This document shows positions 1 through 58,287 of a stretch of DNA of 58,287 nucleotides, one piece after another. Every line of letters begins with the position of its first letter. Position 1 is the first letter of the stretch. The stretch is from NCBI GenBank assembly GCA_018658715.1, contig JABHUQ010000066.1, forward strand, positions 1 to 58,287, read 5' to 3'. The position numbers and the translations under genes were made by a program. This stretch comes from Fidelibacterota bacterium. GTDB lineage: Bacteria; Fidelibacterota; Marinisomatia; Marinisomatales; UBA1611. The notes beneath the pieces are model-generated. The model had not been told where the DNA came from. It did not search any database and was given only the letters and a program-made list of their open reading frames with translations.

Positions 1-1113
1 GATGCGATTTCTGATGCTATATTAGATACATTATTAGAACAAGACTCAGACTCACGGGTCGCCTGTGAAACATTAGCAACCGAAGGTATGGTTGTGGTGG
101 CAGGAGAAATAACGACTCAAGGATTTGTGGATGTGGAACGTGTGGTTAAAGATACGTTAAACGATATTGGATATAATGATTATACAGCAGGGATGGACCA
201 GAAAAATGTAAAGGTCACGTCTGCTATTCAAGAACAATCCAAAGAAATATCTCAAGGGGTAAGTCAATCATCTACAGAAGAGCAGGGGGCTGGGGACCAA
301 GGGCTAATGTTTGGTTATGCGTGTAATGAGACACCAGAACTCATGCCATTACCCATCCAAATTGCACATCGTTTAACAGAAAAATTAACTGAAGTTCGAA
401 AGAATGGAACTCTCCCTTGGCTTCGCCCAGATGGAAAATCCCAGGTGTCTGTACAATATGTCGATGGAAAACCAACACGTATTAGTCAGGTGGTCATTGC
501 AACTCAACATGAAGATATGTTAAACACTTATGGGTCAGAAGAAGCCGAAAATGCATTCGTAAAATCAGAAGTCATTAAACATATCATATTACCTGTATTG
601 GGAAAATATGAATTCCCATACGATGAAGGTTTTATCGTAAATGGAACGGGGCGATTTGTCCATGGTGGTCCTTCAGCCGATACAGGTTTAACCGGTCGAA
701 AAATTATTGTAGACACGTATGGTGGCTATGCTCCCCATGGTGGAGGTGCTTTTTCTGGGAAAGATCCATCCAAGGTAGATCGATCGGCGACTTATATGGC
801 ACGATATATCGCAAAAAATATTGTTGCAGCAAAATTAGCAGATAAATGTGAAGTTCAATTATCATACGGTATTGGTGTGGCAGAACCAACATCTGTTTAT
901 GTAAAATCGTTTGGTACGAGTGATATGTCCGATGAATCATTAACAGATTTAGTAAAAAAACACTTCCCACTTAAACCGGGTGAAATTATCAGCCATTTAG
1001 ATTTAAAATATCCACGGTATCGTCAAACGGCTGCTTATGGCCATTTTGGAAGAGAAGATGCATTATTTACATGGGAAAAAATAGATATGGTGGAAAAGCT
1101 AAAATCGCTGTAA
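1..1113 (+). CDS. metK: S-adenosylmethionine synthetase, 5' end cut off by the window
   Basis: Makes S-adenosylmethionine from methionine and ATP in the cytoplasm. The frame is open from base 1 and 370 residues are visible. By comparison with the E. coli enzyme only about the first 20 residues, including the HPDK motif, lie outside the window; the first internal ATG (base 88) is not the start. Visible family motifs are GAGDQGLMFGYA, the WLRPDGKSQV block, the phosphate-binding GGGAFSGKD loop, KVDRSA, and a C-terminal AAYGHFGR. The next gene on the same strand is ahcY, 105 bases on, which recycles the SAH left after methyl transfer. Together they form a methyl-cycle pair with an apparent SAH riboswitch between them. 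Confidence 0.97.
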   Translation, partial: DAISDAILDTLLEQDSDSRVACETLATEGMVVVAGEITTQGFVDVERVVKDTLNDIGYNDYTAGMDQKNVKVTSAIQEQSKEISQGVSQSSTEEQGAGDQGLMFGYACNETPELMPLPIQIAHRLTEKLTEVRKNGTLPWLRPDGKSQVSVQYVDGKPTRISQVVIATQHEDMLNTYGSEEAENAFVKSEVIKHIILPVLGKYEFPYDEGFIVNGTGRFVHGGPSADTGLTGRKIIVDTYGGYAPHGGGAFSGKDPSKVDRSATYMARYIAKNIVAAKLADKCEVQLSYGIGVAEPTSVYVKSFGTSDMSDESLTDLVKKHFPLKPGEIISHLDLKYPRYRQTAAYGHFGREDALFTWEKIDMVEKLKSL

Positions 1114-1128
1114 AATTCTGAACATTTA

Positions 1129-1187
1129 GGCCAAGGAACGTTGCGGTGAATCGCTTTCATCAGGCTTGGCTAAATCAACGACGTTCA
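1129..1187 (+). promoter_or_regulatory. Candidate S-adenosylhomocysteine (SAH) riboswitch
   Basis: The 105-base gap between metK and ahcY folds into the SAH-riboswitch layout. Helix P1 is GCCAAG (1130-1135) with CTTGGC (1165-1170). A hairpin pairs GGTGAA (1145-1150) with TTCATC (1156-1161) around a 5-base loop. A pseudoknot helix pairs GAACGT (1136-1141) with ACGTTC (1181-1186), downstream of P1. Family-like conserved blocks are GGAACGTTGC, CAGGCTTGG and AACGACGTTC, which correspond to GGAGCGCTGC, CAGGCTCG and AACGGCGCTC in proteobacterial examples, with paired G-C to A-T changes that keep the helices. The ahcY ribosome binding site GAGGAA follows at 1211-1216. The known class raises ahcY expression when SAH accumulates. 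I see no clear terminator or anti-SD partner, so the switching mechanism is open. Confidence 0.85.
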
Positions 1188-1218
1188 TTTTGATTAATCA
1201 GAGAATCAGAGAGGAAAA

Positions 1219-2604
1219 ATGAACAATCCAACAATAGAAAACCAAGATTATAAAGTGGCTGACCTAAGTCTAGCTAATTTTGGGAGAAAAGAAATAGAAC
1301 TTGCAGAAGCAGAAATGCCAGCTCTCATGACACTTCGAGCAAAATATAAAGATTCCCAACCACTCGAAGGAGCCAACATATTAGGATGTATCCATATGAC
1401 CATTCAAACAGCTGTTTTAATGGAAACATTAGTGGATTTAGGCGCGAATGTGCGATGGTCATCATGTAATATATTCTCTACACAGGATCATGCAGCAGCA
1501 GCCATGGTGGCAGCCAATATTCCAACATTTGCATGGAAAGGGGAAACAGAAGAAGAATTCTTTTGGTGTATCGAACAAACTATTCTAAAAGATGGACAAC
1601 CCTGGAACGCCAATATGGTTTTGGATGATGGGGGTGATTTAACCCAGATGTTGCACGAAAAATATCCTGAAATGTTAGACCATATTCATGGTATTAGCGA
1701 AGAAACAACAACCGGTGTCCATCGATTATTAGAAATGGTAGACGAAGGATCCCTGAAAGTACCAGCCATTAATGTGAATGATTCTGTTACAAAATCCAAA
1801 AATGACAATAAATATGGCTGTCGTCATTCTCTTAATGATGCCATTAAACGGGGGACAGATATTTTATTATCGGGGAAAAAAGCACTCGTAATTGGATACG
1901 GTGATGTGGGGAAAGGATCTGCACAATCTCTCAGACAAGAAGGTATGATTGTAAAAATTTCTGAAATTGATCCCATTTGCGCTATGCAGGCGTGTATGGA
2001 TGGATTCGAAGTTATATCTCCTTATAAAAATGGAATAAATACAGAATCCATTGATGGAATTAATGAATCATTGCTTTCTTCAACGGATTTAATTGTAACA
2101 ACAACCGGTAACATTAATGTATGTGACCGTGCTATGTTACAGACACTAAAATCTGGTGCAGTTGTATGCAATATTGGACATTTTGATAATGAAATTGATA
2201 CACAATTCATGCGTGACAATTGGAAATGGGATGAAGTTAAACCCCAAGTTCATCGAATTTTCAGAAGTGAAAATAAGGATGATTATTTAATATTATTATC
2301 TGAAGGTCGATTGGTAAACCTTGGAAATGCTACAGGGCATCCATCACGTATTATGGATGGTTCTTTTGCGAATCAAGTGTTAGCACAAATGCATTTATTT
2401 GATACAAAATTTGCTAATTTGTCGTCTGAAGAAAAACAAAACAACATCACAGTAGAAGTACTTCCCAAAAAATTGGATGAAGAAGTAGCTGCTGGTATGG
2501 TGAGTGGATTTGGTGGTGTGTTAACGCAAATGACAAATGATCAAGCAAATTATATTAATGTTCCTAAAGATGGTCCCTATAAACCTGACGAATATAGATA
2601 TTAA
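1219..2604 (+). CDS. ahcY: Adenosylhomocysteinase (SAH hydrolase)
   Basis: Reversibly splits S-adenosylhomocysteine into adenosine and homocysteine with bound NAD, relieving product inhibition of methyltransferases. It is full length at 461 residues. Motifs seen: the substrate-domain DGGDLT, the [17 protein letters not shown] catalytic block with its lysine, the NAD-binding GYGDVGKG, the ATGHPS segment, and the C-terminal YKPDEYRY typical of the family. The ATG follows GAGGAA at a normal distance. It lies downstream of metK on the same strand with the SAH-riboswitch candidate between them, so its expression could be raised separately from metK when SAH builds up. Confidence 0.98.
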
Positions 2605-2823
2605 AAAATCAGGCATTACCAACTATTGCTTCCTGGGGGGGGGGATGTAACAACTTTATTATCTTTTAATCACTGCGAGTGAAAATTGTGTGCAGGCACC
2701 TGCCCAAAATGAGCCACTATTTTAGCTATAATTGACTTGCATGCTAGGAAAGATTTTATTGTAGCATGATTACCAAAAAAATACCAAATTCTAGAGCGGA
2801 AGTCCTAAGGTAAACAATTATTT
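2605..2823 (+). other. Structured intergenic region between ahcY and the large lipoprotein
   Basis: There is no gene in these 219 bases, but several short dyads are present: TCACT-GCG-AGTGA (2670-2682), GCAGG-CA-CCTGC (2692-2703) and CATGCTA...TAGCATG (2740-2746 and 2762-2768, 15-base loop). A run of ten G occupies 2635-2644. A possible promoter is TTGACT (2732-2737) with a poor -10 TTTATT (2755-2760) 17 bases on, which would put the third dyad over the -10. I recognise no known RNA family here. Confidence 0.5.
2635..2644. repeat. G10 homopolymer tract
   Basis: Ten consecutive G in an otherwise AT-rich stretch, 30 bases after the ahcY stop and about 180 bases before the lipoprotein start. 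No other run like it was noticed in the window. Such tracts are prone to slippage, and to assembly or sequencing error. Confidence 0.9.
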
Positions 2824-5800
2824 ATGAAACATAATCCGAGTTGCTCATCTCGAAGGAAACATTTCGGTGTTCAATATTTAGCCGGAGTATTAAGCTTACT
2901 TCTTTTAAGTGGGTGTGATTTTGAAACATCTGAAAAGTTTGAAATGCCCACATGGTTCGTGGATCTCAAAATTCCTTTAGTTCAAACACGATATTCTCTC
3001 GATGGAATTGTGGATAGTGTCAATATTTTTCCAACAGATGATGGTATGGGTATGCAATTGGTGTTTGAAGGCGATCTTCCGTCTCAATCCATTGGGGAAG
3101 ATAATTTACAGGCCCAATTTCCGGGTGGATATTTAGATACAGAAATCGAACCGACTGAAATTCCAGGTATTGATTTAGGGGATTTCGCAATTCCATCTAC
3201 TCCCATCAATATGAATATTCCAGTCGTTTTATATGGCATTCCATATGTAGATACTACTTATAATGAAAGTAATCCACTTACGTGGGATGGAGCTACATTT
3301 TATATGCCACCAGCAGAAGATAGAGAAATCTCGGCTGAAAATTGGAATACTATGGTTGGTGTATTCAATTCGACTGTAGATTCAATTCTGAGTTCTGTTT
3401 TAGTTGAACTTGATTTAGGATTTAGCGAAATTGATGTCGCAAGCGATCCACAAATCATCGAAGGAATAGAAGCACTTGTGGTGGCTAATAATGAATCAAG
3501 TCAATTCATTACATCTATCGGAAACCAAGGATTATCTAAAAATTTAATTCAAGCCACCGCTGGTCTTTATACAGGGAAATATGAAATAACAGATTCTTTA
3601 GCTCATCATGAAGAAATCCCTACCATTGGAACCAACGTTACCTATGCTGATACTACACCATTATCTAGTGCTCGGCTCAGGCAATTATTACAAATAAACC
3701 TTGGGTTCAAATTAGATTCTGCAGATGTAGAATCTGGGGAATCAGTCACCATTTATGCCAATGATTCCATGGCTGTAAATATTGCACTCAATATGAATAT
3801 ACCATCATTAGATAGTGCAGATGTAAGTATTGCAGAAACTGTTCTAGAAATTCCAAAACCTGATATGGCACTTGCCTCATCAGAAGGAGCAGAAGGGGGA
3901 GAAACAAGTATTTCAATATTCCAAGCAATGTTAAAGACAGAAGGGGTAGATAATACTGCGAATCGCCTTGTCATTTCTGATTTAGCCAGTACCTTCCCAT
4001 TTGATATTAATTTCAAAATGAATTTTCAAAATTTTGCCCCACCTTCTGGAAGCGATTCTGTTATTATAGAAACAGTTTTATCTAAAGGAAATGTCTTTGA
4101 TCGGGACTTCGATTTAAAGGGATATTCCTTCCAAAGTACGCAATATCCTGATGAACCCATTGATAAAATGGAATTAGCTCTAGATGTATCTATTCCAGAA
4201 CAAGTTGCTTCAATACCATTGGATGGCTCATCACTTGGCGGACTCGGTTTAAATGTTCGCATGTATTCAATGGAATTTGAATCATTAGAAGCATTTGTAT
4301 ATATGGGGTTTCCATCGGTGACCCAAACGATGGAAAATATGCCTCAAGGATTCACAGGTATGATGATGACTGATGTTCGTATTCAGTTTATTATGTATAG
4401 TCAAATCAAATTGCCGGTTAAACTTGGTATTGATATGATTGGTGTGGATACATTTGGTGATACAACCACTTTATGCGTCAATGTGGATTCCATTGGTTAT
4501 CCTATAAATGATACTGATACAGCCATGACCGTTATTGAACTCAATAAATATGGAACGTTAACGGAAATTTATAATTCAAAATCGGACAGTGCACCATCCT
4601 GGTCAAACCAAGTACTTTCAAATGAAAATTGCGCCAATATTATTGAATTATTATCCGTAAACCCGGTACATCTAATTGTGGAGTCAGAATCACGGGTTGA
4701 TGGTCGTGGAACAATTGAAATTGGGAAAGCCATTGGTGGGGCTTTCCGACTAGAAGCACCTTTTGAAGTAATGATGGCTCCAATGACATTTATTTCTGCA
4801 GTTGAAACACCTATAGAAGAATTCGATCATGAAACACGAAATCGTATACGTAGCTCTTTAATCCAAGCAGAATTAACATCGAATATCACCAATGCACTTC
4901 CTTTTGGGGCTGAATTATCAATTCTAATGTCCAATTTGACCATATTCCCCTCGGACCGGACAGCCGAAATGTTAGGCGTACTTCGAGATTCACTTGTATC
5001 TCAGCAAGGATGGGATCCAACCGATAGCTTATATATCGTAGATTCATGTTTAGACCTCGATCCAGATACTTCGGATATTCATATTTTCAATGTTATGACA
5101 GATTTTAGTGAATGTTTAGAAGGGTTACCCTACCTAGTTCGGCAATCATCATCAGGAACTGACTCCGTTATAGCTTATGTAGACACATTATGGAAATTTA
5201 TATTACCTGATCCAGAAAGTTTTTATGAAGAAGGCGATTCGTCAGGTTTTCCCTCTGGAATGGTTCACGAACCTGGCAGTGGAACCTTTAATAGTACATT
5301 AGATTCCAATCGAATCTTTCTCTTAACAGGATTTGGTGACCATTATGTGGCACCACGTTTTCATTTGAATGGTACAGATAGTAATTCTGTTTTTATGACA
5401 ACATTAGATTATTTGGATATTAATTCATTTATCACATTTCGATTAAGTAATACGGGTATGATGAATGCAGCTGAACCAGAACTAGTTATCACTTGGCCTA
5501 ATGGAGGTGATACACTTTACGCCGATCAAACGTATGAAATATTATGGAATACCTATGGAGATGTATCTACCATAAATCTAGACTATTCCACATCAGAGAA
5601 TCCTGAATTGAATAATAGTGAATATTGGTCTCCCATCATACAAGGAATTGATAATATGGGTTCCTATTCATGGACACCTGGAGAAACATCTGGATTCCCA
5701 AGTACACATGATAATATACGTCTTCGCTTATCAAAAGGAGATGGGACTATTCGTGATATGAATGGATATTATATCCATATTCGCCCCGGAATGGGAAGAA

Positions 5801-5853
5801 TGAGTGGTAACAACTTAGTTGGCTCTCACTTTGGAAATAGAGGAAAACAATAA
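2824..5853 (+). CDS. Very large predicted surface lipoprotein with C-terminal Kre9/KNH-like Ig domain
   Basis: A 1009-residue protein of unknown role. The N-terminus is basic and hydrophobic with a lipobox LLSGC (Cys31), so it should be lipidated and placed in the outer membrane. The body is rich in Asp, Ser, Thr and short hydrophobic strands, with repeated D-S-(A/V) and S-D-S-V-(I/S) phrases, suggesting stacked beta-sandwich folds, but I recognise no catalytic motif. From about residue 883 to 990 it resembles the Kre9/KNH-like Ig fold: VITWPNGGDTLY, an ILWNT strand, and GSYSWTP. Its stop overlaps by one base (TAATG) the start of a predicted outer-membrane barrel protein, so the two are probably co-translated and may work as a pair. 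No enzymatic function can be assigned. Confidence 0.85.
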   Translation: MKHNPSCSSRRKHFGVQYLAGVLSLLLLSGCDFETSEKFEMPTWFVDLKIPLVQTRYSLDGIVDSVNIFPTDDGMGMQLVFEGDLPSQSIGEDNLQAQFPGGYLDTEIEPTEIPGIDLGDFAIPSTPINMNIPVVLYGIPYVDTTYNESNPLTWDGATFYMPPAEDREISAENWNTMVGVFNSTVDSILSSVLVELDLGFSEIDVASDPQIIEGIEALVVANNESSQFITSIGNQGLSKNLIQATAGLYTGKYEITDSLAHHEEIPTIGTNVTYADTTPLSSARLRQLLQINLGFKLDSADVESGESVTIYANDSMAVNIALNMNIPSLDSADVSIAETVLEIPKPDMALASSEGAEGGETSISIFQAMLKTEGVDNTANRLVISDLASTFPFDINFKMNFQNFAPPSGSDSVIIETVLSKGNVFDRDFDLKGYSFQSTQYPDEPIDKMELALDVSIPEQVASIPLDGSSLGGLGLNVRMYSMEFESLEAFVYMGFPSVTQTMENMPQGFTGMMMTDVRIQFIMYSQIKLPVKLGIDMIGVDTFGDTTTLCVNVDSIGYPINDTDTAMTVIELNKYGTLTEIYNSKSDSAPSWSNQVLSNENCANIIELLSVNPVHLIVESESRVDGRGTIEIGKAIGGAFRLEAPFEVMMAPMTFISAVETPIEEFDHETRNRIRSSLIQAELTSNITNALPFGAELSILMSNLTIFPSDRTAEMLGVLRDSLVSQQGWDPTDSLYIVDSCLDLDPDTSDIHIFNVMTDFSECLEGLPYLVRQSSSGTDSVIAYVDTLWKFILPDPESFYEEGDSSGFPSGMVHEPGSGTFNSTLDSNRIFLLTGFGDHYVAPRFHLNGTDSNSVFMTTLDYLDINSFITFRLSNTGMMNAAEPELVITWPNGGDTLYADQTYEILWNTYGDVSTINLDYSTSENPELNNSEYWSPIIQGIDNMGSYSWTPGETSGFPSTHDNIRLRLSKGDGTIRDMNGYYIHIRPGMGRMSGNNLVGSHFGNRGKQ

Positions 5854-7244
5854 TGAAAAAAATCATTCTTTCCTTTATCTTAATTGTGACTTGCACCTTT
5901 GGGCAAACAAAGCGAGATGCCAGAGTTGTTGGTTTAGCTGGAACGTATACAACAATTGCTGATGGTATTTTTTCTGTCGGGTATAATCCGGCTTTAATTG
6001 GATTCCAGCAACATAAACCATTCCAATGGCAATTATTCGGATTTGATACAGGCGTTATTGGCAATTTTATTTCATTTGAAACCATTGCCGAATACAGTGG
6101 TGATACTTTATATACTGCCGATAAAGATAAATTATTTGAAAATTTTGAAGATGCAGGTGGTTTAACTTTTTTCCAAGATTTCCATCTTCCAATCCCAGCA
6201 TTAAATTTCACTTCTGGAAATCTTGCATTTACCAGCAATGCTATTTTTCTATCTAATTTTAAATTGCCCATCGGACTACTAGAAATGATGATGTATGGAA
6301 ATGCAAATAAACCAGAATTGGATATGACATTAGGATACGAAATATTGGGCTTAAATGAATATGGATTAACATTTGCAATTCCACTTAAAAACGTGTCTAC
6401 AGGTGTAACACTGAAATATTTACAAGGTCTCTTTTATATGGGGATCGATCCGGAAACTAGTTATGCTAATCTTATTACAGATGATAAGGGATTATACGGT
6501 TCAGGCAGGTATCTTCTTCGACAAGGAATGGGTGGAGCAGGATTTGGATTAGATATTGGAATTGTTACAAAAGAATTTCAAGGATGGACATTTGGCTCAT
6601 CCTTGATTAATGCTATTGGAACCATTGCTTGGAATAAAACAAATAGTGTCAATGATGATGGACCCAGTATTACAGTGCCTGGTATTTACCCTTTTACTTG
6701 GGAAGGAGAAGAATTAGGCCCAAATGAAGCAGTATTATATACATATAAAATTGATACTATTCGTGCGGATAAATTATCTCAGGATTCCTTATTTTATAAT
6801 AATTCTGAAATTATTTTAGATACAACGAATACAGGAGAAGGGCGTGTTTTCGAGACTCGTTATCCTGCTACATTCCGAATGGGATTATCAAAAAGAACAG
6901 AAACATTTATTTTTGCCAGTGATTTGGTAACTGGTTTTATCAATGAATATTATTCTATAGCTAAATGGCGATGGTCTCTCGGTGCAGAATGGACAAAGTT
7001 GGATAATGTACCTGTTCGGTTTGGATATAGTTGGGCTGGAGGCGATCTCCGAGAATTGTCCATGGGTATTGGTATTCATAAAGGACCTATCATTTTTGAT
7101 TTAGGATTTGCCTTTAGGAATGGTGTTTGGATTAGTTCTATGCGTGGATTCAACTTTTCTTTAGGACTCACTATTACAAGTCCGAAATCTCGAAAACCGT
7201 TAAAACCTGGTCAAAAACGAAAATCGAATAAACGTAAAAAATAA
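5853..7244 (+). CDS. Predicted outer-membrane beta-barrel protein (DUF5723-like)
   Basis: 463 residues with a classical signal peptide ending near TFGQ (residue 18). The mature N-terminus reads RDARVVGLAGTYTTIADG followed by YNPALIG, the pattern seen in outer-membrane proteins of the DUF5723, PorV and FadL-like kind in FCB bacteria. The rest alternates short amphipathic strands with turns, and the C-terminal third has aromatic-rich strands (WRWSLGAEW, VPVRFGYSW). The end is strongly basic (KSRKPLKPGQKRKSNKRKK). The start overlaps the stop of the lipoprotein gene (TAATG), so the pair is translationally coupled. The function is unknown; a PorV-type role in secretion is possible but not supported by any specific motif. 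Confidence 0.75.
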   Translation: MKKIILSFILIVTCTFGQTKRDARVVGLAGTYTTIADGIFSVGYNPALIGFQQHKPFQWQLFGFDTGVIGNFISFETIAEYSGDTLYTADKDKLFENFEDAGGLTFFQDFHLPIPALNFTSGNLAFTSNAIFLSNFKLPIGLLEMMMYGNANKPELDMTLGYEILGLNEYGLTFAIPLKNVSTGVTLKYLQGLFYMGIDPETSYANLITDDKGLYGSGRYLLRQGMGGAGFGLDIGIVTKEFQGWTFGSSLINAIGTIAWNKTNSVNDDGPSITVPGIYPFTWEGEELGPNEAVLYTYKIDTIRADKLSQDSLFYNNSEIILDTTNTGEGRVFETRYPATFRMGLSKRTETFIFASDLVTGFINEYYSIAKWRWSLGAEWTKLDNVPVRFGYSWAGGDLRELSMGIGIHKGPIIFDLGFAFRNGVWISSMRGFNFSLGLTITSPKSRKPLKPGQKRKSNKRKK

Positions 7245-7256
7245 TTTATATTCTTT

Positions 7257-8348
7257 TTACTTTTTCGCGGACACCAATAAATAAGTCCCAATACTAAAAA
7301 AGAGTATATTCCCTAACCAAGCAGACAATAATGGTTCGAGTACACCATTAAAACCAAGTGATTGCCCGAATTTGATAAAGGCATAATAACTAAAAATCAC
7401 AAATACACTCATTCCAGCACCAAATGATAAACCATTATTCTCTTTATATACGACTAATGGAATTCCAAATAGAATTAGAATAAGTGTTGTAAATGAAAAG
7501 GAGATTTTCATATAACGTATCACTTCCCATCTTAAAGTATCGACTCCATTTTCTTTTAATTGCGCAATTCGGTTTGTGAGTTCAAAATAGTTTAATTCTT
7601 CTGGAGATCGTGCTTGTTTTTTAATGTCATCTGGTGAAAAGCCCAAAGCCATTAATGTATCATCTTTTGATATAACCACTTTTGCTTCTCCGCCTTTTTC
7701 AGAAAAAGAACGAATAGAATAATCCTTTAATACCCATAAAGAAGTATCAGGATTCCATGTAATCTTTTTTGCATCCAATCTTTGTAAAATAGATTTATCA
7801 TTCAAATTAACAATGGCTATATCTGTTCCAATTGTTTTTTTTATTCGATATTTACCAATGGATATATGTGATTGAGAATTCTTTTGAAGAAAAATATTGG
7901 TTAATACATTTTTCAATTTGTGACGTGAACGACGTTTAACATAATCACGATCTATTTCGAATCGTTTTTCATTTCCCCAGGATACCCATTCATTGTCTAA
8001 AATAAAGGATCCACCGCTGATAAAACATCCTATTAAAAATAATGGAATTGCTAAACGATATAAAGAAACACCGGAAGCCTTCATGGCTGTCCATTCATTT
8101 CGCTTTACAAAGCCACCTACGCTAAATACAGTTCCAATAAGGACTGACATCGGTAATGCTATACTAATAAACCACGGGAAGGAATACACGTAATAATATG
8201 CTACAATTTTCCACGGAACATGATTATCAATAAAGCGATCTAAATTTTCGATTAAATCAACAATAATAAAAATGCTCACAAATCCCAGGAGCGCCATGAG
8301 AAATATGAGAAAAAATTGTTTTAACAGGTATTTATCGAATTGTTTCAT
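7257..8348 (-). CDS. LptF/LptG family permease of LPS export
   Basis: 363 residues. Three N-terminal membrane helices begin at FDKYLLKQFFLIFLMALLGF, followed by a soluble periplasmic domain of about 160 residues and three C-terminal helices, the YjgP/YjgQ layout. The IALPMSVLIGTVFSVGGFVKRNEWTAMKASG segment before the periplasmic domain is diagnostic of the family. In the LptB2FG complex such permeases extract lipopolysaccharide from the inner membrane. Only one permease gene is seen here, so F and G cannot be told apart. It converges with the barrel gene, with 12 bases between the stops and an AT-rich inverted repeat GTAAAAA/TTTTTAC over the junction. Confidence 0.9.
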   Translation of the reverse strand: MKQFDKYLLKQFFLIFLMALLGFVSIFIIVDLIENLDRFIDNHVPWKIVAYYYVYSFPWFISIALPMSVLIGTVFSVGGFVKRNEWTAMKASGVSLYRLAIPLFLIGCFISGGSFILDNEWVSWGNEKRFEIDRDYVKRRSRHKLKNVLTNIFLQKNSQSHISIGKYRIKKTIGTDIAIVNLNDKSILQRLDAKKITWNPDTSLWVLKDYSIRSFSEKGGEAKVVISKDDTLMALGFSPDDIKKQARSPEELNYFELTNRIAQLKENGVDTLRWEVIRYMKISFSFTTLILILFGIPLVVYKENNGLSFGAGMSVFVIFSYYAFIKFGQSLGFNGVLEPLLSAWLGNILFFSIGTYLLVSAKK

Positions 8349-8593
8349 GTATAGTATCTAGAAAATAAGCAAATCTGAAGAAATCATTCATCAAAACATG
8401 TGACAATTAAAAGGCATTGCGAGAAAAGAACGACTACGGTAATCTCCCAATATTGGACAAGTATAAATAGCATAATATGCAACACCATAACCCCCAATGA
8501 AAATAACCCGATTCTATTTAGGCATATTCCTGTTCTTTCATTAAAATTAGTAACGCTTCTCTTTCATAATTAAACGCAAAACCAAATAACTAA
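8349..8593. other. Divergent intergenic region upstream of lptF/G and agcS
   Basis: These 245 bases lie between two divergently transcribed genes and should hold both promoters. I see no near-consensus promoter; TTGGAC near 8454 is a weak -35 candidate for the symporter. No glycine-riboswitch-like motif was found. A degenerate ATTGCGAG...AATCTC element sits at 8415-8448 and is listed separately. No Shine-Dalgarno sequence precedes the symporter ATG. Confidence 0.5.
8415..8448. repeat. Degenerate copy of an ATTGCGAG...GCAATCTC-type dispersed palindromic element
   Basis: CATTGCGAG (8415-8423) is followed 17 bases later by AATCTCCC (8441-8448). ATTGC (8416-8420) can pair with GGTAAT (8438-8443 region) through one G-T wobble. 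The layout resembles the widespread bacterial intergenic element whose ends read ATTGCGAG and GCAATCTC. Only one decayed copy was noticed, so this is a resemblance and not a proven repeat. Confidence 0.35.
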
Positions 8594-10003
8594 ATGGATT
8601 TATTAAATATTCTAGACCAAACTATGTCAACCTTTTCTGGAATGATGTGGGGAACGCCTCTTATCATTCTATTAGTAGGTGGCGGATTCTTTTTTACAAT
8701 TTATAGTCGATTTATTCCATTTCGACATTTTCCTCATGCAATTCAAATATTACGGGGGAAATATGATGATGAAAATGATCCGGGGCAAATTTCACACTTT
8801 GAAGCATTATCTTCTGCATTAGCTAGTACAGTTGGTATGGGAAATATTGGAGGAGTTGCATTAGCGATTCATACAGGTGGTCCCGGAGCCTTATTTTGGA
8901 TGTGGGTCAGTGCCATCATTGGAATGGCAACAAAATATTTTACATGCACATTAAGTATTATGTATCGTGGGAAAGATGATGCTGGAGAAGTACAGGGTGG
9001 CCCCATGTATGTAATAATAGAGGGAATTAGTAAAATTGATAAAGATGGATGGATTCTTAATAAAAAAGCTTACCCTGGATTAGGAAAAATTTTGGCCCAT
9101 CTTTTTGCTGTGGCAGGATTAGTTGGTTGCTTAGTTTTGTTTCAAGCCAACCAATTGGCTCAAATTGTACGTGACTTATTTTATCAACCGAATGGCATGT
9201 TTATATCCAACCCGATGATGGGCGACACTATTACAGGGATTGTAGCTGCTGGGATTGTTTCTTTGGTTATTTTCGGTGGAATAAAACGTATTGGAAAAGT
9301 GGCTTCAAGATTAGTCCCTTTCATGGTAATCATATATTTAGTGGCTGCCATTGCTATTTTGGGAAAACATTTTTCCGAAATTCCTACAATTCTATCATCT
9401 ATTCTATCAGATGCATTTACTGGTGACGCTGTTTTGGGTGGCTCCTTGGGGAGTATTATTATTATTGGTATCAAACGTGCGGCATTTTCCAATGAAGCTG
9501 GGATTGGGACAGAAGCTATGGCTCATGGGGCTGCAAAAACAAAAGAACCCGTTCGTGAAGGTTTGGTAGCTATGATGGGTCCATTCATTGATACAATTGT
9601 TGTTTGCTCCATTACTGCATTTGTGATTTTAGCATCTGGTGTGGACTTTCATGGGGATAATGGCGTTACATTAACAGTCATGGCTTTTAAGTATGAATTA
9701 GGTTTATTGGGGGAAATTATTTTAGTCATTGCCGTATTGAGCTTTAGTCTATCCACCATGTTTGGTTATTCTTATTATGGTCGTAAATGTACCAGTTATC
9801 TTTTTGGGTCAAAGGCGAAACCCATTTACAATTATTTTTATGTGGGGACGATTATATTAGCGTCAGTCATTTCTATTGATATTGCCATTAATCTGATTGA
9901 TGGGATGTTTGCTTTAATGGCAATACCAACTATGACTTCAGCTATCCTATTATCACCAAAAGTAATGGCTGAAACACGTCGATATTTTTCGACGTTGAAA
10001 TAG
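8594..10003 (+). CDS. Sodium:alanine/glycine symporter (AGCS family)
   Basis: 469 residues with about ten hydrophobic helices. The family signature is clear near the N-terminus: GTPLIILLVGGGFFFTIYSRF, then ALSSALASTVGMGNIGGVALAIHTGGPGALFWMWVSA and GGPMYVI. A second conserved stretch reads KRAAFSNEAGIGTEAMAHGAAKT. AGCS transporters import alanine or glycine with Na+ (some use H+) across the inner membrane. It stands alone between two minus-strand genes and ends 8 bases before the end of convergent prmA. The last codons form a perfect 7-base hairpin (ACGTCGA/TCGACGT, 9976-9995) that may mark the transcript end, although no T-run follows. Substrate is inferred from the family only. Confidence 0.94.
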   Translation: MDLLNILDQTMSTFSGMMWGTPLIILLVGGGFFFTIYSRFIPFRHFPHAIQILRGKYDDENDPGQISHFEALSSALASTVGMGNIGGVALAIHTGGPGALFWMWVSAIIGMATKYFTCTLSIMYRGKDDAGEVQGGPMYVIIEGISKIDKDGWILNKKAYPGLGKILAHLFAVAGLVGCLVLFQANQLAQIVRDLFYQPNGMFISNPMMGDTITGIVAAGIVSLVIFGGIKRIGKVASRLVPFMVIIYLVAAIAILGKHFSEIPTILSSILSDAFTGDAVLGGSLGSIIIIGIKRAAFSNEAGIGTEAMAHGAAKTKEPVREGLVAMMGPFIDTIVVCSITAFVILASGVDFHGDNGVTLTVMAFKYELGLLGEIILVIAVLSFSLSTMFGYSYYGRKCTSYLFGSKAKPIYNYFYVGTIILASVISIDIAINLIDGMFALMAIPTMTSAILLSPKVMAETRRYFSTLK

Positions 10004-10024
10004 TTGAAGTATTATTGACTATTT
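9976..10024. terminator. Two tandem hairpins at the agcS/prmA convergent junction
   Basis: ACGTCGA (9976-9982) pairs with TCGACGT (9989-9995), and AAATAGT (9998-10004) pairs with ACTATTT (10018-10024). The second overlaps both stop codons. Neither has a long T-run, so a role in ending or protecting the two transcripts is a guess from position. Confidence 0.3.
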
Positions 10025-10893
10025 GAGAGTAATACCCATCCATCTTTTTTATCGGTAATTGAAAGATTTATCCATTTTGAATAACACTGAATCACATCTT
10101 CAACTTGTTCTTCAAGAATACCAGATAAAACCAATATTTCTCCAATGAGTGGCCCTATCTTGGGTGCCAATCGAATCAATATGACAGCCAAAATATTAGC
10201 AACAATAATTGTGTAAGATTCTTTGGGGCTAAATGAATTTGGATGATAAAAAGGAATCGCCAAACCATTTATTTCATTATTATGATTCGCATTTTGGAGA
10301 GCAAGTGGATCTAACTCAACTCCTTCAACATAAGATGTTCCTATCAATTCAGCGCCAATAGATAAAATTCCAGAACCACAGCCATAATCCAACATGGATT
10401 CATGACCATTTAAATTCTTTTCTAGCCATTTTAAACATAATTGGGTTGTAGGGTGGGAGCCCGTTCCAAATCCACTCCCAGGTTGAATTATAATGGATTT
10501 CCCAGAAAAAGACGTTTCAGATTCCCAAGTAGGTATAATTCGGAGTGAATCAGAAATACGAATTTCTTTGAATTGGGATTGGGTAAATGTAACCCAATCT
10601 TTATCTTCGAATATTTCTTCATGGTAGGCTGGAAGAGTCGTCAATTTTAATAGTGATTTAATGTCTAACATAAGTTGGTGAATATCTTGATTCGCATGAA
10701 GCAACAAAACAAGATTATGTGTATTTCCTGTGATGGATATTTTATGCTTGGGATCGTCAAACCAATTTGAATCAGATTCATTTTGTTTATCTAAAATTGT
10801 AAATGATAATATATCTAGAATAGATAAAATATCTGAAACTAGATTTAAATCCATATTTGGGAGGTCAAGAGTAATGTTTTTCCACGCCTTCAT
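10012..10893 (-). CDS. prmA: Ribosomal protein L11 methyltransferase
   Basis: Methylates ribosomal protein L11 using SAM. 293 residues, the usual length. The N-terminal third is a divergent substrate-recognition domain. The catalytic half carries GSGFGTGSHPTTQLCLKWL, the SAM-binding LDYGCGSGILSIGAEL, the acidic GVELDPLALQNA that binds the ribose, and IIVANILA, equivalent to the NILA/NPPY motif IV. The start lies 20 bases from the divergent murQ start, so their promoters must overlap each other or the opposing coding sequence. Confidence 0.93.
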   Translation of the reverse strand: MKAWKNITLDLPNMDLNLVSDILSILDILSFTILDKQNESDSNWFDDPKHKISITGNTHNLVLLLHANQDIHQLMLDIKSLLKLTTLPAYHEEIFEDKDWVTFTQSQFKEIRISDSLRIIPTWESETSFSGKSIIIQPGSGFGTGSHPTTQLCLKWLEKNLNGHESMLDYGCGSGILSIGAELIGTSYVEGVELDPLALQNANHNNEINGLAIPFYHPNSFSPKESYTIIVANILAVILIRLAPKIGPLIGEILVLSGILEEQVEDVIQCYSKWINLSITDKKDGWVLLSNSQ

Positions 10894-10913
10894 GAAGTTG
10901 TAATTTACGGGTC

Positions 10914-11819
10914 ATGAAATCACGTGGCGAACTTAAAACTGAGAAACAAAATCCGAAATCTTCTACAATTGATTCAATGTCAATTAATGAAATATTGGTT
11001 ACCATTAATCAAGAAGACCAAGCAATTGCATCTGCTGTAGAATGTGCAATCCCTGAAATTGAGAAAACAGTTGAATTCACAGTAAACTCTATCAGAAAGG
11101 GGGGACGTGTTTTTTATGTAGGTGCTGGTACCAGTGGACGACTAGGTGTATTAGATGCATCTGAAATTCCGCCCACATATTCTGCACCAAAGGGACTATT
11201 TATTGGTGTTATAGCTGGAGGAGAACCTGCACTTACAAATTCAATTGAAGGAGCAGAAGATAAACCGGAAGCTGCTTTACAAGATTTACAAAAATATAAT
11301 ATTAATGAAAATGATACATTAATTGGTATATCATGTAGTGGAGCTGCAGATTACGTGGTTTCAGCTTTAGATCATGCAAAAGAAAATGGAGCAAAAACAA
11401 TCTATCTTGTAACCAATCCAAACCCATATAAAATGACACGGGTAGATATGATCATTCGGGCAATCACAGGTCCAGAAGTGGTAACTGGATCTACGCGTAT
11501 GAAGGCCGGAACAGCTACAAAACTAATATTAAATATGATTTCGACGGCAACTATGATTAAACTGGGGAAAGTGTATGGAAACCTAATGGTCGATCTTATG
11601 GCTGTAAATGATAAATTAGTTGATCGTGGAACACGTATTATTCACGAAGTAACTGGAATTGATTATACTCAATCAGGAAAATTATTAACGGAATCTGGCA
11701 TGTCAGTGAAGACAGGTATTGTAATGGGAATGTTAGATTGTTCCAAAGCAGCAGCAGAACAGGCGCTTGAAGAACAAGATGGTTTTCTTCATCGAGTCAT
11801 TTCCAATCAAGATAACTAA
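10914..11819 (+). CDS. murQ: N-acetylmuramic acid 6-phosphate etherase
   Basis: Cleaves the lactyl ether of N-acetylmuramic acid 6-phosphate to give GlcNAc-6-phosphate, a step in peptidoglycan recycling. 301 residues. The SIS-domain signature VGAGTSGRLGVLDASEIPPTY, the GGEPAL and EGAED segments (with the expected acidic catalytic residue) and TGSTRMKAGTATK are all present. It heads the plus-strand run that continues with phosphohexomutase, but a 79-base gap separates them. No MurNAc phosphotransferase (MurP) or anhydro-MurNAc kinase (AnmK) gene is nearby, so the source of its substrate is not shown here. Confidence 0.95.
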   Translation: MKSRGELKTEKQNPKSSTIDSMSINEILVTINQEDQAIASAVECAIPEIEKTVEFTVNSIRKGGRVFYVGAGTSGRLGVLDASEIPPTYSAPKGLFIGVIAGGEPALTNSIEGAEDKPEAALQDLQKYNINENDTLIGISCSGAADYVVSALDHAKENGAKTIYLVTNPNPYKMTRVDMIIRAITGPEVVTGSTRMKAGTATKLILNMISTATMIKLGKVYGNLMVDLMAVNDKLVDRGTRIIHEVTGIDYTQSGKLLTESGMSVKTGIVMGMLDCSKAAAEQALEEQDGFLHRVISNQDN

Positions 11820-11898
11820 ATGGGTTGTTTCTTATTGGGAAATCCATTTTGAATTCGTGTAATTTCATCAATCAAATATTTTAAGAATAAGGAATAAA

Positions 11899-13269
11899 AT
11901 GCACATTAATAAATATATCTTCCGCGAATATGATATTCGGGGAAAAGTAGAAGAAGATTTTCCACCCCATGTTGTTGTATCGCTGGGGAAAGCATTTGGG
12001 ACACATATAAAACGATCTGGTGGACAAGAAATTGCATTAAGTGGAGATATTCGCCTAACAACACCTTCTCTCATGGAATCATTTGCTGAAGGCGTTTTAT
12101 CCACGGGGACTGATGTTATTAATTTAGGTTTATTGCCTACACCAGCTAATTATTATAGTATGTTTAAATTAGGTGTTTTTGGAGCCGTTCAGATTACTGG
12201 AAGCCATAATCCGCCAGAATTTAATGGATTTAAAATGTCCATAGAGCGAGGAGCTGTGTATGGTCAGGCGATTCAATCTTTAAAAGAATTAATCGAAAAT
12301 AACGATTTCGAAACAGGGGAAGGAAGTGAAGCTCGATATAATATTAATGATGATTACAATCGTATGATACGGAGTAAAATTAATATTGAACGCCAACTTA
12401 AAGTGGTCATGGACTGTGGTAATGCAGCCGCTTGTTTAAATGCACCAGAAATATTTAATGGTATGAATAATGTTGAAGTAACTGAACTTTATTGTGATGC
12501 TGATGGAACATTTCCAAATCATCATCCTGATCCTACTGTTGAAAAAAACCTAAAAGATTTAATCGCAGAAGTTACATCTGGAGATTATGATTTAGGGTTC
12601 GCTTTTGATGGTGATGCTGATAGGGTTGGCGTTGTAGATGAAAAAGGTCAAGTTATTTGGGCTGATCAATTGATGGCTCTTTTCCTTCCTGAAATTGTAG
12701 AGCCAGGTGATGAAATATTATTTGATGTTAAATGTTCTCAAGCTCTGGAAGAATCTATCGAAAAAGTAGGTGGTATACCTGTCATGTGGAAAACAGGACA
12801 CTCTCTCATTAAGCAAAGAATGGCAGAATTAAAATGCAAATTTGGTGGAGAAATGAGTGGACACATCTTTTTTGCCGATGACTTTTTTGGGTTTGATGAT
12901 GCGATTTATGTAGCTGCACGAGTAATGCAACTTGTATCGCGATCTGACAGAAAATTATCTGAAATAGCAGCCGAATTACCTAAATATTTTTCTACACCAG
13001 AAATGCGTTTAGATTGCGGTACAGATGAAGAAAAATTTGTCATTGCAGAAAAAGCATTAGATTACTTTAAAGAAAATTATGATTGTAATACAATTGACGG
13101 TGTTCGAATAAAATTCGGTGATGGATGGGGACTTGTTCGTTCATCTAATACCCAACCCGTCATTGTAACAAGATTTGAAGCAAATTCAATGGAACGGATG
13201 GAAGAAATAAAAGAACTCGTTCTAGGGAAATTAAAATCATTTGGTAACATTGGTATAGAAGATGAATGA
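11899..13269 (+). CDS. Phosphomannomutase/phosphoglucomutase
   Basis: Interconverts hexose 1- and 6-phosphates, feeding nucleotide-sugar synthesis for LPS and other glycans. 456 residues of the alpha-D-phosphohexomutase family. The four signatures are visible: the phospho-serine loop TGSHNPP (Ser102), the Mg-binding DGDADR (237-242), the sugar-binding GEMSGH (317-322) and the phosphate-binding RSSNTQP near the C-terminus. GEMSGH fits dual-specificity ManB/AlgC enzymes. AAGGA precedes the ATG. Its stop overlaps the next start as ATGA, so it is coupled to the polyprenyl synthase. Confidence 0.94.
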   Translation: MHINKYIFREYDIRGKVEEDFPPHVVVSLGKAFGTHIKRSGGQEIALSGDIRLTTPSLMESFAEGVLSTGTDVINLGLLPTPANYYSMFKLGVFGAVQITGSHNPPEFNGFKMSIERGAVYGQAIQSLKELIENNDFETGEGSEARYNINDDYNRMIRSKINIERQLKVVMDCGNAAACLNAPEIFNGMNNVEVTELYCDADGTFPNHHPDPTVEKNLKDLIAEVTSGDYDLGFAFDGDADRVGVVDEKGQVIWADQLMALFLPEIVEPGDEILFDVKCSQALEESIEKVGGIPVMWKTGHSLIKQRMAELKCKFGGEMSGHIFFADDFFGFDDAIYVAARVMQLVSRSDRKLSEIAAELPKYFSTPEMRLDCGTDEEKFVIAEKALDYFKENYDCNTIDGVRIKFGDGWGLVRSSNTQPVIVTRFEANSMERMEEIKELVLGKLKSFGNIGIEDE

Positions 13270-14234
13270 CTGACTTTCAACAACATATTCAATTGATTCG
13301 AGAAGAAGTAAATCGCGAATTAGCGAATTTACCTATTCCTGAAAATCCAAAATATCTTTATGATCCTGTACGATATTCATTACAAGGAGTTGGTAAACGT
13401 TTCCGTCCCATTCTGGTTCACCTTACTGGTCGGGCATTGGATGCCAATTCAGATGGACTTGCCAACTTAGCTTTAGCCGTAGAATTGCTTCACACTTTTA
13501 CATTGATTCATGATGATATTATGGATAATGATGATACTCGCCATGGGTTACCAACGCTTCATAAAAAATGGGATGAATCCACAGCAGTGTTAGCTGGAGA
13601 TGCTATCTTTGTTTTGGCTCAACTAAAAGTAACTCTTATTGAAACCCATGCAACAGAAATAATGAATTATTTCAATAAAATAACATTAGAAATTTGTGAA
13701 GGACAAGCTTGGGATAAAGAATTCGAAAATGATTTAACCATTTCTGAAGAAAGTTATCTGAAAATGATTGATTGTAAAACAGGCGCTTTATTAGGCTCCT
13801 GCGCTGCATTGCCTGCAATTATGGAAGGGTTAAACGACACAACTGTTCAAAGCTTGGATCAATTTGGACGTCAACTTGGGCGAGGATTTCAACTCCAAGA
13901 TGATTTGTTGGAACTTATTTCTAGTCCTGAAGAAATGGGAAAAAGTTTAGGGAGTGATTTGGCAGAAGGGAAGCAGACATATCCTGTAATTTTAGCTCGA
14001 ACGCAATTTGAAAAAGAATGGAATGAACTTACTTCACATTTCCAATCCAATCTAAACGGGGAATCATTGGAAGCAGTTAAAATATTTCTTAATGATTCAG
14101 GCATTGCGCAACAAACCATCAATAAATATGAGTCATATTTTAATGAAGCTCAAAATGCGCTACATATTATTCCTACAGAAAAAAGACATGATTTAGAATC
14201 ATTAATAAATCTTATTCAAAAAAGGACTTATTAA
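13266..14234 (+). CDS. Polyprenyl (geranylgeranyl/farnesyl-type) diphosphate synthase
   Basis: Condenses isopentenyl diphosphate onto allylic primers to make isoprenoid chains. 322 residues. The first Asp-rich motif DDIMD (83-87) follows ELLHTFTLIH, and GVGKRFRP gives the IPP-binding residues. The second motif reads QLQDDLLE (209-216), so the last Asp of the usual DDxxD is Glu. GKSLGSDLAEGKQTYPVI follows as expected. Product length cannot be read from sequence. It sits between two hexose-phosphate enzymes and overlaps the upstream gene by 4 bases, which may link lipid-carrier supply to sugar-precursor supply. Confidence 0.9.
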   Translation: MTDFQQHIQLIREEVNRELANLPIPENPKYLYDPVRYSLQGVGKRFRPILVHLTGRALDANSDGLANLALAVELLHTFTLIHDDIMDNDDTRHGLPTLHKKWDESTAVLAGDAIFVLAQLKVTLIETHATEIMNYFNKITLEICEGQAWDKEFENDLTISEESYLKMIDCKTGALLGSCAALPAIMEGLNDTTVQSLDQFGRQLGRGFQLQDDLLELISSPEEMGKSLGSDLAEGKQTYPVILARTQFEKEWNELTSHFQSNLNGESLEAVKIFLNDSGIAQQTINKYESYFNEAQNALHIIPTEKRHDLESLINLIQKRTY

Positions 14235-14236
14235 GA

Positions 14237-15277
14237 ATGAGACATTCATTAGACCCAGCTAATATGTTTGGAGCCATTTCTAGGTTTTCAAACAATATGC
14301 TTGATGCCATCGAAATCGGAAAAAATGCAGAATTAAAACCATTAGCTAAGCCTATCCATAATATTGTTTTAGCTGGTATGGGCGGTTCGGCTATTGGTGG
14401 AGATGTTAATCGTGTATTGCTAAAAAAACAATTATCCGTTCCTTTTGTTGTATCACGGCATTATATATTGCCTAATTGGGTGAATGAAAATACATTAGTT
14501 ATTTGTTCATCTTATTCTGGAAATACGGAAGAAACTTTGGCTTCTACAGATCAAGCTATCGCAGAAGGCGCTCAAATGGTTGGTATAAGTACTGGTGGTA
14601 AAATAACTGAAAAGTTGGAATCAATTGGAAAAGATGTTGTTAAAATCCCAACTGGTCTTCAACCGAGAGCAGCATTAGCATTTTCATTTATTCCTATGCT
14701 TTATATTTTACATAAATATGGATTAATAAATAATAATTGGGAATCCAATTTAATATCTTCTATTCCTTTTTTAGCATCAAAGACGCATGAATACAATCAA
14801 GAGAATGATTCTAATCCTGCCTATGAAATGGCACAGAATATTCATACAAAAATTCCAATTATTTATGGTGAATCAGAATGGACATCCATAATTGCACTTC
14901 GGTATAAGGGACAGTTTTGTGAGAATGCAAAGATGCCAGCTTACCATAATGAATTGCCAGAATTAAACCATAATGAAATTGTTGGATGGGAAAAAAATGA
15001 TCATTTATTTAAGGATATGGTACTATTATGGCTTAAGGATGATGATGATCACACAAGGGTGAAATATCGCCAATCTATATCACAATCAATATTAAACGAT
15101 TTATCAATTCACCAAGAAACGATCGAGTGTAAAGGAGAAAATAGAATTGAAAGATTTCTTCATATGATTCACTATGGGGATTGGTTAAGTTATTGGTGCG
15201 CTATAGCCCATGGGGTTGATCCAAGTCCAGTGGTTAAAATTTCAAAATTAAAAGATGAGCTTGAAACTTTAGAATGA
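14237..15277 (+). CDS. Bifunctional phosphoglucose/phosphomannose isomerase (SIS-domain type)
   Basis: Interconverts fructose-6-phosphate with glucose- or mannose-6-phosphate. 346 residues in two SIS folds. Visible are MGGSAIGGDVNR, the phosphosugar loop CSSYSGNTEET, GLQPRAALAFSFIPML, the ELNHNEIVGW block with its catalytic Glu and His, and a closing C-terminal lysine-rich helix. This is the family first described in archaea and also present in various bacteria. It begins 2 bases after the polyprenyl synthase stop and overlaps the BFN gene by ATGA. With the neighbouring mutase it completes a fructose-6-P to hexose-1-P route. Confidence 0.92.
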   Translation: MRHSLDPANMFGAISRFSNNMLDAIEIGKNAELKPLAKPIHNIVLAGMGGSAIGGDVNRVLLKKQLSVPFVVSRHYILPNWVNENTLVICSSYSGNTEETLASTDQAIAEGAQMVGISTGGKITEKLESIGKDVVKIPTGLQPRAALAFSFIPMLYILHKYGLINNNWESNLISSIPFLASKTHEYNQENDSNPAYEMAQNIHTKIPIIYGESEWTSIIALRYKGQFCENAKMPAYHNELPELNHNEIVGWEKNDHLFKDMVLLWLKDDDDHTRVKYRQSISQSILNDLSIHQETIECKGENRIERFLHMIHYGDWLSYWCAIAHGVDPSPVVKISKLKDELETLE

Positions 15278-15819
15278 TTCCTGTCAACGTAAAAAAAATA
15301 TCTTTTCATCCGCCGAGCAGAAGTTATGCGGTTATGTTAAAAGAAATTGAAGGGAATAGGATTTTACCTGTTATTGTTGGTTCCTTTGAAGCACAGGCAA
15401 TTGCTCTTGCGATGGAATATGTTGAAACACCCCGCCCACTCACTCATGACTTAATTGGTGCTGTCATTTCTGGTGTTGAAGCAAAATTAAAGACAATTAA
15501 AATCAGCCATTTAAGTGAAGGCGTTTTTTATGCAAATATGGAAATTGAAACGGATGAATCAGGTCAAAGCATCATTGACGCTCGTCCCAGTGATGCATTA
15601 GCAGTAGGATTACGTTTAAAGGTACCTATTTTTGTTCATGAAGATGTAATGGCCAAAGCAGGTGTTCCAGAAGATAGTATAGAAGATAAACCTGTGAAAA
15701 AAACAAAAATGAAAATATCAGTAAAAGAGATTGAAAAAAAATTGAAGCTTGCAATTGAGAAAGAAGAATATGAAAAAGCAGCTATTTTGAGAGATAAAAT
15801 TAAAAATATGACCGCTTAA
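15274..15819 (+). CDS. Bifunctional nuclease (BFN/DUF151) domain protein with C-terminal UVR motif
   Basis: 181 residues. Residues 1-130 match the BFN/DUF151 fold: LPVIVGSFEAQAIALAME, RPLTHDL, and DARPSDALAVGLRLKVPIFV. Some members have been reported to cut RNA and DNA. The last 35 residues, EKKLKLAIEKEEYEKAAILRDKIKNM, form a UVR motif as in UvrB/UvrC, a protein-protein contact helix pair. The real role of such fusions is uncertain. It overlaps the upstream isomerase by ATGA. Its stop shares TTAA (15816-15819) with the stop of convergent rnc, so the genes meet with no spacer at all. Confidence 0.88.
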   Translation: MIPVNVKKISFHPPSRSYAVMLKEIEGNRILPVIVGSFEAQAIALAMEYVETPRPLTHDLIGAVISGVEAKLKTIKISHLSEGVFYANMEIETDESGQSIIDARPSDALAVGLRLKVPIFVHEDVMAKAGVPEDSIEDKPVKKTKMKISVKEIEKKLKLAIEKEEYEKAAILRDKIKNMTA

Positions 15820-16532
15820 AAAACAGCTCCTAACGATTCTAATGCACCCTTTGCCGCAAGTTGTTCTGCGGCTTTTTTATTTGTGGCAATCCCAGTAGGA
15901 AAGGGATCGCCGTTAATCATGACTTGTACCTCAAATGTTTTTGAATGATCTGGTCCAGTAACATCCTTTACTTGAAAGGAAGGATTGCCAATGGATTCTT
16001 GATGACAATATTCAATCAGCTTTCCTTTATAATTCGTAGACATCCATGCATTTTCTCTATGAGCCCAAACAGTTTTCATGATTAATTTTTTACATGGCTT
16101 CATTCCACCATCAAGATACATGGCACCAATGAGTGCTTCAAATAAATTGGCTTGCTGTTTCTCGGCTATTTTATCTACAGTTAGATTGACACTTGGTTCA
16201 ATCTGTAAATGATCCATTAAATCCAACAATTTACCAATTTTAGCTAAATATGACTTTTGAACTAAAAAGGCACGACGCTGCGTTAATAATCCTTCGTCCC
16301 CTTCAGGGAATTCTTTCATGAGTACTTTACTAACAACAATATCTAAAACAGCATCACCTAAAAATTCCAAACGCTCATAATTTTCTCTTGGGCCAGATAA
16401 GATCGATTTATGGGTAAACGCTTGAGTTAAATATTCACGACGTTCAAATTGATATTGGATTTTCTTTTCTAAAGGAGTTAAATGTGCGCGGTTAAACGAA
16501 AAAAAGTCTATAATAGAATCAATTAGACCCAT
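15816..16532 (-). CDS. rnc: Ribonuclease III
   Basis: Cuts double-stranded RNA in rRNA maturation and mRNA decay. 238 residues from the chosen start. The signature NYERLEFLGDAVLD (51-64) holds the metal-binding acidic residues. A double-stranded RNA binding domain occupies about residues 165-235, ending in KKAAEQLAAKGALE. I chose ATG at 16532, which overlaps the fabF stop as TAATG; the longer frame would start 8 codons earlier with TTG inside fabF. Placement after fabF is common in bacteria. Confidence 0.95.
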   Translation of the reverse strand: MGLIDSIIDFFSFNRAHLTPLEKKIQYQFERREYLTQAFTHKSILSGPRENYERLEFLGDAVLDIVVSKVLMKEFPEGDEGLLTQRRAFLVQKSYLAKIGKLLDLMDHLQIEPSVNLTVDKIAEKQQANLFEALIGAMYLDGGMKPCKKLIMKTVWAHRENAWMSTNYKGKLIEYCHQESIGNPSFQVKDVTGPDHSKTFEVQVMINGDPFPTGIATNKKAAEQLAAKGALESLGAVF

Positions 16533-17764
16533 TAGCCAGAATATTTTTTTAGACAAATAACAGCATTATGTCCGCCAAATCCAAATGTATTCGATAAAGC
16601 AGCATTAATTGTAAATGATTGGGATTGATTTGGAATATAATCCAATTCACATTCTGGATCAGTCGTTTCCTGATTAATTGTAGGAGGTGCCATTTGTTCC
16701 AAGATAGATTTTACAGTTGCTACAGCTTCAATTCCACCAGCAGCTCCTAATAAATGTCCAGTCATTGATTTGGTTGAACTTACTTTGATTGGGTGGCTAC
16801 CAAATAAACTCTTGATAGCTGCGGATTCATTTTTATCATTAAAAGGAGTGGATGTCCCATGTGCATTAATATACTGAATATCTGTTATAGTTAATTCTGC
16901 ATCTTCAATAGCACGATTCATGGCTTTTTCTGCACCAGCACCACCAGGAGCAGGCTGTGTTACATGAAATGCATCGTCCGTTGCGCCATATCCCGCCAAT
17001 TCTGCCAAAATAGTCGCACCACGATTAAGTGCATGTTCTTCAGACTCAATGACAATCATTCCAGCACCTTCACCTAAAACGAAACCATCTCTATCTAAGT
17101 CAAAGGGGCGGCTTGCACGTTGCGGATCATCATTTCGTTGAGATAAAGCGCGCATATTTCCAAAACCAGCAATAGTTAATGGAGTAATACTAGCTTCGGT
17201 TCCACCAGTTATCATAATATCTGCATCACCATACCGAATAAGGCGTAACGCCATCCCAATGGCATCTGTAGCAGAAGCACAAGCGGATATAACTGTTTGG
17301 TTTGGACCTCGAAAACCCCATCGAATGGATAAATGACCACCAGCAATATTGGCAATCATTCTAGGGACAAATTGTGGAGAAACACGGCGACCACCTTTAT
17401 TCATAATTATACCGTGTTGATCTTCCAATGTTTGAATGCCCCCAACGCCCGATCCAATGATTACTCCTGCTCGATCCAAATCTATCGATGTTAGATCTAA
17501 ACCAGATTGATCAATAGCTTCCTGCCCTGCTACAAGTGCGTAAACAGAAAATGGATCAAGTTTTCGAACTTCTTTTGGGGTTAAAACAGGTTCAGGCGTA
17601 AAGTTTGATAATTCGCCGGCAATACTTACTCTTAAATCATCTGTATCAAAATAACTAATAGGACCAATTCCACTTTGCCCCGCAATTAAAGCAGACCAAA
17701 ATGAGTTCACATTATTACCATTTGGGGCGAGAACGCCCAATCCTGTTACAACAACTTTACGCAT
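16532..17764 (-). CDS. fabF: 3-oxoacyl-ACP synthase II
   Basis: Elongating condensing enzyme of type II fatty acid synthesis. 410 residues. The Cys-His-His active site is complete: Cys162 in SACASATDAIG, His302 in NAHGTSTPFND and His337 in MTGHLLGAAGG. GFGGHNAV near the C-terminus is typical. It lies 12 bases after acpP, its substrate carrier, and its stop overlaps the rnc start. Confidence 0.97.
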   Translation of the reverse strand: MRKVVVTGLGVLAPNGNNVNSFWSALIAGQSGIGPISYFDTDDLRVSIAGELSNFTPEPVLTPKEVRKLDPFSVYALVAGQEAIDQSGLDLTSIDLDRAGVIIGSGVGGIQTLEDQHGIIMNKGGRRVSPQFVPRMIANIAGGHLSIRWGFRGPNQTVISACASATDAIGMALRLIRYGDADIMITGGTEASITPLTIAGFGNMRALSQRNDDPQRASRPFDLDRDGFVLGEGAGMIVIESEEHALNRGATILAELAGYGATDDAFHVTQPAPGGAGAEKAMNRAIEDAELTITDIQYINAHGTSTPFNDKNESAAIKSLFGSHPIKVSSTKSMTGHLLGAAGGIEAVATVKSILEQMAPPTINQETTDPECELDYIPNQSQSFTINAALSNTFGFGGHNAVICLKKYSG

Positions 17765-17776
17765 AAATCTGCCTTA

Positions 17777-18007
17777 TTATTGGTGCTTTTCGATGTAATC
17801 TAATGCAGCACCGACTGTCATGATATTTTCAGCATCTTCATCTGGGATTTCAATTCCAAATTCTTCTTCAAATTCCATAATCAGTTCAACTGTGTCTAAA
17901 GAATCTGCACCTAGATCATCAATAAAATGAGCTTCTGGTTTTACAGCAGCTTCATCTACACCTAATTTGTCGATTACAACTTCTTTTATTTTGTCTAACG
18001 TTGACAT
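17777..18007 (-). CDS. acpP: Acyl carrier protein
   Basis: 76 residues, highly acidic. Ser36 in the DSLDTVEL motif carries the 4'-phosphopantetheine arm that holds growing acyl chains. A strong ribosome binding site (GGAGGAAT just upstream of the ATG) fits the high abundance of this protein. It lies between fabG and fabF with 12 bases on each side, the standard order. Confidence 0.98.
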
Positions 18008-18019
18008 TATTCCTCCTGT

Positions 18020-18766
18020 TTAGCTTATGATTTGACCGCCATCAATAACAATGGTTTGTCCTGTAATAAAACTGGCTTCATCGGATGCAAGAAAGAGAGC
18101 AGCATGAGCAATATCATTTCCTTCTCCCATTCTTCCAACCGGAATTCGAACCAGTAATTCTTCTTTTACTTGATCAGATAATATATCTGTCATATCAGAT
18201 TTAATAAATCCCGGGGCAATACAATTCACAGTTATTCCCCGTGATGCGACTTCTTTTGCGATACTTTTTGTGAGCCCAATGAGTCCAGCCTTAGATGCTG
18301 CATAATTAGCTTGTCCAGCATTTCCAGTAATTCCAACAATGGATGATATATTAATAATTCTACCGGTTCTCTTTTTCATCATAGGGCGCATTACAGCTTT
18401 ACAGCCATGGAAAGCACCTTTCAAATTTATATCTAAAACTTTAGACCATTGGTCTTCAGACATTCTCATAAGGAGAGTATCTTGAGTAACGCCTGCATTA
18501 TTTATTAATACATCACATTGTCCAAATTCATCCACAACTGATTTAATCATAGATGCAAATGATTCACCATCAGAAATATCGCAAGTTCTGTATGATGCAT
18601 TTCCTCCCGTATCATTTAGTTCATTCGAAAGTATTTGTAATGGTTCTTCTGATCTACTGACACATATAACAGTGGCACCTGCTTTTGAAAAAGTTTCAGC
18701 AATTGATTTTCCGATGCCTCGTGATGCTCCTGTTATGACGGCAACTTTATTTTTTAAATCAAACAT
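18020..18766 (-). CDS. fabG: 3-oxoacyl-ACP reductase
   Basis: NADPH-dependent short-chain dehydrogenase of the fatty acid cycle. 248 residues. The cofactor loop TGASRGIG, the NNAG segment (LINNAGVTQD), the catalytic Ser in NISSIVG and YAASKAG with the Tyr/Lys pair are all present, ending in ITGQTIVIDGG. The ATG overlaps the fabD stop by 8 bases (ATGTTTGA). Position between fabD and acpP makes FabG far more likely than another SDR enzyme. Confidence 0.97.
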   Translation of the reverse strand: MFDLKNKVAVITGASRGIGKSIAETFSKAGATVICVSRSEEPLQILSNELNDTGGNASYRTCDISDGESFASMIKSVVDEFGQCDVLINNAGVTQDTLLMRMSEDQWSKVLDINLKGAFHGCKAVMRPMMKKRTGRIINISSIVGITGNAGQANYAASKAGLIGLTKSIAKEVASRGITVNCIAPGFIKSDMTDILSDQVKEELLVRIPVGRMGEGNDIAHAALFLASDEASFITGQTIVIDGGQIIS

Positions 18767-19673
18767 AATTATTTATTTCTTCTAATGTTCCAATTCCCTG
18801 CGACTGTCTTTTACGATCAATCCGTTTTAATAATCCTTGTAAAACTTTTCCTGGTCCAACTTCAATAAATGTATCACAACCTTCATCAATCAGAGCTTGT
18901 ATTGTTTTTGACCACAGTACTGGGTTTTCTAATTGTTTTAATAATAAATCCCGAATCTGACTTCCATCTGTTACAGGTGATGCACTAACATTGGCATAAA
19001 CAGGATATAATGCGTCCGAAATTTCGGTGGAATCCAATATCTCTGCAAGTGATTCACGTGCAGATGACATTAAAGGAGAATGAAAGGCTCCACTCACCTT
19101 TAATGGAACAGCCATTCGGGCACCTTTTTCTTTAGCCATCGTCATCATGGATTTAACAGCAGACGGTTCTCCAGATATAACAACTTGACCAGGAGAATTA
19201 TAGTTTGCTGGAACAACAATTCCTGAATGATCCAATTCACATAAGTCTTTTATTTGGTCATCGTTTAATCCAACAATCGCTGCCATAGTTCCTTCAATCT
19301 CTTGTCCAGCCTTAAACATACTTTCTGCTCGTATCTGTACCAAGGAAAGACCCGTCTCAAATGAGAATGCATTTGCAATGGCTAATGCGGAATATTCACC
19401 CAAACTATGCCCAGCTACTATGGCTGGTTTTTCCCCAGCTTCAAGAAAAAGTTTCCCGAGAATGACACTAACAATATAAATCGCAGGCTGAGTATATTGA
19501 GTTTGTTTTAATATTTCATCTGGCCCCCCGAATACAATCGATTTAATGTCATATCCTAGAATATCATTTGCTTGATCAAAATATGTTTTTCCTAGAGTAG
19601 TATTTTCATATAAATCTAATCCCATCCCAACTTTTTGGGATGCTTGGCCGGGAAACATCCAAACTGACTTCAT
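18759..19673 (-). CDS. fabD: Malonyl-CoA:ACP transacylase
   Basis: Moves malonyl groups from CoA to ACP. 304 residues from the chosen start. FPGQ near the N-terminus, GHSLGEYSAL with nucleophile Ser90, and GAFHSPLM with the catalytic His are present. I chose ATG at 19673, which gives an ATGA overlap with the fabH stop and the standard MKSVWMFPGQ N-terminus. An ATG 5 codons earlier is less likely. Confidence 0.96.
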   Translation of the reverse strand: MKSVWMFPGQASQKVGMGLDLYENTTLGKTYFDQANDILGYDIKSIVFGGPDEILKQTQYTQPAIYIVSVILGKLFLEAGEKPAIVAGHSLGEYSALAIANAFSFETGLSLVQIRAESMFKAGQEIEGTMAAIVGLNDDQIKDLCELDHSGIVVPANYNSPGQVVISGEPSAVKSMMTMAKEKGARMAVPLKVSGAFHSPLMSSARESLAEILDSTEISDALYPVYANVSASPVTDGSQIRDLLLKQLENPVLWSKTIQALIDEGCDTFIEVGPGKVLQGLLKRIDRKRQSQGIGTLEEINNYV

Positions 19674-20659
19674 GATAGAGTATCCCATTTAATAAGCATA
19701 CTTCCCCATGTCCAACCAGCACCAAATGCAGCCAATAATAATAGATCGCCATTTTTAATTTTGCCTGTATCATCCGCTTCACTTAAACCAATCGGAAGCG
19801 TACCAGCAGTTGTATTTCCATATTCATGGATATTGATTAAAACTTTATCTGAATCAATTCCACAACGATTAGCAGCTGCATCAATGATTCGTTTATTCGC
19901 TTGGTGAGGAATAAATAATGAAATATCATCACCTGTTAATTGATGCTTTTCCAATATTTTTTCAGCTACGTCAGCCATGCCTTTCACTGCAAATTTGAAA
20001 ACAGTTCGTCCATCTTGTCGAATATAATGCATTTTATTTTCTACTGATTCAATAGTAGCTGGCATACGACTTCCACCGGCAGGCATTTGAAGGAAAGGTC
20101 CACCCGAGCCATCCATTTTTAAAATAGAATCAAAAATCCCTGAATTATCGCCCGTTTGTTCTAGAATTACACCACCACCACCGTCACCAAATAAAACAGC
20201 TGTATTTCTATCCTCAAGATTTAAAATTGATGACATTGTATCCACACCAATGACCATCACCTTGTTATATTGACTAGACTCCACAAATTTCGCTCCAGTT
20301 TCTAGTCCATATAAAAAGCCAGTACAAGCTCCTGATAAATCAAACCCCCATGCGCGAGAAGCGCCAATATTATTTTGGACTATCGCTGCGGTAGATGGAG
20401 CCAACATGTCAGGCGTCACTGTAGAAATAATAATAATATCTATATCATCTGGAGATAGATTTCGTTTCTCTAATAATGATTTAGCAATATGAGTACAAAT
20501 ATCTGATGTCGCTTCATTCTCACCAACAAAATGTCTTTGATGAATACCAGTTCTACTTTTTATCCATTCATCAGATGTATCCATGATTTTTTCCAAATCA
20601 TGATTTGTTACAATATTTTTTGGTACATATCGTGCTGTTGTTGTTATTGTTGCATTCAT
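19670..20659 (-). CDS. fabH: 3-oxoacyl-ACP synthase III
   Basis: Starts fatty acid chains by condensing acetyl-CoA or a branched acyl-CoA with malonyl-ACP. 329 residues. The catalytic triad is Cys112 (GACTGFLYG), His252 (IPHQAN) and Asn282 (YGNTTAGT). The ATG overlaps the plsX stop as ATGA. Primer preference cannot be read from the sequence. Confidence 0.97.
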   Translation of the reverse strand: MNATITTTARYVPKNIVTNHDLEKIMDTSDEWIKSRTGIHQRHFVGENEATSDICTHIAKSLLEKRNLSPDDIDIIIISTVTPDMLAPSTAAIVQNNIGASRAWGFDLSGACTGFLYGLETGAKFVESSQYNKVMVIGVDTMSSILNLEDRNTAVLFGDGGGGVILEQTGDNSGIFDSILKMDGSGGPFLQMPAGGSRMPATIESVENKMHYIRQDGRTVFKFAVKGMADVAEKILEKHQLTGDDISLFIPHQANKRIIDAAANRCGIDSDKVLINIHEYGNTTAGTLPIGLSEADDTGKIKNGDLLLLAAFGAGWTWGSMLIKWDTLS

Positions 20660-21654
20660 GCGGAATCCCTTACTAATGTTTCAAAGCTTTCTTTTGTATG
20701 TGTAATTAAATGACTTTGTACACATCTTTCTGCCGCAAAAATTGAATTCATAATTGATTTAGGACCAGAACTACCATGAGTAATGATAGCAACTCCATTA
20801 ACCCCTAATAAGGGTACGCCACCATGTTCTTCATAATCAAATTTTTTATATAATGCTTTTAATGTTGGTTTTACAAGAAATCCACCTAATCGACTAAACC
20901 AATTTTTATTTAATCCTTGTTTTAATTCTTTCCCTAAATGGACAATCCAATTTTCAGCAAATTTGATTAATGTATTCCCAACAAACCCATCACACACAAG
21001 CACATCTGCATTAGTTGACATAATGTCTCTTCCTTCAACATTTCCAATAAATTGGGGTAATTGATTTGATAATAGTTCATACGTTTCTAGATATAACTCA
21101 CTTCCTTTATTGGGCTCTTCTCCAATATTAACCAAACCTACTTTAGGGTTAGGTTTACCTTCTGCATGGGAATAATAGTGGGAAGCCATTTGAGCAAATT
21201 GGAGAAGGTGATTCGCTTTCGCATCTGGATTAGCGCCTACATCACATATTATTTTCCCACCAGAATCAGATGGAATAAAGGCAGCTAGGGCCGGACGTCT
21301 TACTCCTGGTATTCGTCCCAGAAGTAGGAGAGAAGTTGCTAAAACAGCACCTGTATTTCCAGCACTAACAAAAGCATCAGCTTTTCCATCTTTTACAAGT
21401 CTTAATCCTTGGACAATAGAAGAATTTGGTTTGGATTTAACAATACGAGAACCTGGTTCATCCATGGATACTAATTCGGATGCATGGTGAATGGATACTT
21501 GATTGGATTCAAAGGAACCTAGATGTGTTTGAATTGCAATTTCATCCCCGACTAAAACAATATGGACGGATGAAGATTCAATCACTTGTTTGGCACCTTG
21601 TACCACGATACCGGGAGCAAAATCACCCCCCATGGCATCAACGGCTATGATCAT
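20656..21654 (-). CDS. plsX: Phosphate acyltransferase PlsX
   Basis: Makes acyl-phosphate from acyl-ACP, the first step of phospholipid synthesis by the PlsX/PlsY route. 332 residues from ATG 21654. The standard N-terminus MIIAVDAMGGDFAP is present, followed by GNTGA, RPALAAFIP, NIGEEPNKGSELYLET and the CDGFVGNTLIKF segment. The open frame extends 34 codons further upstream, but that extension lies across rpmF in another frame and is rejected. No strong ribosome binding site precedes the start, so coupling to rpmF 13 bases upstream is likely. Confidence 0.96.
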   Translation of the reverse strand: MIIAVDAMGGDFAPGIVVQGAKQVIESSSVHIVLVGDEIAIQTHLGSFESNQVSIHHASELVSMDEPGSRIVKSKPNSSIVQGLRLVKDGKADAFVSAGNTGAVLATSLLLLGRIPGVRRPALAAFIPSDSGGKIICDVGANPDAKANHLLQFAQMASHYYSHAEGKPNPKVGLVNIGEEPNKGSELYLETYELLSNQLPQFIGNVEGRDIMSTNADVLVCDGFVGNTLIKFAENWIVHLGKELKQGLNKNWFSRLGGFLVKPTLKALYKKFDYEEHGGVPLLGVNGVAIITHGSSGPKSIMNSIFAAERCVQSHLITHTKESFETLVRDSA

Positions 21655-21667
21655 ATAATAAAACGGG

Positions 21668-21844
21668 TTATTTTGCTGTGATAACAGGACGGCCACGATA
21701 ATACCCACAATTAGGGCATGCATGGTGTGGCATTTTTGGTTGGCTACATTGAGCACAAGTTGTAACAGAAGCTAAAGTGGACTTATAATGTGTCCGGCGT
21801 TTTTTGCCTCTTGTTTTTGATTGTCGTCTTTTAGGTAATGGCAT
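21668..21844 (-). CDS. rpmF: Ribosomal protein L32
   Basis: 58 residues: it begins MPLPKRRQSKTRGKKRR and contains two CxxC pairs (CAQC and CPNC), as in zinc-binding L32 proteins. GAGGAG sits 5 bases before the ATG. It is short enough to be missed by length-filtered gene calling but is beyond doubt, because the yceD-rpmF-plsX order is conserved widely in bacteria. It starts 9 bases after yceD. The intact cysteines mean this is the zinc-containing form. Confidence 0.97.
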   Translation of the reverse strand: MPLPKRRQSKTRGKKRRTHYKSTLASVTTCAQCSQPKMPHHACPNCGYYRGRPVITAK

Positions 21845-21853
21845 TTTTACTCC

Positions 21854-22324
21854 TCAAAAATTTTCTTTATTGTGTGTTTTACACTCACATGTTTCTTTAT
21901 TTAAATCTGTTCCACATTGGTCACATAATCCCTTGCAATCATCCATACAAACGAGTTTAAATGGAATATCAACAAAAATTAATTCTGATATTACATCCTT
22001 TAAGTCAATACACTCTTGATTGGAGTCAAATTGAATAACATTTTGCTCATTTGTTTCAGTCAAGCTTTTATCAGATGTTAGCCAAAAGTTGAACGGAATA
22101 TTATGATTGTCCAAAAAAGTATTTAAACAACGATCACATTGTAGGGAAATCTGAGTATTGATTATCCCATTCAACTGATACCCATAATGAGTTTTCTCCG
22201 CAGATAATATGCAGGAAATCCCCTTGGTTTCAGCGACAATTATGTCATCAGTTAATTCCACAGATTCAATGTCAAAGAGCTTATCCTTGAACTCTGAGGC
22301 TAGTTCTGTTCGAAATAGCTTCAT
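21854..22324 (-). CDS. yceD: YceD/DUF177 family protein
   Basis: 156 residues. The family has been linked to 23S rRNA accumulation and processing, and its gene is usually next to rpmF, as here. Conserved parts are LQCDRCLNTF in the middle and, near the C-terminus, CMDDCKGLCDQCGTDLN. The C-terminal cysteines (CxxxCxxxCxxC) could bind zinc. It is the first gene of the rpmF-plsX-fab run, preceded by a 58-base gap with no obvious terminator. Confidence 0.88.
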   Translation of the reverse strand: MKLFRTELASEFKDKLFDIESVELTDDIIVAETKGISCILSAEKTHYGYQLNGIINTQISLQCDRCLNTFLDNHNIPFNFWLTSDKSLTETNEQNVIQFDSNQECIDLKDVISELIFVDIPFKLVCMDDCKGLCDQCGTDLNKETCECKTHNKENF

Positions 22325-22382
22325 ATAAAGCCCGGGAAACTACCTAAACGAAGTGCTTTTTTACAAGTTATATGGTATTGTT

Positions 22383-23594
22383 TTATTCTTCTTCGGAATT
22401 ATCAGTATTTGCATCTTCATCATTAGAGTCAGATTCTGATTCTTCTCCATCATCATCAAATGAGAAATCGTCTTCATCATCTTCTTCTAACTCATCCTCA
22501 TCTTTTCGCTCAATTAAATCATCATCATCAGATTTCTTTTTAAAGATGATAAACATAAGAGTTTCACCTACAGATAAAATAGATAATCCATAAGATACTA
22601 TGCTAAATAGAATAAGAAGTAAAAATAGTCCAACAATTATTGAAGCACCCATTTCGGAGCCAGACAATGATCCAGCTTCAGGTAAAGTATAAAAACTACA
22701 TGGTGTACCGCAAAGAGCTCCTGAACAAGAGAATGGAGCACAAATAGATTCGCATAAACCGCGAGGGATTACAAAGTTCAACGCATTTCCGACAATAGAT
22801 GTGGCTTTTTCACCCATTAAGAAACTCATTCCGAAAACATGATTTACTAATTGAAAGCCAGCAAACATAAACCATGAGAATAGTTTAAGAGACCACCAAG
22901 CTAATGGAAGCAAAACAATATTGTATAGGACGACTCTCCAAGGTTGTGACCAAGCAATTGAATAGGATTGAAATACAGAGCCCATAGTATCTTCTTCATA
23001 AGCACCTACAATTGCGGGTGTATAAATACATGAAATAACAAGGACAAATGCTGTATAAACTGTAAAGACAGAACCCAAAAAATAAAAGAGGTAGGGGAGA
23101 GCAAATAAATATTCGCCAACATACGGTATTTTTCCAAATAATGCGAAAATTCCAGCAAATAATAGAAAGAATCCTAAAATCAGAACAATAGAAATAGATG
23201 TAAAAATAACGGGATGCCAATGTTTATTTACATAATTCCATGCATCTCCAGCTGAAAAGAAATTGTCACCCTTCAATTGTTTTAAAGTGACTCTAGCAAC
23301 AGCCGTACAAGATAAATGAAGAAAAGCAATCCAGCCTAATGAGCCAATATAGTATAAGGCCCAAGCAAACCATGGAGCATCAACTCCATACAAACAGGGG
23401 TAAAGCCCATAGGTAGCAATAGCATTACTAAAAGGAACACCTGCTGCAGCCAATGCTATATACGTAAATATCCAATAAAGGACAAAACCAGCAAGGTTAC
23501 CAATTAAAAATATCCAGATTTTTTTACCACTTAAAGCAAGTCGTGGTGCTCTAAATATATCTCTTACATCAAAATAAAGGTTAATGGGATTCAT
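22383..23594 (-). CDS. Unrecognised multi-pass membrane protein with five-cysteine loop and acidic tail
   Basis: 403 residues, no family recognised. Hydrophobic stretches suggest five to seven membrane helices, for example near residues 26-50, 75-100, 128-155, 160-195, 222-250 and 318-350. A loop before the last helix holds Cys281, 285, 290, 295 and 299 in 19 residues, which could bind metal or form disulfides. After the last helix a tail from about residue 355 is almost purely Asp/Glu/Ser (SDDDDL...NSEEE). It is last in a run with sucC, sucD, ndk and a SPOR lipoprotein, 23 bases after the latter. No function is assigned. Confidence 0.8.
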   Translation of the reverse strand: MNPINLYFDVRDIFRAPRLALSGKKIWIFLIGNLAGFVLYWIFTYIALAAAGVPFSNAIATYGLYPCLYGVDAPWFAWALYYIGSLGWIAFLHLSCTAVARVTLKQLKGDNFFSAGDAWNYVNKHWHPVIFTSISIVLILGFFLLFAGIFALFGKIPYVGEYLFALPYLFYFLGSVFTVYTAFVLVISCIYTPAIVGAYEEDTMGSVFQSYSIAWSQPWRVVLYNIVLLPLAWWSLKLFSWFMFAGFQLVNHVFGMSFLMGEKATSIVGNALNFVIPRGLCESICAPFSCSGALCGTPCSFYTLPEAGSLSGSEMGASIIVGLFLLLILFSIVSYGLSILSVGETLMFIIFKKKSDDDDLIERKDEDELEEDDEDDFSFDDDGEESESDSNDEDANTDNSEEE

Positions 23595-23617
23595 TCTATT
23601 CCTCCAGAAATTATTTA

Positions 23618-24475
23618 TTATTCAAATCTTACAAAATCAACCCAAGCTTTAATGCCTAAATTTTTAGACACAGCATTGGCAACAGCAATAGCAGAATTAC
23701 GATTATCATAACTGCCAATCCTTACTCGGAACCAGGTTTCATTCGTTTCTTTAAAAAATGCCTTTTGGATATAAACATCATATCCAGCCATTATGAGTTC
23801 AGCAGCAGTTTTTTGTGCATCCTTCAAAGTACGTTTTGAAACAACTTGAATGGTAAACCGCTTAAAATTTGCTGGAATAGAAGAACCTGGATTCGGCTTG
23901 GGTTTCGCTTTTTTAATGACAGGTTTTTTCAGAGTAGGAGCGATTTTTTGTACATCGGCTACCGGCTCTTCTTCAACTTCAACTTCTTCTTCATATTCAT
24001 CTTCAAGATAATCTTCACTATCATCTTCTTCAACATAAATATTTTCATCATCAGAATCTTCTATTTCTTCATTTAGCCATATTTCTTCTTCAACGTCATC
24101 TTCATCAGATTCTTGGTTATTAGACGCAACTTCTTGTTCTTTTGCATCCTCGTCTAGAATTGTGAATGAAAAAGATTGGGTTGAAACTTCATCACCATAT
24201 TTAGAAATAATAACATCAAAAGAATAATCTCCCGGATAATCAGGAGTAAAAGCCATTTTTTTGGATCTTTCATCCAGAATTAAGTCTGTTTCCGACAATA
24301 GGCTTCCGTCAGGCAATGACACTAAAGCCCAGTCATAGTCAAACTTTTTCCCTTCTTCTGGGTTCTCGGCTGTGATAGAAATTTCTTCTCCAACGTATCC
24401 TTCGATGCCATTACTGCCACAAGCAGTCATACCCAATAAAGATAAGATGAAGACTATATTTAAGTGTTTAATCAT
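23618..24475 (-). CDS. Lipoprotein with Ig/PKD-like domain, acidic linker and C-terminal SPOR domain
   Basis: 285 residues. The signal peptide ends in a lipobox GMTAC (Cys19). Residues 25-107 look like a PKD/Ig-type beta domain (FDYDWALVSLPDGS, PGDYSFDVII). A very acidic linker covers about 110-175, then a Lys/Pro-rich stretch. SPOR follows at about 206-285, starting FTIQVVSKRTLKDAQ and ending RVRIGSYDNRNSAIAVAN. SPOR domains bind denuded glycan strands and often localise to the division septum. Together with its acidic membrane neighbour it may form an envelope module, but that is inference. Confidence 0.88.
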   Translation of the reverse strand: MIKHLNIVFILSLLGMTACGSNGIEGYVGEEISITAENPEEGKKFDYDWALVSLPDGSLLSETDLILDERSKKMAFTPDYPGDYSFDVIISKYGDEVSTQSFSFTILDEDAKEQEVASNNQESDEDDVEEEIWLNEEIEDSDDENIYVEEDDSEDYLEDEYEEEVEVEEEPVADVQKIAPTLKKPVIKKAKPKPNPGSSIPANFKRFTIQVVSKRTLKDAQKTAAELIMAGYDVYIQKAFFKETNETWFRVRIGSYDNRNSAIAVANAVSKNLGIKAWVDFVRFE

Positions 24476-24486
24476 AAGTCTCGGAT

Positions 24487-24912
24487 TTATTGATTCGCTA
24501 TAAGTTCACTCTCTGTGAAGAAAAATCCAATCTCTTTTTGCGCATTTTCATCACTGTCAGAACCGTGCACTGCATTCTCTCCAAGATTGGTAGCAAAATC
24601 TTTCCGAATAGTCCCTTCGGCGGCTTCATCCGGATTTGTAGCGCCAATGGTTTCTCTCCATGCGGAAACAGCATTGTCTTTTTCAAGCGCTAAAACCATG
24701 CATGGTCCAGATGACATAAAAGTCGTCAATTCTTCATAAAAAGGACGTTCTTTATGCACTTCATAAAATCCTTCAGCTTGTGCTTTTGTCATTTTCATCA
24801 ATTTTGCAGAAAGAATTTTAAAATCTGCTTGTAAAATGCGATCATATATTTTCCCTGTATATCCATTTTTTACTGCATCAGGTTTAATAATTGCAAATGT
24901 TTTATTTCCCAT
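24487..24912 (-). CDS. ndk: Nucleoside diphosphate kinase
   Basis: Transfers phosphate from NTPs to NDPs via a phosphohistidine. 141 residues. His116 lies in NAVHGSD, and TFAIIKPDAV at the N-terminus and RPFYEELTTFMSSGP are standard. It follows sucD by 21 bases. Succinyl-CoA synthetase makes ATP or GTP, and NDK interconverts them, so the linkage makes metabolic sense. Confidence 0.98.
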   Translation of the reverse strand: MGNKTFAIIKPDAVKNGYTGKIYDRILQADFKILSAKLMKMTKAQAEGFYEVHKERPFYEELTTFMSSGPCMVLALEKDNAVSAWRETIGATNPDEAAEGTIRKDFATNLGENAVHGSDSDENAQKEIGFFFTESELIANQ

Positions 24913-24933
24913 TATTCAATTTCCCTTTTTGTG

Positions 24934-25815
24934 TTATTTATTTTCCATTGCAGTTTTCATGAGGTCGCCAATATCTGCAACAGATTCAGCGACACCAATC
25001 CCACTTTCTTTTAAAATTCTCATTTTAGCTTCTGCTGTATCATCTCCACCCGAAACAATGGCACCAGCATGTCCCATACGACGTCCCGGAGGTGCCGTTT
25101 GTCCCGCGATAAATCCAACCATTGGTTTAGATACATTATCTTTAGCCCATCGAGCCGCTTCTATTTCCATTTGTCCTCCAATTTCACCTATCATAACAAT
25201 CCCTTCAGTTTCCGGATCAGCTTCGAACATTTCAAGACAATCTTTCATGGTAGTCCCAATAATGGGATCACCGCCAATACCAATGGCAGTTGTTTGTCCC
25301 AAACCTACATTCACCAATTGATCAATTGCTTCATAAGTTAAGGTACCAGACTTTGAAATAACGCCAATGGATCCTTTCTTTGTAATAAAACCAGGCATAA
25401 TGCCCAATTTACATTCATCAACCGTTATTATACCGGGGCAGTTTGGACCGACTAAACGAGTTTCATTTTGATCTACTACTTTTTTCACTTTAACCATATC
25501 ATGGACAGGAACGCCTTCCGTAATACAAACGACTACTTTAATTCCAGCACAACTTGCTTCTATGACAGCCTCCGCTGCAAATGCTGGTGGAACAAAAATA
25601 ATGGACGTATTTGCACCTTTCTCCTGTACAGCTTCTTCAACTGTGTTGAATACGGGAACACGGTCATTTAATGTGCTTTGGCCTCCTTTCCCGGGTGTAA
25701 CGCCAGCAACGACATTGGTTCCATAATCTAACATTTGTCCACCATGGAATTGGCCTTCTGACCCTGTAATCCCTTGAATGACAACTTTTGACTCTTTTTT
25801 GACTAATATTGACAT
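24934..25815 (-). CDS. sucD: Succinyl-CoA synthetase, alpha subunit
   Basis: Substrate-level phosphorylation step of the citric acid cycle. 293 residues. The CoA-binding Rossmann part ([16 protein letters not shown]), the GPNCPGIIT block and the phosphohistidine site [14 protein letters not shown] are present. It begins 11 bases after sucC, its beta-subunit partner. Confidence 0.98.
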
Positions 25816-25826
25816 TTTAAAATCTC

Positions 25827-27005
25827 CTAGGCGCTTAATGCTGCTTTAACAACTTTTTGCGCTGCCTCTTTCATACCCACAGCTGGAATAATCGAAACAC
25901 CCGATTCAGCTAAAATAACTTGAGCTTCTTTCGCATTTGTTCCTTCTAATCGAACCACAACCGGCACTTTGAGTCCCAATTCCTTTACCGCTTGAACTAC
26001 ACCATTTGCCACACGATCACATCGAACAATTCCACCAAATATATTAATCAAAACAGCTTTTACATTTTCATCCGATAGAATAATTCTAAATCCATTCTTG
26101 ACTGTTTCAGCGGAAGCAGTACCACCCACATCTAAGAAGTTTGCAGGGTCACCACCAGCAAGTTTAATAATGTCCATCGTTGCCATGGCTAAACCAGCTC
26201 CATTCACCATACAACCCACATTTCCATCAAGTTTGATGTAATTGAGATTGTATTCAGCTGCTTCCACTTCATTGGGATCTTCTTCATTTAAGTCGCGCAT
26301 CTCAGCAATATCTGGATGACGGAATAATGCATTATCATCCAAATTCACTTTTGCATCTAGAACCACAACTTTATCATCTGTAGTTAATATCAATGGGTTG
26401 ACTTCTACAATCGTAGCATCGATTTGCTGATACGTTTGATACATTTGCATAAATATTTTTACAGCAGATTTGAATGCTTCTTTAGGAAGAACTAATCCAT
26501 AAGCAAGTTTTCTTGCTTGGAATGATTTCATCCCTAACAAAGGATCAATCCATACTTTTACAATTTTTTCCGGTGTTTCTGTAGCAACTTTTTCGATTTC
26601 TACACCACCTTCAGATGAAACCATAAATACATCCATACCTTTTCCACGATCCAGCGTTATAGCAGCATAAAATTCTTCTGCAATATCAAATGCTTCAGTC
26701 ACATATACTTTTCGTACAAGTTGGCCTTTTTCACCTGTTTGATGTGTAACGAGATTCATCCCTAAAATATTTTTCGCATTTTCTAGAGCAGAGTCAAAAT
26801 TAGGGGAATATTTTACACCACCACCTTTTCCACGCCCACCAGCATGGATTTGAGCCTTTACAACAACATCTTCAGTATTGAAATCTTCCTGAACGCGTTT
26901 TATAGTTGTTTCTGCATCTTCAATCTTGTCAAAAACATACCCATCTTGTACTGGCATTCCAGCTTTAGCAAAGATCTGTTTTCCTTGGTATTCGTGTATT
27001 TTCAT
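25827..27005 (-). CDS. sucC: Succinyl-CoA synthetase, beta subunit
   Basis: 392 residues. The N-terminal ATP-grasp domain starts [16 protein letters not shown], with [14 protein letters not shown] for nucleotide binding. The C-terminal ligase domain has [24 protein letters not shown] and [15 protein letters not shown] precedes the ATG. It heads the run sucC-sucD-ndk-SPOR lipoprotein-membrane protein. ATP versus GTP preference is not resolved. Confidence 0.98.
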
Positions 27006-27040
27006 ATTAATTCCTTATTCATTTAAATATATATGTAATA

Positions 27041-27060
27041 AGAGTATTATTTCATACTCT
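27041..27060. repeat. Inverted repeat between pruA and sucC
   Basis: AGAGTAT (27041-27047) and ATACTCT (27054-27060) are perfect complements around a 6-base loop. The site lies just after the pruA stop and upstream of sucC on the minus strand. No T-run follows, so it could be a weak 3' hairpin or a binding site for sucC control. Confidence 0.4.
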
Positions 27061-27066
27061 ATATAT

Positions 27067-28701
27067 TTAATCTTTATCCATAAATGGATAACGATAATCT
27101 TTTGGTGGATCGAAAGTTTCCTTTATTGTCCTCTGAGAAACCCATCGGAGTAAATTCATCATGGAACCCGCTTTATCATTGGTTCCAGATGCGCGACTTC
27201 CTCCAAATGGTTGCTGCCCAACCACGGCTCCAGTAGGCTTGTCATTAATATAAAAATTTCCCGCAGAATGGGTAAGTGCCTTACTAGCTTCTACAATCAT
27301 TTCTCTATCAGTACTATGAACACAACCTGTAAGTGCATATGGAGATGTATTATCTACAAGTTTTAATGTGTCAGCCCAATCTATTGGATCGTAAATATAA
27401 ATTGTTAAAACGGGTCCAAAAATTTCTTCTTCCATTGTTTTAAAATGGGGATCTGTAGTTACAATTGTTGTTGGTTCAATAAAGTATCCTTCAGAATCAT
27501 CATATGATCCACCTGTAATAATAGTCGCGTCTGAAGATTTATGTGCATAATCAATGTAAGCTGTAATTGAATCAAAGGCATTTTGATCAATTACAGCATT
27601 CATGAAATGAGTGAAATCTTCTGGATCCCCAACTGTGATTGTGGAAACATCAAATTCATATTTTTCTTTTACTTCTGGCCAAATGGATGATGGTATATAG
27701 GCGCGAGACATAGCAGAACATTTTTGTCCTTGATATTCAAAAGCGCCTCGAACCATTGCTGTTACAAGAGCATCAATATTGGCTGATTCATGTGCAACAC
27801 AAAAATCTTTACCCCCTGTTTCACCTACGATACGTGGATATGTTTTAAAATTGGATATATTTTTTCCTATGGTTTCCCACATTGATTGAAATACAGGAGT
27901 TGACCCAGTAAAATGAACGCCTGCTAGATTTGGATTTTCTAAGATAGATGGTCCGATTCTTCTTCCTGAGCCTGGGAGAAAATTAATGACTCCTTTTGGT
28001 AACCCAGCTTCTTCAAATAATTTCATTAAAAAATAGCCACTATAAACAGAACTTGACGCAGGCTTCCAAAGAGCTACATTTCCCATTAGAACTGGAGCCG
28101 TGGGTAAATTCCCTGCAATAGACGTAAAATTAAAGGGAGTAACAGCAAATACAAATCCTTCTAATGGACGGTTTTCAACCATATTCCAAATACCATCTGG
28201 GGAATAAAGTGGTTGTTGTTCATAGATTTCTTGAGCATACATTGCATTAAAGTTGAAAAAATCAATCAATTCACATGATGCATCAATTTCTGCTTGATAT
28301 GCATTTTTACTTTGACTCAAGACGGTGGCCGCATTTATAGTTTGTTCGTGAGTTCTTTGTAGAATTGAGGCCATTCGTTTAAAAAGAGCCGTTCGTGATT
28401 CCCAAGGGAGCGCTGACCAATCATTCCAAGAATCCATGGCAGATTCAATTGCCATTTTAATTTCTTTTTCTCCTGCTTGATGATAAACACCTAATACATG
28501 TTGATGGTTATGGGGTACTCGCATTTCAACTGTATCGCCAGTAAAGATAGATTCTCCATTAATTATTACTGGTATTTCAATTTGGGTTGATTTTAATTCA
28601 GCAATACGCTTCTTTAAAGCTTCTCTTTCAGGGGTAGCCGGCGCGTAGGAGTATACCGGTTCATTAACCGCTTTTGGTACATGTACTTTGGCATTTTGCA
28701 T
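27067..28701 (-). CDS. pruA: L-glutamate gamma-semialdehyde (1-pyrroline-5-carboxylate) dehydrogenase
   Basis: Oxidises the proline breakdown product to glutamate with NAD. 544 residues, the stand-alone type resembling the eukaryotic ALDH4 enzyme and not the PutA fusion. The aldehyde dehydrogenase signature VGETGGKD holds Glu294, and the nucleophile is Cys328 in YQGQKCSAMSR. The GSMMNLLRWVSQRTIKETF ending supports the P5C type. No proline dehydrogenase gene lies next to it, so that partner must be elsewhere. It is separated by 61 bases from sucC. Confidence 0.95.
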   Translation of the reverse strand: MQNAKVHVPKAVNEPVYSYAPATPEREALKKRIAELKSTQIEIPVIINGESIFTGDTVEMRVPHNHQHVLGVYHQAGEKEIKMAIESAMDSWNDWSALPWESRTALFKRMASILQRTHEQTINAATVLSQSKNAYQAEIDASCELIDFFNFNAMYAQEIYEQQPLYSPDGIWNMVENRPLEGFVFAVTPFNFTSIAGNLPTAPVLMGNVALWKPASSSVYSGYFLMKLFEEAGLPKGVINFLPGSGRRIGPSILENPNLAGVHFTGSTPVFQSMWETIGKNISNFKTYPRIVGETGGKDFCVAHESANIDALVTAMVRGAFEYQGQKCSAMSRAYIPSSIWPEVKEKYEFDVSTITVGDPEDFTHFMNAVIDQNAFDSITAYIDYAHKSSDATIITGGSYDDSEGYFIEPTTIVTTDPHFKTMEEEIFGPVLTIYIYDPIDWADTLKLVDNTSPYALTGCVHSTDREMIVEASKALTHSAGNFYINDKPTGAVVGQQPFGGSRASGTNDKAGSMMNLLRWVSQRTIKETFDPPKDYRYPFMDKD

Positions 28702-28740
28702 ATTAAGCCTTTGGTGATGAATTCTAAAAATATATGAATA

Positions 28741-28764
28741 AAAAAGCCCGACAATTTACCGGGG
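28741..28764 (-). terminator. Weak candidate terminator between dusB and pruA
   Basis: Read on the minus strand, a CCCG/CGGG stem (28747-28750 with 28760-28763, 9-base loop) is followed one base later by a run of T (28745 down to 28740). The 4-base stem is short, so efficiency is doubtful. Confidence 0.4.
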
Positions 28765-28798
28765 AAATGTGGACGGATTCAAGCAATAGCCTTGAAGA

Positions 28799-29803
28799 TT
28801 ATAATTCATTTTTATCCAATTGATTTTCCCAATATCTGGCATTTTCTTTAAATAAGTCTATTTCAATTTTCATATCATCCAAAGTTGGAGCTGTAACAAG
28901 TCGGTATCTGATTTTGGATGCTCCTGGGAATTTTTTTACATAACTGGAAAAATGTTTTCGCATTAAGTTTGTCCCAATTGATTCGCCGTGGTATTTGATG
29001 ATTAGGTTTAGATGATTTTCACACATGTCTGCTATTTCAGAGATAGAAGGACGATTTGGAATTGGTTGCCCTATATATTTGGATAATGCTTCCCGAAAAA
29101 ACCATGGATTACCATGTGCAGCACGTCCAATCATAACAGCATCACATTGGGTTTCATCGAACATTCGCATCATATCGTCTGGTGTTAAAATATCTCCATT
29201 CCCAATAACCGGTATTGTGACGGAATCTTTTAATTTCTTTATTAAGGACCAGTCAGATTTTCCGGTATATCGCATAGATGTTGTACGTGGATGCAATGCA
29301 ATGGCTTTTACTCCTAATCCTTCCAAACGTGGCCCAACTTCAGGCACAATAATAGATTGTTTATCCCATCCAGCACGCATTTTAACGGTTACAGGGACTT
29401 CGGGAACAGATTCAACGACAGCGGACGTAATGTCATCCATTAAACATAAATCTTTTAATGCAGCAGATCCTGCACCCTTTTTTGTTACTTTTGGGACAGG
29501 ACATCCATAATTAATATCTAATATATCTGGGTTGAATTGATCTACAACATATCGCGCAGCCATGGACATAACATCTGGGCTATCGCCAAAAATTTGAATG
29601 CCGATAGGACGTTCTTTATTGGAAAAGCGTATTAAGTTTAATGATTTTATATTTTCGCGGATTATACCATCTGCAGAAATAAATTCAGAATAGACAACAC
29701 CCGCTCCCATTTGTTTGCATAAAATGCGAAAAGGATAATCTGTATACCCAGCCATAGGGGCAAGGAAGATAGGTGTTTTAATTTTTACATTACCAATTTT
29801 CAT
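28799..29803 (-). CDS. dusB: tRNA-dihydrouridine synthase
   Basis: Flavoenzyme that reduces uridine in the tRNA D-loop. 334 residues. The TIM-barrel start PIFLAPMAGYTDYPFR, the catalytic Cys in DINYGCPVPKVTKKGAG, TVKMRAGWD, the GNGDI loop and DAVMIGRAAHGNPW are characteristic of bacterial DusB. The 97-base gap to pruA holds a weak terminator candidate. Confidence 0.94.
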   Translation of the reverse strand: MKIGNVKIKTPIFLAPMAGYTDYPFRILCKQMGAGVVYSEFISADGIIRENIKSLNLIRFSNKERPIGIQIFGDSPDVMSMAARYVVDQFNPDILDINYGCPVPKVTKKGAGSAALKDLCLMDDITSAVVESVPEVPVTVKMRAGWDKQSIIVPEVGPRLEGLGVKAIALHPRTTSMRYTGKSDWSLIKKLKDSVTIPVIGNGDILTPDDMMRMFDETQCDAVMIGRAAHGNPWFFREALSKYIGQPIPNRPSISEIADMCENHLNLIIKYHGESIGTNLMRKHFSSYVKKFPGASKIRYRLVTAPTLDDMKIEIDLFKENARYWENQLDKNEL

Positions 29804-29852
29804 ATCATTACACTATAAAATTATTGAAGAAAATAATAATTTATTTTACGTT

Positions 29853-30302
29853 TTAGGACCAATCTTCTTCATAAAGTTGATAATCTGTTTCTATCATCCC
29901 CATAGCAATATATACTTTTTTTGCATTTTTATTTTCTTGATCAACATATAAACGAATTCCACAAATATTTCCTTCTAGATTTGCAAGTCGTCGAACTTCT
30001 TTATGAAGAGTTTTATAAATACCTTCTTTTCTATGATTTGGATGTATGTAAACAGACTGAATCCACCAAAAGATTCCATTTCGCCAATCAGACCATTCTT
30101 TAGTGATCATTAGCTGTCCACGTGGGATGTCGTTTTTTTCTGCAATGAGATAAAACCCATTATTAGGATTATTTAAAAGTCCTGTAACACCTTGTGTTAA
30201 TGTATGATTATTTAGAACTTTCGTCTCAGTCTCTAAAGCCATAGCCTTATTAAACTCTACTATGAAGGGTATATCTTCTTTCGTTCCTTGCCGTATATTC
30301 AT
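29853..30302 (-). CDS. GNAT family N-acetyltransferase
   Basis: 149 residues, a single GNAT fold. The N-terminal MNIRQGTKEDIPFIVEF, the acetyl-CoA pocket strand IQSVYIHPNHRKEGIYKTL and the closing GMIETDYQLYEED are typical. The usual Q/RxxGxG/A loop reads HRKEGIY, so the second Gly is replaced. I chose ATG at 30302; the open frame extends 12 codons further upstream but only to a TTG. The substrate is unknown. Confidence 0.85.
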   Translation of the reverse strand: MNIRQGTKEDIPFIVEFNKAMALETETKVLNNHTLTQGVTGLLNNPNNGFYLIAEKNDIPRGQLMITKEWSDWRNGIFWWIQSVYIHPNHRKEGIYKTLHKEVRRLANLEGNICGIRLYVDQENKNAKKVYIAMGMIETDYQLYEEDWS

Positions 30303-30436
30303 ATTCAAATTTAGGGTATTAGAATTAAAAACAACCAAAAGGAATGAAATGACTTAAATAATTTGTGATACTGTTCAAATAATGTAAATTCGCCAGCATT
30401 TTTTCAATTAAATAGAAACAAATAATAAGAAACATT

Positions 30437-30673
30437 ATGAGTAGAGTTTGTGACATAACAGGGAAAAAACCGATGTTTGGCAACAATGTTAGCCACGCAC
30501 ATAATAAATCCCGTAGAAGATTTAACATTAATTTACAACGTAAAAAATTCTGGCTACCAGAAGAAAACCGATATATCACTCTTCGTATTTCCACCCGAGG
30601 AATGAGAATTATTGATAAAAAAGGAATTACTAGAGTTGTAAATGAACTTCGCGCAAAAGGAATAAAAGTATAA
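30437..30673 (+). CDS. rpmB: Ribosomal protein L28
   Basis: 78 residues with the standard start [27 protein letters not shown]. No Shine-Dalgarno sequence is seen before the ATG. A single-gene plus-strand unit between two minus-strand blocks, it is closed by a strong hairpin terminator at 30701-30740. rpmG, often its neighbour, is not here. Confidence 0.97.
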
Positions 30674-30700
30674 TCTTTTTATAAACCTTTTTTAAAAAAT

Positions 30701-30740
30701 AAAAAAGCCCCATCCGCTTGAAGCAGATGGGGCTTTTTTT
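30701..30740. terminator. Bidirectional intrinsic terminator between rpmB and ftsZ
   Basis: GCCCCATC (30707-30714) pairs with GATGGGGC (30726-30733) around an 11-base loop. A-runs on the left and T-runs on the right (30701-30706, 30734-30740) give a U-tail in both directions, so it can end both the rpmB transcript and the convergent dcw transcript. Confidence 0.93.
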
Positions 30741-30765
30741 AGAACTAGAACTGTGTAACTATTTT

Positions 30766-31971
30766 TTATTCATGTTGCCTACGAATAAATGCAGGAACAT
30801 CTAAATCATCCCCATACACAATGGGAGTTGGTTTGGTGGAATCAAACATAATAGGAGATTTCTTTTCCTCAGGTTGAGTCACCGATTCTTGTGGTTCTTC
30901 ATCCGATGTTTTAGCATACAATGGTGCATTTACTTGTTCAGAAAGAATATGCGTTTTATGTGATCGTGTTGTCATTGTTTCTTGATTTTCAATGATTTCT
31001 CCAATTGGTTCAGATTTATTAAATCCAGTGGCTATCACGGTAACACGTATTTCATCATTTAATTCCGGATCAATAACAGCACCAAAAATAATATTAGCAG
31101 ATGGACCTGCTTCTTCGAAAATGATGCTTGTAGCTTCATCAACTTCATGAAGGGTTAAATCATTTCCTCCTGTAATATTCACAAGGACACCTTGAGCTCC
31201 TTTTATGGATGCATCATCTAATAGAGGGGAAGAGATTGCTTGTTGAGCAGCAAGAACTGCACGTTCTTCACCAGTTGCTGTCCCAGTACCCATAATGGCT
31301 TCTCCCATATTCTTCATGATAGTTTCAACATCTGCAAAATCAAGGTTAATCATTCCATGAACATTGATTAGATCTGAAATTCCTTTTGCTGCTTGATGAA
31401 GAATTGAATCAGCTAATTTAAATGCATCTCCTAATGTGGTTGATTTATCCACAATAGACATTAGTTTTTGATTTGGAATGACAAGCAATGTGTCACAATT
31501 CTTTTTTAGTTCAGCCATTCCAACTAAGGCTCTATTTAGTCGTTTAGGTCCTTCGAATTTGAATGGAAGTGTTACAATTCCAACAGTCAAAATACCCATT
31601 TCTCTAGATATTTGTGCAATAGCAGGAGCTGCTCCAGTTCCAGTGCCACCGCCCATTCCGGCAGTAATGAAAGTCATATCTGCACCATCGAGCAAAGAAC
31701 GAACAGCATCTTGATCTGTTTCAACAGCTTGCAAGCCAACTTCAGCTCTTGCGCCCGCTCCAAGTCCTTTAGTTAGATCCCGGCCAATTTGAACTTTATG
31801 CTCAGCTGGGTTATTATCCAAATCTTGAGCATCTGTATTAATAGCAATAAAATCTACGCCTTCCATGCCTGACGTAATCATACGTGTCACAGCGTTTCCT
31901 CCGGCACCACCAATGCCCACGACTTTTAATTTCGCTTTTTGTTCTGATAAGCTATCGAATTCAAATAGCAT
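30766..31971 (-). CDS. ftsZ: Cell division protein FtsZ
   Basis: Tubulin-like GTPase that forms the division ring. 401 residues. The GTP-binding motif GGGTGTGAAP is at 107-116, followed by the NLDFADVETIM synergy region. A variable linker from about 320 leads to the conserved C-terminal peptide DDLDVPAFIRR, which binds FtsA. It is the last gene of the dcw cluster. Uniquely among the cluster's later genes it has a 27-base spacer and its own AAGGAG site, suiting higher synthesis. Confidence 0.98.
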   Translation of the reverse strand: MLFEFDSLSEQKAKLKVVGIGGAGGNAVTRMITSGMEGVDFIAINTDAQDLDNNPAEHKVQIGRDLTKGLGAGARAEVGLQAVETDQDAVRSLLDGADMTFITAGMGGGTGTGAAPAIAQISREMGILTVGIVTLPFKFEGPKRLNRALVGMAELKKNCDTLLVIPNQKLMSIVDKSTTLGDAFKLADSILHQAAKGISDLINVHGMINLDFADVETIMKNMGEAIMGTGTATGEERAVLAAQQAISSPLLDDASIKGAQGVLVNITGGNDLTLHEVDEATSIIFEEAGPSANIIFGAVIDPELNDEIRVTVIATGFNKSEPIGEIIENQETMTTRSHKTHILSEQVNAPLYAKTSDEEPQESVTQPEEKKSPIMFDSTKPTPIVYGDDLDVPAFIRRQHE

Positions 31972-31998
31972 ATTATTCTCCTTTGTTTTGTTCTAGTT

Positions 31999-33270
31999 CT
32001 AAAAAAATTCTTTAAACCATTTCCCAACTTTATTTGATACATCCTTTATTGTAATAGCTGAATTATGAAATGAATGGTTATAATCTTCTGATTGTGTTTT
32101 CCATAACAGTAAACCGAGTGCTGCTGTGTATTCTGGATTTGGGGCTACTTCATCTATACCTGAAATCCGAGATGGCACACCTAATCGTACTTTCATTCCT
32201 AATGTTTCTTCGGCTAAAGCTGTTAAATTTTTCAATTGAGCGCCGCCTCCTGTTAAAATAATTCCGTATGTTAATTTACCTTTTACATCTGCTTTGGAAA
32301 TTTCCCGAACGACTAATTGAAAAATTTCCTGCATTCTTGCTTCGACGTAGCGAGAAACTTCATGTTCTGATATACTTCTTTTGGGACCTCCATTGTTAAC
32401 GGGCAAATCAAATTTTAATTCCGGAGAAGCCATGGATGCTTTTGCTGAAGCATACTTCACTTTTATATCTTCGGCAGTATCAAGACCAATTTGCAACATG
32501 ACGGCAATATCATTAGTAATACTGTTTGCACCAATAGGGATAACACTTGAATACCGAACTGCATCACCATTGTAGACTGTAACATCTGTAGTATGTGCTC
32601 CAATATCAACTAGAGTCACACCTAGATTTTTTTCATCATCATTTAAGGTGACAAGAGACGATGCGAGAGGTTGAAAAACAATCCCTTCAAAATCAATACC
32701 TAATTCTTCCACACAATTTTTCAAATTTTGCATGGCAGCTGTAGCGGCAATTACAAGGTGAACCCTTGCTTCTAGGCGTCGCCCAGTCATCCCAATTGGG
32801 TTTTTAATAAACTCTAAAGTATCCACGAGAAATTCTTGCGGTAAAACATGGAGTATATCTTTATCAATAGGGAGTGATACCGCTTGTGATAATTCTACTG
32901 CTTTTTCTAAATCTTCTAACATAATAGTATGTTCTGCGACTAAGTTGGGTGAACTGCCTTTATTTAGCGCAACTGCACCAACAGTATTAATGCAACGAAT
33001 ATGTTCACCAGTCATTGATATAATGGCTCTTTCTACAGATATATCAGCCATCATTTCAGCTGATTGAACAGCTTTTTCAATTTGTTCAATAAGTTGATCA
33101 CGATGAACAATATTGCCACGCTTCATCCCTTTGGATGGGACAATTCCAATCCCAAGCAATTTAGTGGATTTATCTGCCATCAATTCTCCAATAGCACAAC
33201 AGACTTTCGAAGAACCAATATCGATTCCAACAGTTATGTTTTGGCCCTGTGATTGAGTGCCACGCTTCAT
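31999..33270 (-). CDS. ftsA: Cell division protein FtsA
   Basis: Actin-like ATPase that tethers FtsZ to the membrane. 423 residues. Phosphate-1 IDIGSSKVCCAIGE, phosphate-2 LVDIGAHTTDVTVY and the adenosine motif ILTGGGAQLKNL are present. The C-terminal GKWFKEFF is the amphipathic membrane anchor. The ATG overlaps the ftsQ stop as ATGA. Confidence 0.97.
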   Translation of the reverse strand: MKRGTQSQGQNITVGIDIGSSKVCCAIGELMADKSTKLLGIGIVPSKGMKRGNIVHRDQLIEQIEKAVQSAEMMADISVERAIISMTGEHIRCINTVGAVALNKGSSPNLVAEHTIMLEDLEKAVELSQAVSLPIDKDILHVLPQEFLVDTLEFIKNPIGMTGRRLEARVHLVIAATAAMQNLKNCVEELGIDFEGIVFQPLASSLVTLNDDEKNLGVTLVDIGAHTTDVTVYNGDAVRYSSVIPIGANSITNDIAVMLQIGLDTAEDIKVKYASAKASMASPELKFDLPVNNGGPKRSISEHEVSRYVEARMQEIFQLVVREISKADVKGKLTYGIILTGGGAQLKNLTALAEETLGMKVRLGVPSRISGIDEVAPNPEYTAALGLLLWKTQSEDYNHSFHNSAITIKDVSNKVGKWFKEFF

Positions 33271-34028
33271 AATCGTTCCTTTGCAATCACTTGATTTGAA
33301 TATCTCATATCTAAATAAGCATAATCAGTTAAACTTTTTTTACCTTGAATTGCAATTTCAAATTCTTTTAACACAAGTAGCTTGGTCCAAATATTATTTC
33401 GACCTAATCGGATTTTTGTGGGTTGATCAATAAGGACAATTATGAATTCATCATCGGTATTGAGTGACATTTCAGAAATATTTTGATAAAGTGATTCGTA
33501 GTCATTTTGGATTTTTTGTAATAATTTTATTGATTCTTGAACTTTTACAGAGTTGGCTTTATTCCCAATTGGGTATAATTCTGGATCCGGATTATAGTTG
33601 GATAAAATAGGCACATTCAAATCTTCTAAGTTTCCAACTTCAGGCATCACAAAATAATTTTCATCTAAGAATACCATTGGATCACCATTCAAAATAGCAA
33701 GTGGTTCTCGTTCAACAATTTCTATATGAACTGTAGATGGGAATTGATGGCTTACACGTGTGGCTTGTACATAAGGATGCATCTCTATTCGTTCTTGGAT
33801 TTCAATTAAATCGACTTCTGAATGAGTTTGCTTAGTAATATCACCTATTAAACCAGCATATTCACTTTCTGAAATTCGAATATCTCCTTTATAGGAATAA
33901 TTATTAATATCCATATACCCGCGGAAATTCACCCAACTAATTGATATCCAGATAAGACCTATCGTAAGGATGGCTAAGCTAACGCGTAGAAGATTATTAA
34001 ATATGTTGTTTGATTTCTTTTTAGCCAT
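33267..34028 (-). CDS. ftsQ: Cell division protein FtsQ/DivIB
   Basis: Bitopic divisome protein linking to FtsL/FtsB. 253 residues: a short basic cytoplasmic part, one membrane helix near 15-37, then a POTRA domain starting about residue 47 (IRISESEYAGLIGD) and the beta domain with QFPSTVHIEIVEREPLAI. I chose the MAKKKS start at 34028, overlapping the murB stop by 8 bases (ATGGCTAA). A cluster of ATGs up to 8 codons earlier is possible. Confidence 0.92.
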   Translation of the reverse strand: MAKKKSNNIFNNLLRVSLAILTIGLIWISISWVNFRGYMDINNYSYKGDIRISESEYAGLIGDITKQTHSEVDLIEIQERIEMHPYVQATRVSHQFPSTVHIEIVEREPLAILNGDPMVFLDENYFVMPEVGNLEDLNVPILSNYNPDPELYPIGNKANSVKVQESIKLLQKIQNDYESLYQNISEMSLNTDDEFIIVLIDQPTKIRLGRNNIWTKLLVLKEFEIAIQGKKSLTDYAYLDMRYSNQVIAKERL

Positions 34029-34938
34029 TTGGTAATAATTCATTTTCATCAAACCCGAATGTTTTTATTTCTAATTCTAACATAATGTTAAATTTTTCTT
34101 TGACTTCTTTTCTCGCAATTTGGATTAATGTTGATATATCCGTTGCAGTTGCTTTTCCATGATTAATAAAAAAATTGGCGTGCTTTTCAGATATTTCAGC
34201 ATCCCCTTGGCGCAATCCCTTTAATCCAGCTTGATCGATTAAATAACCTGCTGCGACATTTGGTTTTGGATTTTTAAAAACACTTCCGGCAGAACGATAT
34301 TTTAAAGGTTGAGATGATTTTCGTATTTCACTCGCTTTTTTCCTTTTATTCTGAATATTAATAAAATCACTTTTTTCTAAGTCAAAAAGAGCACTTACAA
34401 TAAAACTTTTTGAATCGATGGATGAATATCTGTATAAAAAAGTAATATCATTTTTGAGCAATGTATTTATGGTGCCATCCATTTGCATCACTGTAACAGA
34501 CACAAGTGAATTTGATATTTCATGCCCAAAAGCACCAGCATTCATCATGATAGCTCCACCCAATGTTCCTGGCACGCCACCTAATCCTTCAAATCCAGTT
34601 AAATTTCTTTTGATGGATTCTCGTACCAAACGTCCCAACATAACGCCCGACTCTGCATTTATTTTTCCATCATTAATTGAAAGATCTGTTAATGCCTTTG
34701 CTGGTGATATCACTAACCCATCAATACCTGTGTCGCTAACTAAAATATTTGACCCGGACCCCACAAAAAATGTTTTAATTCCATGAGAATGAGCATATTG
34801 AAGAATACGAGATAAATCATTTACATTTTTAGGCGTGATGTACGCTTTGGCAGGGCCACCCACTCCATATGATGAATGGAGAGCCATTGGTTCATTTTCA
34901 ACCAATTGACCTTTAACTATTTTGTTTAATTCTGCCAT
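34021..34938 (-). CDS. murB: UDP-N-acetylenolpyruvoylglucosamine reductase
   Basis: FAD enzyme that makes UDP-MurNAc. 305 residues from the chosen start. HSSYGVGGPA, the FAD motif FFVGSGSNILVSD, GLGGVPGTLGGAIMMNAGAFG, and the catalytic Ser in YRSAGSVFKNP mark it as MurB. ATG at 34938 gives a normal 15-residue lead and follows a GGAT site 10 bases after the murC stop. Two earlier in-frame starts would overlap murC. Confidence 0.95.
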   Translation of the reverse strand: MAELNKIVKGQLVENEPMALHSSYGVGGPAKAYITPKNVNDLSRILQYAHSHGIKTFFVGSGSNILVSDTGIDGLVISPAKALTDLSINDGKINAESGVMLGRLVRESIKRNLTGFEGLGGVPGTLGGAIMMNAGAFGHEISNSLVSVTVMQMDGTINTLLKNDITFLYRYSSIDSKSFIVSALFDLEKSDFINIQNKRKKASEIRKSSQPLKYRSAGSVFKNPKPNVAAGYLIDQAGLKGLRQGDAEISEKHANFFINHGKATATDISTLIQIARKEVKEKFNIMLELEIKTFGFDENELLPNG

Positions 34939-34948
34939 GTGATCCAAT

Positions 34949-36343
34949 TCATACCTCGGCATTGACCGTTGATAAATGTTGAATATATTTTTCACTATAA
35001 CGCCAAATGTTTCCTGCGCCTAAGGTTATTACTAAATCTCCGGGTATCACTAAATTGTCTAGCGCCAGAATAACATCATCTAAATCTGGGACATAAGACA
35101 CCTGTGCGTGTCCACTATTTATACATTCTTTATAAATCATTTCTCCTGTAATACCAGGTAAAGGTTTTTCGCGAGCTGGATAAATATCTGTAATAATAAC
35201 AATATCACTCGTAATTAATGCTTGACCAAATTCTCTGAAAAATTCTTGTGTCCGTGAGAATAAATGCGGTTGAAAAACAGAAATAAGACGTCGATCCCAA
35301 CCAGCTTTAGCAGCATTTAAAGTAGCCAATACTTCTGTTGGATGATGCGCATAATCGTCAACAACCATAATATTATTTTCAATACCTTTTAACTCAAACC
35401 GTCGTCTAACTCCTTCGTAGGAATGGATTCCATCTTTGACAGTTTCAAAATCTAGTCCCATTTCTAACCCGATGATAACTGCTGCAAGTGAATTTAATAT
35501 ATTGTGTTCACCAGGTACATTTAATGTGATATCACCTATAATCGAATTATGATGTTTAATAAAATATGTTGAAGAGAATGCATCAAAAGATAAATTCACT
35601 GCTTGATAATCAGCGCCATCAGAAAGTCCATAAGTTGTTACTGGACGCGTTATTTTTGGTAAAATTTCAAAAAGAGCAGGGGAGTCCATGCATACTATTA
35701 CTTCTCCATAAAATGGCACTGCTTGTGCGAATTGCAAGAAGGTATCTTGCAAATCCTGTAAATCATTATAACAATCTGTATGCTCTAATTCAATATTAGT
35801 AATGACGCCAATGGTAGGTTTTAGAGCTAAGAAGCTTCTATCAAATTCATCTGCCTCCACAACAATTATATTACCATCACCTAATTTAGAATTAGAATCT
35901 AAACTTTTAACGAGTCCGCCTACGACAAGGGTTGGGTCTTTTTTACCATGGGCAAGAATACTTCCAATCATCGATGATGTAGATGTTTTTCCGTGTGTAC
36001 CGCCTACACCAATACTTGTTTCTTTCATTGAAATTAATTCACCCAGCATTTCAGCTCGTCGAATGACAGGGATTCCTTTTTGATGCGCCATTACAATTTC
36101 AGGATTTTCTTGTGGGACCGCACTTGAATAAACAACAGCATCTGCATGATTAATGTTATCTGGGTCATGTCCAATTGCAACCGAAATACCTAATGATTGT
36201 AATCTTTGAACATTATCAGATAAATGTAAATCAGAACCAGTAATGTCGAATCCAAGATTTAATAGTAATTCAGCAATTCCACTCATACCAATGCCACCGA
36301 TACCAATAAAATGGATTTTTGATACTTTTCTAAAGACGGTCAT
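34949..36343 (-). CDS. murC: UDP-N-acetylmuramate--L-alanine ligase
   Basis: Adds L-Ala to UDP-MurNAc. 464 residues. N-terminal IHFIGIGGIGMSGIAELL binds the nucleotide-sugar, GVGGTHGKTSTSSMIG is the ATP P-loop, and VVDDYAHHPTEV lies in the C-terminal domain. The ATG overlaps the murG stop as ATGA. Confidence 0.97.
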   Translation of the reverse strand: MTVFRKVSKIHFIGIGGIGMSGIAELLLNLGFDITGSDLHLSDNVQRLQSLGISVAIGHDPDNINHADAVVYSSAVPQENPEIVMAHQKGIPVIRRAEMLGELISMKETSIGVGGTHGKTSTSSMIGSILAHGKKDPTLVVGGLVKSLDSNSKLGDGNIIVVEADEFDRSFLALKPTIGVITNIELEHTDCYNDLQDLQDTFLQFAQAVPFYGEVIVCMDSPALFEILPKITRPVTTYGLSDGADYQAVNLSFDAFSSTYFIKHHNSIIGDITLNVPGEHNILNSLAAVIIGLEMGLDFETVKDGIHSYEGVRRRFELKGIENNIMVVDDYAHHPTEVLATLNAAKAGWDRRLISVFQPHLFSRTQEFFREFGQALITSDIVIITDIYPAREKPLPGITGEMIYKECINSGHAQVSYVPDLDDVILALDNLVIPGDLVITLGAGNIWRYSEKYIQHLSTVNAEV

Positions 36344-37443
36344 TTGGTAATCTCCAGAATGTTATCTACAATATCGCTTGTTGCATTTGGTTTGCCTAAT
36401 TGACCTGCTGCTTCACTCATTATATTTAATTGACTCTGGTTATTGATGACACCTAGAATAGCTCTTGTGAAATCGCCTTGTGATAGAGATTTTTCAAATA
36501 ATATTTGAGATGCTCCTGAATTAACCATTGCTTGAGCATTTTTAGTTTGATGGTTGCCAGCTGCACCTTCAAATGGAATAAGAATACTTGGTTTTTTACA
36601 TACTGTAATTTCAGCCAAAGTGAGTGCGCCACTTCTGGAAATGATTAAATCTGCAAGAGCATATGCGCCTGCCATATCATTAATAAATGGATAAACACGT
36701 ACATTCTCAGAATCAAATTGTTTATAAGATTCAAATGCTACGTCGCCGGTTTGCCATAATATTTGGATACCAGACTCCAATAGCGAATCAATTGCTTGAA
36801 ACATTTGGGTATTTAAATAAGCCGACCCTTGACTACCACCAAAAAGGAATACTGTTTTTTTATCTTTATTAAGAGAAAATGATTTTAGCGCACTTTCTTT
36901 ATTCCCATTTGCAATACCAGCCCTAACAGGGTTGCCCGTTAAAATGGGTTCTGCTTTTAAAAATTCAACAGAATCCTGGAAAGCTACACAAACAGCTTTT
37001 GCTTTTTGAGCGAACCATCGGGTTGTAATCCCAGGAAATGAATTTTGTTCTTGTAATAAAATTGGGATAGGGTCTTTTTCCCCAGATGCTACATATAAAG
37101 GCAAAGCGCTCGCATAGCCACCAGTTCCAATAACAATTTGGGGTGAAAATTCTCTAATGAGCGATTTAATTTTAATTATGGATTGAATGATGCGACCTGG
37201 TAATAATATATTCCGCCCTAAACTTCTAAAACTCAAGTCTCTTTGAAGTCCGCGGATAGGAACCAATGTATGCCAGACACCCTTTACCGGAAAAACTTTA
37301 GCCTCCATACCAAAAGTTGATCCAACATAATGTACCTCTGCATCTTGGTGTCTAGATTTTATTTCATCTCCAATAGCTAATGCTGGGAATAAATGGCCAC
37401 CTGTTCCACCACCTGCAATCATGATTCGTAATGCATTAGCCAC
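36340..37443 (-). CDS. murG: Lipid II synthase (GlcNAc transferase) MurG
   Basis: Adds GlcNAc to lipid I on the inner face of the membrane. 367 residues. IAGGGTGGHLFPALAIG near the N-terminus, LLQEQNSFPGITTRW, FGGSQGSAYLN and SRSGALTLAEI are diagnostic. The start is GTG, overlapping the ftsW stop by 8 bases (GTGGCTAA). The next in-frame ATG would cut into the first strand and is rejected. Confidence 0.96.
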   Translation of the reverse strand: MANALRIMIAGGGTGGHLFPALAIGDEIKSRHQDAEVHYVGSTFGMEAKVFPVKGVWHTLVPIRGLQRDLSFRSLGRNILLPGRIIQSIIKIKSLIREFSPQIVIGTGGYASALPLYVASGEKDPIPILLQEQNSFPGITTRWFAQKAKAVCVAFQDSVEFLKAEPILTGNPVRAGIANGNKESALKSFSLNKDKKTVFLFGGSQGSAYLNTQMFQAIDSLLESGIQILWQTGDVAFESYKQFDSENVRVYPFINDMAGAYALADLIISRSGALTLAEITVCKKPSILIPFEGAAGNHQTKNAQAMVNSGASQILFEKSLSQGDFTRAILGVINNQSQLNIMSEAAGQLGKPNATSDIVDNILEITK

Positions 37444-38584
37444 TATATGCTGGGCTCCAACCTTTTTTATGGGAAACAGATCGTCTAGCTTGACTGATAT
37501 TCAATAAAATACCAATCATTGCCAGATTAATAACCATTCCAGATCCACCATAACTAATCATAGGCATTGGTAGACCTGTAACGGGAAAAATTCCTGTTAC
37601 TACTGCTGCATTTGTAAATGCGTAAAGAATAATATTAAATGAAATACCAATAGCTAAAAAAACACCAAAAGGATCTGTGCATTGTTTTGCTATTTTAATC
37701 CCTCGGTGAAATATGAATACGAATAGAACTAATACAAGGATTGCTCTAATAAAACCAAGTTCTTCCCCTATAATTGCGAAAATAAAGTCTGTATGCGGGG
37801 TGGGGAGGAAAAGGTTTTTTTCCATACTATTTCCTAGCCCAAGGCCAAACCAACCGCCATTCCCAAGACTAATTAAAGATTGATCTGCTTGATAGTCTGC
37901 TGCTGGATTAGTACCAATTCCAAACCAAGATAAGATTCTCGCTAATCGATATGGTTTAGATAAAAGTACCGGTATAGCAACTAATAAGCCTACAGCCCCT
38001 GAAAATGATAAGTGAGATATTTTGGCGCCTGAAATAAAAATAAGAGCAATTCCAATGAAACCAATCATAGCTGCAGTACTAAAATCTGGTTGAATAACAA
38101 TTAACCCCATTACCAATGAAAGAACGCCTAGGATGGGCAATAATCCAGTTTGGAAATCATGGATTTGAGACCTTTTTTTATCTAAATAATAGGAAGTGTA
38201 AATCAATACGGCAAATCGGGCAATATCTGAAGTCTGTACTGAGAAAGAACCAATATATACCCATCGAGCAGGAGAGTGGTTTCCCTTCAATAAGAATAAA
38301 AATTTGGTTAATACTAATAGGAAAATAGCGCCAATCATTATCCCAGGAGCGAATCGTTTCAAAATTCTATAATCGACAGAGAGTGTGATAAACATAATGA
38401 CTACACCAATTAGTAATCGTTTTAAATGAGCTTCAAGATAAAGCATATTAGTTCGATTATTTGATTCTAATAAAGATATGGGCGAACTAGCACTAAAGAG
38501 CATAATTGTTCCAACACCTGCTAATAGAAGAAGGCAAATAAGTAATGCACGATCATATTTTTTTATAATGACATCTAGATTCAT
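37436..38584 (-). CDS. ftsW: Septal peptidoglycan polymerase FtsW
   Basis: SEDS-family glycosyltransferase working with FtsI. 382 residues and about ten membrane helices. LMLFSASSP near the first helix, the NHSPARWVYIGSFSVQTSD loop, LIVIQPDFSTAAM, and GLPMPMISYGGSGMV are family hallmarks. I chose ATG 38584, which gives ATGA with the murD stop; the open frame extends 9 codons further. Position between murD and murG supports FtsW over RodA. Confidence 0.95.
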   Translation of the reverse strand: MNLDVIIKKYDRALLICLLLLAGVGTIMLFSASSPISLLESNNRTNMLYLEAHLKRLLIGVVIMFITLSVDYRILKRFAPGIMIGAIFLLVLTKFLFLLKGNHSPARWVYIGSFSVQTSDIARFAVLIYTSYYLDKKRSQIHDFQTGLLPILGVLSLVMGLIVIQPDFSTAAMIGFIGIALIFISGAKISHLSFSGAVGLLVAIPVLLSKPYRLARILSWFGIGTNPAADYQADQSLISLGNGGWFGLGLGNSMEKNLFLPTPHTDFIFAIIGEELGFIRAILVLVLFVFIFHRGIKIAKQCTDPFGVFLAIGISFNIILYAFTNAAVVTGIFPVTGLPMPMISYGGSGMVINLAMIGILLNISQARRSVSHKKGWSPAYSG

Positions 38585-39963
38585 TTTACCCATTCCAATT
38601 CTTTTACCCAATTTTTAAACATTTTCCCTCGTTCTTCGAAATGATCAAATTGATCAAAACTGGCACAGCCAGGAGATAATAATACTACATCTCCTGAGCT
38701 GGCCAGGTTTTTAGCTGTCACTACCGCATCCCTGAGATCCAAAATAGATTCAGATCTCACCGCATCCCCAAAAGAATCGGTAATTTCGTGACGAGCTTCT
38801 CCATACGAGATAACCCGTTTCACTTGGTTTACTTTAGTATGTGGAAGGAGATTATGAAAATCAGCCCCTTTATTTCGACCACCAAGGATCAAAATTAAAG
38901 GTTGTTTAAAACTGCTTAATGCAACAATAACAGATTCAAGATTCGTTGCTTTAGAATCATTGATATACGTTACGCCATCAATTTCGGTGACATATTCTAA
39001 ACGGTGTTCGACTCCAGTAAACTCTGAAACCGTTTTTGAAATATGCGATAAAGAAATCCCAAACTCAAACGAGAGGGTAGAGGCAGCTATTATATTTTCA
39101 ATATTATGCTGCCCAGGAATTTTAATTTGGCTCAATCCAATAAATGACTCTTGGTCGGGTCCATAAATTTTTGTTTCATTCATTCGGAATAATCCGGATT
39201 GATGTATCGTGCTAAAGGGAATAACTTTTGATTTATGATTTACAAATGCATGTTGTAATTCAAGATCATTCTGATTGTAAATAACGGTATCATCTTCTGT
39301 TTGATTTTCTGCCATTCTCAATTTGCAATGAATATAATTGTCTAATGTACCATGTCTATCAAGATGATCAGGTGTTATATTCAGGAATAAACTATAATTT
39401 GGATGAAAATGATAGATAGACTCCATTTGGAAGCTAGATATTTCAAGGATATATACTCTTTTAAGGTCTGGATTAATCGTATCAGCCAATACTTCTTGTG
39501 AAAATGGAATACCAACATTTCCACAAATGGTCCCATGGATTGTTTCAGTTTTAAAAATTTTACCTAAGATATTTACTGTTGTAGTTTTTCCGTTTGATCC
39601 TGTAACAGCAATAATCGGAAATTTTGAAAACCAATAAGCAAATTCAATTTCACCAACAACTGGAATTCCACATTTGATTGCTTTTAAAATAACTCGGCTA
39701 TCTTTTGGAACTCCTGGTGATATCACCAATAAATCTGCATTATAAATACGATCTGAATGACCACCTTCTTCTCCTGAGATATTTAATAATTTCAATTCAT
39801 TTAGAGTATGGCGATTTAATTCAGATGAACTAGCATCACTAATAAAAACCTGTGCGCCATGATGCTGAGCCAATTTAGCAGCTGCGATACCACTTCGGCC
39901 AAGCCCTATAATGGATATAGCTTTTCCTGAAATATTAATATTATTTTTATTTTGGATATCCAT
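38581..39963 (-). CDS. murD: UDP-N-acetylmuramoylalanine--D-glutamate ligase
   Basis: Adds D-Glu to UDP-MurNAc-L-Ala. 460 residues. N-terminal ISIIGLGRSGIAAAKL, P-loop VTGSNGKTTTVNIL, NITPDHLDRH and YINDSKATN mark the family. The ATG follows the mraY stop with no gap. Confidence 0.96.
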   Translation of the reverse strand: MDIQNKNNINISGKAISIIGLGRSGIAAAKLAQHHGAQVFISDASSSELNRHTLNELKLLNISGEEGGHSDRIYNADLLVISPGVPKDSRVILKAIKCGIPVVGEIEFAYWFSKFPIIAVTGSNGKTTTVNILGKIFKTETIHGTICGNVGIPFSQEVLADTINPDLKRVYILEISSFQMESIYHFHPNYSLFLNITPDHLDRHGTLDNYIHCKLRMAENQTEDDTVIYNQNDLELQHAFVNHKSKVIPFSTIHQSGLFRMNETKIYGPDQESFIGLSQIKIPGQHNIENIIAASTLSFEFGISLSHISKTVSEFTGVEHRLEYVTEIDGVTYINDSKATNLESVIVALSSFKQPLILILGGRNKGADFHNLLPHTKVNQVKRVISYGEARHEITDSFGDAVRSESILDLRDAVVTAKNLASSGDVVLLSPGCASFDQFDHFEERGKMFKNWVKELEWVK

Positions 39964-41067
39964 CTAACGAATCTTAAATGTGGTTAAAGAAAAAAGAGCT
40001 AACAAAAGGCCAATAATCCAAAATCGAATGACAACTTTAGATTCAGGCCAACCAGATAATTCAAAATGATGATGGATAGGTGCCATTTTAAAAAGTCGTT
40101 TCCCTTCAGGATATTTGGATTTTGTCCATCGAAAATACCCAACCTGTAAAATGACAGATACCGCCTCCCAAACGAAAACGCCTCCGATAATAAATAATAA
40201 TAATTCTTTCTTTAATAGTACGGCGAGTGTCCCCAATGCTGCACCAGATGAAAGGGAACCAGTGTCTCCCATAAATATATCCGCAGGGTTTGCATTAAAC
40301 CATAAATACCCCAAGCAAGCACCAGCCATTGCTGACGCAAATACTGTTAATTCACCAGCTCCGGGTAAGTATAAAATATTTAAATAATCTGAAAAATCAA
40401 CACGCCCAGAAATATATGCAACAGCAGCAAAAACAGTAAATGCTATAGCTAAAAGTCCAGCAGCAAGTCCGTCTAAACCATCTGTTAAGTTGACGGCATT
40501 AGACGTTCCTGTTATAACTAGGATTACAATTAACGGATACATTAAACCAAAGTCAATTTCAAAATTCTTAAAAAATGGAATGGATGTTTTTGATGCGATA
40601 TGGGCAAACTCGGGTGTATTTAATATCCAAAAACTGACAATAATACCTAATATTATTTGTCCTGCCATTTTATATCGAGCAATGAGTCCTGCTTTCGATT
40701 TTTTAATCACTTTTAAGTAATCATCAAGAAATCCAAATACTCCCATCCATAAAGTGGATATAATAATAATTTGAATGAATGTGTTACTTAAATCTCCAAA
40801 AAGAAAGGTTGGTATAAGTACAGCACTTAAAATAAGAAGCCCACCCATTGTAGGTGTTCCTTTTTTCTTTAAATGACTATCGGGCCCTGTTTGGCGAATC
40901 TCTTCACCAATTTGATGACTTTGTAGTATGTGGATAATCCAGGGCCCAATAATAAAGCTTATGACTAATGCAGTAATAGCTGCTGATGCAGAACGAAAAG
41001 TGATGTATTCAAATACATTTAAAAATGAAAATGATTCTTTAACAGATGTTAGGAGTTGGTATAACAT
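39964..41067 (-). CDS. mraY: Phospho-MurNAc-pentapeptide translocase
   Basis: Loads the precursor onto undecaprenyl phosphate to form lipid I. 367 residues and about ten membrane helices. KKGTPTMGG, the Asp pair in GFLDDYLKV, NAVNLTDGLDGLA, ANPADIFMGDTGSL, and MAPIHHHFELSGW with its His cluster are all intact. The start overlaps the murF stop by one base. Confidence 0.98.
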   Translation of the reverse strand: MLYQLLTSVKESFSFLNVFEYITFRSASAAITALVISFIIGPWIIHILQSHQIGEEIRQTGPDSHLKKKGTPTMGGLLILSAVLIPTFLFGDLSNTFIQIIIISTLWMGVFGFLDDYLKVIKKSKAGLIARYKMAGQIILGIIVSFWILNTPEFAHIASKTSIPFFKNFEIDFGLMYPLIVILVITGTSNAVNLTDGLDGLAAGLLAIAFTVFAAVAYISGRVDFSDYLNILYLPGAGELTVFASAMAGACLGYLWFNANPADIFMGDTGSLSSGAALGTLAVLLKKELLLFIIGGVFVWEAVSVILQVGYFRWTKSKYPEGKRLFKMAPIHHHFELSGWPESKVVIRFWIIGLLLALFSLTTFKIR

Positions 41068-42407
41068 TAGCTTTGGAATACTCCCGAAATAATTTTTTCC
41101 ATTGCCATTCCACGAGAACCTTTGATTAAAATTTTATCCCCTGATTGTAATCCTTTTTTCAAAGCATCAATAAGTGATTCTTTTGCTTCAAAATGTTGGT
41201 GAAAGCCACGTGTAATAGCTTGATCTGTATAAATAGTTTCATCACCAACCGTATAAACTGCATCTAATCCAATTTTTGTGCATTTCTGCCCAATCTTCTC
41301 ATGCTGTCGTTGTGAACTTTCTCCAAGTTCGAACATATCACCAAAAACGAATATTCGTCTTCCATTTCCACTGAATGCTTTTAAATAATCCAATGCAGCT
41401 AAACTTGAAGATAAATTTGCATTATAAGTATCATCTATAACGGTAATATCATTGAATTGTTTTACTTGGCATCGACCAGCAGGGGGCGTAAATGTATGAA
41501 TCTTTTTACGAAGTGTGTCCCAGCTAATCCCCAATGTAATAGCAATGGATGCTGCTGAAATCATATTTTTAATAAAGGAGAAATTTTGAGATTCAGTCTG
41601 AACTTCTTCAGCATCGATCGTGAGTGTTAAATTACCATTCTGTTCTTCATGTATATCAACAGGGTAGTCACAATCCGCCGTAAGACCAAATGAAACAACT
41701 TCCCCATATGTAGGGATAGATTGTACTTTTTCATCAGCTAAGTTGACAAATGAAATCCCATTTTTAAGAGATGTAAATAATGCCCCCTTTGTTTGAGCGA
41801 TCACTTCAATACTTCCAAATCCAGCTAGATGTGCAGGAGCTATATTTGTAATGAGTCCGTGCGTTGGTTCTGCAATTTCACATAAATATGCAATATCTCC
41901 AGGTTGATTAGCACCCATTTCTAATATTGAAATGCTATGGGTTCCATTTAGCGTTAAAAGGGTGAGGGGAAGTCCAATAGATGTATTGAAATTCCCCTGC
42001 GTGGCGTGCACTTTAAAATTTGACTCTAATATATGAGATAATAATTCTTTTGTAGATGTTTTTCCATTAGACCCAGTGATACCAATAATGGGTATATCAA
42101 ATTGTCGTCTCCAATGCCGAGCAATTCGCCCAATTGTCTTTAGAGGGTCTCCCACAACAATTTGTTGCATTTTTGAAATTGATTGATCTGAGTTACTAAC
42201 TAATGCTGCCGTTGCGCCTAAGTTATTTACTGTTTCAAGGAAACGATGGCCATCAACTCGTTCACCCGCTAAAGCAATATATAAATCACCTTCTTGGCAT
42301 TCTCGGCTATCTGTTACAATACCTCGTACAGGAGTTTTTAGGAATTTCCCAGTAATTTTAGAAAATATTTGGCCAAATTGCTCGGGGCTTTTTATATCTA
42401 TTCTCAT
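41067..42407 (-). CDS. murF: UDP-MurNAc-tripeptide--D-Ala-D-Ala ligase
   Basis: Adds D-Ala-D-Ala to complete the pentapeptide. 446 residues. P-loop [37 protein letters not shown] and DTYNANLSS are typical. D-Ala-D-Ala ligase (ddl), which makes its substrate, is not in this cluster. ATGA overlap with murE. Confidence 0.96.
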
Positions 42408-43855
42408 CGATAGTTCTCAATTATTTCTAAATCGGAATAAGAAATTTTGATCCCATTTATGTCCTGATAATTTTCCCGACCTTTTCCTAAGACTACTGTT
42501 ACATCTCCCGCCTTCAAGCGATTTAATGCATCTTTCAAGCCAGATGACCGATCTTGATATGCGGTAAAATGATCACTCAAAAACCCTGAAACAATTTCGT
42601 TTAATATTTGATTAGGATTTTCAGTACGTGGATTGTCTGGTGTTACAAAACAATGGTCACTGTATTTTTCAGCAATTCTTGCCATTTCGGGGCGTTTTGA
42701 TTTGTCTCTGTCACCTCCTGCTCCAAATACAGTAAAAATACTTTTCCCTACAGGTACAATCTCTTGAATCGTCGATAATACCTTTTCATAAGCATCAGTT
42801 GTATGAGCATAATCAATTATAACGACACCACCTTTCCGCAAAGTGATGGTTTCCATGCGACCGGCTACACTTTTCAATCGTGTAATACCATTAGAAACAT
42901 TATTTGGTTCAACTCCGAGTGCATGGGCTGCCGAAACGGCGAGTAAAATATTTTCTTGGTTGAAAGATCCAATAAGAGATGATTTGATTGAGTATTCTTG
43001 AGTACCTGCCATGACAATGCCTTCAATACCATCTAACTCAGATGAAGCTTGAGTAAAATGAATATCTTTTTCTTCATGACGAGAAACAGTTAAGGTAGGA
43101 GCAGACGAAATTTCTAATAATCTTTTTCCACTAGATTCATCAACATTTATAATAGATGTTGCATCTAAACCCAGCATTGAAAACAATTTTGATTTCGCTA
43201 AAAAATAATCTTCCATCGTATGATGGTAATCCAAGTGTTCTGGAGTAAGATTTGAAAATATAGCAATATTAAATTGAACATCTGCTACACGGTATTGAGA
43301 TAACGCATGCGATGATACTTCCATTACAACATGAGAGAAACCTGCGTCAACAAGAGATCGGAATGTTTGATGCAGGGTAATGGAGTCGGACGTTGTTAAA
43401 TTATTTTCTTTGGGAAAACCATCGGCAATTAGTCCAAGGGTTCCCATTTGTGCAGTTTGGATACCAGCTTCAATTAAAATAGACGTAAGGATAGATGCGA
43501 TGGTTGTTTTTCCATTCGTTCCAGTTATGCCAATAATCGTTAATTCTTTACTCGGTTGTCCATAATATAAATCAGCCAATACTGATGCAGCTCTTCGTGG
43601 GTTTGCTACTTTAACCTGCGGAACTGATAATGACCCTAAATCGCGTCCATTTGATACAATCGCGGATGCACCCTTTTCAATGGCGTCATGAACAAAATCA
43701 TGTCCATCTAAATGAGTTCCAGGGATAGCAATAAATAAGTCCCCCGGCACAACGGTGTTTGAGTTGATTTTTATACCAGTAACAGGAACGTTTGGCCAGT
43801 TATTGAGTTCAGTTGGAACGAGTTGATCTATAAGTGTATGAAGTGATTGATTCAT
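42404..43855 (-). CDS. murE: UDP-MurNAc-L-Ala-D-Glu--meso-2,6-diaminopimelate ligase
   Basis: Adds the third stem-peptide residue. 483 residues. P-loop [25 protein letters not shown] and [14 protein letters not shown] are present. DNPR at 407-410 is the recognised determinant for meso-DAP over lysine, so the wall is DAP-type, as expected for a Gram-negative. ATGA overlap with ftsI. Confidence 0.97.
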
Positions 43856-45828
43856 TTTAATCCTACTCTACATACGGTACCAGATGATATATAAGTTCCA
43901 GGACTTGGGCTTTGCCATACAACACTTCCTGATCCAGTTAATTTATATTTCAAATTAGATTCACGAAGTGTTGTCATTGCCTTTCGCATACTCATACCCC
44001 GCAATTCTGGCATGACATATTTCATAACACTTTTTGTGGACAATGATATAGGGAGGCTTGACGCATTCTCCACAACCAATTTTTTTGAATCAACAAGAAT
44101 TACATCAACCTTATCTTTCGGATGGACGTAATGCTTTTTAGATGGAGGCGTAATTTTATCATCCATACTGATTACACGGGTCATGACTCGATTAAATATT
44201 TTCGCAGCCCCAATTCCACCCCAGTGATATCCTGCTTTAGGTTCATCAAGGACAAAAACGCCTAATAATTGAGGATTATCTGCTGGAAGGAATCCTACGA
44301 AATTTGATATAAACTTTGAATCAGAATATTTCCCATCTATATACTTTTGTGCTGTTCCTGTTTTACCTGCAACATTCCACCCCGAAATTTCTGCTCCAGT
44401 ACCAGTACCTGTTTTTACAACTCTACATAACATATTTGTAATTTCAGACATTGTCTTACCTGTGGCTACTTTCCGCGTTATTTCAGGATTTTCTTTCCGA
44501 AGTATTTCTCCATCGGGGCTCATTATTTGACGTGTGATTTTAGGAACAACTAAAAAACCACCATTAGCAATAGAAGAATATGCAGAAGCTAATTGAAGGG
44601 CAGTGACTCCCACTTCATGCCCCATGGAAATTTGACCAAGTGATATATGGCTCCAACGATCAATGGGTTTCAATGTACCTGATGACTCACCTTTAAATGA
44701 AATTCTAGTTTGAGAACCAAAACCAAATTCGCGAGAATATTTATATAATTCTTCCTGCCCAAGCCGTTCTGCAATTTTAATGATTCCAATATTGCTTGAG
44801 TGTTCAATGACTTGTGGAAAAGTCAGTAGTCCATATTCTTCATGGTCACGAATTGGAATATTCTTATACATAAAGGATCCGTTTTCGCAATTAAACTCTT
44901 CTGTTAAATCAACAACCTTTTGTTCAAAGGCTGCGACCGCAGGAACAACTTTGTATGTTGAGCCTGGTTCAAACTGGTCAGTTAAAGCACGATTCCTGTG
45001 AAAATCAGCTGGTGATTCTGAAGACTGATTATTGTTAAAACCAGGTTCAGTTGCCATGGCAAGTATTTCACCTGTTTGAGGGTCCATAATAATGCCAGTT
45101 GCAGTTTTAGCGCCTGTTTCCTTAAGTCTACGATTTAACTCTTCTTGCAATATAGACTGGTATTCAAGATCCAATGTTAATTGAATATCATTTCCATCTT
45201 GCTCAGGCGTATAAGGAAGATTAGGTGAAAATTGTGTTTTTCCATTCCCATATTTTGACTTTATAATGCTCCCTGATTGACCTTTCAATTCCTGGTTAAA
45301 ATCTTTTTCTAATCCAGAAATACCATCATCATCAACACTGGTATAACCAAGAACTTGAGATGCCATCGTTTCATGAGGATAGTATCGTCTATATTCTCGC
45401 TTAATTTTGAATCCCTTTATTTGAGTGGCAATCAGTGTGCCCACAACATCCCGACTCAAGTTCCGCTCTAAATAGACAAATTTTCCTTTTCTATTTAATT
45501 TAGTTAAATAATAATCAATACCTTTCCCAGTTCGATTATGAATAAGTTCTGCAAGCTCCTTTTTATTCTGAACTTTTTGGGGATTGGCTTCTAATGTGTA
45601 GTGTATAATATTTCGAGTTAAGGGGCGACCGTCTCTATCATATATATTCCCACGATTTGCTGGAATAGTTTTTTCTATTAATCCTTGCTTTAAGCCTATC
45701 TTATGATATTCTTTACCATTTAATACCATTATATCGAATAAGCGGAAAGATAATCCAGCCCAGCTTATAAGCACAATGCTTGAAATCACTGTTACTCGAT
45801 TTCGATATTTCAGGTATGTTTTTGTCAT
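43852..45828 (-). CDS. ftsI: Septal transpeptidase (FtsI/PBP2-type) with C-terminal PASTA domain
   Basis: Cross-links septal peptidoglycan. 658 residues. One membrane helix near 13-35, then the dimerisation domain with [12 protein letters not shown]. The transpeptidase motifs are S290-x-x-K293 (GSTYK), S344-S-N346 and K489-T-G. A single PASTA domain occupies about 597-658. A terminal PASTA on the division PBP is usual in Firmicutes and is also seen in some Gram-negative FCB lineages. ATGA overlap with ftsL. Confidence 0.95.
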
Positions 45829-46148
45829 AGGGTGTTGAGCATGCCTGCATTTAATTCTATGGATAATGTTTCTGGGTGTGCTACAACCATCCCGAGCTGA
45901 TCAGTCGCTTTTTTTGCAATCACATCAGGGCGTGATAGCATTTCAATTTTGCTTTTAAGTTCCTCAATTTCATTTGAAATTTCAGAAACAGTTGAATTTT
46001 GGATTTCAATAGCTAATAATGATTCATCTATTTCAGTGTAAACCCAAAGATAAATAATAAGACAACCGATTACGGCAATTGTCGAAACAAAGAATAAGGT
46101 TGTTTGCCATAGCTCACTTTGTTTTTTAGATTTCTTTCGACGAGCCAT
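45825..46148 (-). CDS. ftsL: FtsL-like cell division protein
   Basis: 107 residues: a basic N-terminus (ARRKKSKKQ), one membrane helix near 17-36, then a coiled coil (SEISNEIEELKSKIEML) and a short tail. The sequence is divergent, so the call rests on this layout and on its place between rsmH and ftsI, where FtsL is found in most bacteria. TAATG overlap with rsmH. Confidence 0.85.
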   Translation of the reverse strand: MARRKKSKKQSELWQTTLFFVSTIAVIGCLIIYLWVYTEIDESLLAIEIQNSTVSEISNEIEELKSKIEMLSRPDVIAKKATDQLGMVVAHPETLSIELNAGMLNTL

Positions 46149-47047
46149 TATATAATCCTTTCTGCAGCACGTAATTTTGCACTTCTTGACCTAGGGTTTA
46201 TTTGTATTTCTTCGTCACTAGCCATAACTGGTTTTTTTGTTAGCACCTTTAGCTCCCCAGCTTGCTTAAGTGACTTAAAAGCATGTTTTACCATACGATC
46301 TTCAAGGGAGTGATAACTCATAATAACAATCCTACCACCAATTAATAATGAATCCATAAAAGACGACAAAAAAGAATCCAGTTTTTCCAATTCTTGGTTT
46401 ACTGCAATTCGAAATGCTTGAAACACTCTAGCTAATGTTTTATTTCTATGCTGAGGTGGCGTTGCTGTCCGAATAGCTTCATAGAGTTCATCCACAGTAG
46501 AAATAGGTCTTTTATTGGTAATAGATTTCGCGATGCGTCGTGAGAGTCTTTCTTCGCCATATTCATAAATAATATTAGCTATTTCTTCTTCGGAGCTATG
46601 GTTTATTAAGGAAGTAGCATCAAGATCAGATTGTTGGTCAAACCTCATATCAAGTGGGCCACTCTTAGAGAAAGCAAACCCACGAGAAGCATCATCGAGC
46701 TGCATGGAAGAAAGGCCCAAGTCTAATAAAAACCCGTTCACGCTTGACATTCCTTTAGAATGAAGGAATGATGGGAAAGTATGATAGGACGCACAGGCGA
46801 GATTGATCCGAGACGGAGAGGCAGAAAGTGTATTCTTGGCAAGATCCAAGGCCTCATTGTCTCGATCAAAACCAACGAGAGTTCCTGTGGGAGAAAGTTG
46901 GTTGAGTATGTGCTTGGAATGACCGCCCGCTCCCACGGTTCCATCCACATAAATTCCATTTGGATTGATATTGAGGTATTGTAATACCTCGTTGACCATA
47001 ACAGGGATATGCGGTAATTGCGTGTCCCGAGATGGTGATGATTTCAT
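46148..47047 (-). CDS. rsmH: 16S rRNA (cytosine-1402-N4) methyltransferase
   Basis: Methylates C1402 of 16S rRNA with SAM. 299 residues. HIPVMVNEVLQYL, the SAM loop VDGTVGAGGHSKHIL, LLDLGLSSMQLDDASRGF, ALARVFQAFRIAVN-type segment and YHSLEDRMVK are characteristic. It overlaps mraZ as TAATG and is second in the cluster. Confidence 0.97.
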   Translation of the reverse strand: MKSSPSRDTQLPHIPVMVNEVLQYLNINPNGIYVDGTVGAGGHSKHILNQLSPTGTLVGFDRDNEALDLAKNTLSASPSRINLACASYHTFPSFLHSKGMSSVNGFLLDLGLSSMQLDDASRGFAFSKSGPLDMRFDQQSDLDATSLINHSSEEEIANIIYEYGEERLSRRIAKSITNKRPISTVDELYEAIRTATPPQHRNKTLARVFQAFRIAVNQELEKLDSFLSSFMDSLLIGGRIVIMSYHSLEDRMVKHAFKSLKQAGELKVLTKKPVMASDEEIQINPRSRSAKLRAAERII

Positions 47048-47511
47048 TAGAGAATAATTTTGCCAGCCAGATCATCGTATGCATTCGAATCTAGGTTGAG
47101 ATTGTTTTGATCATTTTCAGTTAAATAATCAGGGTTCCAAATTTCAATTTTATTAATCATGCCAATAATAGTGGCTTCCTTTTCGATGCCAGCGTATTCA
47201 AGCAGGGACAAAGGAAGAGTAATACGTCCCTGCTTATCATATGTGGAAGAGGAAGCATGTCGCGTTTGATTGCGGATAAAAGTTCTATTTATTCCAGATA
47301 CTGATGACAGATTGCTGAGTTCAGTTTCCATATCCATCCATATGATGGCTGGGATAACATAGATACACCGGTCAAAACCACGAGTTGTAAAAAAGGTCCC
47401 TTCATTTTCAACTGATAGGGCTTGCCTGAATCTGGCAGGAATATTGACGCGACCTTTCGCATCAATGGAATAGGCGTATTCGCCAATGAATCTGTTTGCA
47501 CTTAAAGTCAT
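47047..47511 (-). CDS. mraZ: Transcriptional regulator MraZ
   Basis: DNA-binding regulator of its own dcw operon, of AbrB/SpoVT-like fold. 154 residues with two tandem copies of the family motif: D17-A-K-G-R21 followed by VNIP, and D92-K-Q-G-R96 followed by ITLP. It is the first gene of the cluster. The promoter region directly upstream has TGGGT boxes with the 10-base period known for MraZ operators, so autoregulation is likely. Confidence 0.96.
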   Translation of the reverse strand: MTLSANRFIGEYAYSIDAKGRVNIPARFRQALSVENEGTFFTTRGFDRCIYVIPAIIWMDMETELSNLSSVSGINRTFIRNQTRHASSSTYDKQGRITLPLSLLEYAGIEKEATIIGMINKIEIWNPDYLTENDQNNLNLDSNAYDDLAGKIIL

Positions 47512-47529
47512 TGTTTAAAAGGGATAATT

Positions 47530-47544
47530 ACCCACAACTACCCA
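47530..47544 (-). promoter_or_regulatory. Proximal MraZ box pair (TGGGT-N5-TGGGT) at the mraZ transcription start
   Basis: On the minus strand TGGGT (47544-47540) and TGGGT (47534-47530) are separated by five bases, the spacing described for MraZ operators (TGGGN repeats). They begin 3 bases after the -10 and so cover the expected start site, which fits repression by MraZ. Confidence 0.85.
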
Positions 47545-47546
47545 CT

Positions 47547-47575
47547 ATCTTACTTATTAGAAGGAATAATGTCAA
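47547..47575 (-). promoter_or_regulatory. Promoter of the dcw cluster
   Basis: On the minus strand a perfect -35 TTGACA (47575-47570) is followed 17 bases later by TAAGAT (47552-47547), matching TATAAT at four of six positions. The expected start is near 47540, about 29 bases before the mraZ ATG. Confidence 0.75.
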
Positions 47576-47613
47576 TAATTATTAATAAATATTTTAATAT
47601 AAATGCTGGAAGT

Positions 47614-47628
47614 CCCTATTTAATAGGG
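47614..47628. promoter_or_regulatory. 15-base perfect palindrome upstream of the mraZ promoter
   Basis: CCCTATT-T-AATAGGG: two 7-base arms around one central base, about 40 bases upstream of the -35. It looks like a dimeric operator. The regulator is unknown. Confidence 0.5.
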
Positions 47629-47640
47629 TGATAACAGATA

Positions 47641-47655
47641 TGGGTTTTTGTGGGT
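47641..47655 (+). promoter_or_regulatory. Distal MraZ box pair, opposite orientation
   Basis: TGGGT (47641-47645), five bases, TGGGT (47651-47655) on the plus strand, three bases beyond the rodZ stop. Same sequence and spacing as the proximal pair but inverted, with array starts about 110 bases apart. Confidence 0.65.
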
Positions 47656-47658
47656 TAT

Positions 47659-48501
47659 TTAGTTGAAGCTTGGAGCGTAATGTGTAATTTTTACGCTAGG
47701 CGGTGTACTAATGATTTCGATACGTACAGGGTATTCTTGGTCTTCTATTAATCCCGGGCTAACTCCATTTATAAGAGTTGTAACACCCAAAGAGTTTGGA
47801 AATAAAATATTTCCAGATTCTATAAATGCAGGTAATATTTTATTAACACCCGCAAATAAAGTAATAGTTTGACTTGTACCACCATCGAAGGAGTGTAAAA
47901 AGCTCATATTCCGTTGAGATTGAATCGACACAAAAAAAGGTGGATCAACGTCTAGCATCGCATTACTGGAAGAAACTGCTTGGTATTGAGCTGTTATTTT
48001 AGATTCGGTAATGATCGCAGTTTCGATATTTGAATTAATTGTCATTTTTGGGTCAAGCTGCACACTACTTTTTTCTGTAAATATGGATCTAAAAATGACA
48101 ATAGCAAAAATAAATATTAAAAGTAAAACACTCCCTTTAATTATATCCTGACGCAACTTTTGATCTGTTTGGAATGAAGGTTTGTTCTTTTCGGTCGTAT
48201 CCTTAGACGGATATCCAGGAATATCATCTGTAGTATCTTCTTGAACCATAGGGATAGGTTTCTTTTTCACTGTCCCAGTAAATGAATCTAATTGCTCTAG
48301 GGCATTGGTAGAATCGCCACCAATTTCTTCTGCATATGCTCTTAGAAATAATCTTAAATATGGCATTTCCATAACATCGAATTCACCTTTCTCAATCGCG
48401 CGTAAATAGCGGATATTGATTTTGGTGCGAGATTCGAGTTCTTCTATAGAGATGCCTCTCGATTCACGTAGTGTTTTTAATTCTAAGTAAAATTGTGCCA
48501 T
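47659..48501 (-). CDS. rodZ: RodZ-like protein (HTH, membrane helix, periplasmic domain)
   Basis: 280 residues. A Cro-type helix-turn-helix domain at about 5-70 (LKTLRESRGISIEELESRTKI), a linker, one membrane helix near 121-141, and a periplasmic beta domain resembling DUF4115. RodZ anchors the MreB cytoskeleton and guides cell shape. mreB is not in the window, so the role is by family. It lies directly upstream of the mraZ promoter on the same strand. Confidence 0.85.
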   Translation of the reverse strand: MAQFYLELKTLRESRGISIEELESRTKINIRYLRAIEKGEFDVMEMPYLRLFLRAYAEEIGGDSTNALEQLDSFTGTVKKKPIPMVQEDTTDDIPGYPSKDTTEKNKPSFQTDQKLRQDIIKGSVLLLIFIFAIVIFRSIFTEKSSVQLDPKMTINSNIETAIITESKITAQYQAVSSSNAMLDVDPPFFVSIQSQRNMSFLHSFDGGTSQTITLFAGVNKILPAFIESGNILFPNSLGVTTLINGVSPGLIEDQEYPVRIEIISTPPSVKITHYAPSFN

Positions 48502-48568
48502 AATCTAAAAATTCGTAGGGGAAATTAATGGAATGAATCTTGGGTGACAATTCATAAAACAACTCATT

Positions 48569-48991
48569 TTAATCATTTTCAGCTTTGGGTGGTTTCCGAT
48601 ATTCTTTCTTTAAGCTCTGATGTTTTTTATCCTTCAGGCGTTTTACTTTTTCTTTTCTAGGGATAGATGTTTGTTTACGAGCTTTAGGTTTTTTTGTTGA
48701 TTCAATAATCATTGCTATTAACCGGTTGAGTGCTTCAGCTTTATTCATTTTTTGGGATCGATGATTTTGAGCCTTAATCACAATAGTATCATCATTTGAC
48801 AGATGGGATCCAGCAATGCGTCGTAATCTTGGTATTATGTCCTGAGGGAGAGATGAAATACTTATTTTAAGCTTTAGTTGGATTGCTGTTGAAGATTTAT
48901 TTACATGTTGTCCGCCAGGTCCAGATGCCCGAATAGCCATATATTGGATTTCTTTTTCTGGGATAGATATCGAATTTGTAACTTGAATCAT
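48569..48991 (-). CDS. arfB: Alternative ribosome-rescue peptidyl-tRNA hydrolase ArfB
   Basis: Releases stalled ribosomes lacking a stop codon. 140 residues. The class I release-factor catalytic GGQ is at 26-28 (ASGPGGQHVNKSST). A basic C-terminal tail (KKPKARKQTSIPRKEKVKRLKDKK) would enter the empty mRNA channel. The short length and absence of codon-recognition domains separate it from RF1/RF2. It starts 1 base after maf. Confidence 0.94.
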   Translation of the reverse strand: MIQVTNSISIPEKEIQYMAIRASGPGGQHVNKSSTAIQLKLKISISSLPQDIIPRLRRIAGSHLSNDDTIVIKAQNHRSQKMNKAEALNRLIAMIIESTKKPKARKQTSIPRKEKVKRLKDKKHQSLKKEYRKPPKAEND

Positions 48992-48992
48992 A

Positions 48993-49568
48993 CTAATGAA
49001 TGATATCAGAAAATCGTTTAAAAAAGGCCGAAAGCGGAAATCCCATTACATTATAAAAATCACCTTCGATTTTTTTTACATATACAGAAAAAGAATCTTG
49101 AATACCATAACTTCCAGCTTTATCAAAAGGATGGTAAGTCTCAATATAGCAGTTGATGGCATTGCTGTCAAAACGAGTGAAAGTAACATATGTCGTTTCA
49201 AAAAATGTATCATTAATATTATTATTTTTCCATTGAATAGATACACCTGTAACCACTTTATGTGTTTGTCCGGATAGCATGGAAAGCATATTGAAGCTAT
49301 CATTTTCATCTTTCGGTTTTCCCAATATTTTGCCATCAAAAACAACAATTGTATCAGCGCCTATAACCAATGAACCTGGATGTTGTAAAGCAACATTTTC
49401 TGCTTTTGCTTGAGCGTAATGCATTGCAAATTGTTCCGGTTCAAGTGATATGGAAAAATCTTCATGAACTGAACTTGGAATTATTTCAAATGATAAATCT
49501 ATTTGTTCCAATAATTGTTTTCTTCGAGGGGATGTTGACGCTAATATTATTTCTGGTGTTTTTGTCAT
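48993..49568 (-). CDS. maf: Maf-type nucleoside triphosphate pyrophosphatase
   Basis: Hydrolyses non-canonical or modified nucleotides. 191 residues from ATG 49568. ILASTSPRRKQLL is the signature start; VIGADTIVVFDGKILGKPKD, GQTHKVVTGVS and DKAGSYGIQD follow. The open frame extends 31 codons upstream into the PorU-like gene and is rejected. Which Maf/YceF subtype it is remains open. Confidence 0.94.
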   Translation of the reverse strand: MTKTPEIILASTSPRRKQLLEQIDLSFEIIPSSVHEDFSISLEPEQFAMHYAQAKAENVALQHPGSLVIGADTIVVFDGKILGKPKDENDSFNMLSMLSGQTHKVVTGVSIQWKNNNINDTFFETTYVTFTRFDSNAINCYIETYHPFDKAGSYGIQDSFSVYVKKIEGDFYNVMGFPLSAFFKRFSDIIH

Positions 49569-49578
49569 TGTAGTTGTT

Positions 49579-52500
49579 TTATCTAAATTTTGCAATTCGA
49601 CCAATGGACGATACTTTTTTGCCATTAGCTTCCGCTTGAATTCTATATAAATATACGCCATTTGCTAATTGTCCACCAAAAGCATCATTACCATTCCAGT
49701 CAATGGTATGATAGCCAGATGTGTATTCAGTGGGAATAAATTCCATAATTTTTCTGCCACCCAATGTAAAGATTGCTAATGTTATATCTGCGGTCAGGTT
49801 TAATTCAAATGTGAATTGAGTTTCATTAGAAAAAGGGTTTGGATAATTAAAAATATTATATAATCCTAAAGATTGTAATTCACTTATGTTTAATGAAAGA
49901 GTCTTTTCTGATGGATTATTTGCGCTATCCCATGCTTTAATAGTGAATTTAACGGTAGATTCATTTGATGAAACTTGGTATGGGATAGTCCCAGTAGTAA
50001 TGCTATTTATATCGTATATAAAATCATTGGTAATATTTTCGCTACTTTGGCTTTGTAAATCAGTTAACATTATTTCATGACCAATTTCATTTGTTAAGTT
50101 TATTCCCATAGCATCTGATAGTCTAATGACGATTGGATTTTCTTTGTCAACGTGGTCTCCTGTAGAAATGATGCGTCCATCATGAGCTTCAAATGATATA
50201 ATCGGACCTTGAGCATCAGATGTAGAATTTCCACCTCTTAAAGGAATATTGTTTTTATTTCCTAACGCTTCACCATTACCATCATTCTCATATATATATA
50301 TATTCATTTCAGCATTCTCATTTGAATATGAAATATCGAGTGGAATACGAAAATCTCCATTTAATTGATTTCCTGAAAATGAAAATTGACCTCTGAATAG
50401 AAGTGGCCCAGGAAGTGAATATGACACAGACTGTGTTGTTGAAGCAATATTGTATTCACGCGTAACCATTCTTTTCGCATCTCTCAACGCCACAATACCT
50501 GTACCTGATTTATCGATAGCGGATTGTTGCCCTATAAAAGATCCTAAGGCTAATGTTTCGATTGTATCAGGAGAAATAGAAGAAATAGTTAATGTATCTG
50601 AAGGGATTGGGAGTTTCATAGCAGGGTCGCCAAATAATGTAAAATATTCTCCTTCACCATATCCTGTTTTAATATTCCTCAGAATAGAACCAATGGGTAA
50701 AGTTGTTACACCACCTTCAGGAAAAATTGTTGAAAAAAGATCTTCAGAATAATTTGCATTTCCAGATACAGTAATCTTTCGAGTGGTACTAATAACAGCT
50801 ACTGCCGCATTCATTGGAGTTCTAATAAGTTCTTCTGAGAAAGATTCAATATGTAAGTCGTCAAAATGCCCAAAGGAACATGTCCCAACGATCCATACAG
50901 GATATTTATTCCCTGTATTCATTAATTGAATATCACCTCGATCTAAATAGAGTAATCGTTCTTGTGCTAGTTGAGTTGATGATCCATGTCCAATATAATT
51001 GATAATTGCAGTTCCTTCATTCAAAGCATTTATTACAGCTTGAGTGGCTTCGGGTTTTACAACACCATAGACGGAAGCGTCACTTTCTTCGGGGAATTCT
51101 AACATATATAATTTATTGATTTCAATTGTGGGAGGAATTATAGAAGCTAAATCTTCTGAATTATTAGTATGGCTTTTTCCTGTTCCAATTTCCCAAGCAT
51201 CTTTTTCTGGCCGAGCCCCATCATCTGCAATTAATGTAACTCGTTGACGCCATGGCCCAAGTTCAGGAGAAGATTCTGCATCAATTAATTTATCAATATA
51301 ATCTTCAAATTCACTTTTATTTCGCGCTGGGAACCGTCCGAGTGCTATTTCAGGTATAGAACCATATAATGTTGCAAGTCGATCATCTGTAGCCCAAGAA
51401 AATGAAGTTCCAACTTCAATGGTTGGAATAATATTCCCAGATTCCCCAGAAATATTTCTATAGTCATAATCTGCATCTCCAATTAAAAATACTGTATATG
51501 GGGTAGGGCTTCCCCAATGCTCTTGTGTCCATTGAATAAAAGCTCTAATAGCCATCGGGTCCTGATTCCCGGCAGAAAATTCAGTATAAATATCTTCAAT
51601 ACTTGCATACATTGCTGGATATCTTAATTCTAATAGTGGTTGTGCGCTTTCGCGGTAAGATTCTGGACCGATAATAACGTGATCTGCGGTTACATTATTT
51701 GTTCGTAAACCATGAAAAGTCATTAAACCTTCATTGGTAATTGTTGATACTGTGTCTAGTTCATCGGATTGAAACACAACAAAATGACTAGGAGATGCGA
51801 ATAATGTTTGTGTATCAAATGTCGTTAAATCCGAATTCCCTTCTAATATCATAGATTTTGGATTAATAGCATCTGAAATATCCCAAACATGGGTTGAGCT
51901 AGAAGGGGCATCATCAAGGACAAATCTTACTTTTGTCCCAAGAACTGGGGAATAAAAATCATACGAATCATTTACAGATAAGTGACGTCCATATTGAAGA
52001 TTAATGAAATCAAAATAAGGTTGTGAATTACTATTACTTGATGAATTAACTGCATAAAAAAGATTCGAACCATTTGACAACTCAGATCCAGAAATAATAA
52101 AGTTAGCCGCATGGGACCCGATAGAAGACCAAGAAGCATAGGCGCGATGGAGCCCAATTTCAACAGTTTTGTAGTAACAATAAATTTTATGATTTGTGTT
52201 ATGGTAGGATGTTGGTGTCAGTTCACCACCTAAAAATCCCATGGTAATCCCAGCATCGATTGTAGTTTCGGGTGTTGGTATATTTATATTTAAGGAATAG
52301 GTACCATTGTGAGATATTGGGCTTGATGCCCATCCTAGTCCTGAGTGAGCGGGATTAATCATATCGATCTCTTGATGTACATAACATAATCCATAATCGA
52401 TTGATAGAGTAATATTTTCTGGTATGGCTACATCGGCCACCCTCTGCCCGCGCTGAGAATTATCATTTGGGATGAGTAAATAATATGTATTTTGTGTGAA

Positions 52501-53316
52501 ATATAAATTTTGCTTAAAAATGACAGTTCCACTAGAAACGTTATATCCACTGGGACCATTACTATAAAAAATAATTTCATCACCGGAATCGAATGAACCA
52601 TCATTCTCTCCAGAAATAGATATACCTATTTCGACCAAATTTTCTTGAATAGATTGGTTTGTAGCTTGAGTTTTTGACCTTCCAAGATCAGGTCCAGTAA
52701 ATAGCATGAACGACCTTGGGTCTACGGAAGATAATTGACTATATACGGATGAAATAGTATTGTAGGACAATTTCGCCATCCCATCTTTTTCAATTTTAAA
52801 TGATAGCCATGTGCCAGCCGGATGGGAACTAGATTTCATTCTTTTTGTAGCTTTAGGTTTAATCCAATTTTGTGCATAGTCCCAATTCATAATTTGCGAA
52901 GATAATAAGCGAATTTGATTTTGAGTGGGTGGTCTGAATTGATTTTGCACATGATCAAAATCAAATTGAATTTGAATCCTTTTATAATATTGATTATTTC
53001 CCTTTACAGGAGAAACAACAAAGGTAGCAGTCTCTAAAGATTGAACAATCTGTTGCTGAGCCCAAAATTCGGGTACACTTTGAAGAGAAGAACAATCAAA
53101 TGGGCAATCAGTTGGTTCTAAATATTGGACGGATGCTTGTGGAAAAGATTTGTTTGGGAGACCAATCAAAAAAGATTGGTATTGTAAATCATCCAATGTT
53201 TGTACATGGGTTATTACATCAAAGGAAAAGTGCTCAGAATCATTCTGATGAATATTTTGGGCTCTGCTAGCAAGACCCAATTGGAAAAAAGCTACTATAA
53301 TGAGAAAATATTTCAT
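49579..53316 (-). CDS. porU: Gingipain-type C25 cysteine peptidase, probable T9SS sortase PorU
   Basis: 1245 residues from ATG 53316 (the longer frame starts at a TTG). A signal peptide ends near ASRAQ. The C25 domain covers about 500-910: catalytic His777 in NYIGHGS and Cys813 in VGTCSFGHFD, closing with LFGDPAMKLPIP. The C-terminal 90 residues start NYPNPF and end GVYLYRIQAE, the FlgD/T9SS type A sorting fold. PorU removes such C-terminal signals and attaches cargo to the cell surface. The length and layout fit PorU better than a secreted gingipain, but no other T9SS gene is adjacent. Confidence 0.82.
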   Translation of the reverse strand: MKYFLIIVAFFQLGLASRAQNIHQNDSEHFSFDVITHVQTLDDLQYQSFLIGLPNKSFPQASVQYLEPTDCPFDCSSLQSVPEFWAQQQIVQSLETATFVVSPVKGNNQYYKRIQIQFDFDHVQNQFRPPTQNQIRLLSSQIMNWDYAQNWIKPKATKRMKSSSHPAGTWLSFKIEKDGMAKLSYNTISSVYSQLSSVDPRSFMLFTGPDLGRSKTQATNQSIQENLVEIGISISGENDGSFDSGDEIIFYSNGPSGYNVSSGTVIFKQNLYFTQNTYYLLIPNDNSQRGQRVADVAIPENITLSIDYGLCYVHQEIDMINPAHSGLGWASSPISHNGTYSLNINIPTPETTIDAGITMGFLGGELTPTSYHNTNHKIYCYYKTVEIGLHRAYASWSSIGSHAANFIISGSELSNGSNLFYAVNSSSNSNSQPYFDFINLQYGRHLSVNDSYDFYSPVLGTKVRFVLDDAPSSSTHVWDISDAINPKSMILEGNSDLTTFDTQTLFASPSHFVVFQSDELDTVSTITNEGLMTFHGLRTNNVTADHVIIGPESYRESAQPLLELRYPAMYASIEDIYTEFSAGNQDPMAIRAFIQWTQEHWGSPTPYTVFLIGDADYDYRNISGESGNIIPTIEVGTSFSWATDDRLATLYGSIPEIALGRFPARNKSEFEDYIDKLIDAESSPELGPWRQRVTLIADDGARPEKDAWEIGTGKSHTNNSEDLASIIPPTIEINKLYMLEFPEESDASVYGVVKPEATQAVINALNEGTAIINYIGHGSSTQLAQERLLYLDRGDIQLMNTGNKYPVWIVGTCSFGHFDDLHIESFSEELIRTPMNAAVAVISTTRKITVSGNANYSEDLFSTIFPEGGVTTLPIGSILRNIKTGYGEGEYFTLFGDPAMKLPIPSDTLTISSISPDTIETLALGSFIGQQSAIDKSGTGIVALRDAKRMVTREYNIASTTQSVSYSLPGPLLFRGQFSFSGNQLNGDFRIPLDISYSNENAEMNIYIYENDGNGEALGNKNNIPLRGGNSTSDAQGPIISFEAHDGRIISTGDHVDKENPIVIRLSDAMGINLTNEIGHEIMLTDLQSQSSENITNDFIYDINSITTGTIPYQVSSNESTVKFTIKAWDSANNPSEKTLSLNISELQSLGLYNIFNYPNPFSNETQFTFELNLTADITLAIFTLGGRKIMEFIPTEYTSGYHTIDWNGNDAFGGQLANGVYLYRIQAEANGKKVSSIGRIAKFR

Positions 53317-53402
53317 TTTATCTTCATTCAAAATTTATACTAACTATTCATCACTTCGCATTGAAAACTGTCATTATGATTCTGTAACTTCCATGTCTTA
53401 TT

Positions 53403-53425
53403 CCAAACGATTTATTTACGTTTGG
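53403..53425. promoter_or_regulatory. Inverted repeat upstream of aconitase
   Basis: CCAAACG (53403-53409) and CGTTTGG (53419-53425) are perfect complements 9 bases apart, 40 bases before the aconitase start in the divergent intergenic region. Centre-to-centre distance is 16 bases, which could suit a dimeric regulator. No protein is identified. Confidence 0.5.
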
Positions 53426-53464
53426 GTTCCACATATTAAATTGAGAGTAATAAGGTAGAAATGC

Positions 53465-55723
53465 ATGTTTGATTTACAGATGATAAAAAAAGTTTATAGT
53501 ACTTTTGGTGAAAAAGTAGAAAATGCTCGGACATTTTTAGGTCGCCCACTCACATATACAGAAAAAATTCTATTTGCACACCTAGTAGAACCCTTTACAG
53601 AAAAACCGCAAAGATTCGAAACGTATGCATATTTCAATCCAGATAGAGTTGCTATGCAAGATGCTACAGCCCAGATGGCTTTATTGCAATTTATGTCAGC
53701 AGGGAAGCCAAAAACAGCTGTTCCGTCCACTGTCCATTGCGATCATTTAATTCAAGCTGAAGTGGGAGCATTGAAAGATTTAGCTCAGGCTGAAAAAGTG
53801 AACGGTGAAGTGTATGATTTTCTTCATTCTGTAAGTCAAAAGTATGGAATTGGTTTTTGGAAGCCTGGAGCAGGTATCATTCATCAAGTTATTTTAGAGA
53901 ATTATGCATTTCCAGGTGGAATGATGGTTGGGACGGATTCCCATACTGTTAATGCTGGTGGACTTGGAATGGTTGCCATTGGCGTTGGCGGGGCAGATGC
54001 AGTAGATGTTATGGCGGGAATGCCATGGGAATTAAGATGGCCAGGTGTAACAGGTGTAAAATTGACAGGAGAATTATCCGGATGGACCTCAGCTAAAGAT
54101 GTGATTCTAAAGCTAGCGGGTATTATGACGGTAAAAGGCGGAACAGGAAAAATCGTAGAATATTTTGGTCCTGGGACAAAATCTATCAGTTGTACGGGAA
54201 AAGCTACAATTACAAATATGGGAGCAGAAATTGGAGCAACAACTTCAGTTTTTCCGTATGATGAAAAAATGGCAACCTATTTAAGACAAACAGAAAGAAC
54301 AGAAGTTGCGGAATTAGCTGATGAAATTGACTGTCATCTGCGAGCAGATGACGAAGTTGTAGCAAACCCCGAAGCATATTATGATGAAATTATTGAAATT
54401 AATTTATCTGATTTAGAGCCACATATTGTTGGACCATTCACACCTGATTTGACACATCCAATTTCTCAAATGAAAGCAGATGTTATTGAGCAAGAATATG
54501 AAGATGAATTGAGTGTAGCATTAATTGGTAGTTGTACTAATTCATCTTACGAAGATATTGAGCGAGCAGCTCATGTTGCTAAACAAGCATTATCGAAAGG
54601 TCTGAAAGCAAAATCATCTTTTATGATATCTCCTGGTTCTGAACAAATTCGAGCCACTATCGAAAGAGATGGCCAATTAGCCACTTTAGAAGAATTAGGT
54701 GGTACTGTATTAGCGAATGCTTGTGGCCCATGTATTGGTCAATGGAAACGTCATGGTATGGAAGATGGGAAGAAAAATTCTATCATTACATCTTTCAATC
54801 GAAATTTCGCTAAAAGAGCTGATGGAAACCCCGGGACTTATGCATTTATCGGAAGTCCAGAAATTGTGACTGCTTTAGCTATTGCTGGATCCATGAGCTT
54901 TAACCCGAAAACAGATTCATTAACAAATGAAGATGGAGAAAAGGTGATGCTAAACGCACCAGCTGGGGACGAATTACCGGAGAATGGATTTGACTCTGGT
55001 GAATCTGGATTTGTTGCACCTCCAGAATCTGGAGATGGTGTTCAGGTCGTTGTAAATCCTGATAGTGATCGGCTACAGTTGTTAACACCTTTTACAAAAT
55101 GGGATGGAAATGATTTTAACCAATTACCTATTTTAGTTAAAGCGAAAGGGAAATGCACAACTGATCATATTTCTCCTGCGGGTCCTTGGTTAAAATTTAG
55201 AGGTCATTTGGATAATATTTCTGGTAATATGTATAGTGGAGCTATCAATAGTTTTACTGATGAAGTGGGACATGGTACTAATGTTCTTAATGGAGAAACA
55301 GGGCAATCCTTTAATCAAATTGCAAGATATTATAAATCGGAACAAACAGGTTGGGTTGTCATTGGTGATGAAAATTATGGAGAAGGATCTAGTCGAGAAC
55401 ATGCCGCTATGGAGCCTAGGCATTTAGGGTGTAAAGCGGTTATAACTCGGAGTTTTGCTCGAATTGCTGAGACAAACTTAAAAAAACAAGGGATTCTTCC
55501 TCTTACTTTTGATGATAAAAACATCTACAATCTGATTCAAGAAATGGATCGGATAGATATTGTAGGTTTAGATACATTATCATCTGGTAGCGAACATGAA
55601 ATTCGAATAACTCATGGTGATGGTTCTGTCGATTTTGGGACAGTCTCACATTCATTATCTGATATCCAAATTGAATGGTTTAAAGCAGGTTCGGCACTTA
55701 ATAATATTGGACAGCAAATATGA
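53465..55723 (+). CDS. Aconitate hydratase
   Basis: Isomerises citrate to isocitrate with a [4Fe-4S] cluster. 752 residues, resembling the mitochondrial-type enzyme in length and sequence. [26 protein letters not shown] is the substrate region. Cluster ligands are Cys in [11 protein letters not shown] and the pair in [11 protein letters not shown]. The swivel domain carries [22 protein letters not shown]. The stop overlaps the next start as ATGA. Plus-strand neighbours have no citric acid cycle role. Confidence 0.96.
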
Positions 55724-56676
55724 AAAAAATTTTAGTAACAGACCCTATTGCAGAATCTGGTTATACAATATTAAGAGAGGCCGGATTTGATATATTGGAT
55801 TATGCTAATTCTTCGAGGGAAGAGTGGATACATGTTTTACCTGAAGCACATGGTTGGGTTATTAGAAGTGGCACAAATCCAGATGAAGAAGCGATTCAAA
55901 AAGCTGATAATCTAGAGATAATTGGTAGAGCAGGTGTGGGCGTTGATAATATTGATATTCAAGCAGCAACTCGTCAGGGGATAGTGGTAATGAATACGCC
56001 GGATGTGAATACTATTTCTGCTGCAGAACACACTGTAGGGATGATTTTAGCTGTATCTCGCAACCTAGCACAAGGACATGAAAGTTTGAATCGTGGGCAA
56101 TGGAATCGCCATGCTTTAGTGGGTACGGAATTATTTGGAAAAACACTTGGAATTGTAGGATGCGGCAAAATTGGTAGTGAGGTTAGAAAAAGATTACAAT
56201 CTTTTGGTCTGAATATGATTGGCTATGACCCATTTTTGACTCAAGATGATTTTGATCCTTCACATCTAAAAATTGTCGATCTAGATACGTTAACTCGGGA
56301 GTCCGACTTTATTACACTTCATGTTCCCTTAGTAAAGGATACTAAAGACTTATTTAATGTAGATAGATTTAAAATGATGAAGAAAACGGCTCGCATCATA
56401 AACGTTGCTAGAGGTGGTATTATTAATGAATCTGATTTAGCTCACGCATTAATACATGGAATTATAGCCGGAGCCGCAATTGATGTGTTTGAAAATGAAC
56501 CTATTGATGAAAATCACCCACTTTTAAATTTACCTAATTGCATTTTAACACCCCATTTGGGTGCATCAACAAAGGAAGCAAAAGAGGGTGTTTCTTTAGC
56601 TGTATGCAATCAAGTGAGAGATTATTTAGTGCATAAAAACATGACTTTTGCCTTAAATAATCCTTTTGAGGATTGA
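55720..56676 (+). CDS. D-3-phosphoglycerate dehydrogenase-like 2-hydroxyacid dehydrogenase (short form)
   Basis: 318 residues, NAD-binding and catalytic domains only, without the ACT regulatory domain of longer SerA proteins. [18 protein letters not shown] loop [13 protein letters not shown], the Arg in [10 protein letters not shown], the Glu in DVFENEP and the His in TPHLGAST are intact. Phosphoglycerate is the likeliest substrate by resemblance, but related hydroxyacids are possible. It overlaps aconitase by ATGA, an unusual pairing. Confidence 0.88.
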
Positions 56677-56686
56677 AGGGAGATTC

Positions 56687-56830
56687 ATGTTTCTTAAGTA
56701 CAAAAATACTATTAATTCCTGTATTAGGATTCTGCTTGTTTTTTCTATAAATGAATGTAATTTTTTTTACAGTAATAATAAAAATAATTTAGAAGAGGAA
56801 AGTCCATGTCAAAATTATGGGATGATTTAA
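56687..56830 (+). CDS. Possible 47-codon small ORF with strong ribosome binding site
   Basis: ATG at 56687 is preceded by AAGGGAGA at good spacing. The peptide begins MFLKYKNTINSC, has a hydrophobic middle (CIRILLVFS) and an Asn-rich end. It runs past and out of frame with the next gene's start (56806), and the next gene's own site GAGGAAAG lies inside it. It may be a leader peptide or chance. Confidence 0.3.
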   Translation: MFLKYKNTINSCIRILLVFSINECNFFYSNNKNNLEEESPCQNYGMI

Positions 56831-57270
56831 AAGAAAATATGAAAGAATGGGGAAGCTCAGCAGTTGAAAAAGCTGAAGAAATGAGTAAAGTTGCTGTTGC
56901 AAAGACTGAAGAATTAACCCGAGTTTCAAAAATTAAATTGGATATTCACCAATTAGGAAAAGAAATGGTTAAACAAACCGAATTATTAGGACAACATGTT
57001 TATGACCAAGCCAAAGAAGATAATATTGTAAACTTCACTGGGAACACCGACTTTTTTAATTATGTGGATAAAATTGATGAATTGAAAGAAAAGATTCTCG
57101 AGAAAAAGGTGGAATTAGATTCGAATTCTGATGTAGATGAACCGATTGGAAGTAGTACTGATGATTCAGATTTTATTGAAGTTGATGAAATTCAGGAAGA
57201 AATATCTACAAATGAAGAATTAATTTCTGAAGAAGATGTTAATGATAAACCGGTTGAAAGTACTGACTAA
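56806..57270 (+). CDS. Uncharacterised coiled-coil protein with acidic tail
   Basis: 154 residues, no family recognised. Residues 1-120 are charged helices with heptad-like spacing (KENMKEWGSSAVEKAEEM, IKLDIHQLGKEMVKQTELLG, DKIDELKEKILEKKVEL). The last 35 residues are acidic (SDVDEPIG...EEDVNDK). There is no signal peptide, so it is probably cytoplasmic. GAGGAAAG precedes the ATG. It is followed 43 bases on by the M23 peptidase, and the pair may be co-transcribed. Confidence 0.75.
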   Translation: MSKLWDDLKENMKEWGSSAVEKAEEMSKVAVAKTEELTRVSKIKLDIHQLGKEMVKQTELLGQHVYDQAKEDNIVNFTGNTDFFNYVDKIDELKEKILEKKVELDSNSDVDEPIGSSTDDSDFIEVDEIQEEISTNEELISEEDVNDKPVESTD

Positions 57271-57313
57271 TTCGTTGTAAAATTAGGAATCCGAGGACCA
57301 TAAATAATCTCAA

Positions 57314-58243
57314 ATGAAACAAATTTTTCCGACCAGTCGGTATATTATCCATAGAGAGACAGAGAAAGGTGTAAGTCAAGTGCATTTTTCCCGAGTCCAA
57401 TTTATTGCTATTTTGTCGACAGTAATCGTGTTGTTGGGTGCAGTCTTATTCTTTAGTGCAGATAGTTTAAGTAAATTGCTGTACCAAAAAAGATTAGCTG
57501 AATTCAAACAGAATTACCACAGTGTATCCCAAAATTTAGATGCATTAAAGACCCGATTAGACTTCCTTGATAGTCAAATATTAGCATTGGAAGAAAAAGA
57601 CCAAGCTGTTAGAACGTATGCGGGAATGCCAGATATTGATAAAGAAATTAGGCAGTTAGGTATTGGTGGTATTATGTCTGAAAAATCATTATCCATGGAT
57701 AACCTAGCCCCTGCTGTGAATAAAGAATTAACAGCACTTGAATTTGATATAGATAAATTATCTCGAAAAGTAAACCTTGAATTAATCAGTTATGAAAATA
57801 TCTATGATCAAGTCAAAACAGATGTTGATCGTATTCGAGCTATTCCATCCATTCGACCTATTGATGGTGGATATCTAAATTCATCTTACGGTTATAGAGA
57901 TGATCCAATTGATCATAAAAAAAGATTTCACCAAGGACAAGATATTACTGTACGAACTGGAACACCTATTCATGCTCCTGCCGATGGTAAAATAAGAAGA
58001 GCTTATTATGTTGGTGGTTTTGGCAATCATATTAAAATTGATCATGGATATGGATATACGACGATTTATGCTCATTTGTCTAAATTAAAAGTTCGTACTG
58101 GGCAGAAAGTGAAGCGGGGCGATATTATCGGTTATACAGGAAATACGGGCCGATCAACCGCACCGCATTTACATTACGAAGTCCATTATTACGGATCTCC
58201 TCAAAATCCGTTGGACTATTTCTTTTCAGACGCATCTAGATAA
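57314..58243 (+). CDS. M23 (LytM/NlpD-type) metallopeptidase with membrane anchor
   Basis: 309 residues. A single membrane helix near 29-48, then a coiled coil (about 58-100 and 140-175), then the M23 domain. Zinc ligands fit His206 and Asp210 (RFHQGQD) and the HLH motif at 285-287 (APHLHYEVH), so it looks active and not a degenerate activator. It would cut or remodel peptidoglycan in the periplasm. Confidence 0.92.
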   Translation: MKQIFPTSRYIIHRETEKGVSQVHFSRVQFIAILSTVIVLLGAVLFFSADSLSKLLYQKRLAEFKQNYHSVSQNLDALKTRLDFLDSQILALEEKDQAVRTYAGMPDIDKEIRQLGIGGIMSEKSLSMDNLAPAVNKELTALEFDIDKLSRKVNLELISYENIYDQVKTDVDRIRAIPSIRPIDGGYLNSSYGYRDDPIDHKKRFHQGQDITVRTGTPIHAPADGKIRRAYYVGGFGNHIKIDHGYGYTTIYAHLSKLKVRTGQKVKRGDIIGYTGNTGRSTAPHLHYEVHYYGSPQNPLDYFFSDASR

Positions 58244-58246
58244 AAT

Positions 58247-58262
58247 TAGGGACATATCCCTA
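58247..58262. terminator. Short hairpin after the M23 gene
   Basis: TAGGGA (58247-58252) and TCCCTA (58257-58262) pair perfectly around a 4-base loop, 3 bases after the M23 stop. No T-run follows. An ATG at 58265 stays open to the window edge and may begin a further gene, but too little is visible. Confidence 0.35.
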
Positions 58263-58287
58263 TTATGAATCCATCGTATTTCATTGA

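Follow-up and report, generated by a model that had tools for sequence, protein, structure and literature searches.

Locus and class assignment

The window analyzed here, a stretch of 58,287 nucleotides (contig JABHUQ010000066.1) from a marine member of Fidelibacterota (Neomarinimicrobiota), begins inside metK, which is followed on the same strand by ahcY (Table 1). The sole Rfam match across the whole window fell between these two genes: the SAH riboswitch family RF01057, aligned over the full model (1-78) at 1127-1193 with a score of 41.0 bits, a margin of only 4 bits over the curated gathering score of 37 (E = 3.3e-4 for the window against all of Rfam; 3.3e-6 per genome against RF01057 alone). 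A search of the entire source genome returned this single copy, and the same search of 14 control genomes gave no RF01057 matches. The three conserved blocks lie in the order GGAACGTTGC (1135-1144), CAGGCTTGG (1161-1169), and AACGACGTTC (1177-1186). Thirteen bases separate the end of metK from the aptamer, which sits directly 5' of ahcY, an SAH-recycling gene, as expected for RF01057. By its sequence, then, the element is an SAH riboswitch, a further member of the RF01057 class, and presumably binds SAH selectively. The first-pass annotation had proposed this identity, the location between metK and ahcY, and the order of the conserved blocks; all three were confirmed by the covariance model match and the positions in the sequence. 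Its guess of an FCB-group host was also correct: NCBI taxonomy places Fidelibacterota (Neomarinimicrobiota) within that group, and a relative with the same metK-riboswitch-ahcY unit was deposited as “Candidatus Neomarinimicrobiota bacterium isolate SI037S2_bin13.”

Table 1. Features of the metK-ahcY region, in window coordinates
Feature	Position	Strand	Evidence
metK, native Neomarinimicrobiota copy, 5' end cut by window edge	1-1113	+	TIGR01034, 517 bits; MetK tree
SAH riboswitch aptamer	1127-1193	+	RF01057, 41 bits (gathering score 37)
P1 5' strand, GCCAAG	1130-1135	+	Pairs with 1165-1170; both-side changes in 3 of 6 pairs (40 sequences)
Pseudoknot 5' strand, GAACGT	1136-1141	+	Pairs with 1181-1186; 100% of cells paired, 2 pairs double-changed
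P2 hairpin, 1145-1150 with 1156-1161	1145-1161	+	Inspection of sequence; can be drawn in each of the seven Neomarinimicrobiota
P1 3' strand, CTTGGC	1165-1170	+	Partner of 1130-1135 in the 40-sequence alignment
Pseudoknot 3' strand, ACGTTC	1181-1186	+	Partner of 1136-1141 in the 40-sequence alignment
Start-codon mask strand, GTTCATTTT	1183-1191	+	Perfect complement of 1216-1224; overlaps pseudoknot 3' strand
Putative Shine-Dalgarno-like GAGAGG	1209-1214	+	Read from sequence
Masked start region, AAAATGAAC (AUG 1219-1221 and codon 2)	1216-1224	+	Conserved complementarity, folding
ahcY, SUP05/Thioglobus-type gammaproteobacterial copy	1219-2604	+	TIGR00936, 514 bits; AhcY trees

Elsewhere in the window, a run of about 10 G lies downstream of ahcY (2630-2650) in this AT-rich genome. 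An ordinary mur/fts cluster for peptidoglycan and division (Mur ligases, MraY, FtsW, MurG, and PBP) occupies 34949-45828 on the reverse strand, and a 1,250-amino-acid protein with a peptidase C25 (gingipain/PorU-like) domain is encoded at 49579-53331, also in reverse. Together with a PorV-like gene at 5853-7244, the latter fits FCB-type secretion.

Distribution and origin

RF01057 matches were found in 7 of the 245 genomes of the phylum, in two genera (g1 and g8) of one family, and in none of the other 82 sampled genera. A lineage-tuned covariance model run over the same 245 genomes recovered the same seven riboswitches; three extra weak matches (E = 4e-4 to 9e-3) were rejected because they overlapped long coding frames and had no Rfam support, and none lay near ahcY, metK, or metF. 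The riboswitch was present in 63 of the 83 genomes of the putative donor family (SUP05/Thioglobus, Pseudothioglobaceae) and in 114 of the 274 sampled genomes of that family's class, and in SUP05/Thioglobus it likewise stands 5' of ahcY with metK upstream.

The two genes flanking the riboswitch have different histories. The AhcY of the window is 87 to 90% identical to those of the other six riboswitch genomes and ~80 to 86% identical to those of SUP05/Thioglobus (~84 to 86% for the best outside relatives) but only ~45 to 48% identical to the native AhcY of close relatives, which has an extra segment. In the AhcY tree, the seven Neomarinimicrobiota copies formed one group, which joined SUP05/Thioglobus with strong support (100/97) and stood well apart from the native AhcY found in their own family; denser sampling gave the same clade. 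A monophyletic SUP05 was not rejected by the AU test (p 0.42); the donor lineage may thus lie either inside SUP05 or as its sister, and we do not claim nesting. The MetK of riboswitch-bearing genomes, in contrast, grouped with the phylum, and a mosaic metK was rejected, as no donor-like segment appeared along its length. Genomes with native and with foreign ahcY share a common order (metK, ahcY, a 1,000-amino-acid gene, a PorV-like gene, and an LptF/G-like permease); the two genes upstream of metK in g8 genomes are also the same as in native-ahcY genomes, whereas g1 genomes differ there. No riboswitch was found at the native metK-ahcY junctions of the phylum, and one genome of the same genus (G029) retains the native ahcY and has no riboswitch. 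The first-pass view of a riboswitch inside a metK-ahcY unit thus holds for its position, but metK followed by ahcY is the phylum's own arrangement and occurs there without the riboswitch.

From the foreign AhcY, the native MetK and gene order, and the riboswitch-free native junctions, we conclude that riboswitch and ahcY together displaced the resident ahcY at its own site: a piece of DNA carrying both passed from a SUP05/Thioglobus-like gammaproteobacterium to an ancestor of the seven genomes, where it was substituted for the resident gene immediately after the native metK. With a GC3 of 0.249, like that of host neighbor genes and unlike the donors' 0.29 to 0.36, ahcY has by this measure adapted to the host in base composition. 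Between the two genera AhcY is 88 to 89% identical versus ~74% for MetK, which makes a second transfer within the phylum likely. In one g8 genome (G018, locus L256), metK groups with genus g1 (85% identical to that of the window versus 74% for other g8), while the genes upstream of it are of the usual family type; here, a second transfer of metK, riboswitch, and ahcY within the phylum is likely. A phage route was considered and rejected: phage and viral ahcY were only 63 to 70% identical, and the viral contigs had no riboswitch. Separately, a Calditrichales MAG (WGCN01000187.1, L022) encodes an AhcY ~80% identical to that of the window and in the same clade, with no SAH riboswitch upstream; this may reflect an independent transfer that left the regulator behind or an error in binning the contig.

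Aptamer structure and conservation

Covariation was assessed in an alignment of 40 leaders from Neomarinimicrobiota and SUP05/Thioglobus genomes. P1 and the pseudoknot formed standard pairs in 99.6% of cells, a value that fell to 18 to 48% when one strand was slid by 1 to 3 columns as a control, and 5 pairs across the two helices carried double changes. One pseudoknot pair is G-C in the donors and A-U in the window, with G-U intermediates among the relatives. A P2 helix of 4 to 8 pairs could be drawn in all seven Neomarinimicrobiota despite differing sequence; its outermost pair in the window is doubtful, as it uses the conserved C1161. All three elements that the first-pass annotation had drawn, P1, the internal hairpin, and the downstream pseudoknot, were therefore recovered, with pairing retained among relatives. 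Its further statement, that the helices had shifted to A-T pairs while staying complementary, was half right: complementarity is kept, but most of the A-T richness reflects the AT-rich lineage of origin, and what is specific to the window is chiefly the change of the one pseudoknot pair from G-C to A-U, together with P2.

Among the seven Neomarinimicrobiota, identity was 94% in the riboswitch core, 100% in the mask strand described below, and 52% in P2, compared with 38% at fourfold-degenerate sites of ahcY. These values, with pairing intact, point to purifying selection on the riboswitch RNA.

Proposed masking of the ahcY start codon

A strand made up of the final four nucleotides of the pseudoknot 3' strand and the bases beyond them is complementary to the ahcY start region. 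The corresponding pairing in the donors is GCTCATTT with AAATGAG(C,T). Across the 40 sequences this mask helix was paired in 99.7% of cells versus 38 to 51% when slid. A matched change from C-G to U-A is present in all seven Neomarinimicrobiota (GCTC with ATGAG(C,T) in donors, GTTC with ATGAAC in recipients), and because the altered mask nucleotide has a second partner in the pseudoknot, the change links three strands. This covariation in the mask concerns one pair and probably arose only once.

In pseudoknot-free folding, the pairing probability of the AUG was 0.96 in the window and 0.96 to 1.00 in all 23 leaders; with the pseudoknot strands held, it was 0.05 in the window and 0.02 to 0.74 in the other leaders, many of which opened just partly (0.3 to 0.7), all values being computed without pseudoknot energy and without SAH. 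Of 100 shuffles of the window linker, 20 still reached the observed level of AUG pairing, a control that is weak because the shuffles keep the GTTC/GAAC core and that we do not count as proof. Leaders of other gammaproteobacteria often showed a predicted pairing between the sequence 3' of the pseudoknot and the Shine-Dalgarno or start region, so masking of the start region is probably common across the class.

Under the masking model, the riboswitch would be an ON switch whose effect is confined to translation of ahcY. Without SAH, the mask strand would pair with the start region and hide the start codon; as SAH accumulates, it would stabilize the aptamer, the pseudoknot would capture its 3' strand, the mask would open, and the freed AUG would allow production of AhcY to remove SAH, leaving the upstream metK unaffected. 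We infer the ON direction, the translational level of control, and cotranscription of ahcY with metK. That SAH tunes ahcY alone, as the first-pass annotation had suggested, is permitted by the position of the element after metK and before ahcY. Taken as a whole, we consider it probable that an RF01057 riboswitch and its ahcY came from a SUP05/Thioglobus-like donor, replaced the native gene in place, and act by SAH-dependent unmasking of the start codon.

Alternative explanations

The same riboswitch with the same transfer might instead act on transcription, through Rho or a terminator. Riboswitches often do so, and one lying within an operon could uncover a Rho site while ahcY goes untranslated; we nonetheless regard this as unlikely, since no terminator-like site was found in window positions 900-1400 and the complementarity that is conserved involves the start codon. 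A decayed remnant that has lost SAH binding could explain the score near the cutoff and the altered P2, yet the contrast between the core and the fourfold-degenerate sites and the intact pairing make it very unlikely.

Occurrence in two genera could also reflect an ancient vertical trait lost in most of the phylum. This is contradicted by the absence of the riboswitch from the other genera, from native ahcY leaders, and from the native-ahcY genome of the same genus, as well as by the AhcY tree, in which the linked gene is gammaproteobacterial beside a native MetK; such a history is highly improbable. Metagenome-assembled genomes can be mixed, and the riboswitch-ahcY piece might then belong to a gammaproteobacterium, but the unit occurs in seven assemblies, on contigs of 16 to 92 kb, with native metK upstream and native genes downstream wherever the contig continues, and the GC3 of ahcY matches its neighbors rather than the donors. 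Binning contamination is thus exceedingly improbable, and acquisition of the riboswitch with ahcY, followed by start-codon control, remains our preferred reading.

Relation to known systems and implications

SAH riboswitches have been recorded before ahcY and metF in beta- and gammaproteobacteria, with metK not controlled (PMC4239095), and in Mycobacteriaceae by presumed transfer (PMC3766115); the riboswitch of the window, placed after metK and spread by transfer, fits both patterns. It shares with the RF01057 ahcY leaders of beta- and gammaproteobacteria the covariance match, the conserved blocks, P1, P2, and the pseudoknot, and the site before ahcY, and differs from them in its Neomarinimicrobiota host, its short linkers, one A-U pseudoknot pair, and a location between metK and ahcY that it shares with SUP05. 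The first-pass expectation that the class would extend beyond Proteobacteria and Actinobacteria stands in that there is a new host phylum, but the extension came solely by horizontal transfer and into 7 of the 245 genomes. Among the papers searched, none named the SAH riboswitch and Marinimicrobia together; relative to the surveys cited above, the phylum is new for this riboswitch, and its route of arrival is well documented. The SAM-Chlorobi motif (RF01724) also accompanies metK-ahcY operons, in Chlorobi, and binding of SAM or SAH by it was not seen (PMC2864571). It resembles the present case as a candidate RNA element in an FCB-group metK-ahcY unit but is another RNA, lying upstream of the whole operon; RF01724 gave no match in the window, whose start inside metK puts that upstream region beyond its edge.

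The metK-riboswitch-ahcY units of SUP05/Thioglobus have the same riboswitch position and architecture, the same start-codon complementarity, and the closest AhcY, but their metK is gammaproteobacterial (50 to 56% identical to that of the window) and their start region reads ATGAGC/T rather than ATGAAC. A TATAAT-like stretch precedes the riboswitch in several of these units. In SUP05 leaders L010, L011, L014, L015, and L017, a TTGGTATAATA-like stretch lies between metK and the riboswitch, which suggests a private promoter in those leaders; no such stretch was seen in the window. Four SUP05-family genomes (G248, G541, G549, and G533; loci L153, L220, L224, and L229) have a second SAH riboswitch before metF, followed by a frame of 23 to 39 codons resembling the start of ahcY (e.g., MSNSPKKNNDFQIANLKLSGLINNYKLANTNLASIGEKK). 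This copy keeps both the start-codon mask and the ahcY-start fragment, and looks like a duplicated riboswitch plus ahcY start left as a leader peptide.

We tentatively suggest that the mobile unit may include the gene's own start, with the pseudoknot, the mask strand, and the first two codons evolving together. If true, this would explain both the joint movement of riboswitch and ahcY across phyla and the truncated ahcY N terminus beside the metF-linked copy in SUP05 relatives. SUP05 and Neomarinimicrobiota share marine low-oxygen waters, so the transfer also hints at exchange between the two groups. Together, these analyses offer a clear example of a riboswitch that moved between phyla along with its gene and was precisely swapped into an existing gene pair; they indicate that patchy riboswitch distributions can arise by transfer of the regulated gene, and they provide a natural three-way covariation along with a testable model of start-codon masking.
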